64,000 bases of DNA from Thermococcus thermotolerans (GTDB lineage: Archaea > Methanobacteriota_B > Thermococci > Thermococcales > Thermococcaceae): the NCBI RefSeq assembly GCF_024707485.1, contig NZ_CP102602.1, positions 124,001 through 188,000 of the forward strand. The letters run 5' to 3'. The translations under genes and the position numbers were made by a program. The notes under the pieces are model-generated. The model made no database searches, was not told where the DNA came from, and saw only the letters and a program-made list of their open reading frames with translations. Numbering within the stretch: the stretch's first letter is position 1; each line of letters starts with the position of its first letter. Positions 1 to 64,000 of this stretch are shown in pieces.

Positions 1-582
1 GCCAAGTTTGAATGGCTCGTTGAGGTCGTGCCGGCGTACTCGACTGTTTACATCTTCTACGACCCCCTCAAGGCGAGCTTCAGCGAGGTGAAAGCGGCCA
101 TTGAGTCCCGCCTCCAGGTTTCACCGGAATCCTTCAAGGGCAGACTCGTCGAGGTTCCGGTAGTTTACGGCGGCGAATACGGCCCGGATATCGGCTTTGT
201 GGCGGAACACAACGGCCTGACCGTCGATGATGTGATTGAAATACATTCCAAGCCGACCTATCGCGTCTTCTTCCTCGGTTTCCTTCCCGGCTTCGCCTAC
301 CTCGGCGGTATGGACGAGAGGATATCGGCTCCAAGGCTCGAAAAACCCCGCCTGAAGGTTCCTGCCGGCTCAGTCGGGATAGCGGGAAAGCAGACCGGCA
401 TCTACCCCCTCGAAAGCCCCGGCGGCTGGAGGCTCATTGGGAGGACTCCGCTCAGACTGTTCGACCCTGAGAGGGAACCCCCGACCCTTCTAAGGCCCGG
501 TGACATGGTGAGGTTCGTCCCAATCGACGAGTCGGAGTTCCGGGAGTTCTACGAGCGTGAATGGGGTGAAAAGAATGATTGA
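1..582 (+). CDS. pxpB: 5-oxoprolinase subunit PxpB (5' truncated by window edge)
   Basis: KipI/PxpB family protein, one part of the PxpABC complex that hydrolyses 5-oxoproline (pyroglutamate) to glutamate with ATP in the cytoplasm. The frame is open from base 1, and the residues before the first internal GTG (base 28) fit the family's usual 'EVVPAYSTVYIFYDP' strand, so the true start lies upstream and the gene is partial. The family signatures FLGFLPGFAYLGG, PRLEKPRLKVPAGSVGIAG and GIYPLESPGGW are present. The stop overlaps the start of pxpC (bases 575-582), which points to translational coupling. Family assignment is firm; the oxoprolinase activity is inferred from the family. Confidence 0.93.
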   Translation, partial: AKFEWLVEVVPAYSTVYIFYDPLKASFSEVKAAIESRLQVSPESFKGRLVEVPVVYGGEYGPDIGFVAEHNGLTVDDVIEIHSKPTYRVFFLGFLPGFAYLGGMDERISAPRLEKPRLKVPAGSVGIAGKQTGIYPLESPGGWRLIGRTPLRLFDPEREPPTLLRPGDMVRFVPIDESEFREFYEREWGEKND

Positions 583-1576
583 GCTCCTAAAAGTGCCCTC
601 GCTCCTAACCGTCCAGGACTCCGGCAGGAGAGGTTACCGAAAGCTCGGTGTCCCCGTTTCCGGCTTCATGGACGATTACTCCGCGAGAATAGCGAACCAC
701 CTCGTCGGAAACCCCGGCGATGCACCCCTCCTTGAGTTCCTTCTGGCCGGCCCAACCATTCGGTTCAACGCTTCCTGCGTCTTTGCGGTTGCGGGGGACG
801 TTGAGGTGAAGCTCAACGGCGTGCCTGTTGAGCCGTGGACGAGTCACTGGGCAAAGAGGGGGGATATACTTGAGGTGGAGACGCTGAGGGGCAGACTCTA
901 CGGATACATTGCCTTCGCCGGAGGGATAAAGTGTGAGTCACTCCTCAGCAGCTGCTCCACCTATCCAAAGGCCGGCCTCGGCAGGCCACTGAAGGCTGGC
1001 GATAAGCTGAATCTCGGTTATGCAGTGCTAACCGGGAAGGATGGGAGATACCTTCCCCCGGAACTGAGACCGGACTATTCTTCCAAGGAAAAGACTGTCC
1101 GCGTCGTTCTCGGGCCAAATTTAGACCACTTCACCGAGGAGGGAATAGAGACCTTCCTGAGCGAGTCCTATACCGTAACTCCTGAGTCCGACAGGATGGG
1201 CTACCGCCTCGATGGAAAGGCCATAGAGCACTCAGAGAGGGGCGCGGACATCGTTACGGAGCCTTTACTGCCGGGAACGGTTCAGGTGCCGGCCAGCGGA
1301 AAGCCGATAGTCATGATGCGTGACGCTCAGACGACCGGCGGCTACGCCAAGATAGCCGTCGTTGCAACGGCAGACCTTTCCATCGTTGCACAGAGCCGGC
1401 CGGGGGAGAGGTTAGGATTTAGGGCTGTGAGCGTCGATGAAGCTCGGGAGCTTCTGATAAGGCGCGAGAAAACCCTGATGGCAATCAAGGATTTTCTTGA
1501 CGGAAAAATGCACGCCTATAGGATCAAGGCGGGAGGAGAAGAGTTAATTGCCTTCACAAAAGTGGAAAAAGAATGA
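575..1576 (+). CDS. pxpC: 5-oxoprolinase subunit PxpC
   Basis: KipA/AHS2-family partner of PxpB, about 333 residues, normal length. It starts MIELLKVPSLLTVQDSGRRG and carries the family's 'VPVSGFMD' and 'GYRLDG' blocks; the C-terminal part has SDRMGYRLDG and the GGYAKIAVV segment. I chose ATG 575 rather than the in-frame ATG 557 because a GGTGA ribosome site sits at 562-566 and homologues begin at this Met. It overlaps the end of pxpB by 8 bases. PxpA, the third subunit, is not in this window and may lie upstream. Confidence 0.93.
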   Translation: MIELLKVPSLLTVQDSGRRGYRKLGVPVSGFMDDYSARIANHLVGNPGDAPLLEFLLAGPTIRFNASCVFAVAGDVEVKLNGVPVEPWTSHWAKRGDILEVETLRGRLYGYIAFAGGIKCESLLSSCSTYPKAGLGRPLKAGDKLNLGYAVLTGKDGRYLPPELRPDYSSKEKTVRVVLGPNLDHFTEEGIETFLSESYTVTPESDRMGYRLDGKAIEHSERGADIVTEPLLPGTVQVPASGKPIVMMRDAQTTGGYAKIAVVATADLSIVAQSRPGERLGFRAVSVDEARELLIRREKTLMAIKDFLDGKMHAYRIKAGGEELIAFTKVEKE

Positions 1577-1578
1577 GG

Positions 1579-2013
1579 TCAGTCCTTCTTGCGCATGACC
1601 TTGACGACCTTGTAGGTCTTGCCGTTGCACTCAACGTCGTCTAGTATCTCTATTATTTTGACGCTGTCGCCGTCGAAGAGGCCCTCAGGCCTGAACAAAT
1701 CCGCCTTTTCCCTGTCGCTGCAGTCCGCGAGGTGGAGCTTTATCACCGATCCTGCTATGGCCAGTCTCGGCTCTATGGCAACCTCGATGCTCGGCTCGAC
1801 GACCTCGACAACCCTCACCTTTCCCTCGTGGAGCGGGCAGGAGTGTGAGGGCATGCTCCTTACCCGGAGGATTTTATACCTCCTACCGGGTTCGAGGTTT
1901 CCGACGCAGACTCCTGCGAGCTTGCACGTCTTGCACGGTTCTGCCGGGCCGTAATATATGAATTCAACCCCGGGTCTTGCCAGTTTTTCCCCAACTAACG
2001 TGATTATTGCCAT
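1579..2013 (-). CDS. UPF0179 family protein
   Basis: A 144-residue archaeal protein of the UPF0179 family, function unknown. It starts [12 protein letters not shown]; the ATG at 2013 follows a GGAGGTG site, which is better placed than the GTG at 2022. Six cysteines stand out: the [11 protein letters not shown] cluster near residue 30, one in SHSCPLH and one in LADCSD, so metal or Fe-S binding is possible but not shown. The N-terminal half looks like a small beta barrel, and the C-terminus ends in lysines. It converges on pxpC with a 2-base gap and follows egsA in the same direction with a 30-base gap, so the two may share a transcript. Confidence 0.85.
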
Positions 2014-2043
2014 TCCAAACACCTCCGTAGTGAGTGATGATCT

Positions 2044-3084
2044 TCAGATGACCCCTGTGATTTTAGCGGCCTTTTCGGCGGCTTCTCGCGTGAGGCCGTC
2101 CTTTCCGAGGATCGTGTACCTCTCGGGCCGTATCGTGTGGGCAATCGTTAACGCCTCGATTATATACTCCGGGTCGATCCCAAGCTCGTATGCGTTAGTT
2201 GGCGCTCCGACCTTCTTTAAGGTTTCCCTAATTTTTTCCCACCTGAGGCCGTGGAGGTAGGCCATTATTATCGTCCCAACGCCGACCTGCTCGCCGTGCA
2301 GGGCCGGTTTCGGCGCTATGGCATCGAGCGCGTGGCTGAAGAGGTGCTCCGCACCGCTGGCTGGCCTCGAAGAGCCAGCTATGCTCATGGCCACGCCGCA
2401 GGAGATGAGGCCCTTAACAACCTTCCTCACGCTTTCCTCATTGCCGAGGCGTATTATGTCCGCGTTCTTTATCACCATCTTGGCGCTCATCAGGCTCAGC
2501 GATGCCGCGTACTCGCTGTAGTACTCTCCCTTTATCCTGTGGGCCAGCTGCCAGTCTTTAACCGCGGTCAGGTTACTTATCATGTCGCCAACACCAGCGG
2601 CTAGGTAGCGGTAGGGGGCGGTTTTGATAACCCCGACGTCGGCTATGACCCCCACCGGCGGCACGGCCTTGACAGAGGTCTTGGTTCCAAGGTCTTTGAT
2701 GGATGCGTTTGCGCTCGCTATGCCGTCGTGGGAGGCGGTTGTCGGGAAGCTGATGAAAGGAACTCCGGCTTTAAACGAGGAGAGCTTGGCGACGTCTATG
2801 ATGCTCCCGCCGCCAACGGCTATGAGCCAGTCAGCGTTATCGTCCTTAATTTTAGCGAGAGTCCTCTCAACCTCCTCCATGCTGGCCTCCTTGATTACCA
2901 GCGCGCTCACATCAAACGACTCTCTGAGGCTCTTCTCGATGTCCTTTCCGGCTATCTCTTTCGTCTTCGGTCCGTAGAGCACTAAAGCTCTCTCACCCAG
3001 GCCAAGCCTCTTCGCGACGTTGACGGCCTCTCCCTTCAGATTTTCGCCCAGCAGCACCTCTCTGGGCAGTTGCATCAGATGCAT
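2044..3084 (-). CDS. egsA: sn-glycerol-1-phosphate dehydrogenase
   Basis: EgsA reduces dihydroxyacetone phosphate to sn-glycerol-1-phosphate with NAD(P)H, the step that sets the stereochemistry of archaeal membrane lipids. The 346-residue protein has the nucleotide-binding GGGSIIDVAK motif, the FPTTASHDGIAS block, and the metal-binding region with Asp in AAGVGDMISN and His residues in SGAEHLFSHALD and PALHGEQVG. These are the family's Zn ligands. Start ATG 3084 follows GGTGG; GTG 3093 and ATG 3075 are alternatives. The gene is essential in archaea, and the sequence shows no defect. Confidence 0.95.
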   Translation of the reverse strand: MHLMQLPREVLLGENLKGEAVNVAKRLGLGERALVLYGPKTKEIAGKDIEKSLRESFDVSALVIKEASMEEVERTLAKIKDDNADWLIAVGGGSIIDVAKLSSFKAGVPFISFPTTASHDGIASANASIKDLGTKTSVKAVPPVGVIADVGVIKTAPYRYLAAGVGDMISNLTAVKDWQLAHRIKGEYYSEYAASLSLMSAKMVIKNADIIRLGNEESVRKVVKGLISCGVAMSIAGSSRPASGAEHLFSHALDAIAPKPALHGEQVGVGTIIMAYLHGLRWEKIRETLKKVGAPTNAYELGIDPEYIIEALTIAHTIRPERYTILGKDGLTREAAEKAAKITGVI

Positions 3085-3158
3085 CTCAACCACCGTCCTG
3101 ATAAATATGGGTGGGGAAAAGCTTTAAGGCTATCGGAACAACGGTCTATGGTGGTCAA

Positions 3159-3968
3159 ATGGGGCTCTACGAGTTCTTTTACGAGTACTTCATAAAACCG
3201 ATACAGGAAAACCAGGGTTACAACCCCGTGAACACGGTTGTCTACGCTATAATCTTGGGAGTGGCCGTGATACTCCTCTACAAGATGCTCAAGCGGATGG
3301 GGATAAAGGTTGACGAGAGGTTATTCAGCGCGCTCATTCCGTACATAATCCTTGGCCCGCTGATGAGGAGCATGACGGACGTCGGTATTCTGCCGAGGAC
3401 CTACCTGACCGTCAGCCCCGGCGGCTACTTCGTCATAGCGGCCTTTGCGATAGCCTCTCTCTACGTCGTCTGGAGGCATTGCTCAGGTGAGAAGTTCTAT
3501 CCCCTCTACCGGGACTTCGGCTGGGTTCTGCTCGGTGGACTGATTTTCGTCCTGGTAATAAACCTTGATAAGGTTAGCTTCAACCCTGGGGTCTTCAGGT
3601 ACTTTATCCCTGCACTGATAATAGCCGAGGCATTTATATGGCTCGTTTCGAAGAAGCTCTTTCTCGTGAGGGACAACTCGCTCCTCTTTTACACCCACTT
3701 CTACGACGCCACAACCACCTTTGTAGGAATCCAGTTCCTGGGTTACTGGGAACAGCACGTTCTGGCGAGGTGGCTGATGGACACGTTCGGAACGCCGGCG
3801 GTTATATACCCCGAGAAGTTTCTGATACTGCTGCCTATCGTGTGGATACTGGACAGGTGGATGAAGGACGAGGATCCGGACCTGATAAACTTCGTGAAGC
3901 TCACGATGTTCATCCTCGGCTTCGGGCCGGGAACGAGGAACCTGCTGATAATGCTGATGGGTGGTTAA
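3159..3968 (+). CDS. DUF63 family membrane protein (copy 1)
   Basis: An integral membrane protein of about 269 residues in the archaeal DUF63 family, function unknown. I see seven or eight hydrophobic segments separated by short charged loops. The diagnostic N-terminal stretch 'GYNPVNT' and 'KVDERLF' is shared with a second copy at 60170-60961, so the window holds two paralogues. ATG 3159 is preferred to 3111 because GGTGG precedes it and the extra residues would be unlike the family. It is divergent from egsA and runs directly into the phosphatase gene (1 base between stop and next ATG), so the two are probably cotranscribed. Confidence 0.85.
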   Translation: MGLYEFFYEYFIKPIQENQGYNPVNTVVYAIILGVAVILLYKMLKRMGIKVDERLFSALIPYIILGPLMRSMTDVGILPRTYLTVSPGGYFVIAAFAIASLYVVWRHCSGEKFYPLYRDFGWVLLGGLIFVLVINLDKVSFNPGVFRYFIPALIIAEAFIWLVSKKLFLVRDNSLLFYTHFYDATTTFVGIQFLGYWEQHVLARWLMDTFGTPAVIYPEKFLILLPIVWILDRWMKDEDPDLINFVKLTMFILGFGPGTRNLLIMLMGG

Positions 3969-3969
3969 T

Positions 3970-4752
3970 ATGGAAATTAATATGGAAATCCCGTGGAACG
4001 AGGTCGCCCTCGAAACCGCGAGGGAGGTTGAAAAGGAAGTAATGCCCCTCTTCGGCACTTCCAAGGCTGGAGAGGCGATAGGAGAGAACGTCAGCGGAGA
4101 CGTTACCAAGTACGTTGACAAGGTGGCTGAAGACGTTGTTCTTAGCAGACTTCAGCCCCTGGGCGTTAACGTCGTCAGCGAGGAGATAGGGTTCATAGAC
4201 AACGGGAGCGACTACACGGTCATCGTTGACCCCATAGACGGCTCGTACAACTTCGCCGCAGGCATACCAATATTCGCCTTCAGCTTCGCCGTGTTTAAGG
4301 GCGAAGAACCCGTGTACGGGGCTATCTACGAGTTCATTTCAAAAAACCTCTACGAGGCAATCCCCGGTGAAGGGGCGTTCATGAACGGAAAGAGAATTCA
4401 AGTGAGGAAGCCGGAGCGCGGGAAGGAGGCACTCAGCTTCTACACGCGTGGACGGTGTGTGGGATTAATAAGCAGGGTCAAGCGCGTCAGGGTTCTCGGT
4501 GCTATAGCTGTCGAGCTGGTATACCTCGCCAAAGGGGCCCTGGACGGGGTTCTGGACATAAGGAACTATGTGAGGCCAACGGACATAGCCGCCGGTGTGC
4601 TCATAGCAAGGGAAGCGGGGGCCATAGTTACTGACGAGAATGGAAAAGAGCTGGAGCTCAGTCTGAGCGCCACGGAGCAGACGAACATAATCGCGGTCAA
4701 CGATGAGTACCTCCTAAAGCTAATCCTGGAGGAGCTGAAAAATGGGCCTTGA
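3970..4752 (+). CDS. inositol monophosphatase / fructose-1,6-bisphosphatase family
   Basis: A 260-residue Mg-dependent sugar phosphatase of the archaeal IMPase/FBPase (dual-activity) family. Metal ligands are visible: EE near residues 71-72, the DPIDGSYN motif at about 87-94 and a second Asp in RPTDIAAG. Family members dephosphorylate inositol-1-phosphate and fructose-1,6-bisphosphate; in Thermococcales the main gluconeogenic FBPase is a separate class V enzyme, so inositol (compatible-solute or lipid) metabolism is a likely role. ATG 3970 follows a GGTGG site; ATG 3982 is an alternative. It overlaps the rhomboid gene by 11 bases. Confidence 0.9.
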   Translation: MEINMEIPWNEVALETAREVEKEVMPLFGTSKAGEAIGENVSGDVTKYVDKVAEDVVLSRLQPLGVNVVSEEIGFIDNGSDYTVIVDPIDGSYNFAAGIPIFAFSFAVFKGEEPVYGAIYEFISKNLYEAIPGEGAFMNGKRIQVRKPERGKEALSFYTRGRCVGLISRVKRVRVLGAIAVELVYLAKGALDGVLDIRNYVRPTDIAAGVLIAREAGAIVTDENGKELELSLSATEQTNIIAVNDEYLLKLILEELKNGP

Positions 4753-5356
4753 GCGCTATTTTTATCGCTACGGGAAGGCGACCTTCACCCTCTTCCTGAT
4801 AAACGTCTCGGTCTACGTCTTGGAGTCAATACTCAGCGGGAACCCTCTCAGCATAAGCATCGAAGTCTTGGCGAGGCTCGGCCAGTGGAACTACGCGGTG
4901 CTCAACTACGGCTGGTGGTGGCAGCTCATCACCGCGATGTTCGTGCACGTGGGCATACTCCACATAGGTTTCAACATGTACTTCCTCCTGATGATGGGGA
5001 GGCAGCTTGAGGGAATCCTCGGGCCGAAACGGCTCGTCATGGTCTACCTCGTCTCGGGCCTGACTGGAAACCTGCTGACACTCCTCCTCCTGCCCGCCAA
5101 CTCGGTCAGCGCCGGCGCGAGCGGGGCGCTCTTCGGCATAGTCGGGGCTCTGATACTCATAACAGGCGTCGTCGGCGGCAACATGCAGGCCGCGCTGATA
5201 AATGCCTTCGTGCTCTTCCTGATAAACAGCATCCTGCCGAGCGTCAACGTCTACGCTCACCTCGGGGGCCTCGTGACAGGAATGGCAATCGGCTATTACT
5301 ACGGGAACAGAATCAGAAGGCACCTGATGGCGAGGATGTACGGCTATGGGTGGTAG
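4742..5356 (+). CDS. rhomboid family intramembrane serine protease
   Basis: A 204-residue six-helix rhomboid protease of the membrane. The catalytic dyad is Ser127 in GASGALFG and His173 in NVYAHLGG; Asn78 in HIGFNM and the upstream HVGILH are the expected oxyanion-hole and loop-1 residues. Rhomboids cut membrane-spanning substrates; the substrate here is unknown. It has no extra N- or C-terminal domain. The gene overlaps the phosphatase gene by 11 bases, so it is probably the last gene of a DUF63-phosphatase-rhomboid operon. Confidence 0.92.
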   Translation: MGLERYFYRYGKATFTLFLINVSVYVLESILSGNPLSISIEVLARLGQWNYAVLNYGWWWQLITAMFVHVGILHIGFNMYFLLMMGRQLEGILGPKRLVMVYLVSGLTGNLLTLLLLPANSVSAGASGALFGIVGALILITGVVGGNMQAALINAFVLFLINSILPSVNVYAHLGGLVTGMAIGYYYGNRIRRHLMARMYGYGW

Positions 5357-5363
5357 CATCCCT

Positions 5364-5453
5364 CCTGGGCAGCCGTTTTTATATTTCTATCCCCCGAAAC
5401 GATGTCTTGAAGGAAGGGGGTACTGCCTCCAACTGGATAACAGATTGCCCAGG
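5364..5453. other. structured intergenic stretch, possible small RNA
   Basis: Between the rhomboid gene and tRNA-Leu lies a 193-base stretch without a protein gene. It holds a perfect 8-bp inverted repeat, CCTGGGCA at 5364-5371 and TGCCCAGG at 5446-5453, a TATA-like run TTTTTATATTT near 5376-5386, a C5/G5 pair at 5391-5395 and 5416-5420, and an ACA trinucleotide near 5440. This is compatible with a small structured RNA (for example H/ACA type) but no kink-turn or clear box elements can be confirmed by eye. Confidence 0.2.
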
Positions 5454-5549
5454 GCGGGCATTTTGAGGGCCCGGCTATGTTCAGTTGTCGAGTGAGAAAG
5501 GTTGTGAAAATTTTGTGGTTCTGGGATAATTTGAGACCAGAAACGTTTC

Positions 5550-5637
5550 TGGTGCGGGGGCGGGGATTTGAACCCCGGAACCCCTACGGGACGGGACCCT
5601 CAATCCCGCGCCTTTGACCAGGCTCGGCAACCCCCGC
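5550..5637 (-). tRNA. tRNA-Leu (GAG)
   Basis: Class II tRNA on the minus strand. The acceptor stem pairs GCGGGGG (5' end at 5637) with CCCCCGC, followed by the discriminator A and an encoded CCA at 5550-5552. The anticodon stem CGGGA/TCCCG encloses the loop TTGAGGG, giving anticodon GAG (Leu, CUC/CUU codons). The long variable arm typical of tRNA-Leu and a T-arm with GTTCAAATC are present. There is no intron. It is divergent from tRNA-Lys. Confidence 0.95.
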
Positions 5638-5664
5638 GTTGCCAAAGTATAACGCTCGGAGAGG

Positions 5665-5674
5665 CTTTATAAAG
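5665..5674 (-). promoter_or_regulatory. TATA box of tRNA-Leu
   Basis: The sequence CTTTATAAAG lies about 30 bases upstream of the tRNA-Leu 5' end, the usual archaeal distance. The word is palindromic, but the position fits the minus-strand tRNA. Confidence 0.7.
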
Positions 5675-5710
5675 TTTTCCCTGTTCCATTTCCGGCCTCT
5701 GACCAAAAAA

Positions 5711-5718
5711 TTTATAAA
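5711..5718 (+). promoter_or_regulatory. TATA box of tRNA-Lys
   Basis: TTTATAAA, preceded by an A-rich BRE-like stretch, about 33 bases upstream of the tRNA-Lys 5' end. Confidence 0.7.
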
Positions 5719-5747
5719 GCAACCTCCCGTCTATGACTTCGGGTTGA

Positions 5748-5825
5748 GGGCCGGTAGCTCAGCATGGTTAGAGCGCGGGACTCTTAATCCCGTGGTCGGG
5801 GGTTCGAATCCCCCCCGGCCCGCCA
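5748..5825 (+). tRNA. tRNA-Lys (CTT)
   Basis: Standard cloverleaf. The acceptor GGGCCGG pairs with CCGGCCC, the discriminator is G, and CCA is encoded (5823-5825). The anticodon stem CGGGA/TCCCG encloses loop CTCTTAA, giving anticodon CTT (Lys, AAG). D- and T-arms are intact and there is no intron. The DEAD-box helicase gene starts 70 bases downstream. Confidence 0.96.
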
Positions 5826-5894
5826 GACCGCGTTTCTTCTCGACGCGTTCCGCTTGAGAAGGGATGCGTTTGAGTAACGTAAGGAGTTAGAAAA

Positions 5895-7130
5895 ATGAGT
5901 TTTGAAAGATTGGGCTTATCGGAGGCCACGTTAGTGGCGGTTAGAGAAAAGGGTTTTGAAACCCCGACGGACATTCAGAGGGAAGTCATTCCCCTCCTTC
6001 TATCGGGCGACGTCGATATAATCGGCCAGTCCCAGACCGGGACGGGAAAGACTGCCGCCTTTGCGCTCCCCATAATCGAGGCGATTGATCCGAAGATAAA
6101 GGCCGTTCAGGCGATAATATTGACCCCCACGAGGGAGCTCGCCCTCCAGGTGGCTGATGAAATCAAGAGCCTCCGCGGGAGGAAGAGGGTTTACGTATAT
6201 GCCGTCTACGGCGGCCAGCCGATAGGGCCTCAGATAAGGGCCCTTGAGAGAGGCACTCACGTTGTAGTCGGAACCCCCGGCAGAGTTCTCGACCACATAA
6301 GGCGCGGAACCCTTGATTTAAGCTCGGTGAAGTTCTTCATCCTCGACGAGGCCGACAGGATGCTCGATATGGGCTTCATAGACGACATAGAGGCGATTTT
6401 CAGGGAGACGCCGAGGAGGAAGAGAGTATTAATGTTCTCCGCCACGATGCCTCCCGAGATCAGAAGGCTAGCGAGGCGCTACATGGGAGACTACGAGGTT
6501 ATAAGCGTCAGCAGCGATGAGTTGGTTCCGGAGATGGTGGATCAGGAGTACGTGGAGGTCGTCCCCGCGCGGAAGTTCACGGTGCTGAAGAAGATTCTCA
6601 GCGACGACTTCTACGGGATAGTCTTCTGCGCCACCAAGAGGGAAACTAGAGAGCTGAGTGAGAGGCTCAGGAGAGCCGGCTACAGCGCCGAGGCTCTAAA
6701 TGGCGACATGAGCCAAAACGCGAGGGAGAGGACCTTCTGGCGCTTTAAAACGAAGAGAACGAGAATTCTCGTGGCAACTGACGTTGCAGCCCGCGGCCTG
6801 GATGTCCAGGACATAAGCCACATCGTCAACTACTCCCTGCCCATGACGGCCGAAGACTACGTCCACCGGATAGGGAGAACGGGCAGGATGGGCAAGCGCG
6901 GAAGGGCGATAACCTTCATAATGCCCGGCGAGTTCAAGAGGCTCCGCTACATTGCCCAGGTTGCGGGGGTGGAGATAGGGAAGTCCGAGCTTAGTGAGGA
7001 AATCCCGAAGGAGTACCGCGAGAGGTACGAAAGTGATCGCTCCGGTTACTACGGGAGAAGCGGAAGAAGAAACTCCCGCTATCCCAGGAACTCCCGGGGC
7101 TATTCTAGGAACTCCCGAGGTAGATGGTGA
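5895..7130 (+). CDS. DEAD-box RNA helicase
   Basis: A 411-residue cytoplasmic ATP-dependent RNA helicase with both RecA-like lobes. Motifs in order: Q motif TPTDIQRE, Walker A SQTGTGKT (46-53), PTREL, TPGR, DEAD in FILDEADRML, SAT, ARGLD and HRIGRTGR. The last ~30 residues are rich in Arg, Ser, Tyr and Gly with repeated 'NSRG' words, a typical basic tail for RNA contact. ATG 5895 follows GGAG. The 3' end overlaps the convergent lipoprotein gene by 26 bases. Roles of homologues include RNA remodelling and cold response; the specific target is not visible. Confidence 0.94.
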   Translation: MSFERLGLSEATLVAVREKGFETPTDIQREVIPLLLSGDVDIIGQSQTGTGKTAAFALPIIEAIDPKIKAVQAIILTPTRELALQVADEIKSLRGRKRVYVYAVYGGQPIGPQIRALERGTHVVVGTPGRVLDHIRRGTLDLSSVKFFILDEADRMLDMGFIDDIEAIFRETPRRKRVLMFSATMPPEIRRLARRYMGDYEVISVSSDELVPEMVDQEYVEVVPARKFTVLKKILSDDFYGIVFCATKRETRELSERLRRAGYSAEALNGDMSQNARERTFWRFKTKRTRILVATDVAARGLDVQDISHIVNYSLPMTAEDYVHRIGRTGRMGKRGRAITFIMPGEFKRLRYIAQVAGVEIGKSELSEEIPKEYRERYESDRSGYYGRSGRRNSRYPRNSRGYSRNSRGRW

Positions 7131-8274
7131 GGATCAAGTCCTCGCCCTCTATTCTAACCTCTATCCAGACCGAGTCGCTCTTCTGAACGTAGCCGAGGAA
7201 TTCTCTGTTAGAAAGCATCTGGGAGACCAGCCACTCGGCGTACTCTTCATGAAAGAACGGGTGGTAGTAGTCGGCCAGGTTGTAGTAGGTAACCCCCCAC
7301 GTCCAGCCCGCTTTGTAGCCCTCCGGAAGCTTTCCGTCGGAGAGGCTTTTCAGGGATTCGTCGGCCTTCAGGCCAAACTGGCCATACAGAATGTTCATCA
7401 TCGAGATAGCCAAATTCCTCGCGTCGGCATCGCCCATGGTGTAGTCCTGGTTGAGGAACTCCTCGCCGGTAACGAGGCCGAGAACCTTGACGGTGGCCTT
7501 TTCTTCTCCAGGTGTTATCTCGTAGAGGGTGGCGTTGATTATTTTGCTCCCCTGCCGCTCCCAGTAGCGGTAGTAAGCTCCCAAATCCATGGGCGGAAGG
7601 TGCTGGTCGAGGGCGAAGTACCATCCGTTTATCTTTACCAGTGCCGTCGCGTGCCCCAAATCGGTGAGGTTTATTGCCATCGCGTAGACAGGTGAGTAGT
7701 TCAGGGCCAGGAGCAGGGCATCCGTGAGAACGGTGTAGTCGGTGCATATACCGGTTCTCCGCATTATCGTCTCGTAGGGGGTCTGAATGGTGTTGTTCTG
7801 CCCCTCAACGACTTCCTCTCTTCCGTCGGGGTATATTATGACCTTGGCGAAGGGCTGCTTGGCCTTCTCCCAGTCGTAGCTCAGCCACTCCCCCTCCCAG
7901 GCGAGTACGTTCCAGGCGCTTTGGGCGAGTTCTTCACCCTTGAGGTTCTCTGCAAGGGGCGATATGACCCCAAGCTCTTCCCTGCTCAGCATGCACTCCA
8001 ATGCATCCTTAAGGATGTAGCGCCAGAGAATTCCCTGACAGCTGAGCTCGGCGTCCTGGCTCGGCAGGGACACCGTTGCGTTCTCCCAGTTCACGAGGGG
8101 ATTCGTCCAGGTTGCTGGGGATGAACTAGGTGTTGGGGTCGAGGAAGGGGTGGTTGAAGTCGTAGATTGGTATGCAGTGCTTCTAGGCGTTCCGGTCTCC
8201 GGAGTGACCGAGAGGCAGCCCGCGATGATGACGATGAACGCGATGGTAAATGCCGCGAGGAACCTTCTCATCAT
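7105..8274 (-). CDS. transglutaminase-like domain lipoprotein
   Basis: A 389-residue exported protein. The signal peptide ends in a lipobox (IIAGC, Cys near residue 19), followed by a Ser/Thr/Pro-rich linker of ~35 residues, which tethers the domain to the outside of the membrane. The core holds a transglutaminase/protease-like triad: Cys in RRTGICTDYTVL, His in LGHATALVKI and Asp in WYFALDQHLPP. Enzymes of this fold cut or cross-link peptide bonds; many archaeal members have no known substrate. The gene stands alone and converges on the helicase gene with a 26-base overlap. A TTG/ATG choice does not arise: two adjacent ATGs (8274, 8271) are equivalent. Confidence 0.85.
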   Translation of the reverse strand: MMRRFLAAFTIAFIVIIAGCLSVTPETGTPRSTAYQSTTSTTPSSTPTPSSSPATWTNPLVNWENATVSLPSQDAELSCQGILWRYILKDALECMLSREELGVISPLAENLKGEELAQSAWNVLAWEGEWLSYDWEKAKQPFAKVIIYPDGREEVVEGQNNTIQTPYETIMRRTGICTDYTVLTDALLLALNYSPVYAMAINLTDLGHATALVKINGWYFALDQHLPPMDLGAYYRYWERQGSKIINATLYEITPGEEKATVKVLGLVTGEEFLNQDYTMGDADARNLAISMMNILYGQFGLKADESLKSLSDGKLPEGYKAGWTWGVTYYNLADYYHPFFHEEYAEWLVSQMLSNREFLGYVQKSDSVWIEVRIEGEDLILTIYLGSS

Positions 8275-8347
8275 GAACCAACTTGGAGTGAGGGATTATA
8301 AAACAGTTCCCCGGCGAGAGAGCATTGGGATAGTGTCCATCGAAAGA

Positions 8348-8356
8348 TTTAAAAAT
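8348..8356 (+). promoter_or_regulatory. TATA-like box of tRNA-Met
   Basis: TTTAAAAAT about 41 bases before the mature tRNA-Met 5' end, which would leave a short 5' leader for RNase P to remove. Confidence 0.5.
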
Positions 8357-8392
8357 GCCCTCCTGAAGGTATAACCCGGGCGCTCGGGCAGT

Positions 8393-8500
8393 GCCGGGGT
8401 AGCTTAGCCTGGTCAGAGCGCTCGGCTCATAGGGCCGCTCCCCTTCGGGGGAGCCTGAGAAACCGAGAGGTCCGGGGTTCAAAGCCCCGCCCCGGCACCA
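8393..8500 (+). tRNA. elongator tRNA-Met (CAT) with 30-nt intron
   Basis: Acceptor GCCGGGG pairs with CCCCGGC; discriminator A and CCA are encoded. The anticodon stem CTCGG/CCGAG encloses a loop that reads CTCATAA once a ~30-nt intron (about 8432-8461) is removed. The intron sits at the canonical 37/38 position and itself folds into a hairpin (GCTCCCC/GGGGGAGC around a TTC loop), which would form the bulge-helix-bulge cut by the archaeal splicing endonuclease. The G-C first acceptor pair marks it as the elongator rather than the initiator form. Confidence 0.93.
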
Positions 8501-9064
8501 CAACAGCCCTTGCTTGCGCAAGCGCTGGCGGAAAGATTGTATGCGATTTTGAAAATGCTTGTTTTTCAGGTGGTTTGCCGTTCAACTGCAAGCTTACAGG
8601 GTTTCACTTTCCACAAGGCGTTCGAAGAACGCCAGAATAAAAGTAAAACCTTTTAAAGGACTGGTTTTTAGCGTTAAACCAGCGCTTTAAGTGTAATTTT
8701 TAAAGAGTGCATGCCCGCTTTCATCCATTTTTAAACGACAAGGGGGCTCTTTTGGTCAAGCTTTTGGAAAAAGCTTGCTGGGGAAAAGTTTGATCAAATA
8801 GTTTCGACTGTTTACGAGGATGGTTTTATGTTTCGGGGACTTTTAACCGCAACCGCAACTGCGGGTTTATTTTGCAATTGCAACATTGGAAGGTTTCACC
8901 CCCTGAAAAGGCCTCCTTCAGACGCCAGAATAAAAATAAAACTGATTAATGGCCTGTTTAAAGCCAGACCCTCTTCACGGGCAAATTTTAGATTGCACGC
9001 TCTGGCTCCTGACAGTTTGAAAGAAAAAACTTTGGTTAAGGCCTTGTCTGGAAAAATAAGGGGC
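8501..9064. repeat. gene-free AT-rich region with hairpins and a duplicated ~65-bp element
   Basis: No protein gene is convincing here. Two copies of a diverged sequence lie at 8600-8664 and 8892-8956; both open with GGTTTCAC, and about 30 bases later share ACGCCAGAATAAAA-R-TAAAAC. Copy A contains a perfect hairpin (GGCGTTC/GAACGCC, 8617-8633). Further perfect hairpins are CTGGTTT/AAACCAG (8661-8682) and CAAGCTTTT/AAAAGCTTG (8757-8777), and a 12-bp palindrome follows the tRNA (8511-8522). A reading frame at 8828-9199 crosses the repeat and the antisense end of the next gene and looks spurious. The region resembles a decayed repetitive element. Confidence 0.5.
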
Positions 9065-10267
9065 TCAGAGCGCTTCTGCCCCGTACTGTCTCAGGAGGTT
9101 GTAGATGTGCTGGGCGGCATCAGTATAGATGGTGAACTTCTTGCCCCGGGCTTTGAACTCAAGGTAATAACCGCCGAGTATGGCCTTCTTCAACTCTAGG
9201 AATTTTATCTCACCCAGCGGGAACTCCTCGTGGACCTCGCCAACTCCGGCCGCTCTTAAAGCGGCTTTAACCGCTACGGTTGCCACCATGCCCCGCAGCC
9301 TGTACTTGCCGGTGAGTTTCAAGCGCTTGTTCGTTATCACGAGGTTCCCAACGCGCTCCTGACTCATCGCGCCCATCTTGAACCTTACCTCACCCCTGTA
9401 AAGCTCTTTCTCGGGTTCCTCTGCCGAAACGGTGACTTTTTCAACGTGAGCCGGAACCTCCACTGGTTTCGCCTCGGCGAAGCGCTTCGCCTGTTTTTCC
9501 GCTAGTCTTGAGGCCGCTCCAACCTCAGCTTCGTAGGCTTCAACCACCGTCTTTAACAGGAAGTAGTGGAACTCGAATAGGTACTGGAAAAATTTGAGGT
9601 TACCGCAGGAGTAGTCCCATTTCTCTTCCCTCATGCGCCTTAATTTTTCCTGGGCATCTTCCAGCAGTTCCCTCGCCTCTTCCATGTCTCCGTAGTGCAG
9701 GACGTGGCACACGTTCGAGGCGAACTTCAGGGCGGAGAGGCCCCTCGAATAGTCGTCATCTACCTCGAGGTTCCATTCAACTATGCAGGGTTCATTCTCC
9801 CACGAATCGAATTGGAAAATATCCTCGAAGTCATAACTTGCTAGGAAGCCGTATTTTTCTTGGATATTTTCAAGCTTGCTCTCCGCTTCTTCCAGTTTAT
9901 CTTTGGCAGTCATGAAATCGCCCTGTGCGAGAGCCGCTAAAGTCTCCTCAAGCTCCGGAGCTAAAAACGAGAGTATTCTCCAGTCCGCTTTGTTCTGTTT
10001 AGAGTACTTCTTCAGCTTTTTGCTACATCGTTTTTCGAGCTCTTCGATGTTACTTTCAACTTTCTTGAGTTCTTCTTCGAGTGGTTTCATCACCTGTTCT
10101 AGATTTGCAACTTTGTTCGCTGAATATAAGTAGGCACTTCCAAGCAGCACTATTGGGAACAATGGCAACAAAAGTGCCCATGATCCGAGGTCAGTACCTG
10201 AAGCGATAATCCCTAGAACAGTGAACAATGGGATCATCCAGGTTAAATTTCCCTTGGCCCATTTCAT
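9065..10267 (-). CDS. membrane-anchored coiled-coil protein with PH-like C-terminus
   Basis: A 400-residue protein of unknown function. Two hydrophobic segments sit near residues 10-25 and 31-50, followed by a charged coiled coil (about 54-130) rich in Glu and Lys, a mixed helical region with several Cys, and a C-terminal beta-rich domain (about 290-400) with 'GNLVITNKRLKLTG' and 'IYTDAAQHIYNLLR', reminiscent of bacterial PH/GRAM-type domains. Such domains bind membranes or proteins. ATG 10267 follows GAAGGA. It lies 38 bases downstream of the small gene at 10306-10464 and probably shares its promoter. No named family is recognised with confidence. Confidence 0.75.
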   Translation of the reverse strand: MKWAKGNLTWMIPLFTVLGIIASGTDLGSWALLLPLFPIVLLGSAYLYSANKVANLEQVMKPLEEELKKVESNIEELEKRCSKKLKKYSKQNKADWRILSFLAPELEETLAALAQGDFMTAKDKLEEAESKLENIQEKYGFLASYDFEDIFQFDSWENEPCIVEWNLEVDDDYSRGLSALKFASNVCHVLHYGDMEEARELLEDAQEKLRRMREEKWDYSCGNLKFFQYLFEFHYFLLKTVVEAYEAEVGAASRLAEKQAKRFAEAKPVEVPAHVEKVTVSAEEPEKELYRGEVRFKMGAMSQERVGNLVITNKRLKLTGKYRLRGMVATVAVKAALRAAGVGEVHEEFPLGEIKFLELKKAILGGYYLEFKARGKKFTIYTDAAQHIYNLLRQYGAEAL

Positions 10268-10305
10268 GTCGTCCTTCTCTTTGGAATATCTGCTCTCTAA
10301 GGGCC

Positions 10306-10464
10306 TCAGCTTTTCTTTAATTCTCTCTCCTCGACAAGTGCTCGCGCCTTGTCAATGCACTCTTCCACGGTTTCATCGAATTTAAGTGGCTCGAATCTCT
10401 TCGCCCGCTCCAGCTCCGCCCGCATCCTCTCCAGAAGAGCGTCGAGGTTTACGTTGCTCTGCAA
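10306..10464 (-). CDS. small hypothetical protein (52 aa)
   Basis: A short gene starting at TTG 10464 directly after a GGTGGTG ribosome site, with a TATA-like TAAATAC at 10496-10502 on the same strand about 25-30 bases before the expected transcript start. The product is predicted almost entirely helical and charged (LLERMRAELERAKRFE then ETVEECIDKARALVEER) with one Cys. It lies 38 bases upstream of the PH-like membrane protein in the same direction, so the pair looks like an operon. An internal ATG at 10425 could start a shorter form. Function unknown; a partner or antitoxin-like role is only a guess. Confidence 0.5.
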   Translation of the reverse strand: MQSNVNLDALLERMRAELERAKRFEPLKFDETVEECIDKARALVEERELKKS

Positions 10465-10495
10465 CGGACACCACCCGGCTTAGTACGGCGTGGGA

Positions 10496-10502
10496 GTATT
10501 TA
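10496..10502 (-). promoter_or_regulatory. TATA-like box of the small gene and membrane protein
   Basis: Minus-strand TAAATAC, with CC upstream, placed about 32 bases before the TTG start at 10464, leaving a short leader that carries GGTGGTG. Confidence 0.45.
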
Positions 10503-10679
10503 GGGGTTTCGGCTTGTTACTTGTGAGTTGCATGTTGTTTTATGTCTATTATTACCCAGATTTTTAGAATCTGAAAAAGCCCGCTATACCCAGCTTTTCT
10601 GTTGCCTTCATCCCACTCTTAAAGCTTCCAAAACACTTAAATACGAGATTTTTTAATCTTAAAAAATGTGGTGGATGGC

Positions 10680-11783
10680 ATGGAGCCCTTTCCGGAGACC
10701 CCGATAACCAATGTTGATGAACTGTACGGTAGAGAAAAGGAAGTTTCCCGGTTGCGTCAGCTTGTCATCGAAAAGAGACGATGGGTTGCGCTCATAGGGC
10801 CGAGAGCCGTTGGGAAGACCAGTCTCGCGAGGGCGTTCGCTACCTACTATTCTTCCACAACAGGTAGGCCTGCAGTTTATTCAAACTTTGCTGGCATTCA
10901 CAACTTTACCGAATTCGTGGAGAGGTTCGGACTAGACGTCATGAATCTAGTGCATGAGGACAAACTCAAGCTCAGGAGGGTCTCTTTGGGTATTAAGTTC
11001 TTAGAAGCGGTTCTCGAAAGAGAGGAGGGGATTTCCATCGTCCCTAAGAATCCCGCGGCCCTCTTTGATGAAATCATGAGGGCTCTTCCTGAGGGAAGCC
11101 TGCTCGTATGGGATGAGGTTCAGGACATGCGGACGGAAAGAAACAAGCTCCTCGCCGCACTGTGGAGGCTTCATAACGCTCTCGCGGAGAAAAGGCCCAC
11201 AATAATCTTCACAGGCTCCGCTATGGGACTCTTCAAGAAGCTCCTGAATCCCGAATACGATGATTACCTCTATGGACGTGCTCCAGTCAGGGTGGATGTT
11301 GAGCCCTGGGACGTTCAAACTGGAGTTAAGTTTTTAAAAAGAGGCCTCCTCACGGCGGGAAACGTAGATTTTTCCCTTGACGAGCTTCGGGAGGCGTCTA
11401 TTAAACTGGGTGGTTTTCCGGGTTACCTGGCCTCTTATGGTAGGGGGAGGATTGATGGGCTGACCCACAGGAGGGCCCTTAAAAACGCCCATGAAGAAGC
11501 CGTTAAGAGGGCCATGAGCGAACTCAAGAGTTTTGTCAGGTTGCGCCCACAAAGGGAGTATCAGAGAAAAGTGATAGCGCTCTTAAACGCCATGGGTGAG
11601 GGTGTTTCCAGGCCATCATCACTTGCAAGGCTATCTGGATTGACGGAAGTCAGCGTCGTCAACACGCTTGAAACCCTTCTGGAGATGGGGATAGTTGAAA
11701 AAGAATCCAAGAGTAAGGTAGTGAGCATCTACCGGTTCAAATACGGCTTTTATCAGGAAGCGGCGCTGGGAATTAAGATGTAG
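10680..11783 (+). CDS. archaeal AAA ATPase with C-terminal winged helix
   Basis: A 367-residue ATPase of the archaeal-expanded STAND/AAA group (the 'ATPase domain predominantly from Archaea'). Visible motifs: Walker A GPRAVGKTS near residue 43, Walker B SLLVWDEVQD, sensor-like IIFTGSAMG, and a C-terminal winged-helix region (ALLNAMGEG..PSSLARLSGLTEVSVVNTLETLLEMGIV). Roles of this family are mostly unknown; many act in defence or mobile contexts. ATG 10680 follows GGTGG and a TATA box CTTAAATAC (10636-10644). It is a single-gene unit, divergent from the small gene at 10464. Confidence 0.85.
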   Translation: MEPFPETPITNVDELYGREKEVSRLRQLVIEKRRWVALIGPRAVGKTSLARAFATYYSSTTGRPAVYSNFAGIHNFTEFVERFGLDVMNLVHEDKLKLRRVSLGIKFLEAVLEREEGISIVPKNPAALFDEIMRALPEGSLLVWDEVQDMRTERNKLLAALWRLHNALAEKRPTIIFTGSAMGLFKKLLNPEYDDYLYGRAPVRVDVEPWDVQTGVKFLKRGLLTAGNVDFSLDELREASIKLGGFPGYLASYGRGRIDGLTHRRALKNAHEEAVKRAMSELKSFVRLRPQREYQRKVIALLNAMGEGVSRPSSLARLSGLTEVSVVNTLETLLEMGIVEKESKSKVVSIYRFKYGFYQEAALGIKM

Positions 11784-11863
11784 TCAATATAGAGGTTTAG
11801 AGCTATATTACAATGCCTTGATGTCTTCCTCCGCCTCTTCCAGCGTGTAGTTTATCGGCACGT

Positions 11864-13783
11864 CTAACCCCAGAACCTCCGCAGGTAGAGCCTCATCCTC
11901 GGTAAATCAACCGGCCTCATGGTCTCGCGCATCCAGTCCGGCAGGTCCTTCTTTATTGAGCTCCAGAGGAGGCGGTAGTCGAGGACTATGATTGAGCCCT
12001 TCTCCTCGGCTGAGCGGTGAACCCTTCCGGCGGCTTGAACAAGCTTCCTGTGGGCCGGCAGGTAATAGCCGTAGTATCGGCCCTTTCCGGGGAACTTCCT
12101 TTCAAAGTATCTTATCTGGGCCTGAACCCTCGGCGTCGGCCTCGCGTAGGGTATGCCAACCAAAATAACCCCGTTCATCTCGTCGCCACTGTAGTCCTGC
12201 CCCTCGCTGTTTCTTCCACCCATGACGCCGAGGAGCACCGCTCCCCTCCCCCTGGCGTGGGCCTTGAAGCTCGCTATCATCGCATCGTTCTCCGCTGAGC
12301 TGACGCCCTGCTTCTCAATGAATATCGCCTTTCCCGTTTCCTCAAGCCTGACTTGAAGGTTAGCCGAGAGAAGGCCCTGGAGAACCTCGTAGGAAGCCGT
12401 AAAGACTCCGACGTTCTTCGGTATAACCTTGACCGCCTCCACGATGTAGTCCACCATGCGCCTGTAAACCTGGAGCGAACGCTCATCGCCTCTCGTCGAG
12501 ACGTCTTTGGCGACCAGAACCTGTGCGTTCTCCCGTTTGACCATCCTCGGGAACTTCTTCATCCGGGCGTTCTCGATGCCCATGACGTCGCGGAATGCCT
12601 CCATCGGGGTGAGGGTTCCGGACATGAAAACCGCACTCTGGACGTTTCTGATGAAGCTCAGGGCTTTCGAGGGATCCAGTGCCACAAGCTCAAGGCTCAG
12701 CCCTTTGTCCCTGCTCATGAGGAAGAGGTAGTCCTCCCGTCCAATGAGTGAGAGCCAGAATAGGAGGAACTCGCCTATTCTGCCTATGTAAGAGCGGGGC
12801 GGCTTGCCCTTCTCTATCCTGTCCTCCCTTATGGCGTCGCCAACGGCGACCATGTCGTTGAGTATCCTGACGAGGCCACGGGTGTCGAGGCTCAGGATGT
12901 CAACGACGTGTGAAAAAATCAGCTCCGGCAGAATGGGGGTTTCGTGCACGTCCCTGTCCTTGAGCTTTTCGTCGTAGAGCATCTCCAATCCGCGGCCGAA
13001 AATGCTGAGGAAGTTGGCTATCTCGTGCTCGTTGTACTCATCAGCTTCTTTTATCGCCCTGTTTACCGTGTGTATGCTTATCCGGTCGCTCAAGGCCGAG
13101 ATGGCTTGGTCAGGCAGGTTGTGGGCTTCGTCAAAAACCACTATCAGGTCTGAGTAGTCAACGTCAAGGGAGCTTATGAAGTTCTCCCGAATCGTTGGGC
13201 TGAGGAGGTAGAGGTAGCTGGCCACTATGACGTCAGCCTTCTCCGCTATCCTCTTGGTTAAATCGTAGGGGCACAGCTCCAGGGTTTCTGCGTAGCTCAG
13301 AATCTCGGCCGGATGGCTCGGCTCACTCAGGAAGAACTTCACCAGCTCGTCAAACTCCGTCTTTTTCTTCTTCTCGTTCTCATAGAACTCACATTTGCCG
13401 AGCTTCTTGAGGTTCTTGCAGACTACCATGGCCGTATAGGCGTCGCTCGTGAACTGGGTGAGGTAGGTGTGAAGGCAGAGGTCCTTCCTGCTCCTCAGCT
13501 CGATGCCAGAAACGGGGTTCTTCTTGTTTATAGCCTTCAGTTCCTCAATAACTCTGTCCATCTGTCTGTGGGTTCTGGCTAGGTAGAGAACCTTGTAGCC
13601 CATCTCCTTGGCGTGGGGCAGGATTCCGGCTAAAACGCTCACGGTCTTTCCAAACCCCGTAGGGGCTTCGATTATAGCGTTTTCTCCGTTTTTAACGGCC
13701 TCTGAGACGAGCTCTATGAACTCCCGCTGATGGGGCCTGAGGCCTTCGTAGGGAAAGTATTCTGGAGTTCTGGTCTCACTCAT
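11864..13783 (-). CDS. XPD/Rad3-like DNA helicase (DinG family)
   Basis: A 639-residue superfamily 2 Fe-S helicase. Walker A EAPTGFGKTV lies near residue 40; cysteines suited to a 4Fe-4S cluster are in DLCLH, VVCKN, GKCEF and ELCPYD; motif II is VFDEAHN; motif VI is QAAGRVHRS. These proteins unwind DNA 5'-3' in repair and recombination. The start ATG has no clear ribosome site but a TTAAAAG TATA-like box 25-30 bases upstream, suggesting a leaderless transcript. It is divergent from the small membrane protein gene. Only a short, non-coding-looking 80-base gap separates its stop from the ATPase gene. Confidence 0.93.
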   Translation of the reverse strand: MSETRTPEYFPYEGLRPHQREFIELVSEAVKNGENAIIEAPTGFGKTVSVLAGILPHAKEMGYKVLYLARTHRQMDRVIEELKAINKKNPVSGIELRSRKDLCLHTYLTQFTSDAYTAMVVCKNLKKLGKCEFYENEKKKKTEFDELVKFFLSEPSHPAEILSYAETLELCPYDLTKRIAEKADVIVASYLYLLSPTIRENFISSLDVDYSDLIVVFDEAHNLPDQAISALSDRISIHTVNRAIKEADEYNEHEIANFLSIFGRGLEMLYDEKLKDRDVHETPILPELIFSHVVDILSLDTRGLVRILNDMVAVGDAIREDRIEKGKPPRSYIGRIGEFLLFWLSLIGREDYLFLMSRDKGLSLELVALDPSKALSFIRNVQSAVFMSGTLTPMEAFRDVMGIENARMKKFPRMVKRENAQVLVAKDVSTRGDERSLQVYRRMVDYIVEAVKVIPKNVGVFTASYEVLQGLLSANLQVRLEETGKAIFIEKQGVSSAENDAMIASFKAHARGRGAVLLGVMGGRNSEGQDYSGDEMNGVILVGIPYARPTPRVQAQIRYFERKFPGKGRYYGYYLPAHRKLVQAAGRVHRSAEEKGSIIVLDYRLLWSSIKKDLPDWMRETMRPVDLPRMRLYLRRFWG

Positions 13784-13832
13784 GGGAAAGAGTTTTAACG
13801 GCTCGCTTTTAACTTTTCCCCAGGTGAGCAGT

Positions 13833-14174
13833 GTGGACGAGAAGGATCAGAGACTCATTGAGTACTCCGTGGAGGCGATTATAATAGCCTGGCTTGCGTA
13901 CCTGTTCCTTTATCAGAACTTCCTGCTTCACACATGGCACCGCGGGCTGCCATTGCCACCAAAATGGCCGTTTGCAATATTTGGGATTATTGCAGGAGCA
14001 CTGTTCTTTTGGTACGAGTGGAGGCGATTCGAGAAGGAGCTTGAACGGAAGGCAGAAGCTCCCCTCAAGTCCCTTCTACCTGTTGCTTTGAAGGGTGAGA
14101 ACACGAACCCCGGAGAACCTTCTGAGGAAAAGCAGGAGGGCGAAAGGGCCGAGCCCGTTACCGAGGAATCCTGA
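13833..14174 (+). CDS. small membrane protein, unknown
   Basis: A 113-residue protein with an N-terminal charged segment, two predicted membrane helices (about IIAWLAYLFLYQNFLL and FAIFGIIAGALFFWYEW) and a Glu/Lys-rich soluble tail. GTG 13833 follows AGGTGA and leaves room for the divergent helicase promoter, unlike ATG 13782, which would overlap the helicase start. The last 17 bases overlap the convergent gene at 14158. No family recognised. Confidence 0.65.
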   Translation: MDEKDQRLIEYSVEAIIIAWLAYLFLYQNFLLHTWHRGLPLPPKWPFAIFGIIAGALFFWYEWRRFEKELERKAEAPLKSLLPVALKGENTNPGEPSEEKQEGERAEPVTEES

Positions 14175-14859
14175 TTTCATACCTCCCCGTGGCGTCAATG
14201 CCAGGAAAGTCATCCTCCGTAACGTCCAGAACTCCCTTTCCCACCTCTATTATGGCGCTTCCCGTGGGCCCCTCGTGCTCGACCCTCTCAACGACGTTGT
14301 CTCTTATCGTTACCGAAAACCTTTCTCCCCCGTTGCTCCCCACAAGTGCGAATGATGGCTTCCCAAGTTTCAATCTCACATACCTGATTATGTGGGGCAG
14401 AAGGGACGGGTTAAAGTTCTGAACAACGAAATCCGCGGGAGAACCTATGATTTTGGGGGCCACGAGTTCATAGCTCTCGGCCATCCTGGCCAGAGTTTTG
14501 CCCGATTCCGCGGCGAGAAAGTGTAGCTTCCTCCTCAACCGCCGCTCACCGGCTATATCCGCTGACGCCCTGGCCAGAAGAGCACCCTCCTCAGCTGCGA
14601 ATGACAGTATGAGGAGGCCCTTTCTTCCCTTCATGACGTAGGTCACGAAGGGCTCGCCGAAGGTGAACTCAAGGACTCCCTCAAAATCGAACTTCATGAG
14701 GAATCTCCTGACCGACAGGCTGACGATAATTCTCTCACCGCTTGACAGCAGTCTGACGCGGTACGGAAACGATGGAAACAGCTCCCCTGGATTTCCGGCA
14801 ATCGCTACCACTGACTCCCATTGGGCGGAGAAAGGCACTTCTGTCACTTCTGATTCCAT
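14158..14859 (-). CDS. hypothetical protein, possible START/SRPBCC fold
   Basis: A 233-residue soluble protein. The first ~140 residues have the alternating strand pattern and terminal long helix of a START-like (SRPBCC/CoxG) fold: 'VVAIAGNPGELFPSFPYRVRLL' then short strands 'VSLSVRRFLMKFDFEG' and 'FVTYVMKGRKGLLILSF', then a helix 'SADIAGERRLRRKLHFLA'. The fold call rests on pattern only. The C-terminal third is beta-rich. ATG 14859 (MESEVTE) is preferred to GTG 14868. Convergent with the small membrane protein; no operon partner. Confidence 0.6.
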   Translation of the reverse strand: MESEVTEVPFSAQWESVVAIAGNPGELFPSFPYRVRLLSSGERIIVSLSVRRFLMKFDFEGVLEFTFGEPFVTYVMKGRKGLLILSFAAEEGALLARASADIAGERRLRRKLHFLAAESGKTLARMAESYELVAPKIIGSPADFVVQNFNPSLLPHIIRYVRLKLGKPSFALVGSNGGERFSVTIRDNVVERVEHEGPTGSAIIEVGKGVLDVTEDDFPGIDATGRYEIRIPR

Positions 14860-14936
14860 GAGGGGCACCCTTGTGCACTCGTCCCTCCTGGAGTACTCAA
14901 ACTGGTTTTTAAATTTGGCGGAAGAAAAGAGGGGAA

Positions 14937-16001
<1,065 letters not shown>

Positions 16002-16091
16002 TTAGATTTCCATCTAAATGGTCATGGCTGGGATATTTAAGGTTTTAGGTGTTGCCCAAAGGCTTTTTAGCCCTCGGACGAATTCCCCCAC

Positions 16092-16808
16092 ATGGAGTTG
16101 CTCAGACTTGAGACCGTGCCCTGCACATTCCTCAAAAGGCTCAACCGCTTCGTGGCGCTGGTTGAGGTTGAAGGTGAGGAGAGGAAAGCCTTGGTGACCA
16201 ACACCGGCCGCTTGGAGGAGTTTATGGTCCCGGGAAGGAAGGCATTCTGTACGCCCAAGAGCGGCGGGAAGACTGACTTCGTTCTCGTTGCCTTCGAGGA
16301 TTTGAACAAGAGAGGGGCGGTGATAGACACGAGAACCCAGGCTAAAGCCTTCGAGAGGGCAGTCGAGCTCGGTCTGGTTCCCTGGCTCAGGGACTGCAGG
16401 ATAAAGAGGAGGGAAGTAACCGTTGGGAAGTCCCGCTTGGATTACCTCTTCGAGTGCCCAGGTGGAGAAATCTACGCCGAGATGAAGAGCGCCGTCCTGC
16501 GCGGGGGGAATAAGGGTGAGTACGCCATGTATCCTGACTGCCCCAGTGTAAGGGGGCGGAGGCACATCATGGAGCTGATAGAGCTCTCGAAAGCCGGAAA
16601 GAGGGCCATGATCTTCTTCATCGGCGCGATGCCGGGCGTTGAAAAGTTCATGCCCTACGAGAGGGGCGACCCCGAGATAGCGAGGCTCCTTAGAGAGGCC
16701 AAAAAGGCGGGCGTTAAAATCCACGCGCTCAGTCTATCCCTCCTGCCTGATGGAAGGGTCGTCCTCGATAGGCCGAGCCTTGAAATCGAACTTGGGGAGG
16801 ATTTTTAA
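16092..16808 (+). CDS. sfsA: SfsA family DNA/RNA nuclease-like protein
   Basis: A 238-residue SfsA homologue. The N-terminal OB-like part (CTFLKRLNRFVALVEVEGE, VTNTGRLEEFMVPG) and the C-terminal nuclease-like part (SRLDYLFE..EIYAEMKSAVLR, MYPDCPSVRGRRHI) match the family; the D..E-x-K arrangement of a PD-(D/E)XK fold is visible in LDY and EMK. SfsA was first linked to sugar fermentation control in E. coli; its activity in archaea is not established. The ATG has no clear ribosome site and sits ~25 bases after TTTTTAG, so it may be leaderless. The Toprim gene follows after 42 bases. Confidence 0.93.
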   Translation: MELLRLETVPCTFLKRLNRFVALVEVEGEERKALVTNTGRLEEFMVPGRKAFCTPKSGGKTDFVLVAFEDLNKRGAVIDTRTQAKAFERAVELGLVPWLRDCRIKRREVTVGKSRLDYLFECPGGEIYAEMKSAVLRGGNKGEYAMYPDCPSVRGRRHIMELIELSKAGKRAMIFFIGAMPGVEKFMPYERGDPEIARLLREAKKAGVKIHALSLSLLPDGRVVLDRPSLEIELGEDF

Positions 16809-16850
16809 GCACATGATTACAAAAACTACAGGGAGGTTGAGGTGATAAAA

Positions 16851-17750
16851 ATGGCCATTGTCGATGTTAGAATCCTGGTTGAAGGTGCGAGCGACGTGGA
16901 GGTCGTAAGCAAAGCCCTTCAGGGTCTCGCTTTGGGGAGCGAATACAACATAACGATCTCCTCCATAATCCCGACAACGAACGTTGAGATAGCGAAGAGC
17001 GCCGCGGCCGGTGCAGACCTCCTCATCATAGCTACCGATGCCGACAGGGTTGGCAGAGACCTGGCGGAGAGGCTCTTCAGCGAGCTCGGTGAAATGGTCG
17101 GCCACGTTGAAAGGATGAAGCTCCCCCTCGGCCACGATCTGGAGCACGTTGACGTTGAGCTCGTCAGAAAGGAGCTCAAGAACACTCTCGTAAGGGCAGG
17201 CCTCAAGAGCCTCCAGATACTTCCGGAATACATGGCGCTCAGGAACCAGCTACTCGACCTCAAGGGCCGCTATGACAGCCTTAGTGAGGAGTACAGAAAG
17301 CTCAAGGAGGAGTACGAGGCGGTAGCAAAGGCCTATGAGGAGCTGAAAGAAGAAAACGAAAAGCTCAGGGAGGAGAACGAAGGCCTTAAGGCACTCCTGG
17401 AGAGCTCCAAGAACATATACCGCATTGACGAGGCCTGGAAGTCGCTCTTCCCGGCGGAGCCGGTTCCCGATGAGGCGTACATCGGAAAGGCCGTCGAGAA
17501 GCTCGGCCTGGCGGGCAGGGTGATAGTGGGACAGGGCTACATCTTTGCCGAGGACAAGGGTCTCGTGGACGAACTCCTCAGGACGGTTTACCTCAGCATG
17601 ACAATAAAAGAGGAGCCTCCCAAGCCGCCCAAGCCTCCGGCCGAAGAACCGCCGAAGCCCCTGGAGCCCGAACCCCGGAGCGGGCCGGAGGTCGTTGAGA
17701 ACGCCGAGGTAAAGCCCGACGACATCGAGGGACTCCTGAAGGGGCTGTGA
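16851..17750 (+). CDS. Toprim domain protein with coiled coil
   Basis: A 299-residue protein. The N-terminal ~100 residues form a Toprim domain: the Glu in [12 protein letters not shown] and the Asp pair in [15 protein letters not shown] are the metal-binding residues shared with topoisomerases, primases and OLD/RecR proteins. A long coiled coil follows (about 135-195, many Glu and Lys), then a globular segment and a Pro-rich tail. ATG 16851 follows GAGGTGA. Its stop is 1 base before the ATG of xerA, so the two are coupled. A DNA-related role is likely; the specific reaction is unknown. Confidence 0.85.
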
Positions 17751-17751
17751 T

Positions 17752-18594
17752 ATGGACTTCAACGAGACCCTGGAAGAGTACGAGACGTACCTTGACCTTG
17801 AAGGAAAGAGCCCGAACACGATTAGGATGTACTCCTACTATGTGCGCAGATACCTTGAGTGGGGCGGAAAGCTCAACTCCCGCTCCGCCCTCCGTTTTCT
17901 CGCGAGGCTTAGAAAGGAGGGCTACTCCAACAGGAGCCTGAATCTGGTCGTTCAGGCACTTCGCTCCTACTTTCGTTTTGAGGGTGCTGAGGAGGAGGCC
18001 GAGAAGCTCAAGCCTCCGAAGGTTCCCAGGAGTCTGCCGAAGGCTCTAACCCGCGAGGAGGTCAGGAAGTTGCTCTCCGTGATACCTCCAACGAGACAGC
18101 GCGACAGGCTGATATTTCTCCTGCTCTACGGAGCGGGCCTTAGGGTAAGCGAGCTGTGCAACCTGAAAAAAAGTGACGTGGACTTCGAGCGCTCACTCAT
18201 AATCGTCCGCGGGGGCAAGGGTGCAAAGGACAGGGTCGTTCCGGTTCCGAGCTTTCTAATGGAGGCTATAAATTCCTACCTTGAGACGAGAACGGACTCC
18301 AGCGAGTACCTCATAGTTGAGGAAGGGCGCAGAGAAAAGGACAGGATATCGCCCAAGACCGTCTGGTATCTCCTCAGGAAATACGGGCAGAAGGCCGGCA
18401 TCAGGGTCACGCCACACATGCTCCGCCACAGCTTCGCGACTCACATGCTCGAAAACGGTGTCGACATAAGGGCCATTCAGGAACTGCTCGGCCATTCCAA
18501 CCTCTCAACAACGCAGATATACACCAAAGTCACCGTCGAGCACCTAAGAAAGGCCCAGGAGAAGGCGAGGCTCATAGAGGGGCTGGTGGAGTAG
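17752..18594 (+). CDS. xerA: XerA tyrosine recombinase
   Basis: A 280-residue Xer-type recombinase that resolves chromosome dimers at dif in archaea without needing FtsK. The N-terminal SAM-like DNA-binding domain is followed by the catalytic domain with all expected residues: Arg in [10 protein letters not shown], Lys in [10 protein letters not shown], HxxR in PHMLRHSF, His in [10 protein letters not shown] and Tyr in QIYTKV. Its ATG follows the Toprim gene stop by one base, so expression is coupled. I did not find a dif-like site next to the gene. Confidence 0.95.
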
Positions 18595-18599
18595 AAGGT

Positions 18600-18617
18600 G
18601 GTACGCTGTGCTGTACC
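18600..18617. promoter_or_regulatory. operator-like inverted repeat, copy 1
   Basis: GGTACG-N6-TGTACC, 6 bases after the xerA stop. It matches copy 2 (18635-18652) in the form GGTACG-N6-YGTACC and lies 35 bp (centre to centre) from it, with a TATA box between. Confidence 0.55.
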
Positions 18618-18621
18618 GAAG

Positions 18622-18629
18622 TTTATAAA
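18622..18629. promoter_or_regulatory. TATA box between two operators
   Basis: TTTATAAA between two GGTACG-type inverted repeats. The word is symmetric so the direction is open. Rightward transcription would enter the 3' end of the AT-rich gene in antisense; leftward would enter the 3' end of xerA in antisense. Confidence 0.5.
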
Positions 18630-18631
18630 GA

Positions 18632-18655
18632 TTTGGTACGTCATACCGTACCAAA
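18632..18655. promoter_or_regulatory. operator-like inverted repeat, copy 2
   Basis: Perfect arms of nine bases, TTTGGTACG and CGTACCAAA, around a 6-base centre. It shares GGTACG-N6-YGTACC with copy 1. Confidence 0.6.
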
Positions 18656-18748
18656 AGGCAAGTATGCAGTTTTGCTATATCACACGTATCAAGACCAGAG
18701 GTTTGTAATTGACGTAAAAATGTCAAAAGAAAGACTGAAATGTAGAAA

Positions 18749-19937
18749 TCATCCCTGGGAAATGTAAAACCCAACAACGGGCACTGTATTTATGTTGTTC
18801 ACAGTTGTTTCGGATTGCCCTTTCCAAATTCTGTGATATCTCCCAGTATCGCCATATACATCTAAAGTGCAAGTGAATGCCTGAGTATTGCTGTATTCAT
18901 AGTTCACATCAATGAACATGTCTGAAGCACTTGCTGCTGCGGCTGCTGATGGTGAGATTACTCCAGCCGAAGACAGTATTGAAATAAAACCTAAAACATC
19001 AATTGAGAATGCATCTGTAGTGAGGTCTCCTAATGAAAATCTGTAGTATGGATATGTGTAAGTGCTTGAGTAATATCTGCCTTCAAAATCCCACGAGTTT
19101 ATGGGTGCCGGCTTTACGTTGGATGGTTTATAGTTGGCCCAAGAGAGCGAAGTCGGATCAAAACTTTTCACGAAAACATATTCCTCGTAAAAATTCTGGC
19201 CGTCTATGTGTATTTTCCATCTTTCGTACCTGTATGTGAAGTCCATCCAAATATACACATCCTCACCACGGTCAAACGCAGCATGAGATATGCTTCCCCC
19301 GTTTACATTGTAGGTGTAGTGAGTTCCAGTTCGGGACCATTCACTGTTGACGAATATATAAACCCCAAATCCAACGTGCGCATTAGCCATGTAACTATAC
19401 GTCATCTGGCCCCAGCTGTAGTCTGCGTTTAGAACTTCTGCAACAACGGCAGGTATAGTTTCTTCCCTGTATTCTTCCAAGACCTCCCAATAGCTGTCCA
19501 TTGGTTGAATATTCCCACTGGAAGCGCTCTCTGAAGAAACTTCTTTAGTAGTCTTAAGGGGTTTATAGTTTGGAAGGATTGTTATTTTTTGGTAGCGGCT
19601 GTCTCCCTTCAGTGAAATTCCCTGAACGGCAACTTTGCCATCTTTCACAATTGTAATTACAATAAACGGTTCAACCCCATAGCCATGTTTTTTCGCGTTA
19701 TCCTTCCATGCCCGCTTTAGCTCTGATAAATCGAGATACAGTGTCTCCCCCTTTATTGCCGTAGGCTTGATCTCTCTGAATCCTTCTGGATACAGCGCCT
19801 TTACAAAAATCTTCGCTCCTGTAGAGTTTTGAACCTCAATAGCCACTATTGCTGGTGGTTCCTGGATGCTGGCTCTTACGAAAAATCCAAAAAAAAACTA
19901 AACCCACTATCAAAATAGTAAGCACCTTCTTTCTCAT
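18749..19937 (-). pseudogene. exported protein, frameshifted after the signal peptide
   Basis: An AT-rich gene unlike its neighbours. ATG 19937, with GGTGGTATC before it, begins a signal peptide (MRKKVLTILIVGLVFF) whose frame ends after 33 codons. A run of nine T (plus-strand A9, 19889-19897) separates it from the main frame; with eight T the reading continues as GFFVRASIQEPPAIVAIEVQ and on for ~380 more residues. The body is rich in Tyr, Ser, Trp and Asn and predicted mostly beta, fitting a cell-surface protein. Without the shift the only start is GTG 19846, which lacks a ribosome site and a signal peptide. Either a mutation, a sequencing error, or slippage at the run. Family unknown. Confidence 0.65.
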
Positions 19938-20021
19938 GATACCACCATTAATGTTATACTTCGTTATATTATTTAAGGGTTACTGTTCATAGTATAGCAT
20001 TATTAGATAAATGCTAAAATG

Positions 20022-21392
20022 CTATTTTTTCTTCAGCATCGCCAAATAGCTCGTGAAGGCTCCGGCCGAAATGGTATCGCCCAAGCCAACCGTCGAGACG
20101 GGGTTTTTGACGAGCCTCGTCGGGATTATGACGACCTTGTACTCCCTCGTCCTCAAGCGTCTCTTGGCCTCTTCAAAGCGGAGCTTCACGAACTCGCCGT
20201 ACTCGTTGTACGGGACCTTCATGCCGACTTTTACGTCCTCAGGGCTCTTTATGTCCCCGAGGGAAGCCCTCGCCGCGGCTAAGGTCGTTGCGAGCTCAAG
20301 ACTACTCCTCAGCTCGTCCTCGCTCAGCGGGTTGTCCGAGTGGGTGATGTACATGATGTAGTAAATCGTGTGTATCTGGAGCACCTCCAGGTTCATCTCG
20401 TCAACGAGGATTTTGCCGCCCAGGACGGTGTCCTCTATGCGGTTGTATGTGAATATCCTCTCCGCGAGCTTGGAGTAGCCGAGGGCGTTGAGGACGTGGG
20501 CTATCTCCGCCTCGTCCATTCCCACGCTGTCAACGAGCGGAAAGAGGTTATAGATTACCTTCTTTCTCAGCTCACGGTTCTGTATCGAGGCGAACTCCAG
20601 ATGAACCTTAACGTCCTTCTCGCGCTTGAGGAGGAGAATGTCCTTTTTGGCCTCCCTGAGGTAGTGGTTGGCATCTTTCCCATCGGAGTAGCGGAGCTTT
20701 ATCCCCTGGTAGCCTGAGAGAATTGCCCCATCAACCTGGAGGCCGATCTCGGGTAAGAACCGCTTCAGCTCGGGTTCGGTGTAAATCCTTATACTCTCAA
20801 AGCGGGCCGAGACGATGAACCTGCCCGAGAAGGGAACCTTTATCGTCTCGTCCCCGAGCTTGAACGTCGTCCCGGCGCGGAACTCAAAAATGCGGTTCAC
20901 CTTTATCGGGTCGTTCTCACGGTAAGCCTCGCGGGGATGTTTGAAGGTTAACCTGCCGTCCTCGATGCGGGGGTAGAGGAGGTTAGGCCTGTCCACGAAC
21001 ATCTCGGCCTGTTTCCTCGCGAGGTGGGGGGTGTAGACTATCACCCGCCTGAAATCGAGGTTCGCGAGTAAGTTGGCTATGATTCCTGCCTGGCCGCCCA
21101 TCCTCTCAACGTCGTATTTGAAGTGGGAATCGAACCATTCATGAAGCTCCTCGTTGACGAGGGGCACCGCCATGGGCTTGCCAGTCTTGAGGGCATGAAC
21201 CAGCCTCGCGACAAAGTCCAGGGGCTCGTTTATCTCCCTCGGATAGTCGTCCATCCGTTTTCTGACAGCTTCGGCCCCGAACTCCTCTATGAGCCTCTGC
21301 ACCACCTCACCGTTCAGAAAGGTTATCGCGTCTACGTTCGTGTTGTAGGCCGTGTATACTGAAATCCCCCTAGCCTCATCGAGGAGCCTCAT
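20022..21392 (-). CDS. pfkC: ADP-dependent phosphofructokinase
   Basis: A 456-residue ADP-dependent sugar kinase that phosphorylates fructose-6-phosphate in the modified Embden-Meyerhof pathway of Thermococcales. It matches the PFK rather than the glucokinase branch in 'TAYNTNVDAIT', 'GGQAGIIANLL' and the C-terminal 'NPVSTVGLGDTIS', whose Asp is the catalytic base. ATG 21392 follows GAGGGTGA. Upstream, a TATA box (21437-21445) is followed by a glycolytic motif (21396-21412) that overlaps the transcript start, so repression by Tgr/TrmBL1 under gluconeogenic growth is expected. Confidence 0.95.
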   Translation of the reverse strand: MRLLDEARGISVYTAYNTNVDAITFLNGEVVQRLIEEFGAEAVRKRMDDYPREINEPLDFVARLVHALKTGKPMAVPLVNEELHEWFDSHFKYDVERMGGQAGIIANLLANLDFRRVIVYTPHLARKQAEMFVDRPNLLYPRIEDGRLTFKHPREAYRENDPIKVNRIFEFRAGTTFKLGDETIKVPFSGRFIVSARFESIRIYTEPELKRFLPEIGLQVDGAILSGYQGIKLRYSDGKDANHYLREAKKDILLLKREKDVKVHLEFASIQNRELRKKVIYNLFPLVDSVGMDEAEIAHVLNALGYSKLAERIFTYNRIEDTVLGGKILVDEMNLEVLQIHTIYYIMYITHSDNPLSEDELRSSLELATTLAAARASLGDIKSPEDVKVGMKVPYNEYGEFVKLRFEEAKRRLRTREYKVVIIPTRLVKNPVSTVGLGDTISAGAFTSYLAMLKKK

Positions 21393-21395
21393 TTG

Positions 21396-21412
21396 TATCA
21401 CCCTCAGTGACT
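21396..21412. promoter_or_regulatory. Thermococcales glycolytic motif (TGM) of pfkC
   Basis: TATCAC-N5-GTGACT, 10 of 12 bases of the published consensus TATCAC-N5-GTGATA. It lies downstream of the minus-strand TATA box at 21437-21445 and next to the expected transcript start, the position where Tgr/TrmBL1 represses glycolytic genes. Confidence 0.8.
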
Positions 21413-21482
21413 AACTTGTAGAAAATGCGGATGAATTCTTAAAAGGATTTCGGAAGCGGGTAGACAGAAAAATGTTAAGAAC

Positions 21483-22196
21483 TCAGAACTCGGTGAAAAG
21501 CCTTCCAAGCCAGGGAATTCGCTCCATGACGTCCATCTCCCTTAAGGCGAGCCACAGCGATGCTTGATTGCTCGTAACAACGGGGATGCCGAGGTCTTCT
21601 TCGAGTGGCTCGATTATCTCGAATGTCCTCAGGTTGGTACAGCTGATGAACACAGCGTCGGCCTCGTCCATGAAGCTCGCCTTGGCAAGGCGGTAGGCCT
21701 CGTAGGGTTCGAGCTTTCCAATCTGAGTGTTGTCCTCTATTCCCAGCCCCCTTGTGTCGAGCACGTTGAACTCGTTCGCCTCCAGGAACTCCTTTTCACG
21801 TTCATTTATCTCGTCCGTGTAGGGGGTGATCACAAGGATGTCCCTGGCGTCCAGCATCTTGAGCGCCTCGACAACGGCCGTGCTGGTGCTGACAACGGGG
21901 ACGTTTACCTCTTCCTCGATCCGGGATTCGAGCTCCTTCTCGTAATCCTTTCCCCCGATGAACGACCCGCTGGTGCAGCCGTAGAGTATCATCTCAACGC
22001 CAGCATCGCGCAGAAGCCTTGCCGCTTCGACGGCGAGGGTATTCATCTTTACGAGCTCCTCCTCGGTGACGTTCCTAAGCGGAACCCTCGCGGTGTGGAG
22101 TGAGACTCCCTCGGGAATCGCAGAATGAAGCTCCATCTCCATCGTAGTGTTGGATGAGGGAACTATAAGTCCAAGTCTGCCTCTCCATCCGTACAT
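21483..22196 (-). CDS. maleate isomerase / Asp-Glu racemase family protein
   Basis: A 237-residue enzyme of the two-cysteine Asp/Glu racemase superfamily, closest to maleate cis-trans isomerase and arylmalonate decarboxylase. It begins GRLGLIVPSSNTTMEMEL, the family's N-terminal signature, and has the catalytic cysteines in ILYGCTSGSFIGG and VFISCTNLRTFEI at the expected distance. A substrate is not predictable. Single gene; transcribed away from the nitroreductase. Confidence 0.88.
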   Translation of the reverse strand: MYGWRGRLGLIVPSSNTTMEMELHSAIPEGVSLHTARVPLRNVTEEELVKMNTLAVEAARLLRDAGVEMILYGCTSGSFIGGKDYEKELESRIEEEVNVPVVSTSTAVVEALKMLDARDILVITPYTDEINEREKEFLEANEFNVLDTRGLGIEDNTQIGKLEPYEAYRLAKASFMDEADAVFISCTNLRTFEIIEPLEEDLGIPVVTSNQASLWLALREMDVMERIPWLGRLFTEF

Positions 22197-22290
22197 GCTT
22201 TCACCTCTTGGGACTACTCCGGAATTCTCTTAAACCTTTGGTTTCGGAAAGGCTGATTAATGACCGTGAGAAAGATTCGGGGGTGATAAC

Positions 22291-22899
22291 GTGGAGCTCG
22301 GGGATGCGATATTTGAGAGAACCTCGGTAAGATACTTCTCGGAGAAGGAAGTCTCGGAGGAGCAGGTCAGGGCGCTCATCGAAGCGGCGGTGAGGGCGCC
22401 CACCGCGAGCGGACTGGAGAACTGGCTCTTTGTCGTTTTTAAGAGTGAAGAAGCCAGGGAGGAGATTTACGCCCTTATAGCGAAGGGCATGGAGGCCTAC
22501 TACCGCGCCGTGAATCTGCCCGAGGAGAAGATAGAGAAGCTCAGGGAGAGAATATACAGGGAGGGAATGTTCAGGGCCCCCGTGTATATAGCTGTCTTCA
22601 TTGACCGGCGCGTTAGGTTCCTCCGGGGGAAGGAGTTCGACGATTTGGAGTTCATATGGAGCGTCGAGAGCGCTGCCATGGCGATCCAGAACCTCATGCT
22701 GAAGGCAGTGGAGCTCGGCCTCGGGACGGTTTACATCGGCGTTACTAATTTTCCGGGGATAGAGGAGGAAGTTAGAGTGCTGGCTGGACTCGATGAGAAC
22801 TACTACTTGGTTGGGGTTATTCCTGTGGGATATCCACGTACTGAGCCCAAGCCCCGGAAAAGGAAAAAGGCCTTCGAAGAAGTCACCCGTTTCATCTAA
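22291..22899 (+). CDS. nitroreductase family protein
   Basis: A 202-residue flavoprotein-type nitroreductase. The N-terminal 'IFERTSVRYFSEKEV' and 'AVRAPTASGLENWLFVV' are the FMN-binding signature of the family, and 'IQNLMLKAVELGLGTVYIG' follows. These enzymes reduce diverse substrates with NAD(P)H; here the partner is unknown. The GTG start at 22291 follows GGGGGTGAT. A small membrane protein and thiI lie downstream with short gaps. Confidence 0.92.
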   Translation: MELGDAIFERTSVRYFSEKEVSEEQVRALIEAAVRAPTASGLENWLFVVFKSEEAREEIYALIAKGMEAYYRAVNLPEEKIEKLRERIYREGMFRAPVYIAVFIDRRVRFLRGKEFDDLEFIWSVESAAMAIQNLMLKAVELGLGTVYIGVTNFPGIEEEVRVLAGLDENYYLVGVIPVGYPRTEPKPRKRKKAFEEVTRFI

Positions 22900-22940
22900 A
22901 CGTTTTTATTCCCTCCCCCTCAACTTCAACCGGTGGGAGG

Positions 22941-23267
22941 ATGATAGAGTTCGTGATACTGCTGGGCGTCATCGGCGGCTGGATAATCGTTGCCTCAACG
23001 CTGTTCCTGATGCTGGCCCTCGGTAAGATGTGGGGCCTGGTCGGGGTTCTCCTTCTGGTCGCGGCTATTCAGACAAACCACTGGCTCAAGGGAAAGTACA
23101 TGCACGCCATAGTGGACGCTACGCCGAGGGCCAAGGCCATAGCGGCCCACATATTTGAGATGAACGAGCTCATACTTCTCTCGTCCTACCTGATATCCGT
23201 GGTTCTCTACGTTGTCATACAGAAGTACGTGGAGATAGTCATCAAGTTCCCGCATGCGCTGGGGTGA
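22941..23267 (+). CDS. small membrane protein, unknown
   Basis: A 108-residue protein with three predicted membrane helices (about residues 1-25, 33-47 and 76-97) and a short central basic loop. ATG 22941 follows GGGAGG. The stop is five bases before the thiI start, so the two may be cotranscribed. No family recognised. Confidence 0.7.
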   Translation: MIEFVILLGVIGGWIIVASTLFLMLALGKMWGLVGVLLLVAAIQTNHWLKGKYMHAIVDATPRAKAIAAHIFEMNELILLSSYLISVVLYVVIQKYVEIVIKFPHALG

Positions 23268-23271
23268 GAGC

Positions 23272-24414
23272 ATGAACGTCGTGATAGTCAGATACGGCGA
23301 GATAGGAACGAAGTCGAGGCAAACCCGCAGATGGTTCGAGAACATCCTGATGAACAACATCCGCGAGGCCCTGTTGAGTGAGGGGATCGATTTCAAGAAG
23401 GTCGAGGCGAAGCATGGAAGAGTCCTCGTGAAGACGAATAAAGCGAGAGAGGCCGTTGACGTTCTCAGGAGGGTCTTCGGCATAGTGTCGCTTTCCCCTG
23501 CGATGGAAATCGACGCCGAGCTGGACAAGATCAACAGGACTGCACTGAAGCTCTTCAGAAGGAAGAAGCGAGAGCTGGGCCTTGAGAGGCCACACTTCAG
23601 GGTCACCGCGAGAAGGATAACCAAGGAGTTCCCCCTTAAGAGCCCCGAGGTTCAGGCGAAGGTCGGCGAGTACATCCTTGAGAACGAGGAGAGCGAGGTT
23701 GATCTACACAGCTACGACATCGAGGTCGGCGTCGAGCTGATGGAGGGCAAAGCTTACGTCTTTGTTGATAAAATCCGTGCCTGGGGAGGCCTGCCGATAG
23801 GGACGCAGGGAAAGGTGGTGGCGCTCCTCAGCGGAGGCATAGACTCGCCGGTGGCAGCTTTCCTCATGATGAAGCGCGGCGTTGAGGTCATCCCAGTCCA
23901 CATCTACATGGGCGAGAAGACCCTCGAAAAGGTCAGGAGGATATGGAACCAGCTCAAGAAGTATCACTACGGCGGAAAGGGCGAGCTGATAGTGGTTAAA
24001 CCCGAGAACCGCGAGAAAATAATTGAGAAGTTGCGCGAGATGAAGAAAGACAAATACACCTGCGTCTTCTGCAAGTACATGATGGTGAGGAACGCCGACA
24101 GGATTGCGAGGGAGTTTGGGGCGAAGGGAATAGTCATGGGTGACTCCCTGGGACAGGTGGCAAGCCAGACCCTTGAGAACATGTACATAGTCAGCCAGGC
24201 GACCGATTTACCGATATACCGTCCGCTCGTGGGGCTTGACAAGGAGGAGATAGTCAGAATCGCAAAGGAGATAGGCACGTTTGAGCTGTCAATCCTTCCG
24301 GAGGACGAAATATCCTTCATTCCCAAGCATCCCGTCATAAGAGGTTCCTGGGAGGAGTTCAGGAAGCTCTACCGGGCTATTTTTGGAGAGGATCCAAGAA
24401 AAAAAGAGTGCTGA
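23272..24414 (+). CDS. thiI: tRNA 4-thiouridine synthase ThiI
   Basis: A 380-residue ThiI with the N-terminal ferredoxin-like and THUMP domains (about 1-170), then the PP-loop adenylation domain with SGGIDSPVAA near 186 and GDSLGQVASQTLEN near 285. It makes 4-thiouridine at tRNA position 8. It lacks the C-terminal rhodanese domain, as archaeal ThiI does. CxxC (CVFC) is present, but the third cysteine used for the Fe-S cluster in methanogen ThiI is replaced: the PVIRG block reads EISFIPKHPVIRG. A stand-alone paralogue at 26027 keeps it. ATG 23272 follows GGGGTGAG. Confidence 0.93.
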   Translation: MNVVIVRYGEIGTKSRQTRRWFENILMNNIREALLSEGIDFKKVEAKHGRVLVKTNKAREAVDVLRRVFGIVSLSPAMEIDAELDKINRTALKLFRRKKRELGLERPHFRVTARRITKEFPLKSPEVQAKVGEYILENEESEVDLHSYDIEVGVELMEGKAYVFVDKIRAWGGLPIGTQGKVVALLSGGIDSPVAAFLMMKRGVEVIPVHIYMGEKTLEKVRRIWNQLKKYHYGGKGELIVVKPENREKIIEKLREMKKDKYTCVFCKYMMVRNADRIAREFGAKGIVMGDSLGQVASQTLENMYIVSQATDLPIYRPLVGLDKEEIVRIAKEIGTFELSILPEDEISFIPKHPVIRGSWEEFRKLYRAIFGEDPRKKEC

Positions 24415-24423
24415 GGTGATAAA

Positions 24424-24972
24424 ATGGATCTCACTAAGCTTCCCGCGCGCCTCTCTCTCGCACTGCCTCTGATATTCGTGATGGGTCTGTTGCTGGTAGT
24501 GAGCCGGAACCCGTGGTTCTCCTTCACTGGAAACGCTCTGAGCGACATGGGCTCAATAAGGAACCCGGTGAACTACTACTTCAACGGTTTTCTGATGGTC
24601 TTTGCGGTTCTCGGTTTCATAGCCGCCATCGGCGCTCTGAGAAACGGTCTGTCCTACCTGATGCCCCTTGCAATGGTTCTCCTGTTCCTCGTGGGGGTTT
24701 TCCCGGAGGAGTACGCGCCCCACGCCCCGGCGGCGGTCTTCTTCTACGTCCTCGCACTGGCTGACATAGCCATCGTTGGAATAAAACTCGGTCGTTCCGG
24801 GACATCTGCCGGCTATGCCTGGAGCGTTCTGGCAGTCATTACCTTCGCCATGATGCTTTATCTCGTTAAGGCGAGGGTCTTCAAGGGGCTCGCTATTCCC
24901 GAGCTTATCGGCGCCGCCACGATATTAGCATGGTTCGTCTACGTGGGGATGCTCCAGCTCAGGAATTTGTAG
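24424..24972 (+). CDS. DUF998 family membrane protein
   Basis: A 182-residue membrane protein with six predicted helices and the N-terminal 'NALSDMGSIRNPVNYYFN' stretch typical of DUF998 (PF06197). Function unknown. It begins 10 bases after the thiI stop and so may belong to that transcript. Its stop codon lies inside the first operator of the HEPN/MNT promoter. Confidence 0.85.
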   Translation: MDLTKLPARLSLALPLIFVMGLLLVVSRNPWFSFTGNALSDMGSIRNPVNYYFNGFLMVFAVLGFIAAIGALRNGLSYLMPLAMVLLFLVGVFPEEYAPHAPAAVFFYVLALADIAIVGIKLGRSGTSAGYAWSVLAVITFAMMLYLVKARVFKGLAIPELIGAATILAWFVYVGMLQLRNL

Positions 24973-24982
24973 GGATTCCTAC
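24969..24982. promoter_or_regulatory. operator-like palindrome 1 upstream of HEPN gene
   Basis: GTAGGGATTCCTAC, five-base arms GTAGG/CCTAC, just upstream of TATA box TTTAAATAT (24990-24998). It shares 11 of 14 bases with the palindrome at 25008-25021. Confidence 0.55.
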
Positions 24983-24989
24983 GAAAACG

Positions 24990-24998
24990 TTTAAATAT
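24990..24998 (+). promoter_or_regulatory. TATA box of the HEPN/MNT operon
   Basis: TTTAAATAT, about 26 bases before the expected transcript start near 25020, flanked on both sides by similar palindromes. Confidence 0.65.
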
Positions 24999-25007
24999 CA
25001 TTATACT

Positions 25008-25021
25008 GTAGGAATAGCTAC
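25008..25021. promoter_or_regulatory. operator-like palindrome 2 upstream of HEPN gene
   Basis: GTAGGAATAGCTAC, four-base arms GTAG/CTAC, at the expected transcript start. The pair brackets the TATA box, the usual layout for autoregulation of a toxin-antitoxin operon. Confidence 0.55.
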
Positions 25022-25033
25022 AAGGTGGAACAC

Positions 25034-25369
25034 TTGCCGGTAAACCTGGATGACCTTAAGGAGAACATATGGGAGTATATAGAAACTGGGGAGGACGCTT
25101 TCAAGAAGGGGAGATATAACTCCGCGTCCATCCTGTATTTTAAGGCTCTCGTTGGGATATGTGACTACGTCATCAAGAGGGATCTGAACCTGGAACCCAA
25201 GAATCACAGTGAACGATTTGCGATTTTGAGACTCCACTACAGGGATTTATACCGCATCGTCAGCAAGTTCTTTGATTTCTACAGGGATGCATATGAGAAG
25301 AGGCTGACGAAGGACGAGGTGGGGGCGCTGAGGAATGAGGTTCTCAGGCTTACCGATAGAGTTAAGTGA
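25034..25369 (+). CDS. HEPN domain protein (predicted toxin of HEPN/MNT pair)
   Basis: A ~111-residue all-helical protein. The body 'TGEDAFKKGRYNSASILYFKALVGICDYVIKRDLN' matches the HEPN helices. An Arg-x6-His pair is visible in RFAILRLH, which could be the catalytic Rx4-6H of HEPN RNases, although its position in the fold is not certain. It overlaps the nucleotidyltransferase gene by 35 bases, the usual HEPN/MNT layout. The start is TTG 25034 if AAGGTGG (25022-25028) is the ribosome site; GTG 25025 is the alternative. Confidence 0.75.
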   Translation: MPVNLDDLKENIWEYIETGEDAFKKGRYNSASILYFKALVGICDYVIKRDLNLEPKNHSERFAILRLHYRDLYRIVSKFFDFYRDAYEKRLTKDEVGALRNEVLRLTDRVK

Positions 25370-25979
25370 CCTGGAGAGGGTTGCTGATGAATTCCGGAAG
25401 GGGCACAGGAACGTCTTTGACGTGGTTCTTTATGGTTCAGTGACACAGGGAAAAGAAGTCCCAAACGATTTCGACTTCATGGTACTTCTCACAGGAGCAG
25501 ATGAGTCAGAGAGGTTTGAACTCGCCTTTGAGTTCAAGGAGATTCTGATTGACATAGGGTTTCCTCATGAGCGACTAGACGTTAAGGCCATAAACCTAGA
25601 ACAGATATGGGACCCAAACTACCTTGCCGTTCCAGGTCTAGTTATCACCGGTTATTCACTGATCAGGAGGCGCCCCCTCCATGAGCTGATGAACGGGGAA
25701 GGATATGCGTTGTTTATCCTCGATGTCCGCGGGATGACAAAAAACGAGAAGAACAAGTTCAGTTTTGCACTCCGGGGCAGAGACGGAAAAACAGGGGTGC
25801 TGAGGGACTTAGGGGGACGCTATCTCGCCCCATGGATTGTTCTCCTCCCTGTGGAAGTTACTTATATGTTCAAAGAATTCCTGAAAATGTGGAAGGTGCC
25901 GTATGAACTCTACCTGATGTTCGGAACTCTCCATGAATCCAAGGACTGGAGGATTGAGGAAGGCATCGTGAAGCCTTAA
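25335..25979 (+). CDS. MNT-type nucleotidyltransferase (predicted antitoxin)
   Basis: A 214-residue protein. The nucleotidyltransferase signature is GSVTQGKEVPNDFDF (GS, nine residues, then DxD), followed by a third Asp in ERLDVKAIN. MNT proteins paired with HEPN toxins add AMP to the toxin and neutralise it. It is longer than the minimal MNT (about 100 residues) and carries a helical C-terminal extension of ~100 residues. The start overlaps the HEPN gene by 35 bases. The pair could also serve as a dormancy or phage-response switch; that is inference. Confidence 0.8.
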   Translation: MRFSGLPIELSDLERVADEFRKGHRNVFDVVLYGSVTQGKEVPNDFDFMVLLTGADESERFELAFEFKEILIDIGFPHERLDVKAINLEQIWDPNYLAVPGLVITGYSLIRRRPLHELMNGEGYALFILDVRGMTKNEKNKFSFALRGRDGKTGVLRDLGGRYLAPWIVLLPVEVTYMFKEFLKMWKVPYELYLMFGTLHESKDWRIEEGIVKP

Positions 25980-26026
25980 CCTTAAGTTGAGGAAAGCTTC
26001 ATATATTCTCCCCCGTTTCCCCAACC

Positions 26027-26617
26027 ATGAAGGTAGTGGCGCTCCTAAGCTCGGGCATCGACTCGCCGGTGGCCATCTACCTCATGCTCAGGAAGGGCTT
26101 TGAAGTGACTCCGATTCACTTTAGGCAGAGTTCTAAAAAGGAGTCCAAGGTTTTTGAGCTCTGCGAGGTTCTGAAGAGATACGGAAGGCTGAACGAGCCG
26201 GTTATAGTAGATGCCTACGGGGAGCAGGCGCCGGTTTTCTCGAAGCTGGCAGAGATTGGAAAGGTTAAGTGGACGTGCCTCTTCTGCAAGTGGACGATGC
26301 TGAGAAAGGCCTGTAGGATAGGGCACCGAATAGGGGCTAAAGCGATAATCACCGGAGACAGCCTCGGCCAGGTCGCCTCGCAGACCCTCGACAACCTGCT
26401 CATCATAAGCACCGCGAGCGACCTGCCTATTCTGCGGCCGCTCATAGGCCTTGACAAGGAGGAGATAGTTAGAATAGCCAGGGAGATAGGAACGTTTGAG
26501 ATAAGCATCAAACCTGAAGAGCCCTGTCCGTTCGTGCCGAAGTATCCGGTGGTGCGCGGCTCCCTTGGAGAGTTCGAGAAGATAAGGGAGAAACTCGTGA
26601 GGGAAGGTGTGCTTTAA
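26027..26617 (+). CDS. stand-alone ThiI-like PP-loop domain protein
   Basis: A 196-residue paralogue of the catalytic half of ThiI with no THUMP domain. It begins with the PP-loop VVALLSSGIDSPVAIY and has ITGDSLGQVASQTLDN and PLIGLDKEEIVRIAREIGTFE like the full-length protein. It has CxxC (CLFC) and a third cysteine in PEEPCPFVPKYPVVRG, the position occupied in methanogen ThiI, where three Cys hold a 3Fe-4S cluster. It might act on another sulfur acceptor or with the other ThiI. No ribosome site is clear before the ATG; the transcript may be leaderless. Confidence 0.85.
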   Translation: MKVVALLSSGIDSPVAIYLMLRKGFEVTPIHFRQSSKKESKVFELCEVLKRYGRLNEPVIVDAYGEQAPVFSKLAEIGKVKWTCLFCKWTMLRKACRIGHRIGAKAIITGDSLGQVASQTLDNLLIISTASDLPILRPLIGLDKEEIVRIAREIGTFEISIKPEEPCPFVPKYPVVRGSLGEFEKIREKLVREGVL

Positions 26618-26707
26618 AGCATCTCATTCCTCGCATGAGATTCCCTCAGATCTACATCGAGGATGCAGGTGCAGTTCCTTATACAGGCATCCTTGGCACA
26701 CCACTGG

Positions 26708-27622
26708 TCACCACAGGCTGAGTATTTTGTATGCCTTCACTCCTTTGGTTGTCTGAACGTAAACGATGTTTCCTTCGAGTTTGACTTTCAGTGGTCTCTC
26801 CCCGTCGCCGAATTCCTTGCAGGCGAGTTTTCTTAAGCTCCCCGCTGTGAAGACGCAAAGGCCGTTCTTCTCTTCTCCATGCTCGTTAGCCAAGAAATAG
26901 GCAACGACTGCGTACTTCTCATTGGCATCCAAAGGAAGCCTGAATTCAATGCTCTCTCCAAGAACGCTCGTGATTTCTTCCTTTTTGTATTTTCCATTCT
27001 CGTTAACGTAAATTAGAATGTACGTTTCCAATGGAGGCCCCCTCGTTGCTTTCACGGTGACGTACATTCTGGTTCCCACTACTTTAACGTCCGATATGTT
27101 GGATTCTGAACAGGGGTATAACCATTGGAGGAGTCTTCCGGTGGAGAGATCCAAAAGCTGAACCCCGGTGAATCCAAGTTTCCATGGATTGGCCGAAGCT
27201 TTCAGGATCAGTCCCCTCTCCGTCATCGCGTAAGGAATTCCTGGGGTACCTCTTTGCCACTTCAGATTTAGTCCGTAGTCAAAGAGAGCCAGCCTCGAAC
27301 CCTTTCCCTCATCCTTAGGGTTGTACGCATAAATGAGAATTCCCTCCCTTGTACAGAAATATTCCCCGGCGAGCCCTCTCAAGCTTGTATTGGCTTTAGG
27401 GATGCCGCTTAGATAGAGGGTGAAGTTTACAAAGTGTTCCTGCTCACGTTGGTAGTGTCCCATTTTTACCTGAAGTTCCGATGGACAGGGCACTTCTCCT
27501 AAGGTTCTGTTCTCAAAGGTTACTGCCTTCGCATCCGTCGGAAGCAGTACTCCTTTGGGAGAAAGATAAAACAATATCAGGAAGATAGCCACCAAGGTTA
27601 CCGTCATTTTCTTTTTGATCAT
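26708..27622 (-). CDS. exported paralogue A, unknown (likely beta-propeller-like)
   Basis: A 304-residue exported protein. An N-terminal hydrophobic helix (residues 7-22) is a signal anchor or signal peptide; the rest is beta-rich with six Cys, several in positions that could pair (EVPCPSE, EYFCTRE, LYPCSE, GLCVF, LACKEF). It ends KAYKILSLW. It is the tandem copy of the gene at 27655-28548: both contain 'NEKYAAVAYFLANE.GEEKNG' and 'VKLEGNIVYVQT'. The PQQ-like or WD-like repeat pattern suggests a beta-propeller, by pattern only. No named family. Confidence 0.7.
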   Translation of the reverse strand: MIKKKMTVTLVAIFLILFYLSPKGVLLPTDAKAVTFENRTLGEVPCPSELQVKMGHYQREQEHFVNFTLYLSGIPKANTSLRGLAGEYFCTREGILIYAYNPKDEGKGSRLALFDYGLNLKWQRGTPGIPYAMTERGLILKASANPWKLGFTGVQLLDLSTGRLLQWLYPCSESNISDVKVVGTRMYVTVKATRGPPLETYILIYVNENGKYKKEEITSVLGESIEFRLPLDANEKYAVVAYFLANEHGEEKNGLCVFTAGSLRKLACKEFGDGERPLKVKLEGNIVYVQTTKGVKAYKILSLW

Positions 27623-27654
27623 GTTATGTCACCCGTAGCTGTCCCCATGTTAAA

Positions 27655-28548
27655 CTACCACAGGCTGAATATCCTGTAGGCCTTTACCTCCCATGGGGTC
27701 TGGACGTAAACGATGTTCCCTTCGAGTTTAACCTTCTCGGGGTTCTCACCCTCATCAAATTCTTTACACGCAATTTTCTTCAGGTTTTCCACTCTAAACA
27801 CGCAAATTCCGTTCTTCTCCTCTCCCCTCTCGTTTGCCAGAAAGTAAGCAACAGCGGCATACTTCTCGTTGGCGTCTATTAAGAGTCTGATGCCAACCCC
27901 CTCTCCGGGAATGCTGGTGATCTCCGCTTTCTGGACCTTTTCGCCTGCCTTCATGTAAATCAATGCATAGGTCTCCAGCGGGGGCCTCCTCGGCTCTCCA
28001 ATGGTGACGTACATTCTCTCACCGGTGATTCTAACGTCCGAGACATGGCCGCCGAGCACATCCGGGCAGAGCCAGTTTAGGAGCCGCCCGGTGGTGATGT
28101 TCATGACGTAAACGCATGAGCTCCCGGAGGAGCCAAAGGTTGGGTTGCTCACGAGAATTAGCCCATCCTTTGTGTATTTGAGCGGATACGCTGGAAATTC
28201 CCGTCTCCACCTTTCGCTGAGGTTATAGTCGAGGAAGACCAACGAAGATCGACTATCCTCGGTAAAGTATGCATACAGGAGTATCCCTTCAGGAGTACAG
28301 ATTTGTCCTTTACCAATCCCTTTAAGCGAGATATTAAAGAGCGTCGTGTTGTTCGTGATGACTTCGAAAAAGTAGGTAAAGTTCTCGAATATGTAACTGG
28401 TGCGGATTGTGAATGGACAGGCCTCTTTCGGCGGGTTGCTCTCGGAGGGTATCTCCCGAGCGTCCGTTGAAACGATCAGTCCTCTTGGAAAAATAAAGGC
28501 GAACACCAGCACGATTAAGGTCACAATGAGCATCTTTTTGAATCTCAT
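27655..28548 (-). CDS. exported paralogue B, unknown (likely beta-propeller-like)
   Basis: A 297-residue tandem relative of the gene at 26708-27622, 32 bases upstream of it on the same strand. An N-terminal hydrophobic segment follows basic residues (MRFKKMLIVTLIVLVFAF). Shared blocks include 'LIYM' or 'LIYV' repeats and the end KAYRIFSLW. The two proteins look about half identical, with the last ~90 residues closest. A single promoter upstream of this gene probably serves both. Role unknown. Confidence 0.7.
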   Translation of the reverse strand: MRFKKMLIVTLIVLVFAFIFPRGLIVSTDAREIPSESNPPKEACPFTIRTSYIFENFTYFFEVITNNTTLFNISLKGIGKGQICTPEGILLYAYFTEDSRSSLVFLDYNLSERWRREFPAYPLKYTKDGLILVSNPTFGSSGSSCVYVMNITTGRLLNWLCPDVLGGHVSDVRITGERMYVTIGEPRRPPLETYALIYMKAGEKVQKAEITSIPGEGVGIRLLIDANEKYAAVAYFLANERGEEKNGICVFRVENLKKIACKEFDEGENPEKVKLEGNIVYVQTPWEVKAYRIFSLW

Positions 28549-28719
28549 GGTACGTGTCCTCCCTTAGCCCCTCACGATGTTTATTTCAAAATTGTATATG
28601 AAAATTTCGTTCTCGAGTTATTAAAGGTCGACGTCCGTTAATTACCCAATTCTGTCCATAACTGTTCGTTTTAGGAAAGTTTTTAAGGCCCTCTTCTCAC
28701 CCGTTTTCGGTGATGGCAA

Positions 28720-29623
28720 ATGAACGTGTTTAACAACACCTTAGAACTATTCGAGAAGTACAAGCCGACCCCCCTGGTCAGACTCTCAGCCGAGAGGGGG
28801 GATGTATTTTGCCAAGCTGGAGTTCTTTAACCCCTTCAGCAGGAGCATAAAGGACAGGGCCGTTTTTAACATGCTTATGAAGGCCCTGGAGCGCGGGGAT
28901 ATCAACGGCACGAAAAAGCTTTTTGAGGCCACCTCCGGCAACGTCGGGATTTCTCTGGCGGCTTTGAGCAACGTTTTTGGCATTGAGTTCAGGGCCTATC
29001 TGCCGAAGCCAACGCCCAAGGCCACACAGGTTCTCCTCAAGGTTCTTGGTGCCGAGGTAGTTATGACGGACTTTGAGACGATAGACCCCTCCATGGTTCG
29101 CTACGTCCAGGAGGAGGCCAGGAAGGCAGGAGCCGTGAACCTCAACCAGTTCGAGAACGACGACAACTTCGACGCCCACTACCGCTTTACGGCCAGGGAG
29201 ATAAAGGAACAGCTGAGGAGCATAGACAGAAAACCGGACGTCATCATAGCAGGTATCGGAACTTCCGGACACATAGCAGGCATAGCGAGCTACTTCAAGG
29301 AGCGCTATGAGACGCAGGTTATCGGTGTGGTTCCGGCGAAGGGCGAGAAGATACCCGGCATCAAGAGGCTTGAGACGAGGCCCAAGTGGTACTTCCAGGT
29401 CGAGATAGACAGGGTCTTGGAGATAACGAGGAAAGAGGCCATCGAAGGGGCAATCCGCGTTGCAAGGAGAGACGGCCTCCTCATAGGCCTAAGCTCCGGT
29501 GCCGTTGTTAAGGGCTATGAGAAGGTTGCTGAAGAACTCGGCGAGAAGACTTACGTCCTCATCTTCCCGGACGATGGGTTTAAATACGTGGAGGTCTTTG
29601 AAAGCTACCTGGGGATGGTATGA
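28720..29623 (+). pseudogene. cysteine synthase-like PLP enzyme, frameshifted in a G run
   Basis: The main frame from 28802 encodes a PLP-dependent cysteine synthase family protein: PLP lysine in RSIKDRAV, EATSGNVGIS, and AGIGTSGHIAG. It lacks the N-terminal strand. That strand is in the other frame: ATG 28720, preceded by GGTGATGG, reads MNVFNNTLELFEKYKPTPLV. The frames meet at a run of six G (28796-28801); with five G the product would read on as LSAERGMYFAKLEFF with normal length (~300 residues). TATA-like TTTTTAAGG lies 40 bases upstream. The enzyme would form cysteine from O-phosphoserine or O-acetylserine. Mutation, error or slippage. Confidence 0.75.
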
Positions 29624-29949
29624 GACGGCTTAGGGTTGCTTCCTCTCTCCTTTTTCTCAGCGGCTTTCTGCTCCTCTACTACGCTTACTTTCTGAGCTCC
29701 CCCGTTTACCTGACCTTCGCGATATTCAACATGGGTCTTGCCTACGGCGTTGGGATTGAAAACAAGACCGCCATTAAGGTCGCCCTCGTGTACGCGGGTG
29801 TCATGTTCTTCTTCTCCCTGCTCTTCCTCATAGCCGGCAACCTGATGGCCTTCGTTGAGGTGGCCATAAGCTTCTTCATAATCCATGATATCCTGGGCTA
29901 CATCAAGGCCGTTGTGGAGGAGGAAGAGACAGAAATAGAGGGAGGTTAG
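29620..29949 (+). CDS. small membrane protein, unknown
   Basis: A 109-residue protein with four predicted membrane helices and an acidic tail (VVEEEETEIEGG). Its ATG overlaps the stop of the cysteine synthase-like gene (29620-29623), suggesting one transcript. No family recognised. Confidence 0.7.
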   Translation: MRRLRVASSLLFLSGFLLLYYAYFLSSPVYLTFAIFNMGLAYGVGIENKTAIKVALVYAGVMFFFSLLFLIAGNLMAFVEVAISFFIIHDILGYIKAVVEEEETEIEGG

Positions 29950-30032
29950 TCCCGGTATACGTTCACGGTTATTTTGGCCAACGGAACGGTTTTAAGGGCG
30001 GATATCAAAAAATTCTTATGGGGGGATTGCAG

Positions 30033-30734
30033 ATGGGAGAATTCCTTGAGGATCTGGTGTTCGATTACGCTGACATGATACGGCCGGGAGAGCTGGTTCT
30101 TGTGGAATATACGTCCAGAGAGCCTGTGTACCTGCTTTTTCAGGTAATCACTGAGTATGCGAGGAGCAGGGGCGTGCCCGTGATTGTTGTTGATATCCTC
30201 GACGGGTTCCACGTCATGAAGAGCCAGCTGACGTTCACTGGCATCGATACATCTTCCCTAAATGAGATCCCAGTCCTCAAAGTGGGGGGAAAGATAGACA
30301 CAGGCAAGGTTCTTTCAAGGGTGAAGGAGACGGCTGAGATTGCCGTCTTTAAGAGACAGCTCATGAAGGGTCTCAAGAGGATACATGAGGAGTTCGGTGA
30401 GGCACCTTTCATTAGGATCGTCGTTGGAACATCCGAACTGCTCCAGATGCTTGAGAGAGATCCAGCCAAAATGGAAGAGTTCTTCGCCGGCATCATCAGG
30501 CCCCTGGTCGGGAACCCATACAGCAGGGGCGTGGTCTTCATAAACCGGAAGCGTGTCTCCCGCAGGGGGTTAAAGGAAGTCGAGGAGATATCAACCCGCG
30601 TACTTGAGACAAGGGTGGAGTGTGGCAAGCTCACAATAAGGGTCGTCAAGTCAATATACTTCGGGGAGTACGGGGCCGAGATTCAGCTCGACCCATGCGC
30701 GCTCCGGAAGCGCCTGACATTGGGGGGTGAGTGA
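30033..30734 (+). CDS. DUF257 family protein (copy 1)
   Basis: A 233-residue protein of DUF257, a family confined mainly to Thermococcales and of unknown function. The core 'IRPGELVLVEYTSREPVYLLFQVI' and 'GVPVIVVDILDGFHVMKSQLTFTGI' is shared with the next gene. The RecA/KaiC-like strand pattern is suggestive but there is no Walker A motif. ATG 30033 follows GGGGGA at 7 bases. The second copy begins at the last bases of this gene. Confidence 0.8.
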   Translation: MGEFLEDLVFDYADMIRPGELVLVEYTSREPVYLLFQVITEYARSRGVPVIVVDILDGFHVMKSQLTFTGIDTSSLNEIPVLKVGGKIDTGKVLSRVKETAEIAVFKRQLMKGLKRIHEEFGEAPFIRIVVGTSELLQMLERDPAKMEEFFAGIIRPLVGNPYSRGVVFINRKRVSRRGLKEVEEISTRVLETRVECGKLTIRVVKSIYFGEYGAEIQLDPCALRKRLTLGGE

Positions 30735-30735
30735 A

Positions 30736-31419
30736 GTGGTCACAAAGAGAAGCGTGCCCGAGGCCGTGGAGAGCATCCGGGACATCAGACCCGGCGAAGC
30801 GGTCGTCGTGGAGTACACCTCCCGCGACCCGATACACCTGGCTGTTTCTCTGCCCCTCCTGATGGTCAGAGAGGGCGTGAAGGTCGTCGTCAGCGATGTC
30901 CTTGACCAGCTCCACGTGATCCGGGCCCACCTTGAGATAATGGGAATCCCTGCAGGGTGGATTGAGGATCTGCCAGTCATTAAGTTTGGTGGAACCATCC
31001 CCGTTGGAAACGTCATCAAGAGGATAAGCATACTCAAACCGGCCCCAGTCTGGAGCAGGGAATACGAGGACGCGCTGGCCAGCATTCCCGGACTGAAGAT
31101 GATAGTTATGATGGGGATTGAAAAGATGATAAACGTCAGGTCAGACCTCCCTGCGTCGACTGTATGGCGTACGACGGGTGCCCCCTCCCTCGGGGCGGAG
31201 GACAGGATAAAGATCACCTTTGTCAACAGAGACCTCCTGGAGGAGAGCACCCTGGAGGACATAAGGGAACTGGCTACGAGAGTTTTCCGGCTGGAGTTCA
31301 AGGACTCAAGACTGATTATGGAGGTCACAAAGTCTCCCCACGTTAAAAAGTGCGGGAAGAGGTTCTCGATAGACGCCGATGAGCTTGTTAGATACCTGCA
31401 GTCCGTTTCAGGCGACTGA
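30736..31419 (+). CDS. DUF257 family protein (copy 2)
   Basis: A 227-residue paralogue of the preceding gene, with 'IRPGEAVVVEYTSRDPIHLAVSLP' and 'GVKVVVSDVLDQLHVIRAHLEIMGI'. The GTG start at 30736 follows GGGGGTGA; a GTG at 30727 is the longer alternative. The arrangement indicates a tandem duplication in one operon, followed by a terminator at 31428-31450. The two copies may form a heteromer. Confidence 0.8.
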   Translation: MVTKRSVPEAVESIRDIRPGEAVVVEYTSRDPIHLAVSLPLLMVREGVKVVVSDVLDQLHVIRAHLEIMGIPAGWIEDLPVIKFGGTIPVGNVIKRISILKPAPVWSREYEDALASIPGLKMIVMMGIEKMINVRSDLPASTVWRTTGAPSLGAEDRIKITFVNRDLLEESTLEDIRELATRVFRLEFKDSRLIMEVTKSPHVKKCGKRFSIDADELVRYLQSVSGD

Positions 31420-31427
31420 CAAAGGTA

Positions 31428-31450
31428 GCCGGCCCTGCCGGCGCCTTTTT
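31428..31450 (+). terminator. hairpin with T-run after the DUF257 pair
   Basis: GCCGGC-CCT-GCCGGC makes a six-base-pair stem with a three-base loop, followed by GCC and five T. It lies nine bases after the stop of the second DUF257 gene. Archaeal RNA polymerase stops mainly at T-runs, so the stem may be of secondary weight. Confidence 0.6.
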
Positions 31451-31475
31451 AGATACAATTTAAAAAGAAAAGGGC

Positions 31476-32192
31476 TCACTGAGATTCCTTTACAATTATC
31501 CTCGCATCGACCACCACAGCGCCCTTGCCTTTCTCGTAGACGAAGACCGGGTTGAGGTCCATCTCCTTGATGTAGTCTCTTAGGTCGTCGACGAGCTCGC
31601 TGACCTTGAGGAGGAGGTTGACTATGGCGTCTATATCTGCAGGCTCCTCGCCGCGGGCTCCGGCGAGAATCGGATAGCTCTTTATCTCCTGGATCATCTT
31701 CCTGGCATCGCGCTCGGTTATTGGCACTATGCGGAAGGTGACGTCCTTGAGAACCTCCACGAAGATTCCACCGAGGCCGAACATTATTGCATGCCCGAAC
31801 TGCGGGTCCTCGGTGACGCCTATGATTATCTCCCTTCCGACCTTGAGCATCGGTGCGATGAGAACACCAAGGATTTCGGCGTCCGGGCGGTACTTCCTGG
31901 CGTTCTCATGGATAATCTCCCACTTCTCCTTCAGCTCCTCGGGGGTCTTTATGTTGAGAAGAACGACCTTGGCGTCGCTCTTGTGGAGAATCTGCGGGGA
32001 CATGAGTTTCATGGCGACGGGATAGCCGATTTCTTCCGCATAGCGGAGTGCCTCATCAAGCGTCTTTGCGAGCTTCTCCTCCGGAACGGGAAGGCCGTAG
32101 GCCTTGAGCACCTGCTTTGCCTCGTACTCAACGAGCGAAGTCCTGCCGGAGGCCAAAACTTCTTTGATAACTTTAAGGGCTTCCTCCTTCAT
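31476..32192 (-). CDS. acdB: ADP-forming acetyl-CoA synthetase, beta subunit
   Basis: The 238-residue beta subunit of acetyl-CoA synthetase (ADP-forming), an ATP-grasp-type protein that transfers the phosphoryl group to ADP. ATP-grasp residues run along 'GYPVAMKLMSPQILHKSDAK', and His70 in ILHKSDAK is the phosphorylated beta histidine known from P. furiosus. The enzyme converts acetyl-CoA, ADP and phosphate to acetate, ATP and CoA, the energy-yielding step of fermentation. It follows the alpha gene with 26 bases between. Which ACS isoform this is cannot be said. Confidence 0.93.
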   Translation of the reverse strand: MKEEALKVIKEVLASGRTSLVEYEAKQVLKAYGLPVPEEKLAKTLDEALRYAEEIGYPVAMKLMSPQILHKSDAKVVLLNIKTPEELKEKWEIIHENARKYRPDAEILGVLIAPMLKVGREIIIGVTEDPQFGHAIMFGLGGIFVEVLKDVTFRIVPITERDARKMIQEIKSYPILAGARGEEPADIDAIVNLLLKVSELVDDLRDYIKEMDLNPVFVYEKGKGAVVVDARIIVKESQ

Positions 32193-32218
32193 GGTACCAC
32201 CACCGAAAGATTAAGGGG

Positions 32219-33637
32219 CTAAGCGCCCCTCCTGAGGTATTCAGCATATTTGACAAGACCGGCCAGGGCGCGAACACCCCTCTCGGGGGTCGGATAAACC
32301 GGAACTCCCCTGTCCTCAAGCATCTTTGCGTAATAGTCGGTTTTCTTGCCACCCATTGCTACTGCAACTATCGGCTTGCTGCTCTTCTTCTGGTACTCCG
32401 CGAGAATGTCGATTATCTTCTCCTCCTCAAGGAGCGGGACCTGGAAGAGGACTATGACAACTATCGCATCGACGTTCGGGTCATTCACAAAGCCCTCGAT
32501 GGCGATTCTATACCTCTCGGCGTCGGTGTCGCCGACAACATCGGTCGGGTTTCCTGCCACTGCATGCGGCGGGAAGTTCTCCTTGAGGAACTTGAGCGTC
32601 TCCTCGCTGAGGTCGGCCATCTTGAGACCGAACTTGGCGACGGCATCGCTGGCCATAACGCCCGCTCCACCGCCGTCGGTGATGATGCCTATCCTGTCGC
32701 CCTTCGGGAGCTTGTCTTTAAGTGCCGCAAAGGCCTTAGCCAGGTCGAACATGTGCTCGAAGTCCTCGGCGCGGATGACGCCGGTCTGCTTGAAGACGGC
32801 ATCGTAAATCGTGTCGGCTCCAGCAAGGGAACCGGTGTGGGAAGAAGCTGCTTTTGCCCCGTACTCGGTCCTTCCGCTCTTGAGGGCTATAACCGGCTTG
32901 ACCTTGGTTATCCTCTTGGCGCTCTCGATAAACTTCCTACCGTCCTTAACGCCCTCGATGTAGAAGGTGACAACGTTTATGCCCTCGTCGTGGATGAAGT
33001 AGTCCATCAGGTCTGCATCGTCAACGTCGAGCTTGTTGCCGTAGCTGACCATCTTTCCTATGCCTATGCCGGCCATTGCTGCCCAGTCGAGCATCGCGGC
33101 AGCAAAGGCTCCACTCTGGCTGACGAAAGCGATGGGCCCGCTCTTCGGCCTGTCCATTTTGCTTTCGGGCAGGAATACCGTGTCAACGCCGGTGTCTGGA
33201 ACGTAGACACCGACACAGTTGGGGCCGATGACCCTTATCCCGTTCTCGCGGGCTATCTCAAGTATCTCGCGCTCCAGCTTCTTGCCCTCTTCTCCGAGCT
33301 CACCGAAGCCACCGGTGATGATTATGACGGACTTTATTCCCTTCTTCGCTATCTGCCTCATCGTATCTGGAACGAACGGAGCCGGAATCGAGATGACTGC
33401 CAGATCAGTATCTTCCGGAAGCTCCTCAACGCTCTTGTAGACCTTGTAGCCGTCAATCTCGTCGAGCTTGGGGTTCACGGGATAGATGTTGCCCTTGAAG
33501 ATGCCCCTCTCCTTGTTCATCTTGAAGTTCTCAAAGATGACGTTTCCAACCTTACCCTTCTTGTTGGTTGCACCGATGATAGCGACCGCCTTCGGGTCGA
33601 AGAAGGGCCTCATGTCCTCAACTATCTTTTCCACCAT
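32219..33637 (-). CDS. acdA: ADP-forming acetyl-CoA synthetase, alpha subunit
   Basis: The 472-residue alpha subunit. The CoA-binding domain opens with DPKAVAIIGATNKKGKVG; the two ligase-CoA domains follow, with GPNCVGV and the phospho-histidine loop KAASSHTGSLAG (His near residue 267). It forms the thioester and phosphoenzyme intermediates with the beta subunit. ATG 33637 follows GGAGGG and matches homologues; the GTG/ATG options further upstream would add a poorly conserved segment. The alpha-beta operon is the complete enzyme. Confidence 0.93.
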   Translation of the reverse strand: MVEKIVEDMRPFFDPKAVAIIGATNKKGKVGNVIFENFKMNKERGIFKGNIYPVNPKLDEIDGYKVYKSVEELPEDTDLAVISIPAPFVPDTMRQIAKKGIKSVIIITGGFGELGEEGKKLEREILEIARENGIRVIGPNCVGVYVPDTGVDTVFLPESKMDRPKSGPIAFVSQSGAFAAAMLDWAAMAGIGIGKMVSYGNKLDVDDADLMDYFIHDEGINVVTFYIEGVKDGRKFIESAKRITKVKPVIALKSGRTEYGAKAASSHTGSLAGADTIYDAVFKQTGVIRAEDFEHMFDLAKAFAALKDKLPKGDRIGIITDGGGAGVMASDAVAKFGLKMADLSEETLKFLKENFPPHAVAGNPTDVVGDTDAERYRIAIEGFVNDPNVDAIVVIVLFQVPLLEEEKIIDILAEYQKKSSKPIVAVAMGGKKTDYYAKMLEDRGVPVYPTPERGVRALAGLVKYAEYLRRGA

Positions 33638-33737
33638 GGGTATCCCTCCGCCAGAAACTGCTTCTCGCAAGAACTTCAGTTTAAATGTATAAAAGAGTTG
33701 CGTTTTGTAAAAACTGGACGCCGATGGACTGAAAAGT

Positions 33738-34508
33738 TCACCAGTGTAATTTTTTCAAAAATTCGAGGCTTCTCCGGGCAGATTCGATATCGCTGACTTC
33801 AAGCGCCCAGGTCGTCTTCGGAAGCCTCGGGAGCACCCTGGCCCAAGGGACAGTTCCGTCTCCCAGGGCGAGGTGCTCGTCTTTTCCTCCAGAGTTGTCG
33901 TGGAGGTGGACGTGGATCATCCTTTCCCCAAGGACATTGAGGAAACGCTTGAATTTCCCCGTGGTCGTGTTCAGGTGCCCGACGTCGAAAGTCACCCCTA
34001 TCTCAATACCCTCCACCAGCTCCCAGAGCCTTTCACACGTCTGGGCGTCCAGGATGGGAAAGTACGGCATGTTCTCGACCCCAACTTTGATGCCGTACTC
34101 AGCGCTCCATTTGGCGATTGTCCTGAGGGACTCCCTGTGCATTTCGAGGTATTTCCGCCTGTTTTTCATGCTCACGGGTGAACAGTGGCCAGGATGGACT
34201 GTAACAGACACCGCATCGAGCTCCGCAGCTAGCCGGACGGTCTCACGTATTATTTCCAGGGAGGCATCTCTTATCCTATCATTGAAGGACGCGATGTTGA
34301 TGTCGCTGAAGGGCGCATGAACGGTGACCCTCATCCCGTACGAGTCCGCAACCTCCCTGAACGAGTTCACGGTCTCCTCCGTCAGGTAGTGGGGCCACTC
34401 GCTCACCACCTCTATGAAACCAAACCCGAGACTCTTGGCCCGCTCCACCCACCGCTCAAAGCCCTTGAGGCTCCCCTCGCCGTATGCCGTCATGGATAGG
34501 CCGAGCAT
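33738..34508 (-). CDS. sugar phosphate isomerase/epimerase family (TIM barrel)
   Basis: A 256-residue xylose isomerase-like TIM barrel. It has the metal-binding pattern of the family: 'VTVHAPFSDINIAS', 'VTVHPGH', 'GVENMPY', 'VTFDVGHLNT', 'HVHLHDNSGG' and 'LEVSD'. Members act as epimerases, isomerases or AP endonucleases; the reaction here is not set. It overlaps the gap-free end of the MgtE gene: only one base separates it from that gene's stop, so they are likely cotranscribed. Confidence 0.85.
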   Translation of the reverse strand: MLGLSMTAYGEGSLKGFERWVERAKSLGFGFIEVVSEWPHYLTEETVNSFREVADSYGMRVTVHAPFSDINIASFNDRIRDASLEIIRETVRLAAELDAVSVTVHPGHCSPVSMKNRRKYLEMHRESLRTIAKWSAEYGIKVGVENMPYFPILDAQTCERLWELVEGIEIGVTFDVGHLNTTTGKFKRFLNVLGERMIHVHLHDNSGGKDEHLALGDGTVPWARVLPRLPKTTWALEVSDIESARRSLEFLKKLHW

Positions 34509-34509
34509 A

Positions 34510-35685
34510 TCAACCCACCATCATCTTCGCTATTATGACGACGTAAATCGTCCCGAATATATCGCTGTTGTTCGAGATAAGCGGGATGGCCACGCTGTCG
34601 GGGTCTATGTCCCTCTGGAAGAGGAAGTAGGAGATCGTGTAGGAGTACAGCATTATAAAGAGCACCATAATGGGGTAACTAATAACGAACTGATAAGCGG
34701 GGCCGATTCGGACGCCCGTTACTAGATACACTATGACAGCGCCGAAAACGTTTATCAGGACGCCCACGATGGGCGCAGTCAGGAGGAGAGATGCCATCTC
34801 CATGAACGGCTCCTTCGAGATGTATCCCTCAATCTCACCGAGGTGGAGCACTGTTGAGGTCTTCGCCGCTATTATTGAGCCGTAGTTCCCGAAGGAGCTC
34901 AGGATAGAGGGGTACGCAAACCCGAGCAGCACAGAGGCGCTTATCAGTCCGCTGAAGCGCTGTAGGGTGAAGCCGGAGACCAGGGAAAGGAGGGCCAGGG
35001 CAGTCACGGTCGTGAAGAGCTCCCGGAACTCCAGAACCTCCGCCTTTCTCACCCTAGAGACCATGATCAGAAGGAGAAACATCGCAATCAGGGCCGCATT
35101 TCCGAGCCAGAACACCCTCCTCGATGCCTCTATCAGGAGGATGAAGGATATGAGGGAAGGTATAGTCAGCAGGTCTCCAACAGAGGCCACGAGGGGTGCG
35201 GCCATGCTGTCCGGGTCAACGTCCCTCCTGAACGCGAATATCGTCACGAAGCCCGTGAAGTAACCGAGAATGATGGACACCAGAATGGTCGAACTGACGA
35301 CTATGAGGAGGATATCGAGGGCGTGGTACCTTATCCCCTGTATCACGCCAACGGCCCACAGGACGGTCACGGGAATCAGAGAGAGCATCATCGCGATGAC
35401 TATGTTCTTCAGAACCTTTTTCTCCCTCAAGGACGGTTCAAGGTCACCGAGGTACAGCATCGTGGAGAAGCGGGACGCCATCGAGCCGAAGACGTTTCCG
35501 CGCAGGCCCATCATGCCCGGGAGGATTATCAGGAGCCCTGGATACTCCCGGCTAATCTTGTCCAGGTACTTACCCAGAAACGTGCCGCCGAAGAACCCTA
35601 TGACCAGTGAAATGACCAGCGACGGCAGCGAAACCCTGTAGGCGTGCTTTACCCGCCCCATGAATTCCTGAACCGTCACTGCCAT
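34510..35685 (-). CDS. divalent cation transporter, two MgtE/SLC41-type domains
   Basis: A 391-residue membrane protein made of two homologous MgtE-type pore domains. The duplicated signature is clear: 'RRDVDPDSMAAPLVASVGDL' in the first half and 'QRDIDPDSVAIPLISNNSDI' in the second, with the conserved Asp that binds Mg in MgtE. It lacks the cytoplasmic N and CBS domains of bacterial MgtE. Divergently encoded PhoU/RCK-C proteins (35794, 36395) are likely regulators. ATG 35685 follows GGAGAGTG. Mg or another divalent ion is expected. Confidence 0.88.
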   Translation of the reverse strand: MAVTVQEFMGRVKHAYRVSLPSLVISLVIGFFGGTFLGKYLDKISREYPGLLIILPGMMGLRGNVFGSMASRFSTMLYLGDLEPSLREKKVLKNIVIAMMLSLIPVTVLWAVGVIQGIRYHALDILLIVVSSTILVSIILGYFTGFVTIFAFRRDVDPDSMAAPLVASVGDLLTIPSLISFILLIEASRRVFWLGNAALIAMFLLLIMVSRVRKAEVLEFRELFTTVTALALLSLVSGFTLQRFSGLISASVLLGFAYPSILSSFGNYGSIIAAKTSTVLHLGEIEGYISKEPFMEMASLLLTAPIVGVLINVFGAVIVYLVTGVRIGPAYQFVISYPIMVLFIMLYSYTISYFLFQRDIDPDSVAIPLISNNSDIFGTIYVVIIAKMMVG

Positions 35686-35793
35686 CACTCTCCATGCCCT
35701 TCACCCCACAAACGTTCGTTCCGGTGGTATTAAACTTTTCGAAGGCGAAAACTAAATAAGATTTCCCATCTTTTCCCCATCGGTGAGAGCCGG

Positions 35794-36402
35794 GTGGAAG
35801 AGTGGGACGAAATCGAGGTTCCAAAAAACGTCAAGGACATTTTTGTTGAGATGAAGAACACTGCAGAGCTGATGGTTGACCTCGCGTACTCCTCGGTACT
35901 CTTCAACGAGGAGGAGATGGCTGAGGAGGTGCTTGAGCTTGAGGAGTACCTCGACCTGCTCAACTATCACCTCATGGTCCACGCGGTTCTGGCCGCGAGG
36001 AAACCCAGGGAGGCGGAGCAGATAACGTCTATACTCCACATGGCGCACGCCATAGACGACATGTCCAACGCGGCCGCCGACCTGGCGAAGATGGTTCTGG
36101 AGGGGGTGGAGCTTCACCCTGTCATAACCGAGGCGATACTGGGAAGCGAGGAGATAATAGGTAAAATCTACGTCTCTGCGGACTCACTGCTTGTCGGCAG
36201 GACGCTTGAGGAGCTCGACCTCGCGACCAATACCGGCGTATGGATTGTCGCTGTGAGGAGGGGCAAACGCTGGATTTTCGACCCCGACGGGGACTTCAAG
36301 ATATTCCCCGGTGACATACTCATAGGCAGGGGCACTAACACGTCCATAGACTACCTCAAGGAGATAGCCAGGGGTAACATCAAGGTGATGGGCAATGAGT
36401 GA
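35794..36402 (+). CDS. PhoU/RCK-C domain protein, transporter regulator 1
   Basis: A 202-residue protein with an N-terminal PhoU-like helical bundle ('KNTAELMVDLAYSSVLFNEEEMAEEVLELEEYLD') and a C-terminal TrkA-C/RCK-C domain ('VSADSLLVGRTLEELDLATNTGVWIVAVRRGKRWIFDPDGDFKIFPGD'). Such proteins gate or sense ligands for channels and transporters. GTG 35794 follows GGTGA by 8 bases. It is divergent from the MgtE gene, and its stop overlaps the next gene's ATG, so the three form a likely functional unit. Confidence 0.85.
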   Translation: MEEWDEIEVPKNVKDIFVEMKNTAELMVDLAYSSVLFNEEEMAEEVLELEEYLDLLNYHLMVHAVLAARKPREAEQITSILHMAHAIDDMSNAAADLAKMVLEGVELHPVITEAILGSEEIIGKIYVSADSLLVGRTLEELDLATNTGVWIVAVRRGKRWIFDPDGDFKIFPGDILIGRGTNTSIDYLKEIARGNIKVMGNE

Positions 36403-36970
36403 GCTTGAGGAGATTAGGAACTGCCTCATAGAGATGAAGGACCTGTCATCGCTCATGGTCGACCTCGCCTTCTCGTCCGTCATGTACAACAGCGAGGACA
36501 TAGCCGAGGAGGTCTACCTCCTTGAAGAGCGCATGGACGAGCTGACGCTCAAGGTCAAAAGGCTCGCCCTGAGGCTCGCCAAAAAGGAGGATGATCCCGA
36601 AAAGCTCCTCAGCGTTATAGACATGGCCGAGATAAACGAGCAGATAAGCGACGCGGCATACAAGATATCCGACCTCGTCCTCCGCGACGTCGAGCCTCAC
36701 CCGATAATCAGGAAGATAATGGAGGACACTGAGGAGGAGCTCGGCAGGGTAACCGTCAGGAAGGGTTCCATCCTCCACGGCAGGACACTCGAACAGCTCA
36801 AGCTCCCGAGCAAGATTGGGACGAGGATTCTCGCCATAAAGCGCGGGAGCAGGTACATCTACAACCCGGGAAGAAGCGACGTCATAAAGGAGGGCGATGT
36901 CCTCATAGCGGTTGGCTCCGACCTCGACAGGCTGAGGAAGCTGGCCGGAGAAGAAGTGGAGGAGGAATAA
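36395..36970 (+). CDS. PhoU/RCK-C domain protein, transporter regulator 2
   Basis: A 191-residue paralogue of the preceding gene with the same two domains ('KDLSSLMVDLAFSSVMYNSEDIAEEVYLLEERMDEL' and 'RKGSILHGRTLEQLKLPSKIGTRILAIKRGSRYIYNPGRSDVIKEGD'). Its ATG overlaps the previous stop by 8 bases. The two copies may form a heterodimer matching the two pore domains of the MgtE-like protein. Ligand unknown; RCK-C domains bind ions, nucleotides or c-di-AMP. Confidence 0.85.
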   Translation: MSELEEIRNCLIEMKDLSSLMVDLAFSSVMYNSEDIAEEVYLLEERMDELTLKVKRLALRLAKKEDDPEKLLSVIDMAEINEQISDAAYKISDLVLRDVEPHPIIRKIMEDTEEELGRVTVRKGSILHGRTLEQLKLPSKIGTRILAIKRGSRYIYNPGRSDVIKEGDVLIAVGSDLDRLRKLAGEEVEEE

Positions 36971-37018
36971 CCCTTCAGATTCGAGAACTTTTTATTATTT
37001 TCTGTAGTTTCCATTCAT

Positions 37019-37747
37019 ATGCCGACGCAGAGGGACAAGGCGTTCCTGCTTGGACTGCTGGTGACGGTACTTTTGACGTATTCTATGTTCTGGCTTCATG
37101 AGAGGACGGTCTCCTTCTCTGGCCAGATAAGTGATGTCACACTGGACACTTGGACCTTTAACATCAACGTGAGCGACCTCTCGTGCATCCTGGGCGGGGA
37201 GAAGTTGGTGGGCTTCTACTCCTTCAGAAACAGGGGTGACCTCTTCATAGTGTTCTCCTATTCTCCGGCCGCCATGAGGAACGTTGGCTGTGACGATTTT
37301 CCGATGTCGGGTGAGTTTATCATCCAGCTCAGGCCAAGGGATGAGTCTGTTGCTATAAGGCGGGTTCTCTTCGTGGTGGAGAACGTGAGCAACGTCTCGG
37401 TGGATCCGATATTCCCCAAACAGGTGGGGTTTATGTACTTCAAAACTCCGGACGGCAGTTTTGAGGTGACCGAGACTCCCGTTCCTGGTCTCGAAATCTG
37501 GCAGGCTATCAAAGCGGAGGCGCTGAGGCCAACCTGGGGCGAGCCCCTTGACATCACCCCTCAGATTCCTCTCGATGTTCGGAGGAACGATAGAGAGGAT
37601 ACCATCGAGGCCAGGGTGAGGTTCAGGCTGGAAATCGAATACCTCGTAAGAACCGGGTTTTTTAAATCCGAGAAGAGGAAGATTAAAATAGAAATTCCGG
37701 CGGTTTACCGTCTGTATGGGTTTGAGGACTGCACCTACGGATGCTAA
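37019..37747 (+). CDS. membrane-anchored protein, unknown
   Basis: A 242-residue protein with an N-terminal signal anchor (residues 8-25: FLLGLLVTVLLTYSMFWL) and a beta-rich external domain with four Cys, including 'DLSCILGG', 'NVGCDDF' and 'EDCTYGC' at the very end. No family recognised. It overlaps the end of the endonuclease III gene by four bases (convergent). Confidence 0.6.
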   Translation: MPTQRDKAFLLGLLVTVLLTYSMFWLHERTVSFSGQISDVTLDTWTFNINVSDLSCILGGEKLVGFYSFRNRGDLFIVFSYSPAAMRNVGCDDFPMSGEFIIQLRPRDESVAIRRVLFVVENVSNVSVDPIFPKQVGFMYFKTPDGSFEVTETPVPGLEIWQAIKAEALRPTWGEPLDITPQIPLDVRRNDREDTIEARVRFRLEIEYLVRTGFFKSEKRKIKIEIPAVYRLYGFEDCTYGC

Positions 37748-38475
37748 CCCCGGGCCTTACCCTTTATATCCGCATCAGTTACCAGACCCTTCGCGTAGGG
37801 GCACAGCTCCCTCAGCGGGCAGGAACTGCACTTTGGCCTTATCGGGTTGCATATCCTCTTCCCGTGGTCGACCATTGCGTGGTTGACGTAGATCCACTTC
37901 TCGTAGGGGATCAGCTCCGCGAGGTACTCCTCGACCTTCTCGGGCGGAACCCTTGGTGGGGCCAGGCCGAGGCGCTTGCTTATCCTGTTCACGTGGGTGT
38001 CAACGGGTATGGCCTGCCTCCCAAAGCCATAAGCGAGAACTATATTGGCGCACTTCCTCCCGATTCCCGGGAGCTTCATAAGTTCTTTAATGTCGTCCGG
38101 AACCTTTCCTCCGTACTTTTCGAGTATTATCTGAGAAGCCTTCACTATCCACTCGCCCTTGGTCTTCCAGAGGCCGACGCCGTTCTTTCTCAAAAACTCC
38201 TGCATCTCATCGACGGGCGTTCTTGCTATCCTTTCAATACTCCCGTATTTCCTGAAAAGCTCCCTCCACACCTTGTAGGTCACCTCGTCCCTCATGCGCT
38301 GGGAGATTATGCAGTGTACCAGCGTTCTGTACGGATCGCCGATGAGGAGCTTCTCCCTCGGATAAGTTTCCATCAGAATCTCGACGATTTTTTCCGCGCG
38401 TTTTTTCTTTTCCGCCCAGCTTTCATCAAAGGTGAACTTTTCAAGGCTTAACGAGCCTGATTTTGCTTCCGCCAT
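37744..38475 (-). CDS. nth: endonuclease III
   Basis: A 243-residue DNA glycosylase/AP lyase that removes oxidised pyrimidines. The helix-hairpin-helix LPGIGRKCANIVL carries the catalytic Lys141, and the catalytic Asp159 is in PVDTHVNR, with the same spacing as E. coli Nth. The 4Fe-4S ligands fit Cys-x6-Cys-x2-Cys-x5-Cys (CNPIRPKCSSCPLRELC). ATG 38475 overlaps the end of the small gene at 38441-38872 by 35 bases, so the two share an operon. Confidence 0.95.
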   Translation of the reverse strand: MAEAKSGSLSLEKFTFDESWAEKKKRAEKIVEILMETYPREKLLIGDPYRTLVHCIISQRMRDEVTYKVWRELFRKYGSIERIARTPVDEMQEFLRKNGVGLWKTKGEWIVKASQIILEKYGGKVPDDIKELMKLPGIGRKCANIVLAYGFGRQAIPVDTHVNRISKRLGLAPPRVPPEKVEEYLAELIPYEKWIYVNHAMVDHGKRICNPIRPKCSSCPLRELCPYAKGLVTDADIKGKARG

Positions 38476-38872
38476 GGATTATCACCACTGTTCCTTTGGA
38501 GGCCCTAACTCCTTTCAGGTCATCGAACTCATCGCTATAAATCTTTTGCCCATTGTGGTTCAGAATCAGAACCTTCCTTTCGAGCACAACGACGAAGCCA
38601 CCCTCAAAGGGTATTACCTCCCTAACGGGTTCATCGAACTCAAAATCAACGACCTCGATGCCTCCCCTCGAAAACTCTATCCTCGTGTTTCCCTTGACTT
38701 TCAGGGGCGAGGGCTCGGCCAGAAGAACCTTGAAGCGCAGCGGCTTTCCGAGGAGGTTCACTTCAATGTCCTCGCCGGTCCTGACCTCTATTCCCATGAG
38801 CTTGCTCCGTATGACTTCCTCGAAGTCCGCCGGAAGTTCGGCCTCGAAGAGGGGCCTCAGAACGACCCTCAT
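38441..38872 (-). CDS. hypothetical protein upstream of nth (DUF6849-like)
   Basis: A 143-residue beta-rich protein. 'DIEVNLLGKPLRFKVLLAEPSPLKV' resembles the N-terminal double-psi barrel of Cdc48/VAT ATPases and the Thermococcales-type DUF6849 region; the assignment is tentative. The C-terminal part is a run of short strands. It is the first gene of the nth operon and overlaps it by 35 bases. Its own ATG lies ~95 bases from the divergent PadR gene, which shares the intergenic region. Confidence 0.65.
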   Translation of the reverse strand: MRVVLRPLFEAELPADFEEVIRSKLMGIEVRTGEDIEVNLLGKPLRFKVLLAEPSPLKVKGNTRIEFSRGGIEVVDFEFDEPVREVIPFEGGFVVVLERKVLILNHNGQKIYSDEFDDLKGVRASKGTVVIIHGGSKIRLVKP

Positions 38873-38926
38873 GCCACCACCACTGAATCATTGTATGGGA
38901 AGGTAATAAGCGTTCCCACCGCAACC

Positions 38927-38933
38927 TTTTTAA
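38927..38933 (+). promoter_or_regulatory. TATA box of the PadR/ABC exporter operon
   Basis: TTTTTAA in CCTTTTTTAAGC, immediately upstream of the palindrome at 38936-38955. Confidence 0.6.
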
Positions 38934-38935
38934 GC

Positions 38936-38955
38936 AATATATCGTTCGATATATT
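38936..38955. promoter_or_regulatory. PadR operator palindrome
   Basis: Perfect 20-bp palindrome with nine-base arms AATATATCG and CGATATATT around a TT centre, directly after the TATA box and over the expected transcript start, 11 bases before the PadR start codon. Its place fits autorepression by the PadR-type protein. Confidence 0.7.
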
Positions 38956-38966
38956 TGGTGAGATAA

Positions 38967-39416
38967 ATGGAGCGACCGAACTTTCGCGGTTACATGAAGA
39001 TACTCGTGCTGGACCTCCTTCACGAGCCGAAGCACGGATACGGGATAATGTCCGAGCTGGAGAGGCTCTACGGAATAAGGCTGAGCGCCGGAACCGTGTA
39101 TCCGATACTATCCTCCCTGAGGAGAAGCGGCCTCATCGAAGTCGCCGGAACGGGAGCGAGGGACAGGAAGGCCTACGTCATAACGGAGAAGGGCCGAAAG
39201 TACCTGGGGAAACACGGGGAGGAGCTTGAGGAGGCAAAGCGTAGGATGCGCGCCTACAGGGTCTTCCTCGAACTGGGAGGAGACGAGCTGAAGGCCGCCT
39301 TTAGGGAGCTGTTTGAGTCCGTTGACGAGCTGACCGAGGAGCAGAAGACGAAGATCAGGGAGCTCCTCACCGGATGCGCCAGAGAGTTGCGCCTGATCCT
39401 TCTTGGAGGTGAGTGA
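38967..39416 (+). CDS. PadR family transcriptional regulator
   Basis: A 149-residue PadR-type repressor: winged-helix DNA-binding region 'MKILVLDLLHEPKHGYGIMSEL' with 'LSAGTVYPILSSLRRSGLIEVAG' and 'RKAYVITEKGRKYL', then a helical C-terminal dimerisation arm. PadR proteins release DNA on binding drugs or phenolics. It heads an operon with an ABC ATPase and permease and sits next to the perfect palindrome at 38936-38955, so it probably controls this exporter and itself. ATG 38967 follows GGTGAG. Confidence 0.92.
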   Translation: MERPNFRGYMKILVLDLLHEPKHGYGIMSELERLYGIRLSAGTVYPILSSLRRSGLIEVAGTGARDRKAYVITEKGRKYLGKHGEELEEAKRRMRAYRVFLELGGDELKAAFRELFESVDELTEEQKTKIRELLTGCARELRLILLGGE

Positions 39417-39417
39417 C

Positions 39418-40398
39418 ATGAGTGCGATTGAAGTTGAGGACCTCGTGAAAAAGTACGGCGACTTCGAAGCCGTCAAAGGGATTTCCTTCAGGGTCAGAAA
39501 AGGCGAAATATTCGCCTTCTTGGGGCCGAACGGAGCGGGAAAGACCACCACCGTCCACGTCCTGACGACCCTACTCCGGCCGACCGCTGGAAGGGCCATC
39601 GTAGCCGGCCACGACGTTGTTAAAGAGCCAATATCCGTGAGGAGGAAGATAGGGATAGTCTTTCAGGATCCCAGCGTTGATAGGGAACTTACCGCTTACG
39701 AGAACATGCTCATCCACGGCAGGATATACGGTCTGAGTGGAAATGAGCTGAAGGAGAAGATAGAACGCCTCCTAAAGTTCGTTGAGCTGTGGGAGTTCAG
39801 GGACAGGCCCGTCAAGTTCTTCTCCGGCGGAATGCAGAGGAGGCTTGAGATAGCGCGCTCGCTCCTCCACGAGCCTGAAATACTGTTCCTCGACGAGCCC
39901 ACGATAGGCCTGGACCCCCAGACGAGGGCCCATATCTGGGACTACATCAGGGCCATGAAGGAGGAGCACAACATGACGATATTCCTCACCACACACTACA
40001 TGGACGAGGCCGAGCAGTTGGCCGACAGGATAGCGATAATGGATCACGGGAAGATAATAGCGGAAGGAACGGCTGAAGAGCTGAAAAAGCTCGTGGGGAG
40101 CGACATTATCTACCTGAAGCTCCAAGCAAGGGAGGAACTGAAGTGCCTCAAGGCGGACTTTATCAGGGGATGCAGGCTCCTGCCGGACGGGCGGGTCAGG
40201 CTCGACGTTGAGAACGCCGCGGAGTCCCTGCCGAGGCTCTTTGAGCTTGCGGAGAGAAACGGGGTCAAAATACTTGAGGTAACCTACCACCGGCCGACCC
40301 TCAACGACGTCTTCCTCCACCTGACGGGGAGAGAGATAAGGGACGAGGGCGGCGAGCAAAACGTGGCAAAGATGATTATGAGGGCCAGGAGGAGGTGA
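39418..40398 (+). CDS. ABC exporter, ATP-binding protein (DrrA type)
   Basis: A 326-residue ATPase of the ABC-2 exporter class. Walker A GPNGAGKTT near 38, signature FSGGMQRRLEIA, Walker B ILFLDEPTIGLDP, and switch His in TTHYMDEAEQL, with a C-terminal ~80-residue domain ('NGVKILEVTYHRPTLNDVFLHLTG') typical of daunorubicin-type DrrA. ATG 39418 follows GGAGGTGA and the PadR stop by 1 base. It energises the permease encoded next. Confidence 0.94.
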   Translation: MSAIEVEDLVKKYGDFEAVKGISFRVRKGEIFAFLGPNGAGKTTTVHVLTTLLRPTAGRAIVAGHDVVKEPISVRRKIGIVFQDPSVDRELTAYENMLIHGRIYGLSGNELKEKIERLLKFVELWEFRDRPVKFFSGGMQRRLEIARSLLHEPEILFLDEPTIGLDPQTRAHIWDYIRAMKEEHNMTIFLTTHYMDEAEQLADRIAIMDHGKIIAEGTAEELKKLVGSDIIYLKLQAREELKCLKADFIRGCRLLPDGRVRLDVENAAESLPRLFELAERNGVKILEVTYHRPTLNDVFLHLTGREIRDEGGEQNVAKMIMRARRR

Positions 40399-40403
40399 GT
40401 GGC

Positions 40404-41168
40404 ATGCAGGTCTTCTTCACGATGATATACCGCGAACTCAAGCGCTTTTCCCGCTCCCGCGCAAGGGTTATAGGGAGCCTCATTAACCCGCTCATCTGGC
40501 TCATCTTCTTCGGAAAGGGATGGGCCGGCGTCTTCGACAACCCCTTTGCTTCCCAGATATTTGGCGGCGTTGACTACATGACCTACCTCGTTCCGGGAAT
40601 AATAGCCATGACCGTCTTTAACATGAGCTTCATGCAGGGCATAACGCTCATCTGGGACAAGCAGTTCGGCTTCCTTAAGGAGATTTTAGTGGCTCCAGCG
40701 AGCAGAACTGAGGCGATACTCGGGAGAATCACGGGAGGAGCGCTCATGGCCATGATACAGGGGGTCATAATCCTCGCGCTCAGCTTTTTCCTGGCAGACC
40801 TAAACGTGAGCGGAATCCTTCCAGCGCTTGGAATGAGCTTCCTCGTCGGGATAGCGATAGCCGGCATGGGTGTTGCCATAGCCCTCAAGATGACGAGCAT
40901 GGAGGGCTTCCAGATGATCGTGACCATGATAATGCTCCCGATGACCTTCCTCAGCGGGGCGTTCTACCCGATAAGCACTATGCCGGAATGGATGCAGTGG
41001 CTGGCCAAGATAAACCCGCTGACCTATGCCGTCGACGGCTCGCGCTACTACCTGGCCGGGATTGAGCCTACCTTTGGAATCGTCACAGATTGGCTGGTTC
41101 TCATCGGCCTGGCGGCGCTGTTCGCCGGAGTTGCTGCCCTCGGCTTCAGAAAGGCAACGATGGACTGA
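40404..41168 (+). CDS. ABC-2 type permease
   Basis: A 254-residue membrane protein with six predicted helices and the ABC-2 family features 'LINPLIWLIFFGKGW', 'YLVPGIIAMTVFNMSFMQG', 'KEILVAPASRTEAILGRI' and 'MTFLSGAFYPISTMPEWMQ'. It forms the pore of the exporter with the ATPase; the substrate may be a drug, lipid or polymer and is not predictable. ATG 40404 follows GGAGGTGA; a GTG at 40395 overlaps the previous stop. Confidence 0.92.
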   Translation: MQVFFTMIYRELKRFSRSRARVIGSLINPLIWLIFFGKGWAGVFDNPFASQIFGGVDYMTYLVPGIIAMTVFNMSFMQGITLIWDKQFGFLKEILVAPASRTEAILGRITGGALMAMIQGVIILALSFFLADLNVSGILPALGMSFLVGIAIAGMGVAIALKMTSMEGFQMIVTMIMLPMTFLSGAFYPISTMPEWMQWLAKINPLTYAVDGSRYYLAGIEPTFGIVTDWLVLIGLAALFAGVAALGFRKATMD

Positions 41169-41238
41169 GGGATGTACTTATTTCTCTTTTCAATCGAAAC
41201 CTTTTTAATCTTTCAAGTTCTAAAAACCTCGATGCGGA

Positions 41239-41781
41239 ATGGGTGTTGTAGCTCTCTCAACAATTCTGCTCCTCGTGGCAGTTCCGTACTTCGGCATCTA
41301 TCCTGCCTACCTGTTCAGACGGGGCAGGCTTTCGGGGAACTCGCTTATCGTTTACCTGACCTTCACCTCATCCATGATTCTTATGGCAGCGGGAGCCGTG
41401 CTTAACTCCCTAACCCTCGTCCTTCTGTCTCTACTGGCCCTGGTGCTAACGGGGGTTCTGTCCCGTTTCTTCAGAAAAAGCCTTGATGAAGACATCTACT
41501 CGGTTGAAGTTAATCCCCGGGAACCGTTGAAGCTCGGGTGGTTCTTCCGGCTCGACGCTTCCCTCTGGGTGTGGCTCGCCTACAGGGTAGGTTCAACGAG
41601 GGCCGCTTTTCTGAACGTCCTCACCACATATCTTGCCGTTCTCGGGACTATAGCTCTGTTGAATTATTATCTCGGCGGCCACTTCCCCCTAAAGTCCTTC
41701 GCAGTCGTCTATGCGGTCATAATGGTTTTCCAGTTCAGAGGGTCATACAGGAGGCTCTACGAGAAAACGAAAAAAGATTGA
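41239..41781 (+). CDS. membrane protein, unknown
   Basis: A 180-residue protein with five or six predicted helices. 'GWFFRLDASLWVWLAYRVGSTRAAFLNVL' separates two hydrophobic halves. A TATA-like TTTTTAATC lies about 35 bases upstream. It is not obviously part of the exporter. Convergent with pgk, two bases apart. No family recognised. Confidence 0.65.
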   Translation: MGVVALSTILLLVAVPYFGIYPAYLFRRGRLSGNSLIVYLTFTSSMILMAAGAVLNSLTLVLLSLLALVLTGVLSRFFRKSLDEDIYSVEVNPREPLKLGWFFRLDASLWVWLAYRVGSTRAAFLNVLTTYLAVLGTIALLNYYLGGHFPLKSFAVVYAVIMVFQFRGSYRRLYEKTKKD

Positions 41782-41783
41782 AC

Positions 41784-43013
41784 CTATGCCCCTCTTCTGA
41801 ACTTCTCGTAACTTATTCTGAACGCCTCCAGGACAGGGAGCTTTTCCCCCGCAAAGAAGCTCAGCATCGCGCCCCCGCCGGTGGAGACGTGGCTTATGCC
41901 CGTTATGTTGTGCCGGTAGATGCTGGCTATCGAGTGACCACCCCCGACTATACTGAAGGCAGGGCTTTCACCTATCGCACTGAATACTCCGACCGTGCCT
42001 ACCGCAAACTCCTCCCTCTCAAAGACGCCCATCGGCCCGTTGGCGACTATTATCTTCGCCCTCATGAGCACCTCGCGGTACTTTTCAACCGTTCTTGACC
42101 CTATATCGAGTATCGGGTGCTCGTCGAAGAGACTCTTCTCACCGCTCAGCAGGTCAATCTCAACGCGCTCGCCCTTGTAATCTATGGCAAAATCCACTGG
42201 CGTCCTGATGTACGGATAGAACTCGTCCAGTATCCCCTCCGCCCTCTCGACGAGCTCAAGGAGGCCCCGCTTTGCCATGAACTCCAGGTTGGCATCGCCA
42301 AGATGGAAGCCCTTGGCGAGGGTGAAGACGTGGGCAACAAGCCCCCCGGTGAGGATCAGGTCGGCGCGGCGGTTTCTCAGAACGTTCTCAGCAACGCGGA
42401 GTGAATCATCCACCTTTGCCCCACCGAGGACGTAGACCCTAGGCTTCTCCCCGGTCCCGTACGCCCTTGTGAGCGCCTCGACCTCCCGCTCCATTAGAAA
42501 GCCCATTATCATAGGCTTCAGCCTTGCAAAGCCCACCAGGGACGGCTGGCTTCGATGGGCGGCTGCAAAGGCATCGTTCACGACGTAGTCTATGAGCGGT
42601 GCGAGCTTTCTCACGAAAAAAGTCCTCTCACAGTCCTCAATGGGCTTGTATTTGACCTCCTCTGCCGAAAAACGGAGGTTTTCCAACATGAGTGCCTCGC
42701 CGGGTTTTAAAGCCCTGATTCTCTCGCGGGCGTACTTACCAAAGATGTCCTCGACGTATTCAACTTCCTGACCAAGGAGACGGCTCAGGATCCTAGCGTG
42801 TTCCTCGGTGGTGATGTAGTCGCCCTTGTAGGGCTTGCTCTGGTGGGTTCCTATGACGAGTTTGGCCCCGTGTTCAAGGAGGTATATTATCGTCGGGAGA
42901 ACCGCCCTGAATCTGGCGTCGCTTATTATCCTCCCATCCTTAACGGGAGAGTTTAAGTCGGCCCTCAGAAACACAGTCCTGCCGTGATAGCTGAAGTCCG
43001 TGAGCCTGAACAT
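41784..43013 (-). CDS. pgk: phosphoglycerate kinase
   Basis: A 409-residue archaeal-type phosphoglycerate kinase. The N-terminal substrate-binding motif is FLRADLNSPV; 'GTHQSKP', 'LENLRFSAEEVKY' and 'NDAFAAAHRSQPS' follow, then nucleotide-binding 'GGAKVDDSL', 'ANGPMGVFE' and 'STGGGAMLSF'. It interconverts 1,3-bisphosphoglycerate and 3-phosphoglycerate; in Thermococcales it runs mainly in the gluconeogenic direction. A TGM-like box (43061-43077) lies upstream of the minus-strand TATA box at 43045-43052, fitting activation. Confidence 0.95.
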   Translation of the reverse strand: MFRLTDFSYHGRTVFLRADLNSPVKDGRIISDARFRAVLPTIIYLLEHGAKLVIGTHQSKPYKGDYITTEEHARILSRLLGQEVEYVEDIFGKYARERIRALKPGEALMLENLRFSAEEVKYKPIEDCERTFFVRKLAPLIDYVVNDAFAAAHRSQPSLVGFARLKPMIMGFLMEREVEALTRAYGTGEKPRVYVLGGAKVDDSLRVAENVLRNRRADLILTGGLVAHVFTLAKGFHLGDANLEFMAKRGLLELVERAEGILDEFYPYIRTPVDFAIDYKGERVEIDLLSGEKSLFDEHPILDIGSRTVEKYREVLMRAKIIVANGPMGVFEREEFAVGTVGVFSAIGESPAFSIVGGGHSIASIYRHNITGISHVSTGGGAMLSFFAGEKLPVLEAFRISYEKFRRGA

Positions 43014-43044
43014 TCCATCACCATCGCGGTGTTAAATTTCACCC

Positions 43045-43052
43045 GTTAAAAA
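43045..43052 (-). promoter_or_regulatory. TATA box of pgk
   Basis: Minus-strand TTTTTAAC, about 32-36 bases before the pgk ATG. Confidence 0.55.
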
Positions 43053-43060
43053 CTTATTTT

Positions 43061-43077
43061 GAACACTTCTAGTGATA
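43061..43077. promoter_or_regulatory. TGM-like motif upstream of pgk
   Basis: On the minus strand TATCAC-TAGAA-GTGTTC, 10 of 12 bases of TATCAC-N5-GTGATA. It lies just upstream of BRE/TATA, the place where Tgr/TrmBL1 activates gluconeogenic genes. Confidence 0.55.
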
Positions 43078-43159
43078 ATGAATTTTCGGGGAAAGAGATT
43101 TATAAAATGAGATTCAAAGGATACTCCGGTGCAGGATTTCGCTTTCATGGGTGAGAGTG

Positions 43160-45298
43160 ATGCCGTGGACTCAGGATATAATAATGCTCGCGCCAGAGGA
43201 TGTTCTCATCGAAAACGTAATCGAACTGCTGAAGAGGATGGGGTTCAGGGACTATGAAAGGGTTTCCAGCAAGAAGGAGTGGGGAATAGACATCGTGGCC
43301 ATAAGGGACGACCCCATAGCAGGAATGGAGAAGCTGGTGATAGCAGTTCACAGGAAGGGGCTGGCATCTTCACGGGATGTCAACGTTTTTGCCGGGCTTG
43401 TGGACAAGTACAGGGCCGACAAGGGTATACTGATCTCAACCACAGGGTTCACCAAAGATGCCAGGGTTCTCATATCCCGCGAGTACCGGGGCAGGGTAAT
43501 TCCGTGGGACGGGGAGAAGCTGGCCTCGCTGTTCCATAACTACTCCGTTGAGCCTCCCGAGGAACTTGTGAGAATGGCTGAGAACGCCAGAAAAAAGCCC
43601 GAAAAAAAGAGTGCTCTCAACGAGTTTGAGCTCGATGCTCCCCTTCTCCACGACTTCTCTGCCGAGAACGTGTTTAAAAAGGTGGCGTCCTTTGCTTCTT
43701 CCAAGTATCCGGTCAAGCCCTCCGAGATGGGCCTCCTCTCCCTTTCCGTAACCCTGTCCAGTGCGTACATATTCTCCTGGTCCCTTGAGGGGGGCAACCA
43801 GAAGGATAAGGCGGTCGTGTTCTCGGGCGATAAGATTGTCCTTCGTGCAACGGGGGATAAAAAGCTCAGCGTCTCCGTGACCAAGGCGCTTCTCAACGAC
43901 GGCTCAACAATCCATGCCACCGAGAGGTTCATAGAGGTCCCGATAAGCCCGAGCGAGGCTGTTCTCATACTGAAGGAAAGGGCCGCCAAAGAACTGGGGG
44001 TCGTGGAGGGGAAAATAGCAATCCATGAGCGCAAAAAGGTCTACGTTCCGAAGCTTGCAAGGCTCGACCTAAAAGTGGGAGAGAACACTGCAAAAGCGAC
44101 CGTTAATCTGGAGACCGGTGAGGTGCAGTTCGAGATAGAACCATTACCTAATGAATACTTCGTGGAGAGAACCAAGGAGGTGATCCTCAAGCAGACCGGT
44201 GAGGAAGTCCTTGAGAGGGGGCTCAAACGGGAGGGGGACAGGGTTAAAATTTCCGGCAGAACCAGGAGCTTCTATTTTGAGATCTCTTTCAACGCATACA
44301 CAGGAAAGTCCCTCAGCCTCGAAGCCCTTCTGAGTGACGAGGCTCTGGACGAGCTGTTGAGGAAGGTGTACCCAGATGGGAAGGTCATGAACCTTGAGAA
44401 GGGTAGGAAGGTGGCCGTTGCAGACGTCCTCCTCGCTGACGGCATAGCGATTCTTGAGGTAGATTTGACGAACGGCCAGCACAGAGAGATTAGAAAGCTT
44501 CCTTCTCCTGATGAGGCCTTCAAAAACGCCCGGGAGGTTATAGAGGCAAACTTCCCGCTCAGGAATCTTGAGATGAAGTCCCACAGGGTGCTTGAACACA
44601 AATACCTTGAGCTGGCCCTTGAGAGCCCCGACGGAAAGGCAACCGTGAAGGTGGACGGTGCCACGGGGGACGTCCTCGATTATCTCGTGGAGATAACTCC
44701 CGAAAGAGCGAAGGAACTTGTCGCCGAGAGGTATCCAGATTTTGAGATAGTCTCGGTGGGGGGAAACGAGGCGGAGTACACACTGAAGGCTGAGAACGAC
44801 AGGCACGTGGTAACCATAAGGCTGAGCAGGGACGGGAAGCTTGTCGAGGAGGTAGACCGCGTTCTTAAACGGGAGCTGGCGGAAAAGATAGCCCTGGAAC
44901 GCGCCAGAGAGATTGATGAGGAGGCCGGAATAAACTCGATTTCCCTGGATGAAAACTGGAATGTGGAGTTTGCCGGAAAGACCAAAATAGGGACCCTGAT
45001 TCTCCACAGAACCACAGGGGAAGTTCTCAAAGAAAACGTGCGCTTCACGGAGATGGCCATTGAGGCTATGTATCACGAACACCTGAGGAAGACCTTCGGC
45101 GAGGAAGCCCTAACAACGGAGAGGCTCACACACTACAAGGACAGGGGATACATAAACATCAAGGTTTCTGGCAGGGAGAAGTTCTACTATGCGAGGATAG
45201 ACACAAAGACAGGCAAAATACTGAGCGAAGACACCTCACCGATAAAAGGAATAGCGGCAAAGCTAAAGCGGCTCCAGCTTGAGAGCAAATACAAATGA
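43160..45298 (+). CDS. Mrr-like endonuclease domain fused to repeated PepSY-like domains
   Basis: A 712-residue intracellular protein (no signal peptide). Residues ~10-120 look like an Mrr-type restriction endonuclease fold: Asp44 in WGIDIVA, then 'VHRKG' where the usual Q-x-K reads H-x-K (His64, Lys66), and 'GILISTTGFTKDARVLI', the typical Mrr end of the domain. The remaining ~550 residues hold about seven ~70-residue repeats, each ending in a beta hairpin with T/N-G (NLETGEV, NAYTGKS, DLTNGQH, GATGDVL, SRDGKLV, TTGEVL, DTKTGKIL). ATG 43160 follows GGGTGAG. DNA or lesion binding is plausible; the combination is unfamiliar to me. Confidence 0.75.
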   Translation: MPWTQDIIMLAPEDVLIENVIELLKRMGFRDYERVSSKKEWGIDIVAIRDDPIAGMEKLVIAVHRKGLASSRDVNVFAGLVDKYRADKGILISTTGFTKDARVLISREYRGRVIPWDGEKLASLFHNYSVEPPEELVRMAENARKKPEKKSALNEFELDAPLLHDFSAENVFKKVASFASSKYPVKPSEMGLLSLSVTLSSAYIFSWSLEGGNQKDKAVVFSGDKIVLRATGDKKLSVSVTKALLNDGSTIHATERFIEVPISPSEAVLILKERAAKELGVVEGKIAIHERKKVYVPKLARLDLKVGENTAKATVNLETGEVQFEIEPLPNEYFVERTKEVILKQTGEEVLERGLKREGDRVKISGRTRSFYFEISFNAYTGKSLSLEALLSDEALDELLRKVYPDGKVMNLEKGRKVAVADVLLADGIAILEVDLTNGQHREIRKLPSPDEAFKNAREVIEANFPLRNLEMKSHRVLEHKYLELALESPDGKATVKVDGATGDVLDYLVEITPERAKELVAERYPDFEIVSVGGNEAEYTLKAENDRHVVTIRLSRDGKLVEEVDRVLKRELAEKIALERAREIDEEAGINSISLDENWNVEFAGKTKIGTLILHRTTGEVLKENVRFTEMAIEAMYHEHLRKTFGEEALTTERLTHYKDRGYINIKVSGREKFYYARIDTKTGKILSEDTSPIKGIAAKLKRLQLESKYK

Positions 45299-45922
45299 TC
45301 ACGTCATCAGCATGTTCTCTATCATTTTTATTGCTTCCACTATCTTCCTCTCCGGCTTCTCCTCGTTCTTAGGGATCTCCAGGTTTATAACGAGCCTCTC
45401 TTCCTTGCTGTCCTCGAAGTCGTAGACCTCAAGCTCCTCGACCTCAACGTCCTCAAAGATGCTCTCTATCTCGGGGCTGATAATCTTCTTGTCGTTGCCG
45501 TAGACCTCAACGCGCACCACGTCCTCGGTGGTGGAGGCCACCACCACTATCTCATACGCACCGACCTTTTTGGTGAACCTGAGCACGCTTCCGTAGCCCT
45601 CCACATCCTCCTTGAAGCCGAGCTGGTGCATGGTACTCCTTATAGCTTCGGTCTTGCTTTTTATCCTGTTAAGAATCCTCTCGCGGAGCTTGTAGCTCTC
45701 CAAGAGGGCCTTCTTTATCCCCTCCCCTGCCTCTTCAACCGTACCCTCCCATATGCCGATGACCTTTATTCCCGAGGAGGTTGGTTTGAGTTCTATCTTG
45801 ATGGAATCAACGTCGAAGTCTCGCAGATCATCTATTTTAAGCTCGCTGAGGGTGAGGATATCAAACTCCATCCTCACGATGTTACCGAAGGCTTTGCCCT
45901 TGAACTTCACCTTCATCACCAT
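45299..45922 (-). CDS. hypothetical protein (about 207 aa)
   Basis: A soluble, acidic alpha/beta protein, unknown. The frame runs on upstream for ~100 codons, but that part is the antisense of the metallophosphoesterase tail and is Pro-rich, so it is not coding. ATG 45922 lies 24 bases after a TATA box TTTTTAAAC (45941-45950), fitting a leaderless transcript; ATG 45916 and 45958 are options. Sequence pattern: a beta-rich first half then helix 'RILNRIKSKTEAIRSTMHQLGF' and a strand-rich end. It meets the Mrr-like gene's stop with no gap (convergent). Confidence 0.55.
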   Translation of the reverse strand: MVMKVKFKGKAFGNIVRMEFDILTLSELKIDDLRDFDVDSIKIELKPTSSGIKVIGIWEGTVEEAGEGIKKALLESYKLRERILNRIKSKTEAIRSTMHQLGFKEDVEGYGSVLRFTKKVGAYEIVVVASTTEDVVRVEVYGNDKKIISPEIESIFEDVEVEELEVYDFEDSKEERLVINLEIPKNEEKPERKIVEAIKMIENMLMT

Positions 45923-46004
45923 GGAGGGCTTATGGAGATGGTTTAAAAACTCTTCCATGGGAGGTGCCGGGAGAACTGTAAATACAGGAAAAAAGAGGGG
46001 AGGG

Positions 46005-48035
46005 TCACTTCCTCCTCCTGAGGAGGAGTGGGACGAGTGCCAGGCCAACGAGGGCAGCCGGACCGCAGGTGCTTCCGGTAGTGCCCTGGGTGGCGCTTTC
46101 GGTGGTACTCTCGGTGGCGCTCGTTGTTGGGGTGGTCGTCTTGGCCGTTCCCCCGACGGTGTAGGTGGTCTCGGCGGTGTTGCCGTAGAAATCAGTGGCG
46201 ATGACCTTGATGGTGAACTCGCTGGCGTCAACACCTGGAACCTCGGTGAAGTAGGTGGCCGAGACCTCCGCTGGCTTCATTGAGAACGCCGGGTATTCCG
46301 CTATAACCTTGCCGTCGCTTATTATCTGCACCTTCATGTCTCTGATTCCAACGTTGTCGCTGGCGCTGATGTAGACCTTGAAGGCCTTCCCCGGCTTGGG
46401 CTTGCTGGGCGAGAGGTAGCCGACCTTGACTTCAGGCGCCTTGGTGTCGGCGGACTTGACAACGGTTATCTGGCTGATTCCCTCCGGGACGGTGACGTTG
46501 AGGAGCATGTAGTATGTTCCACCTATCTCCTTCTCACCGAGAACGGTGTAGGTTATGTTGGTCGCCTGGGGGTCGACTTTGGCTCCGGCAGGTATCTGGA
46601 GGACTATCGGGCCGCTTATGCTCTTGCCGAGCTCGTTGACGAACTTAACCGCCGTCCCGTCCTCTCCGTCCTGGCGGAAGACGATGAACTTCTGCGGAAC
46701 CGGAAGCGAAACTGGCTTGTCCTTTTCGAAGAGGTTGCTGACAAACGGGAACTCAACGGTGCCGTTGTCGTAGACGTATATTATCTGGGAGCCGTACCAG
46801 CTGGGCTTGGTGTAGCCGAGCTTCTTGTCGGTCTCGCTCGGCGGGTTGCTGGTCTTGTCGGGGGCGCCGGTGGTGGTGAGTGCATAGAACCAGTGCTTCT
46901 CACCGTTTTTGTCAATGTAGAGGACGGGCTTGTCCTTGTGGATGTGGCCGCTGAGGATGAGCCTGACGTTGTAATTCTCGACCATCTGGAGGAAGTACCT
47001 GGCTATGTCCTCGTACTCGCCGTTCCTGCCAACCCAGTCCCAGCTGGCGAGCTTCTTTATCTGCTGCCAGTCGTTGTCGTCAAAGGCAGTGAGGTTCTCA
47101 ACCACTCCACCGTTGAGCCTGCTTATGTACCAGAAGGGGTGGTGGACGAGGATTATGGGTATCTTGCCGGGGTGGCTCTTAAGGACTTCCTCCATCCACT
47201 TGAGCTGCTCCATGTCCGGGTGCCTCTCCTCACCGCGGCTGTCGAGGCCTATGATGAGGAAGTTCCCGATGACCCTGTAGAAGTAGCTCGGGCCGACGTA
47301 CTTGTTGTAGTACTTCGGCGGGTGGTCGTGGTTGCCCTTGACGGCTATGAAGGGAGTTCCAGCGGCCGTTGCGTGGAGGATTGTATTGTCAAGAAGCTCA
47401 TAACCAGCCCTGTCGCCGTTGGTGTCGACGTCATCACCAGTGGCGAGGATGATGTTTATGACGTTTGTCCCATCCTGGCCAACCATACCGTAGTAGGTCA
47501 TGAAGCTGTCGGTTGCGGTGTAGCTGTGGAGTGCTATCGGGCTCTTGCAGTACTCAAGAATGCCAGTGAGGCTCTTCTGGAAGTAGTCGCCGCAGACGAA
47601 TCCCATCTTCGACCCGCTCGTCACGTGGAGGTCACTGCCCTGGGCTATCCTGAGAACCGTCGGGGCCTTTTTCATGACCCATACGCCGTTGGGGATCGTG
47701 ATCTCGCCCTTGTCGCTCTTGACCGTGAGGAAGTAGACGTCCGGCTCAACGTTTTCGGGTATTTTAGCCTTGACAACCCCGTTCTCCGTTCCGACGATCT
47801 CCAGATTATACGGACCGTGCAGTATTGAAACTATCTGCAGTTCCTGGATTGTAACGCCCTCCGCGGGATATATCTCCACGATGTCACCCGGCATGCCTAT
47901 CACAGGCGTTCCCGGCAGGGGCTGAATCAGGATGTCTCCAGGGGTGGCTGGAGTTGCTGCCCACACCGTGCTCGCTGGAACCGCTGCCAGGGTAAAAAGG
48001 GCTATCAACAGGGGGATTATTTTCCTGCCCAGCAT
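46005..48035 (-). CDS. secreted metallophosphoesterase with CGP-CTERM tail
   Basis: A 676-residue exported protein. Signal peptide (MLGRKIIPLLIALFTLAAVPASTVWA) then a beta domain, then a calcineurin-like phosphoesterase (about 125-430): Asp/His in GSDLHVT, GDDVD, Asn-His in KGNHDHPP, HH in ILVHHPFWY and the GHIH motif LILSGHIHKD. A C-terminal beta-sandwich and a Thr-rich linker end in the CGP-CTERM signal (CGPAALVGL then leucines and RRRK), the anchor-type tail of Thermococcales surface proteins. Substrate unknown. Divergent from nothing; DUF447 lies 32 bases upstream on the same strand. Confidence 0.9.
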   Translation of the reverse strand: MLGRKIIPLLIALFTLAAVPASTVWAATPATPGDILIQPLPGTPVIGMPGDIVEIYPAEGVTIQELQIVSILHGPYNLEIVGTENGVVKAKIPENVEPDVYFLTVKSDKGEITIPNGVWVMKKAPTVLRIAQGSDLHVTSGSKMGFVCGDYFQKSLTGILEYCKSPIALHSYTATDSFMTYYGMVGQDGTNVINIILATGDDVDTNGDRAGYELLDNTILHATAAGTPFIAVKGNHDHPPKYYNKYVGPSYFYRVIGNFLIIGLDSRGEERHPDMEQLKWMEEVLKSHPGKIPIILVHHPFWYISRLNGGVVENLTAFDDNDWQQIKKLASWDWVGRNGEYEDIARYFLQMVENYNVRLILSGHIHKDKPVLYIDKNGEKHWFYALTTTGAPDKTSNPPSETDKKLGYTKPSWYGSQIIYVYDNGTVEFPFVSNLFEKDKPVSLPVPQKFIVFRQDGEDGTAVKFVNELGKSISGPIVLQIPAGAKVDPQATNITYTVLGEKEIGGTYYMLLNVTVPEGISQITVVKSADTKAPEVKVGYLSPSKPKPGKAFKVYISASDNVGIRDMKVQIISDGKVIAEYPAFSMKPAEVSATYFTEVPGVDASEFTIKVIATDFYGNTAETTYTVGGTAKTTTPTTSATESTTESATQGTTGSTCGPAALVGLALVPLLLRRRK

Positions 48036-48067
48036 AGCATCACCAAAAACATCGTTGTAAAAATAGG

Positions 48068-48700
48068 TTATAAGCTTTCCTTTGCAGGAGTCTCTGTGGA
48101 ATTCTGGCCAAAACTGGCCTTCGCGGTTTCAATCATCCTTCTGGCAACCTCGGAACGTCCACCAAAGCGTTTATACATAAGGTAGTTCAACATCACATCA
48201 TCGTAGAGCCTCTTTGCAACGTCGAGTTTTCCCTTCCTGACTGCCACAAGGAGTCTTGTGAGGTGAACCGCCATCTCAATGAGGTGAAAGTCTGCCCTGC
48301 TTATCGGCCTCGGCGGCAGGGTACCATCAATCTCACCCACTGGGATAAGGCTACACTTCAGAACGGTGGTCGACCCCAGTTCGTCATAATGAGGCTCCTC
48401 CAGAAACTCAACCCGCCCGTAAACACCCGGAAGGCCCGCTATCCAGCGGTAACCATGCCTATCTTTGAACTCAATCTCCGCCGGAAAGTTGAGGGCGAGT
48501 TTAACAATGAGTTCCACGTCGTTGGTTACCTGTATCGAGGCCCTGGGGTGGTCTTTTATCTCCCCTGCGCTCTTCCCCCCGAAGAGCTTGAAAAACAGTC
48601 TATTCCCCCTCCTGATGACACCTACTGGGGTTACGTTCGACATCGTGACGAGCAGAACCTCGTAAATCTGACCCTCGTTGAAGAAGTCAATGAGCCCCAT
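48068..48700 (-). CDS. DUF447 family protein
   Basis: A 210-residue protein of DUF447 (PF04289), archaeal, with a flavin-reductase-like split barrel in the N-terminal half ('GQIYEVLLVTMSNVTPVGVIRRGNRLFFKLF') and a helical end ('EMAVHLTRLLVAVRKGKLDVAKRL'). Function unknown; FMN binding has been proposed for relatives. ATG 48700 follows the end of the ABC operon. Its own promoter is unclear. Confidence 0.85.
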   Translation of the reverse strand: MGLIDFFNEGQIYEVLLVTMSNVTPVGVIRRGNRLFFKLFGGKSAGEIKDHPRASIQVTNDVELIVKLALNFPAEIEFKDRHGYRWIAGLPGVYGRVEFLEEPHYDELGSTTVLKCSLIPVGEIDGTLPPRPISRADFHLIEMAVHLTRLLVAVRKGKLDVAKRLYDDVMLNYLMYKRFGGRSEVARRMIETAKASFGQNSTETPAKESL

Positions 48701-48732
48701 GGAACCACCAAAGGAAAGTAGAAAAGGGGAAT

Positions 48733-49797
48733 TTAAAGCTGCTGCTTCGGCAGGACGATGATGTCGTCCCTGTTCACATAGAACGTTACCGGTTGCGTGG
48801 GCCTGAGCCCTCCGACGTCCCTGTCGCTGATGGTTCTGGCTATGATCCTCGTCTCGCCGAAGAGGCCGACGACCTCAATGAAGAAGCCGTAGTACTCGAC
48901 GAGGTCAACGGTTCCGGTGAATGAAACCGCGTTCTCGACCGGTTTGAGCTTTATCCTCTCTGGCCTGATGACTATGACGACGTCGTCGCTCTTTTCAGTG
49001 TAATAGAGGCCGTCCAGCCTTATTCCTTCGAATTCAACAGTGACCTTGTCGCCGTCCCTCTCCACGACCTTGGCGGGGATGACGTTGGTCTTGCCCATGA
49101 ATGAAGCGACGAATTCCGTCCTCGGGCTCTCGTATATCTCCCTTGGAGTTCCGACCTGCTCGACGGTGCCGACGTTCATGACCGCTATTCTGTCGCTTAT
49201 CGCCATGGCCTCCTCCTGGTCGTGGGTGACGTAGATGACGGTGATGCCCAGCTCGCGCTGAATCCTCCTGATCTCGGAACGCATCTCAAGTCTGAGTTTG
49301 GCATCGAGGTTGCTCAGCGGCTCGTCGAGGAGGAGAACCTTCGGCTCGACAACCAATGCTCTGGCTATTGCAACACGCTGCTGCTGACCACCGGAAAGCT
49401 GGGTTGGATATCTGTCCTCGAAACCGCGGAGCTTGACGAGGTCAAGGGCCCACTCGACTTTCTTCCGTATCTCTTCCTTGGGGAGCTTCTTGAGCTTGAG
49501 GCCGTAGGCGACGTTGTCAAAGACCGTCATGTGCGGCCAGAGGGCGTAGTTCTGGAAGACGAGCACCGCTCCACGCTTGCTGGATGGTAGGTATGTGACC
49601 TCATCGTCGCCGAAGTATATTGTCCCGCTGTCCGGGAAGTCCAAGCCTGCTATGATTCTCAGTGTCGTTGACTTCCCACACCCGCTCGGTCCGAGCAGGG
49701 TAAAGAGCTCTCCCGCTTTTATGTGGAGGTTTATCCCTTTAAGGGCGACCGTTTCTCCGAAAGTTTTAACGATGTTCTCAAGCTTGACGTCAACCAT
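48733..49797 (-). CDS. ABC importer ATP-binding protein (FbpC/PotA type)
   Basis: A 354-residue ATPase: Walker A GPSGCGKST, Q-loop LVFQNYALWPH, signature LSGGQQQRVA, Walker B VLLLDEPLSN, switch His in VTHDQEEA, and a C-terminal TOBE domain ('EYYGFFIEVVGLFGETRII'). ATG 49797 follows GAGGTGG. Part of the three-gene uptake system with the fused permease (10 bases upstream in the operon) and the binding protein. The class covers iron, thiamine, polyamine and phosphonate importers. Confidence 0.93.
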   Translation of the reverse strand: MVDVKLENIVKTFGETVALKGINLHIKAGELFTLLGPSGCGKSTTLRIIAGLDFPDSGTIYFGDDEVTYLPSSKRGAVLVFQNYALWPHMTVFDNVAYGLKLKKLPKEEIRKKVEWALDLVKLRGFEDRYPTQLSGGQQQRVAIARALVVEPKVLLLDEPLSNLDAKLRLEMRSEIRRIQRELGITVIYVTHDQEEAMAISDRIAVMNVGTVEQVGTPREIYESPRTEFVASFMGKTNVIPAKVVERDGDKVTVEFEGIRLDGLYYTEKSDDVVIVIRPERIKLKPVENAVSFTGTVDLVEYYGFFIEVVGLFGETRIIARTISDRDVGGLRPTQPVTFYVNRDDIIVLPKQQL

Positions 49798-49807
49798 TTC
49801 AACCACC

Positions 49808-51649
49808 TCATGTGAGACCTATGAAGGAGTACCTCTGCTTGGTTATCACGTTGGCAAGGACTATGGCTATGATCTGCACCGTCATGAGGAACACACCGAG
49901 TGCCGCTGCCAGGTTGGCGCTTCCGACGGCGCTGGTCATGAGCTCGACCATTCTTGCCGTTATCGGATAGTAGTCAGGGTTGATGGAACCCAGGGTGATG
50001 CCGACGCTGGTCTCGCTCATACAGTAGACGAAGCTCAGCATTGCCCCTCCGAGGAGGTTGAGGAGTATCAGGGGTATGAGGATTCCGGTTAGGGCCTTCC
50101 ACCTGCTGGCACCGAGGTTGAGGGCAACTTCCTCAAGCGAGACGTGAACCTGCTGGATTCCTGCGGAGATGGAGCGCGCCGCGAAGGGCAGACGTCTGAT
50201 TGAGTACGCCAGCACCAGCACCATGGCCGGGTTGAAGCCGAGCAGGTTGGTCGGGTCGAGGGGCGTGTCGGGGAACACCTTGGCGAAGAAGAAGAAGTAG
50301 CTCATGGCAATGACTATTCCCGGAACCGCTATCGGGATGGTCGCGAGGCTGTCGAGCACAGGGCCGAGTTTGCTCTTCTTGAACCTGCTGGAGGCGTATG
50401 AGGCAGTGAGGGATAGAAGGATTATGACCACTATGGCCACGGTTGAGTACATGACACTGTTAAGGATCACCCTCTCGATGTCGGGCTGGGTTATGATGCT
50501 CTTTATGTGTGCCGTGGTAAAGCCGTCGGGCCACGTGCCGGCCCAGCTTTTGCTGAAGGCCAGAAGGACGACGCCCACCTGGGGGAATATGGAGATGAGG
50601 AGCATCGGCAGGACTACAAAGTATATGAGGACGGCCTGCCAGCCCTTGGGCTTAGCCACACGGGGCTTCCACCTTCCGCCCTTGCTGAGCATCGCGTACT
50701 GCCGCATGCTGACGTACTTCCTGATACCGAGGAACATGAGTATCGCTATCGTGAGCATTATCAAAGCGAGTGCCGCGAGCTGTGGGCTGCCGACGTTGAA
50801 GCCGCTGGTGAACGCGCTGTAGATTTGGAATGACATGAGCTTCCTCGCGAGCGGGTTGCCCTGGAAGACTATCGGCGCAGCAAGGTCCTCAAGGCTGAAT
50901 ATGCCGACGAGGGTCGCTCCGGCCGCGATTCCCGGCAACGCAAGGGGGAACGTCACCGTCCTGAAGAGATGGAACCCCCTGCTTCCGAGGTTCTCCGCCT
51001 GCTCCTCAAGGGTCGGGTCAATGTTGATGAAGCTGGCATAGGCGTTGAGGTAGACTATCGGGTAGTACGTCATGGTCTGGGCGACGATTACACCGATGAG
51101 GCCGTCGATAACGATTCTGTGCGGGAACACATGGAGGATGTCATAGAAGATCCAGTTGATGAGCCCGTCCGGGAGGAACATCTTCTTAACGATGAAGACG
51201 TTCACGAACGGAGTGACGAGAAGCGGTACGAAGAGCAGGATTCTGACGATGTTTTTACCCGGAAAGTCGTAGCGGGCCATGACGAAGGCGAAGATCGTCC
51301 CCAGAATCGTCGTCAGTATCATGACGCTGACGGACACTATTATTGAGTTCAGGATGACGCCGAAGTCCACGCCCTGGACGTAGTATATCTGCTCACCGTT
51401 GGGCATCGTTATCAGTTGCGAGAACGTCCCTTCGGGGCGGAAGCTGATGTAGTAATCCGAGGTCAGTATGCTCGTGAACCAGTGGAGGGAAAAGCTGCCG
51501 TTGTACTCAAAGGCCACCGCCAGCATTGCCAGCACGGGGATTATCAGGAACGCCACGAGGTACAGAAGGGGTATCATGAACGACGCAGTCACAACAGGGT
51601 CGAAAATAGGCGTTCCAAAGAGCCTCTCGCTCCACTTGCTAACTCTCAT
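49808..51649 (-). CDS. ABC importer fused permease (FbpB type)
   Basis: A 613-residue membrane protein consisting of two binding-protein-dependent transport domains, about 12 helices. The coupling helices (EAA loops) are 'EEQAENLGSRGFHLFRTVTFPL' in the first half and 'LEEVALNLGASRWKALTGILIPL' in the second, both contacting the ATPase. Stop and the ATPase start are 10 bases apart. A separate TATA box (51721-51729) lies upstream, so the permease and ATPase may be transcribed independently of the binding protein. Confidence 0.93.
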   Translation of the reverse strand: MRVSKWSERLFGTPIFDPVVTASFMIPLLYLVAFLIIPVLAMLAVAFEYNGSFSLHWFTSILTSDYYISFRPEGTFSQLITMPNGEQIYYVQGVDFGVILNSIIVSVSVMILTTILGTIFAFVMARYDFPGKNIVRILLFVPLLVTPFVNVFIVKKMFLPDGLINWIFYDILHVFPHRIVIDGLIGVIVAQTMTYYPIVYLNAYASFINIDPTLEEQAENLGSRGFHLFRTVTFPLALPGIAAGATLVGIFSLEDLAAPIVFQGNPLARKLMSFQIYSAFTSGFNVGSPQLAALALIMLTIAILMFLGIRKYVSMRQYAMLSKGGRWKPRVAKPKGWQAVLIYFVVLPMLLISIFPQVGVVLLAFSKSWAGTWPDGFTTAHIKSIITQPDIERVILNSVMYSTVAIVVIILLSLTASYASSRFKKSKLGPVLDSLATIPIAVPGIVIAMSYFFFFAKVFPDTPLDPTNLLGFNPAMVLVLAYSIRRLPFAARSISAGIQQVHVSLEEVALNLGASRWKALTGILIPLILLNLLGGAMLSFVYCMSETSVGITLGSINPDYYPITARMVELMTSAVGSANLAAALGVFLMTVQIIAIVLANVITKQRYSFIGLT

Positions 51650-51720
51650 GGGTTATCGACCTCCCGTTCTCTTTGTGTATGTGCAACACTCCTTTGCTTC
51701 TCGCATGGTCTCAAGGGCCA

Positions 51721-51729
51721 TATTTAAAC
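51721..51729 (-). promoter_or_regulatory. TATA box of the permease-ATPase unit
   Basis: Minus-strand GTTTAAATA between the binding protein gene (ends 51808) and the permease start (51649), at a distance that would start transcripts near 51700. Confidence 0.55.
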
Positions 51730-51807
51730 GTTTCCAAAGCATTCTTGCGCTGGACACATAGAAATTAGGAAAGGCAAAAAGGGAGAATTTCCAGAAAAAT
51801 GTCAAAC

Positions 51808-53259
51808 TCACCCGGTGATCTGCTTGAGATCCTGGAGCACCTTGTTGTACTTGTCCATCGCCGCCTGGCGCCATGCCTGGACGAGCTGGTCCTGGAAGTT
51901 CCTGTCCTTCACAATCCTGTCGTTGATGCTCTTGGCGTACTCCTCGGTGAAGGTGACGGTCTTGCCGGTCTCCGGATCCTTGAACTGTATCGGCGCGGTA
52001 AGTTCGTCCTTAAGCTGCTCGAACTGCTCCTTGGTTATCTTTCCGTCCCTGTAGGCCTGGACTATGGCAACCCATGCGTTGTGGAGCTGCTGGTTCGGAT
52101 CAACGAGGGTTGCCTTGAAGTAGTACTGAAGGGCACTCACAGTTTCGAGGGCCCTCTTGTCATCGAACGGGATTCCCTGGGCGCTGGTGGCGTCCTGGTA
52201 TGCTTTCTTGAGGGCTGGCCTGGCCTCGCCGTAGGTCTGACCCTCGTGCTGGCCCTTGAATATAACGTCCGCGTAGATCTTGGTTATCTTCATGTCAAAT
52301 ATCTGCGGGTTGATGGGCAGCCTGTTGACGTCAGGGCTCATCCAGACGGCCTGGCCCTCGGTGAGAACCCAGTAGATGAAGGCCTGGGCCGCCTCGGGGT
52401 GCTGTGCCTTGGCGAGGAGTGCTATCGGGTCGCCGTTGATGATGCTCTCTCCCTTTGGAACGACATAGAGACAGTCAGGGTTCTGCTGCATGGCAGTGTA
52501 CCCGTAGAAGTCTATTGTGTTTCCGGCGGCAATCTCGCCGTTGATGACGGCGTCCCTAACGGCATCGCTTGCCATATACACCTTGGAGTTGGCCGCTATG
52601 AGTGTCATGATGCGCCATCCCTGGTCCCATCCAAAGGCCTGGAGGATGATCTGGTATATCCTGGTGTTAGAGGTGCTCCTCGTCGGGTCGGCTATGCCGT
52701 ACTGCGGTGGGTCAAGAGCCCAGTCCTCACTGGCAACGTCCTCCCACTTCTCGGGCATCTTGAGGTTCCACTTGGCGAGCTGCTTCTTATTGACTGTGAA
52801 ACCGAAGGATGAAAGTGCCGCGGCAATCCAGTAAACCTTGTCCCCGTCCTTTCTAACCATGGGCATTCCGGCGAGCTCGGTCGGTATCGGATTGCCAAGG
52901 AGGTCGAGTACTTTCTTATCAGTTATCGGAGCGAGATAGCCTGCTTTATACAGGTCATCGAAGAGAGTCGGTCCTCCTCCCCAGCCGACATCGGCGCCCT
53001 TCTGGATGTAGCTGGGCCAGAGGCTCTCCGGAACCTTGATGAACTTGAGATCCTTTATGTTGTACTGCTTGGCTATGTCGCTCTGAAGGAAGGCCTGCTT
53101 TACCATGTACTGGATGGTCGCATCGTGCCTTGTGACGACGACGAGGGTTATGCCCTCGCCAGAAGTCCCTGTGGAGGTCTCCCCTCCGCCTATACATCCA
53201 CTGGCCACTATGCTGAGTGCAAGAAGAAAGATTATACCCACCGACACGATCTTTTTCAT
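51808..53259 (-). CDS. ABC importer substrate-binding lipoprotein
   Basis: A 483-residue lipoprotein. The signal peptide ends with a lipobox (IVASGCIGGG, Cys ~22), then a short Gly/Ser/Thr linker. The fold is the type II periplasmic-binding-protein class related to FbpA/ThiB/PotD: 'VVTRHDATIQYMVKQAF', 'GADVGWGGGPTLFDDLYKAG', 'YGIADPTRSTSNT', 'DPIALLAKAQHPEAAQAFIYWVLTEGQ'. The substrate is probably an anion, metal or small cation; iron(III) is a common annotation but the ligand residues are not resolved. ATG 53259 follows GGGTGG. Confidence 0.9.
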   Translation of the reverse strand: MKKIVSVGIIFLLALSIVASGCIGGGETSTGTSGEGITLVVVTRHDATIQYMVKQAFLQSDIAKQYNIKDLKFIKVPESLWPSYIQKGADVGWGGGPTLFDDLYKAGYLAPITDKKVLDLLGNPIPTELAGMPMVRKDGDKVYWIAAALSSFGFTVNKKQLAKWNLKMPEKWEDVASEDWALDPPQYGIADPTRSTSNTRIYQIILQAFGWDQGWRIMTLIAANSKVYMASDAVRDAVINGEIAAGNTIDFYGYTAMQQNPDCLYVVPKGESIINGDPIALLAKAQHPEAAQAFIYWVLTEGQAVWMSPDVNRLPINPQIFDMKITKIYADVIFKGQHEGQTYGEARPALKKAYQDATSAQGIPFDDKRALETVSALQYYFKATLVDPNQQLHNAWVAIVQAYRDGKITKEQFEQLKDELTAPIQFKDPETGKTVTFTEEYAKSINDRIVKDRNFQDQLVQAWRQAAMDKYNKVLQDLKQITG

Positions 53260-53346
53260 TTTTACCACCCTGCTATGTCAATCAGCTGAAGTTGGCAAAA
53301 CACAATAAAAAATTAATGGTTCAAATGACAAAAGAAAGGAAGGGAA

Positions 53347-54450
53347 TCACTTCCTCCTCCTGAGGAGGAGTGGGACGAGTGCCAGGCCAACAAGGGCAGC
53401 CGGACCGCAGGTGCTGCCTCCGGTTTCACCGCCTTCAGTGGTTTCGCTGCCAGTTTCGGAGGTCTCGCTGGTCGTTTCGCTTGCGGTCTCCTTGCCGAGC
53501 TCGCCCTGGACGTAGACTGCCCACTTGATGAAGTTGGAGACGAACTGCGGGCCGTCGAGCTTGACCCCGTGGTACTCGGGTGCCCACATTGGCTCGTAGC
53601 CACCGTAGGGAGTCTCACCGCTGACTATGAGGACGTTCTTCATGTCGGGGAAGAGCTGGACTGCCATGAGCGGGAACTGGCCGGTGTCGCCGGCAGTGTA
53701 AGCGTTAGCAGCCGGGTCGGTGTTCTCAACGATCTGGCCGTCCTTACTGCTGGTGACGATCACATAGATGTTCTCAATGCCGCCTCCGACAGGGAGGGGC
53801 TTCCAGTCGCCGTTCTCGTCGTAGTAAGCGACAACACCCGGACCGTGGAAGAGGACCTTTCCGCCGTTGGCGAGGTCCTTGGTTATCATGTCCTTCTCGG
53901 GAGTGTCCGGGTCGGGGTTAACGAGGCCGATGACACGGTATCCGGCACCGGCGTTGCTGGTTGCGTCCTCAACTGAAGCCTGGTCAACGCGCAGGTTGGC
54001 GCCGATGGCGTCAAGAATGGTGTCAGCAAAGTCAATCCTGTTCGGGCCGTCTCCATAGTCGGAATCAGCGGCGACCCAGAGAATCCTGTTGCCATCGTTC
54101 CACCACTGGACGATGGCCTGTATTTCATCCGGGCTGAAGGCCTGGCTCGGCTGTCCGAGGATAAGGAAGTCAACGTCCTTAATAGCGTCGTAGGTTATCT
54201 TGTCCCCAACGTTCTGGATTCCAAGCGTGTCGGCAACGGCAGGGTCGCCGATGTAGACCCAGTTGAAGTCGCTGAGGGTCTTTATCATTCCCTCCGCGAG
54301 GACGTTGCCGTCCCTGTCGGTCAGAACTGCCAGTCCCTTGTCGCTCTCGCCGTGGGCGAGGTCAACGCCGATTGTCGTTGCACTTGCCATGGCAAAACCA
54401 AAAACACCAAAGAACACAAACACTGCCATTATTATTGCAGCCTTCCTCAT
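53347..54450 (-). CDS. CGP-CTERM surface protein with GATase1-like domain
   Basis: A 367-residue exported protein. The signal peptide (MRKAAIIMAVFVFFGVFGFAMASA) is followed by a domain that resembles glutamine amidotransferase-like DUF4350 proteins ('VDFLILGQPSQAFSPDEIQAIVQWWNDGNRILWVAADSDYG'), then a Ser/Thr/Glu-rich linker and the CGP-CTERM tail. Surface anchoring is expected. It lies upstream of the binding protein on the same strand; whether the two act together is open. The tail DNA is almost identical to that at 46005-46073. Confidence 0.8.
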   Translation of the reverse strand: MRKAAIIMAVFVFFGVFGFAMASATTIGVDLAHGESDKGLAVLTDRDGNVLAEGMIKTLSDFNWVYIGDPAVADTLGIQNVGDKITYDAIKDVDFLILGQPSQAFSPDEIQAIVQWWNDGNRILWVAADSDYGDGPNRIDFADTILDAIGANLRVDQASVEDATSNAGAGYRVIGLVNPDPDTPEKDMITKDLANGGKVLFHGPGVVAYYDENGDWKPLPVGGGIENIYVIVTSSKDGQIVENTDPAANAYTAGDTGQFPLMAVQLFPDMKNVLIVSGETPYGGYEPMWAPEYHGVKLDGPQFVSNFIKWAVYVQGELGKETASETTSETSETGSETTEGGETGGSTCGPAALVGLALVPLLLRRRK

Positions 54451-54573
54451 GGTATCACCGGGTTATTTACGCTCCATGAAGTTATAAATCTTATGAATCC
54501 GAACTTTAACAGCCTGGAAAAACTTCCGTAAAGTCCTTAAAGGCTTGCATCGTTTTCGCTTCAGGTGGTGAGT

Positions 54574-55701
54574 ATGGATATTGAGAAGAAAATAGAACTT
54601 ATCAAGAGGAAGCCCACGGAAGAACTCCTGACGGAGGAGAACCTCAGGCACCTGCTTGAAGTCGGTGTCCCCATGCAGCACTACATCGGATTCGAGATAA
54701 GCGGTTACATTCACCTCGGAACCGGACTTATGGCCGGAGCAAAGATAGCCGACCTCCAGAAGGCTGGAATCAAGACGAGAATTTTCCTCGCCGACTGGCA
54801 CAGCTGGATAAACGACAAGCTCGGTGGAGACCTTGAGGTCATCCAGAAGGTCGCGCTGAGCTACTTCAAGGAGGGAATGAAGCAGAGCATAAAGGTCATG
54901 GGCGGCGACCCGGAGAAGGTCGAGTTCGTTCTGGCCAGCGAGATACTGGAGAAGGGCGACTACTGGCAGACCGTCATAGACATCTCCAAGAACGTCACCC
55001 TCGCGAGAATGATGCGCTCGATAACGATAATGGGGCGTCAGATGGGTGAGGCCATAGACTTTGCCAAGCTCATCTACCCGGCGATGCAGGTGGCGGACAT
55101 CTTCTACCAGGGGGTCACGATAGCCCACGCTGGAATGGACCAGAGGAAGGCGCACGTCATAGCCATCGAAGTTGCCCAGAAGCTCAAGTACCACGCCCTC
55201 GAATGGAACGGCGAGAAGCTCAAGCCGGTCGCTCTGCACCACCACCTTCTCCTGGGCCTTCAGGAGCCGCCGGTCTGGCCGATAGAGGACGAGGAGAAGT
55301 TCAAGGAGCTGAAGACCCAGATGAAGATGAGCAAGAGCAAGCCTTACTCGGCCGTTTTCATCCACGATACGCCGGAGGAGATAAAGCAAAAACTCAGGAA
55401 GGCATTCTGCCCTGCCAGGGAGGTCAAATACAGCCCCGTCCTCGACTGGGCCGAGTACATAATCTTCCGCGAGGAGCCGACCGAGTTCACTATCCACCGC
55501 CCGGCCAAGTTCGGCGGCGACGTTACCTACACGACCATTGAGGAGCTCAAGAAGGACTTCGCCGAGGGTAAGCTTCACCCGCTCGACCTCAAGAACGCCG
55601 TCGCCGAGTACCTCATCGAACTCCTCAAGCCGGTCAGGGACTACTTCGAGAGGAATCCAGAGCCGCTTGAGCTGATGCGGGAGATAAAAATCACCCGCTG
55701 A
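54574..55701 (+). CDS. tyrS: tyrosyl-tRNA synthetase
   Basis: A 375-residue archaeal TyrRS that joins tyrosine to tRNA-Tyr. Class I signatures: the HIGH-like 'GYIHLGTGLMAG' and the KMSKS-like 'MKMSKSKPYSAVF'; tyrosine-site residues appear in 'FLADWHSWIN' and 'MDQRKAH'. No C-terminal S4 domain, as in archaea. ATG 54574 follows GGTGGTGAG. A TATA-like CCTTAAAGG lies ~35 bases upstream. Confidence 0.96.
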   Translation: MDIEKKIELIKRKPTEELLTEENLRHLLEVGVPMQHYIGFEISGYIHLGTGLMAGAKIADLQKAGIKTRIFLADWHSWINDKLGGDLEVIQKVALSYFKEGMKQSIKVMGGDPEKVEFVLASEILEKGDYWQTVIDISKNVTLARMMRSITIMGRQMGEAIDFAKLIYPAMQVADIFYQGVTIAHAGMDQRKAHVIAIEVAQKLKYHALEWNGEKLKPVALHHHLLLGLQEPPVWPIEDEEKFKELKTQMKMSKSKPYSAVFIHDTPEEIKQKLRKAFCPAREVKYSPVLDWAEYIIFREEPTEFTIHRPAKFGGDVTYTTIEELKKDFAEGKLHPLDLKNAVAEYLIELLKPVRDYFERNPEPLELMREIKITR

Positions 55702-55733
55702 TTTTTTTCCTTCCCTTTTAGCTGGTGGAACCG

Positions 55734-56207
55734 ATGCCGGGGATAGACGAGAAGGATAGGGAGATACTCAGAATCCTTCGGAAGGAGGGCAGGATAACCC
55801 TAACCGAGCTCGGGAAGAGGGTTGGCCTGTCCCCTGCGAGCGTTAAGAACAGGGTAGAAAAGCTGGAGAAGCTCGGGGCAATTAAGGGTTACTCCGCCAT
55901 CGTTGACCCGGCTTTCCTCGACGAATACGTTCAGGCGTTCTTTGAGCTAAAACTTGCCATAGACGACCACACCATCGACCCGATTCTGAGACGGGTTGCC
56001 AAGCTGGATGAGGTTCAGGGCCTCTACCGTCGTAGCGGTGAGAGACAGATACTCGTGAGGGCGAGCTTCCACGACACGGATGAGGTCAAGGCCTTCGCCG
56101 GAAGGCTCAAACGGTTATTCGGCAAAAACCTGGAGCGGGTTGAAGTCACCCTTATAATAGATATCTTCAAGGAGAACTGGGTGCCCGGTGAGAGCAAGAG
56201 GCACTGA
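55734..56207 (+). CDS. Lrp/AsnC family transcriptional regulator
   Basis: A 157-residue Lrp-like protein: helix-turn-helix 'ILRKEGRITLTELGKRVGLSPASVKNRVEKLEKLGAIKGY' and a RAM (ligand-binding) domain 'AFFELKLAIDDHTIDPILRRVAKLDEV'. Lrp proteins sense amino acids or act as global regulators. ATG 55734 follows GGTGG, 32 bases after tyrS. ASH-Ski2 starts 21 bases downstream; the three genes may form one operon. Confidence 0.93.
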   Translation: MPGIDEKDREILRILRKEGRITLTELGKRVGLSPASVKNRVEKLEKLGAIKGYSAIVDPAFLDEYVQAFFELKLAIDDHTIDPILRRVAKLDEVQGLYRRSGERQILVRASFHDTDEVKAFAGRLKRLFGKNLERVEVTLIIDIFKENWVPGESKRH

Positions 56208-56228
56208 TCGCTTGGCGAGGGAGTGGGG

Positions 56229-58748
56229 ATGCTCTTCGTCGTGAGACCTGGGAGAAAGAAGAACGAGCTTGAGGCATTCTTCATCGAGAACGAGCCCGAA
56301 AAGCTCTCACAGATGAGAAACCTCAAGGCCGATGCTATATACCGCTTCATAATGCGAGAGGGAAGGCTCTTCAAGGTTCTTGAGGGGAGTCAGTACCGCA
56401 ACCCCAAGGAGATCGAGAAGCTCCTCCGTCAGGCAATAATCGTCCTTGTGAACGCTGACGAGTGGGAGGACTACTTTAAGAGGAGGCTCCAGAACAAGCG
56501 CGTTGAGAAAGCCGAGCTCTGCCGCCTCTGTCTCCTCGACGGCAGGGTGACCGTCCTTACCGAGGGCAACCGCATTAAATATCACGGCGAGTACATCTGC
56601 GAGCGCTGTGCAGAGGACGAGCTGAAGAGGGAACTCCGCTTCAGGTTCAGGAGCGTTGCCATGTTCGACCAAGCCAAGAAGCTCCTTGACAGGTTTAGAG
56701 ACCTCGATAAAGTTCTCTACGCCTTCGACCCGCGCTTTGACCCCACCAGGCACCCGGAGATAACCAAGTGGGACGAGCTGAAGGCGAAGCACGCCAGGGT
56801 GGAAAAAGTAAAGGTTGACGAGCTCGACCTCCCGGAGAAGTTTAAGTCCGTTCTCAAAGCTGAAGGCGTTAACGAGCTCCTCCCCGTCCAGAGCCTGGCG
56901 GTAAAGAACGGCCTCCTTGAGGGCGAGAGCCTCCTCGTTGTATCTGCAACCGCCAGCGGTAAGACCCTCATCGGCGAGCTGGCGGGAGTTCCCAAGGCCA
57001 TGAAGGGCCAGAAGATGCTCTTCCTCGTCCCCCTCGTTGCTCTGGCAAACCAGAAGTACGATGACTTCAAACGGCGCTATTCCAAACTCGGCCTCCGCGT
57101 GGCGATAAGAGTTGGGATGAGCAGGATTAAGACGAGGGACGAGCTGGTTGTGGTCGATACTGGCATAGATGCTGACATAATCGTTGGAACCTACGAGGGG
57201 ATAGACTACCTCCTCCGCGCCGGCAGGAAAATCGGCAACGTCGGAACCATCGTGATAGACGAAATCCACATGCTAGACGACGAGGAGCGCGGGCCGAGGC
57301 TGGACGGTTTAATTGCGAGATTGAGGAGGCTCTACCCAAATGCCCAGTTCATAGGCCTGAGCGCCACCGTCGGGAACCCTGACGAGCTGGCCAGGGAACT
57401 CGGGCTGAAGCTGGTGCTCTACGACGAAAGGCCAGTCGATCTGGAGAGGCACATAATCATAGCGAGGAACGAGAGCGAGAAGTGGCGTCACATAGCGGTT
57501 CTCTGCCGTGCGGAGGCAATGAGAAAATCCCGGCGGGGCTACAAGGGGCAGACGATAGTCTTCACATTCTCGCGCAAGAGGACGCACGAGCTGGCCGCTT
57601 ACCTCACGAGCAAGGGGGTCAAAGCGAAGCCCTACCACTCTGGCTTACCTTACAGACAGAGGAAGCTCACCGAGATGGAGTTCCTGGCTCAGAGGCTCGA
57701 CGTTGTGGTCACCACAGCCGCCCTTGGAGCCGGCGTTGACTTTCCCGCTTCCCAGGTCATCTTCGAGAGCCTCGCAATGGGCAACAAGTGGCTCACCGTC
57801 AGGGAGTTCCATCAGATGCTCGGGAGGGCCGGAAGGCCCCTCTACCACGAGAAGGGGAAGGTCTACCTCATAGTTGAGCCCGGGAGGAAGTATTCTGCCG
57901 GGATGGAAAGCTCGGAGGACGAAGTTGCATTCAAGCTCCTCACCGCACCGATTGAACCCGTCATCGTCGAGTGGAGCGACGAGCTTGAGGGGGACAACGT
58001 TCTGGCCCACTCCTGCGTCTTCAACCGCCTCGACGTCATCGAGGAGGTTCAGAGCAAATGCCTCGGTGCCAATCAGAACGCCGAGAAAGTCCTTGAAAAG
58101 CTTGAAGAATTCGGCTTCGTCCGGCTTAAGGGCTCCTTAGTCGAGGTCACGCCCTATGGGAGGGCCGTGAGCATGAGCTTCCTCCTCCCAAAGGAGGCCG
58201 CGTTCATAAGGGATAACCTCGGAAAGAAGCCGGCCGGGTGGATAGCCGTCAAACTCCTCCCCTTCGAGAACCTTTACCTAAGCGGGACGCTCCAAAGGGA
58301 GCTTGAGGGCGCAGTGAGGGGGAGGTTGAGCGCCAACGTCTTCTCGCCCAGCTTCGCTTCCATCCTTGAGGAGCTCGACAGGGTCATTCCGGAGCTCAGT
58401 CCCAACGCCGCAGAGAGGCTCTTTATGCTCTACCAGGAGTTCTTCATGTGTCCCGAGGAAGACTGCACCGAGCACGCGATGGAGCGGGTCAGCAACATGA
58501 TAATCGAGCTGAGGAGGAACGGGAGGCATCCAACCCAAATAGCGGAGCACTTCAGGAAGGTCTACGGGCTGATAGTCTATCCGGGCGATGTCTTTACTTG
58601 GCTCGATGGCATTGTGAGGAAGCTTGAAGCGATAGAGAGAATCGCGAGGGTCTTCCGCGTAAGGAGTGCCGAAGAGGAGGCAAAGGTTCTGAGGCGGGAG
58701 ATTGAAGAGGGAAGAACCATCCGCAGTAAAGCGGGTAAGCTGAAGTAA
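56229..58748 (+). CDS. archaeal Ski2-like helicase (ASH-Ski2)
   Basis: An 839-residue archaeal superfamily 2 helicase (COG1202/DUF5814). The N-terminal ~220 residues hold a Cys4 zinc site (Cys98, Cys101, Cys124, Cys127: CRLC and CERC). The core has SATASGKT, VPLVALANQ, GTYEGIDYLL, DEIH in IVIDEIHML, SATVGN, 'TTAALGAGVDFPA' and 'QMLGRAGRP'. A helical C-terminal domain with winged-helix and ratchet follows, with a second Cys cluster (MCPEEDC). Homologues in Pyrococcus interact with aRNase J and act in RNA decay. ATG 56229 follows GGGAG. Confidence 0.95.
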   Translation: MLFVVRPGRKKNELEAFFIENEPEKLSQMRNLKADAIYRFIMREGRLFKVLEGSQYRNPKEIEKLLRQAIIVLVNADEWEDYFKRRLQNKRVEKAELCRLCLLDGRVTVLTEGNRIKYHGEYICERCAEDELKRELRFRFRSVAMFDQAKKLLDRFRDLDKVLYAFDPRFDPTRHPEITKWDELKAKHARVEKVKVDELDLPEKFKSVLKAEGVNELLPVQSLAVKNGLLEGESLLVVSATASGKTLIGELAGVPKAMKGQKMLFLVPLVALANQKYDDFKRRYSKLGLRVAIRVGMSRIKTRDELVVVDTGIDADIIVGTYEGIDYLLRAGRKIGNVGTIVIDEIHMLDDEERGPRLDGLIARLRRLYPNAQFIGLSATVGNPDELARELGLKLVLYDERPVDLERHIIIARNESEKWRHIAVLCRAEAMRKSRRGYKGQTIVFTFSRKRTHELAAYLTSKGVKAKPYHSGLPYRQRKLTEMEFLAQRLDVVVTTAALGAGVDFPASQVIFESLAMGNKWLTVREFHQMLGRAGRPLYHEKGKVYLIVEPGRKYSAGMESSEDEVAFKLLTAPIEPVIVEWSDELEGDNVLAHSCVFNRLDVIEEVQSKCLGANQNAEKVLEKLEEFGFVRLKGSLVEVTPYGRAVSMSFLLPKEAAFIRDNLGKKPAGWIAVKLLPFENLYLSGTLQRELEGAVRGRLSANVFSPSFASILEELDRVIPELSPNAAERLFMLYQEFFMCPEEDCTEHAMERVSNMIIELRRNGRHPTQIAEHFRKVYGLIVYPGDVFTWLDGIVRKLEAIERIARVFRVRSAEEEAKVLRREIEEGRTIRSKAGKLK

Positions 58749-58813
58749 CATTCCTCTTAACGAGGGCAGAAACGATTTTAGTACTTCCTACCAAGGTATT
58801 CCGGGTGGGTATA

Positions 58814-60160
58814 ATGAGGCAGGAAATGGTCATTGTCTTGGAGCATCCTGAAAGCGGAGTACGTCAAGAATTTAAAATTGATTCAAAGAATGTTGAAGAG
58901 TTACCATATTTTTTCAGAGTATCTTCAGGGAAATGCCGTAATCAGCTACCCAGTTGGAGATTTGTAGAACTCCGTCCTACACGTCCGCACCCCAATAAGT
59001 TTAAGCTACTTCTGAAGCTTCTCCCAATCACACATTATCTGATAAATCCCTTTGATTTCGTTGAAAGTGTAAAAAATGCCGTGGGAAGTAAGTATCCACC
59101 CCTGTTAATTGAGAAAATAGCCTTACTGTTCGAACCATTGTGCATGTTTGATTCCATGAGTGGGAGCTATATTATTATGCCTCCAGTACTGTCAGTGAGA
59201 GAAAACGAGGGCGTATTAGTTGTAAGCAGAGAAAAAGAGTACCTCAAACACTGCGGGAATATAGTTAAAGGAAATACGGGGGACAAAGTTGTCTGGTTTG
59301 TCTTGTATCGTTGTCCTCATAGCCCTGCAATTATTCAGAAAGGGAACGTTCTGATAGAAAAGCGGGTAAGGGAGCTTGGGGATAATATGAAACTTGTAGA
59401 GGTAGAAGTGTCCGAGGGAGAAAATTATATGGGGCGTTTCAGGGATTTGATTGTAGAGGGTACTAGGCATGTAGATATGAGCACTCACAAGTTAAGATTT
59501 GGTAAGAACGAAAAAGTTCTGATTGATTTGAAAACCCCTCCCGAGGATGCATTCAAAGTCTTGAGAGCAGAACTCTCCCGTGATGTGGTGAAGCGTGGCC
59601 TTAATATTGTGAAGTTGTTTAATTCCTGCCTTGTTTGGCCCAATACTGGTAAACTTTGCCTGCATACCAGAAAAATCCATGTGTGGCCAAAAGGTGCCGG
59701 TGCAGTATCTCTCATAGTTGCTGAACTGATGCATATAGCTGATGCGAAGGTTCGGACGAGAGAACGATTTGTCTTTTCGCTGATTGAGAGAGTTCCTCAT
59801 AAGATTTTCAGAGATAAAAGTGCAAAGGAACTCTTAAAGGTATATTCCCAGTTGCAGGAGTTCTTTACAAGCAGAGAAGAACTGGTATTCTCTGAAAGCG
59901 TTCTTCCCATATCTCCCGACAAAATAGTTCTCGTTATGAAACCAGTTTTCAGCAAGCAGATAGTTCCAATAGTGCTCGCGGATGCTATGTTGGCAAGAGC
60001 CACATCCACGTCGGTACTTTCTGGAACTGGAAAACCAATTCAGAGAGTTCAGCTTGAGTTTATACTTCCGTGGGTGAATAGAAGGGTAGTCACTAACCTT
60101 CAGCTCGATGAATTTGAATTGTTAAAATCCATATGGAACAAAAAACTCCGGCAAGGGTAA
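58814..60160 (+). CDS. unrecognised AT-rich gene (448 aa)
   Basis: A soluble protein without signal peptide or membrane helix. Codon use is AT-rich, unlike the GC-rich neighbours on both sides (third positions often A or T), a sign of transfer. Visible features are a beta-rich start, 'KCRNQLPSWRFVELRPTRPHPNK', 'VWFVLYRCPHSPAII' and a helical second half ('IVAELMHIADAKVRTRERFVFSLIER'). No enzyme motif is evident. ATG 58814 follows GGGTGGGT. It lies between ASH-Ski2 and the convergent DUF63 gene; the stop is 9 bases from the DUF63 stop. No function can be proposed from sequence. Confidence 0.6.
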   Translation: MRQEMVIVLEHPESGVRQEFKIDSKNVEELPYFFRVSSGKCRNQLPSWRFVELRPTRPHPNKFKLLLKLLPITHYLINPFDFVESVKNAVGSKYPPLLIEKIALLFEPLCMFDSMSGSYIIMPPVLSVRENEGVLVVSREKEYLKHCGNIVKGNTGDKVVWFVLYRCPHSPAIIQKGNVLIEKRVRELGDNMKLVEVEVSEGENYMGRFRDLIVEGTRHVDMSTHKLRFGKNEKVLIDLKTPPEDAFKVLRAELSRDVVKRGLNIVKLFNSCLVWPNTGKLCLHTRKIHVWPKGAGAVSLIVAELMHIADAKVRTRERFVFSLIERVPHKIFRDKSAKELLKVYSQLQEFFTSREELVFSESVLPISPDKIVLVMKPVFSKQIVPIVLADAMLARATSTSVLSGTGKPIQRVQLEFILPWVNRRVVTNLQLDEFELLKSIWNKKLRQG

Positions 60161-60169
60161 AATGGGGAA

Positions 60170-60961
60170 TCACCCTATCTGGAGTACCAGCTGGGCCGGA
60201 TCCCTTATGGCCGGGCCCAATCCGAGGATGTATATTGCGAGGTACCAGAAATAGCGCTCCTCTTCGTCGGGCACGAGGTACCTGAGCCCGTAGTAGACCA
60301 CCAGGAGTATCAGTGTTATCCACGGGTAGTATGAGTACGCCCCCAGGTAGTTCACCAGGATGTTCTCCAGCCAGTGCACCTCGCGGTAGCCGTAGAAGTG
60401 GATGGCCACGACGGTCGATGCTATATCGAAGTAGTGGGCGAGAACCGGGTAGAGGTAGAGCCTCTCAAAGGGCCTCCACCGGTAGAACGCGAAGACTGCG
60501 GCAAAGCTGACTGCGGTGTGGATGAGGGTCAGTCCGTAGGGCTCCCAGCTCTTGGCGTTGGTCACAAGGAGGTAGTTGGCCCAGAGCGCCAGAAGCGCCC
60601 CCCATGCAACGGTTATCTTAGGATACGTACCCATTTTTGAATCCAGAGCCAGGGCGGGAAGTATCAGGATGAAGGCTGTAAAGAATATTCCAGGGGTCAG
60701 TATGAGGGGATTCTTTGGGAGAACTCCCCCATCAACGAGCGCCCTCACCGTCGAGCCAAAGATTACCATGGGTGTAACCGCCAGAAAGAGCCTCTCGTCG
60801 ACCTTTATTCGGAGGGGCTTGATTATATATTTATATGAGTATATCACTCCAAGCCCCAGCAGGAAGGCGTAGACGAACGTGTTGACCGGGTTGTAGCCGC
60901 TCCTCGTGAACATCGGTTCCCAGAAGTAGCGGTAGAGAAAGTCCATCAGGGATTCCAGCAT
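60170..60961 (-). CDS. DUF63 family membrane protein (copy 2)
   Basis: A 263-residue relative of the protein at 3159-3968: both open with a short amphipathic start, then 'GYNPVNTFVYAFLLGLGVI' (here) or 'GYNPVNTVVYAIILGVAVI', then 'IKVDERLF' and a run of seven to eight helices with 'GGVLPKNPLILTPGIFFT'. Function unknown. It stands alone between the AT-rich gene and a small membrane protein. ATG 60961 is used; ATG 60946 (MDFLYRYF) is an alternative that would start nearer copy 1. Confidence 0.85.
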   Translation of the reverse strand: MLESLMDFLYRYFWEPMFTRSGYNPVNTFVYAFLLGLGVIYSYKYIIKPLRIKVDERLFLAVTPMVIFGSTVRALVDGGVLPKNPLILTPGIFFTAFILILPALALDSKMGTYPKITVAWGALLALWANYLLVTNAKSWEPYGLTLIHTAVSFAAVFAFYRWRPFERLYLYPVLAHYFDIASTVVAIHFYGYREVHWLENILVNYLGAYSYYPWITLILLVVYYGLRYLVPDEEERYFWYLAIYILGLGPAIRDPAQLVLQIG

Positions 60962-61064
60962 TTTTTCACCCCCAGATGAGTCCCCATACCTGTTTAAAGG
61001 TCTTTTGGGAGCAAAAAGGAAAAGCTGATAAACTTGAAGGTTTCAAAAATGTAGGGGGATGTCG

Positions 61065-61448
61065 ATGTTTGGGCCGGGAATTGTGGTGGCTATGGGAGCC
61101 ACCGTGATATTCGCCTTTCTGCTGGCGTTGTTTGTGGCGGCGATATTTCTCTGGATGGCGGCAAAACTCCTGGGGATTGAAAACGCCTCCGTGGGAAGGG
61201 CTGTGATTGCCATAGTCGGAGGGGGAATACTGGGCATGATAGTCGGTGCAATAGTGGGGGCGGTTCTTGGGCCCCTTGGCTCGATAGCGGCCTTCATAAC
61301 CAGCATATGGGTCATCAAGGCGGTGTTCGATACTGACTGGCTCAGAGCCTTCTTGGCATGGCTACTCTCGGGGATTATAGCCATCCTTGTGATGGGAATC
61401 CTTGCGCTCCTGGGAATGTTCACAATCGGCGCACTCGCGGCGCTCTGA
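61065..61448 (+). CDS. small membrane protein, unknown
   Basis: A 127-residue very hydrophobic protein with four predicted helices and many Gly and Ala (AIVGGGILGMIVGAIVGAVLG). ATG 61065 follows AGGGGG by a suitable distance; ATG 61059 is too close to it. No family recognised. Confidence 0.65.
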   Translation: MFGPGIVVAMGATVIFAFLLALFVAAIFLWMAAKLLGIENASVGRAVIAIVGGGILGMIVGAIVGAVLGPLGSIAAFITSIWVIKAVFDTDWLRAFLAWLLSGIIAILVMGILALLGMFTIGALAAL

Positions 61449-61469
61449 GTTTCTCTTTTTTGGGTAAGG

Positions 61470-61478
61470 TATAAATAT
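61470..61478 (+). promoter_or_regulatory. TATA box of the gene at 61501
   Basis: TATAAATAT, 27 bases before ATG 61501, which would make the transcript leaderless. Confidence 0.65.
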
Positions 61479-61500
61479 CCCCAGCGCGCTAAGCTATGTG

Positions 61501-62136
61501 ATGCCTATGTTTTTCAAACCGGCCGAGCTCCAATCCAGGGATGTGAAGCCCTTCGATGCGTTTCCCCTCGCGTTTGCCGAGGGGAGCATGTCGGCCATGA
61601 TAGCGGCCGATGAGCTCGCAGAGACCGTCTTTCTGTACCACCTCGTCGCAAACGCCCTTGAGAACGGCCTCGTCTATCATATCGGTCCTGGAGCGTCGTT
61701 TTCCGTTAAGGTTCTGAAGCGCATCGCTGAGGACGCCTCGAACCTCTACGCAGGCAACGTCTACTCCGTTGAGGAACTCCTCCAAGCGCTCAACGTCGTT
61801 GAGGATGGCTCCCTTGTGGTGGTCTCGCTCTTTCCGGCACTTCTCAACCGCTCCGCCGAGGGAATTGTGGAGATTAGAAAACTGGTTGACAGAAAGGGGC
61901 TTATCTTGGTTCTTGGACACACCACTATAGAACTCAACGAACTCGACCTCCCCGCGGAATTCAGGCGCCTCTATGACCTCCCCGAGATATTCGAAGCTTT
62001 GGTAGTTCTTAGAACCAGCTCCTACCGCGGTCACTACAGGCTCAACATGACCGTCCTTAAGGCACCTCCCGACTACGTCTCTGCAGTGGGTGACCACTCG
62101 ATACCGATTGACTCCTTAATAAAGCCCCTGCTCTAG
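61501..62136 (+). CDS. hypothetical protein, possible degenerate RecA/KaiC fold
   Basis: A 211-residue soluble protein. The strand-helix order 'FPLAFAEGSMSAMIAADELAETVFLYHLVANALENGLVYHIGPGASFSVKVLKRIAED' and 'DGSLVVVSLFPALLN' and 'GLILVLGHTTIELN' resembles a RecA/KaiC-type ATPase in which Walker A is not intact, so the fold call is tentative. Probably leaderless (TATA 61470-61478). Convergent with the EcfT gene, four-base overlap. Confidence 0.6.
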   Translation: MPMFFKPAELQSRDVKPFDAFPLAFAEGSMSAMIAADELAETVFLYHLVANALENGLVYHIGPGASFSVKVLKRIAEDASNLYAGNVYSVEELLQALNVVEDGSLVVVSLFPALLNRSAEGIVEIRKLVDRKGLILVLGHTTIELNELDLPAEFRRLYDLPEIFEALVVLRTSSYRGHYRLNMTVLKAPPDYVSAVGDHSIPIDSLIKPLL

Positions 62137-62894
62137 TCATATATACTTATATGTCCCAGCCCAAGGCCGTATCGGACGTAGAGCGCCAGCGCAAAGAGGA
62201 GCAGGAGGGCGGTCATGGCAAGATAGTCCCTACAGGTCATCTCGATGTCATAGAGAAACGTCCTTTTCTTGGTGGCACCGAGGGCGCGGCTCTCTAGGGC
62301 TATGCTCAGCTCGTGGGCAGTCTTGAGGGACGCTACAAGAAGGGGTATAAGGACTGCGCTCATTCTCTTCATCCTGACCAAGAAGTTGCCCTTCTCCACC
62401 TCCCATCCCCGGCTTTTCTGGGCGTCCATAATGTTGCCAGTCAGGATGTAGAGGGTGGGAATGTAGCGGAGTGCTATTGAAATCGTCAGACCGAACTCGT
62501 AGGGCATACCCAGCTTCACAAAGCCGAGGATCAGGTCGCGCTGGCTCGTCGTCATCAGAAGCATGAACGTCAGCAGGGCGAAGGTCAGCAGGCGCATCGA
62601 GAAGGAGATGCCGAAGAGAAGCCCCTCAAGCCTCGGCTTGTATATCAGGGGCCATATCACAATGGTTATAATGACTATCGGAATGAGGGGCTTCAGAAGG
62701 TGGAGCACTTCCCTAATTTCAATTTTCCCGAGAGCTTTGGCTGATATGAGAGTGAGAAAGAACAGCGGGATCAGGAAAAGGGGGTCATTGTAGAGCATTA
62801 TTGCGGCGATTCCGGCGAGGGTCCCGATTATCTTGACCCTCGGATCGAGGCTGTGAAGCAGGGAGTCCCTCTCGAAGTAGAAGGGATATATCAT
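62133..62894 (-). CDS. ecfT: energy-coupling factor transporter transmembrane protein EcfT
   Basis: A 253-residue EcfT/CbiQ-type protein with five or six helices and the cytoplasmic coupling motifs 'MDAQKSRGWEVEKG' and 'SIALESRALGAT' (the A-R-[AG] type contacts to the ATPases). It couples ATP hydrolysis by EcfA to a vitamin-binding S component. It begins four bases before the ecfA stop, so the genes are coupled. The S component is not in this window; nearness of birA suggests biotin, but cobalt or other vitamins are possible. Confidence 0.9.
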   Translation of the reverse strand: MIYPFYFERDSLLHSLDPRVKIIGTLAGIAAIMLYNDPLFLIPLFFLTLISAKALGKIEIREVLHLLKPLIPIVIITIVIWPLIYKPRLEGLLFGISFSMRLLTFALLTFMLLMTTSQRDLILGFVKLGMPYEFGLTISIALRYIPTLYILTGNIMDAQKSRGWEVEKGNFLVRMKRMSAVLIPLLVASLKTAHELSIALESRALGATKKRTFLYDIEMTCRDYLAMTALLLLFALALYVRYGLGLGHISIYD

Positions 62895-63682
62895 CGTGAA
62901 CCACCCGCCAGGGCGTTTATGACCTCCGAGGTGCTCCTAACAAACCCTATTCCGAGTTTTTCGCTTATTCTGAGGAGCTCCGGTTTTTCAAGCCCGTAGT
63001 CGTGCAGTTCGAGGGAGAAGAACTCCTCCACTGGACCGTCGAAGACCTTCCTGCCCCTGTGGAGCAGAACTACCCTCTCGGCCAGCTCCAGAACCAGATC
63101 CATATCGTGGGTGATGAGGAGTATTCCATGACCGCCTTTTCTCAGTTCGCGTATGGTCTTGACGACTCCTGCGGCGTTTCTGGCGTCCAGGCCGGTCGTT
63201 GGTTCATCCAGAATGAGGTACTTCGGCTTCATGGCCAGGACGCAGGCTATCGCCAGTCTCTGCTTTTCACCGCCGCTGAGGGAGTAGGGTGCCCTCTCTT
63301 CGTAACCCTCAAGGTTGACGGTTTTCAGTGCCCATCTTACCCTGCTCTCGACCTCTTCCTCACTCAAACCGAGATTCTTTGGCCCGAATGCAACCTCCCT
63401 GAAGACACTCTCCTCAAAGAACATGTGCTCCGGGTTCTGAAAGACATAGCCGACTATTCTGCTTAGTTCGGCGACGGTATGTTCCCTGGTGTCCATTCCA
63501 TCGACGATTACCTTTCCCTTCGTGGGCTTCAGGAGGCCGTTGAAGTGCTTAGCCAGCGTCGTCTTTCCACTTCCGTTCTGGCCCACCAGAGCCACTATCT
63601 CCTCGCCCATCTCGAAGTCTATGCCTCTCAGCGCCTCTCTCCCGTTCTCGTAGATATGCCAGACGTTCTCAGCCCTCAGCAT
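62891..63682 (-). CDS. ecfA: energy-coupling factor ATP-binding protein EcfA
   Basis: A 263-residue ATPase: Walker A GQNGSGKTT, Q-loop FQNPEHMFFEE, signature YSLSGGEKQRLAIA, Walker B LILDEPTTGLD, and switch His in ITHDMDLV. A single A subunit is encoded here; bacterial systems often have two. It overlaps the birA stop by 14 bases upstream and ecfT by 4 bases. ATG 63682 is chosen; the 5' TTG at 63691 is an alternative. Confidence 0.92.
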   Translation of the reverse strand: MLRAENVWHIYENGREALRGIDFEMGEEIVALVGQNGSGKTTLAKHFNGLLKPTKGKVIVDGMDTREHTVAELSRIVGYVFQNPEHMFFEESVFREVAFGPKNLGLSEEEVESRVRWALKTVNLEGYEERAPYSLSGGEKQRLAIACVLAMKPKYLILDEPTTGLDARNAAGVVKTIRELRKGGHGILLITHDMDLVLELAERVVLLHRGRKVFDGPVEEFFSLELHDYGLEKPELLRISEKLGIGFVRSTSEVINALAGGSR

Positions 63683-64000
63683 CGCTTTCAACTTCCGACT
63701 GCTGATTTAAAAAAGTTCCCAGTGAGAGTTTGAGTTCCCGGAACAGCTTCCTGGAGACCTCTATGAGTGTGGGTGCCCTTCCGAGCACACGTACCATGGA
63801 CGTCGCATCATCCGGCACAGGATTGGAAACGTTCAGCCCAACCCCAATGATGGCGTATCGGACCATATCCAGCTCCCCTGCCGCCTCCAGAAGGACGCCC
63901 GCTATCTTTTTTCCTCCTGTATAGACCCCCTCCTCAAGAACCTCCGCAGGGATCCCGTAATCTCTGAGGGTTCTCGCAACCGCTTTGAGGGAGGGCTCCA
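63669..64000 (-). CDS. birA: biotin protein ligase (BirA type), start beyond the window
   Basis: The C-terminal part of a biotin-[carboxylase] ligase; the window ends inside it. In the minus-strand frame, 'GGKKIAGVLLEAAGELDMVRYAIIGVGLNVSN' is the biotinyl-AMP binding region of the family (GKKIAGIL..E and IGIGLNVN). It transfers biotin to carboxylase or decarboxylase subunits. Its 3' end overlaps ecfA by 14 bases, so birA, ecfA and ecfT form an operon, and biotin import is a reasonable guess for the ECF system. Confidence 0.85.
   Translation of the reverse strand, partial: EPSLKAVARTLRDYGIPAEVLEEGVYTGGKKIAGVLLEAAGELDMVRYAIIGVGLNVSNPVPDDATSMVRVLGRAPTLIEVSRKLFRELKLSLGTFLNQQSEVESDAEG

What the first reader, a model, noticed from the sequence alone, without database searches (positions are those of the whole stretch)
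43160..45298. Mrr-like nuclease domain fused to about seven beta repeats
The N-terminal ~120 residues have the Mrr pattern with Asp44 and H-x-K instead of Q/E-x-K. The rest is a chain of ~70-residue units with a shared strand-turn-strand end resembling PepSY. PepSY domains normally sit outside the cell; this protein has no signal peptide. The fusion is not a restriction enzyme I know. It could be an intracellular DNA-damage or foreign-DNA sensor.
Basis: partly seen in the sequence, partly recalled or inferred. Interest (0 to 1): 0.6.

Follow-up and report, generated by a model that had tools for sequence, protein, structure and literature searches.

The report
Pseudo-nuclease fused to PepSY-like repeat array
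Heat-loving archaea of the Thermococcus family carry a cell-internal protein made of a restriction-enzyme-like domain, whose cutting residues are not conserved, joined to eight small PepSY-like units; its function is untested, but distant relatives of the array sit beside a phage-defence motor protein in other archaea.

Summary
ORF 43160-45298 (+) encodes 712 residues: an Mrr_cat domain (residues 20-124, E 2.6e-16) and a chain of eight units, each a helix plus about four strands, of PepSY type. The predicted structure confirms a PD-(D/E)XK core and a shared repeat fold. The count is eight units of 56-67 residues (the first is irregular and larger), not seven of 70.

The family occurs only in Thermococcaceae: 58 intact group-A copies, mostly beside pgk, and 16 copies of a paralogue (group B). 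It is fast-evolving, repeatedly lost or broken, and absent from phage, plasmid and viral collections.

The nuclease reading weakens. The (Q/E)xK motif is never Q or E first; its lysine is kept in 29 of 58; the paralogue lacks the motif. Conservation sits instead on the beta-hairpin tip (R49, D51-P52, G55, E57). I favour a non-catalytic nucleic-acid- or partner-binding adaptor, not a restriction enzyme.

A new lead: the array module R1-R3 has reciprocal, specific homologues in another archaeal lineage (probably Korarchaeia), always directly downstream of a stand-alone BrxL gene. Function is inferred.

The parts
43160..45298 (+). Whole gene, 712 aa (GTG 43151 is an alternative start)
   Evidence: full-length homologues in Thermococcaceae
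43160..43549 (+). Residues 1-130: degenerate Mrr-type PD-(D/E)XK domain
   Evidence: Mrr_cat 2.6e-16; model pLDDT 93, pTM 0.87; Foldseek MspJI 1.2e-5, RPB5 2.6e-4, AspBHI 3.8e-4
43289..43291 (+). D44, motif II acid; D in 55/58 and E in 3/58 group A, lost in group B
43349..43357 (+). H64-R65-K66 at the (D/E/Q)xK position; 64 is H 43/K 15, K66 in 29/58, gap in all 16 group B
43304..43333 (+). R49-K58, tip of the beta2-beta3 hairpin; R49, D51, P52, G55, E57, K58 invariant in A; R, P, G, E largely kept in B
   Evidence: strands 45-51 and 55-64
43550..43630 (+). Linker, residues 131-157, partly disordered
   Evidence: pLDDT < 50 at 145-150; least conserved segment in A
43631..43945 (+). R1, residues 158-262, irregular unit; shared with the BrxL-linked protein of another lineage
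43946..44143 (+). R2, residues 263-328
44144..44335 (+). R3, residues 329-392
44336..44503 (+). R4, residues 393-448
   Evidence: R4-R6 hhalign E 1.5e-5
44504..44698 (+). R5, residues 449-513
   Evidence: PepSY match in L035 and L044 here
44699..44869 (+). R6, residues 514-570
44870..45049 (+). R7, residues 571-630
   Evidence: among the units best conserved between A and B
45050..45250 (+). R8, residues 631-697; best PepSY match in this protein
   Evidence: PepSY 666-690
45251..45295 (+). C-terminal helix 698-712, the most conserved stretch
   Evidence: 3.37 bits/column in A and 42% A-B identity
43099..43106 (+). TATA-like box TTTATAAA, candidate promoter of the gene
   Evidence: Read from sequence; inference
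41784..43013 (-). pgk, divergent neighbour
   Evidence: Conserved neighbour in nearly all group A loci
45299..45928 (-). Conserved uncharacterised protein (about 209 aa), converging end to end (0 bp) with the gene
   Evidence: no Pfam family over cut-off

Best explanation
A cytoplasmic, Thermococcaceae-specific accessory protein in which an Mrr-derived PD-(D/E)XK domain has become (or is becoming) a non-catalytic binding module, fused to a rigid array of eight PepSY-like units that serves as a protein-binding arm. Most likely action: the N-terminal domain docks on a nucleic acid or a DNA-bound partner through its conserved hairpin tip and a basic groove, and the array recruits or restrains a second protein, making it an adaptor or sensor connected to DNA, plausibly to intruding DNA. 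Shown: fold, repeats, motif erosion, phylogeny, loss. Inferred: lack of catalysis, DNA binding, partner binding, defence role.
For: PD-(D/E)XK fold by HMM and structure; hits include RPB5, whose nuclease-like domain is non-catalytic (established knowledge). Motif III: position 64 is never D/E/Q, K66 in 29/58, motif deleted in paralogue B, while four other Mrr_cat proteins of the same order, one in this very genome, keep D..QxK. The hairpin tip is invariant instead. All 34 scanned members also match Pfam's inactive-REase family NA-iREase1. Units share a fold and profile similarity. The array module R1-R3 is specifically shared with a protein always encoded directly downstream of BrxL, an ATP-dependent DNA-binding AAA+ protein (PMC10164562). 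Inactive REase domains are proposed as nucleic-acid or nucleotide sensors in other conflict systems (PMC12839542). Fast evolution (median 47% identity against 77% for pgk) and repeated loss or decay fit an accessory function.
Against: D44 (or E) stays in 58/58 group A, and every one has a K or R at 62, 64 or 66, so a rearranged active site is possible. There is no defence-island neighbourhood: the gene sits in old housekeeping synteny by pgk. The BrxL link is in another lineage, to an array without the nuclease-like domain. NA-iREase1 also matches an Mrr protein with a canonical QAK motif, so that match alone does not show inactivity. No DNA-binding or partner data exist.
Confidence: 0.45

Rival explanations
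1. An active nuclease with a rearranged active site (D44, His64 as metal ligand, Lys66 or a migrated Lys62), with the array as target-binding part: a divergent restriction or repair nuclease.
For: D/E44 in 58/58; K at 62 or 66 in 51/58; K or R at 62/64/66 in 58/58. Lysine migration is documented in the superfamily (PMC1913061). Mrr_cat scores are well over cut-off.
Against: No conserved second acid or Gln; K66 replaced by D, G, E, R or N; position 64 is Lys in 15; paralogue B has lost the motif while keeping the rest.
Confidence: 0.2
2. A structural or regulatory protein of ordinary metabolism (for instance an intracellular protease-inhibitor-like or assembly factor) with no link to foreign DNA; the nuclease-like domain is only a dimerisation fold.
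For: PepSY is known from protease propeptides and YpeB (established knowledge); stable pgk synteny; paralogue B lies next to an alpha/beta hydrolase and purA, not defence genes.
Against: Dispensable and decaying in several genomes; evolves far faster than its neighbours; array homologue tied to BrxL elsewhere.
Confidence: 0.2
3. A type IV (modification-dependent) restriction enzyme, with the array as the reader of modified DNA.
For: Best structural hits of the N-domain are MspJI and AspBHI; PADLOC mREase_IV 3.4e-8 on this domain only.
Against: No SRA, winged-helix or other known DNA-reading domain found; motif not conserved; PepSY is not known as a DNA reader.
Confidence: 0.07

Closest known systems
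Mrr / Mrr_cat (PF04471) type IV restriction endonucleases
   Same: Fold and HMM match over residues 20-124; Asp of motif II
   Different: No Q/E-x-K; no Mrr_N winged helix; domain is at the N-terminus; fused to eight PepSY-like units
Inactive REase domains (NA-iREase1 PF22722; inactive REase of BrxHII and BR helicases, PMC12839542)
   Same: PD-(D/E)XK fold with degenerate motif in a multidomain protein; PF22722 over cut-off
   Different: No NACHT or helicase partner in the same protein; D44 still conserved in group A
PepSY / YpeB / PepSY_like domains (PF03413, PF11396)
   Same: Helix-plus-strands unit; HMM matches in homologues
   Different: Cytoplasmic, eight in a row, fused to a nuclease-like domain; PepSY is typically extracellular
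BrxL-linked 593-630 aa array protein (L170, L175, L176; found here)
   Same: R1-R3 module, reciprocal profile hits
   Different: No nuclease-like domain; two-gene unit with a BrxL of about 490-500 aa without the Lon-like part

Membership tests
Mrr type IV restriction endonuclease | Mrr_cat PD-(D/E)XK fold | tested here: met
Mrr type IV restriction endonuclease | Conserved D ... (Q/E)xK catalytic motif | tested here: not met
   D/E44 kept; position 64 H/K only; K66 29/58; lost in group B
Mrr type IV restriction endonuclease | Separate DNA-recognition domain (Mrr_N winged helix or similar) | tested here: not met
   No Pfam match other than Mrr_cat, NA-iREase1 and PepSY at E <= 10; the N-domain starts at residue 1
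Mrr type IV restriction endonuclease | Cleavage of modified DNA | not testable with these tools
   Needs assay
Inactive REase (iREase) sensor domains | PD-(D/E)XK fold with a degenerate motif across the family | tested here: inconclusive
   Group B fully degenerate; group A keeps D/E44 plus a basic residue; PF22722 also matches a protein with a canonical motif
Inactive REase (iREase) sensor domains | Coupling to an NTPase or other effector | tested here: not met
   No NTPase domain in the protein; no conserved co-directional partner in most group A loci
PepSY domain | HMM match over the family cut-off | tested here: met
   Over cut-off in L037 24.3, L074 25.7, L063 26.3 bits; below cut-off in the window protein
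PepSY domain | One helix plus antiparallel strands per unit | tested here: met
   DSSP of the model
PepSY domain | Exported or extracytoplasmic location | tested here: not met
   The protein begins directly with the Mrr-like fold; no signal peptide or clear TM segment
BREX (BrxL-associated) system | BrxL encoded next to the gene | tested here: not met
   No BrxL beside any Thermococcaceae copy; BrxL in 1 of 94 genomes of the order, elsewhere in this genome; met only for the homologues in lineage f20

The most novel reading that the evidence does not exclude
The R1-R3 array defines an undescribed archaeal module that partners DNA-acting machines against intruding DNA: paired with a stand-alone BrxL lacking its Lon-like end in one lineage (probably Korarchaeia), and fused to a pseudo-nuclease in Thermococcaceae, where the pseudo-nuclease recognises the DNA and the array recruits the effector.
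Probability: 0.22. Interest if true: 0.7.

Novelty: new variant of a known kind. Interest (0 to 1): 0.5.

Why it matters
It is a widespread archaeal protein, annotated at best as a 'restriction endonuclease', that probably is not one. It would be a case of nuclease exaptation together with an intracellular use of PepSY-like units, and the BrxL linkage of its array homologue gives a testable handle on how stand-alone BrxL works in archaea.

Tried and rejected
Foldseek of the full model: top hits are prolyl oligopeptidase-type propellers and viral repeat proteins, with TM-scores of only 0.07-0.16; rejected as matches of repeated strands. PDB sequence search: nothing useful. First genome scan with a single sequence: no hit, a pattern failure; solved with a profile. 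Phage, plasmid and viral collections: none. Defence-island idea: neighbours are pgk, a conserved uncharacterised protein, nth and ABC transporter genes in old synteny. An HD-phosphohydrolase neighbour co-directional with the gene occurs in 7 loci only and was not taken as a functional partner. Literature: no paper found joining Mrr and PepSY in one protein.

Full report
OBSERVATION. The ORF at 43160-45298 (+) gives 712 aa. The window lies in a 2.07 Mb one-contig genome of a Thermococcus-type archaeon: same-genus and same-family relatives in the named collection are Thermococcus and Thermococcaceae MAGs. Residues 20-124 match Mrr_cat at 60.2 bits, cut-off 21. PepSY is weak in this protein but clear in the family: 21/34 members match PepSY and 13/34 PepSY_like, some over cut-off.

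STRUCTURE. AlphaFold2 with 15 sequences gives mean pLDDT 89 (pTM 0.49, so the relative placing of the parts is unsure). Residues 1-130 have the helix-beta-beta-beta-helix-beta order of PD-(D/E)XK; alone they model at pLDDT 93 and pTM 0.87 and match MspJI (1.2e-5), RPB5 (2.6e-4), AspBHI (3.8e-4), AF1548 and EndoMS. Residues 329-697 form six regular helix-plus-four-strand units (R3-R8), preceded by R2 (263-328) and the larger R1 (158-262). Profile comparison of units cut from 58 homologues gives R4-R6 1.5e-5, R2-R4 1.2e-4, R1-R5 3.1e-4 and R3-R7 3.7e-4, whereas the N-domain against any unit is at best 0.016 (single-pair E-values).

FAMILY. 64 of 94 genomes of the order have it, and 65 of 115 of the phylum by profile, all in one family. 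In 396 archaeal genomes of 216 genera no other full-length member exists. There are 58 intact group A copies and 16 intact copies of a paralogue, group B, at 28-34% identity. Group A is nearly always divergent from pgk; its 3' end usually meets a conserved uncharacterised gene with 0 bp between. Broken copies occur in G020, G029, G042, G057 and G081. In nine A-less genomes pgk and the downstream gene lie only 69-341 bp apart, and G060 keeps a relic of residues 602-649 there. The protein is 40-56% identical to the window's where pgk is 74-86%. It is thus old in Thermococcaceae, in place, dispensable and fast-evolving.

ACTIVE SITE. Position 44 is D in 55 and E in 3 of 58. Position 64 (Q/E in Mrr) is H in 43 and K in 15. 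Position 66 is K in only 29. In group B positions 64-67 and 97-101 align to gaps and position 44 is hydrophobic or Thr. Four other Mrr_cat proteins of the same order, one of them in this genome, keep D..QxK. By contrast R49, D51, P52, G55, E57 and K58, at the tip of the beta2-beta3 hairpin, are invariant in A and partly kept in B. A caveat is that all 58 group A proteins have K or R at 62, 64 or 66, so a migrated lysine and a weak or odd activity cannot be excluded.

LINK TO BrxL. The family profile finds one outside protein by its array: a 630-aa ORF in G190, family f20 (E 2.2e-6). Related ORFs occur in G150, G129, G397 and G402. All five lie directly downstream of, and overlap or abut, a BrxL gene (PADLOC 7.8e-98, Pfam BrxL_ATPase 4.8e-106). 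Profile-profile comparison gives E 2.5e-7, score 73 against at most 25 for 40 column-shuffled controls. In the reverse search of 396 genomes the f20 profile finds, outside f20, only Thermococcaceae genomes (21 of them), with the listed hits in the group A gene. No other BREX gene was recognised by eye near two of these loci (not scanned by HMM). BrxL is an ATP-dependent DNA-binding AAA+ protein (PMC10164562); most BrxLs carry a C-terminal Lon-like or nuclease part, while type 4 BrxL lacks it (PMC12839542). The f20 BrxLs are about 470-510 aa and so also lack it.

MECHANISM. Best reading: a binding module derived from an Mrr nuclease, joined to a PepSY-like protein-binding array; a DNA-linked adaptor or sensor. 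Steps shown: domains, fold, motif erosion, phylogeny, loss, array homology to the BrxL partner. Steps inferred: no catalysis, nucleic-acid contact, partner recruitment, defence. Inactive REase domains as sensors are a published proposal in other conflict systems (PMC12839542).

Noticed in passing
L170:2116-5426 (G190), L175, L176, L177, L178: Two-gene unit in family f20 archaea: stand-alone BrxL of about 500 aa overlapping a 593-630 aa array protein that has no Pfam family over cut-off.
   Followed up: partly
window 43061-43077: Palindrome GAACAC-N5-GTGATA in the pgk promoter region, 2 mismatches from TATCAC-N5-GTGATA (Thermococcales glycolytic motif, from memory); chance expectation is about 1 per window.
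   Followed up: partly
G000:C1:1525190-1526527 (L173): BrxL homologue in the window's own genome, the only one among 94 genomes of the order; possibly a BREX locus.
   Followed up: no
L063:5998-8052: Group B paralogue, often overlapping an alpha/beta-hydrolase gene by 4 bp and next to purA; its nuclease-like motif is gone.
   Followed up: partly
L098:1249-2154 (own genome): Weak PepSY match (18.4 bits) in a protein that looks like a zinc ribbon plus two hydrophobic segments: possibly another intracellular PepSY use.
   Followed up: no
L037 (cluster c30, 318 aa): HTH protein whose N-terminal 110 residues look, by eye, like another degenerate PD-(D/E)XK domain.
   Followed up: no
L171:2507-3532: Protein with a canonical Mrr_cat motif plus a possible bacterial PH domain (bPH_1, below cut-off).
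   Followed up: no
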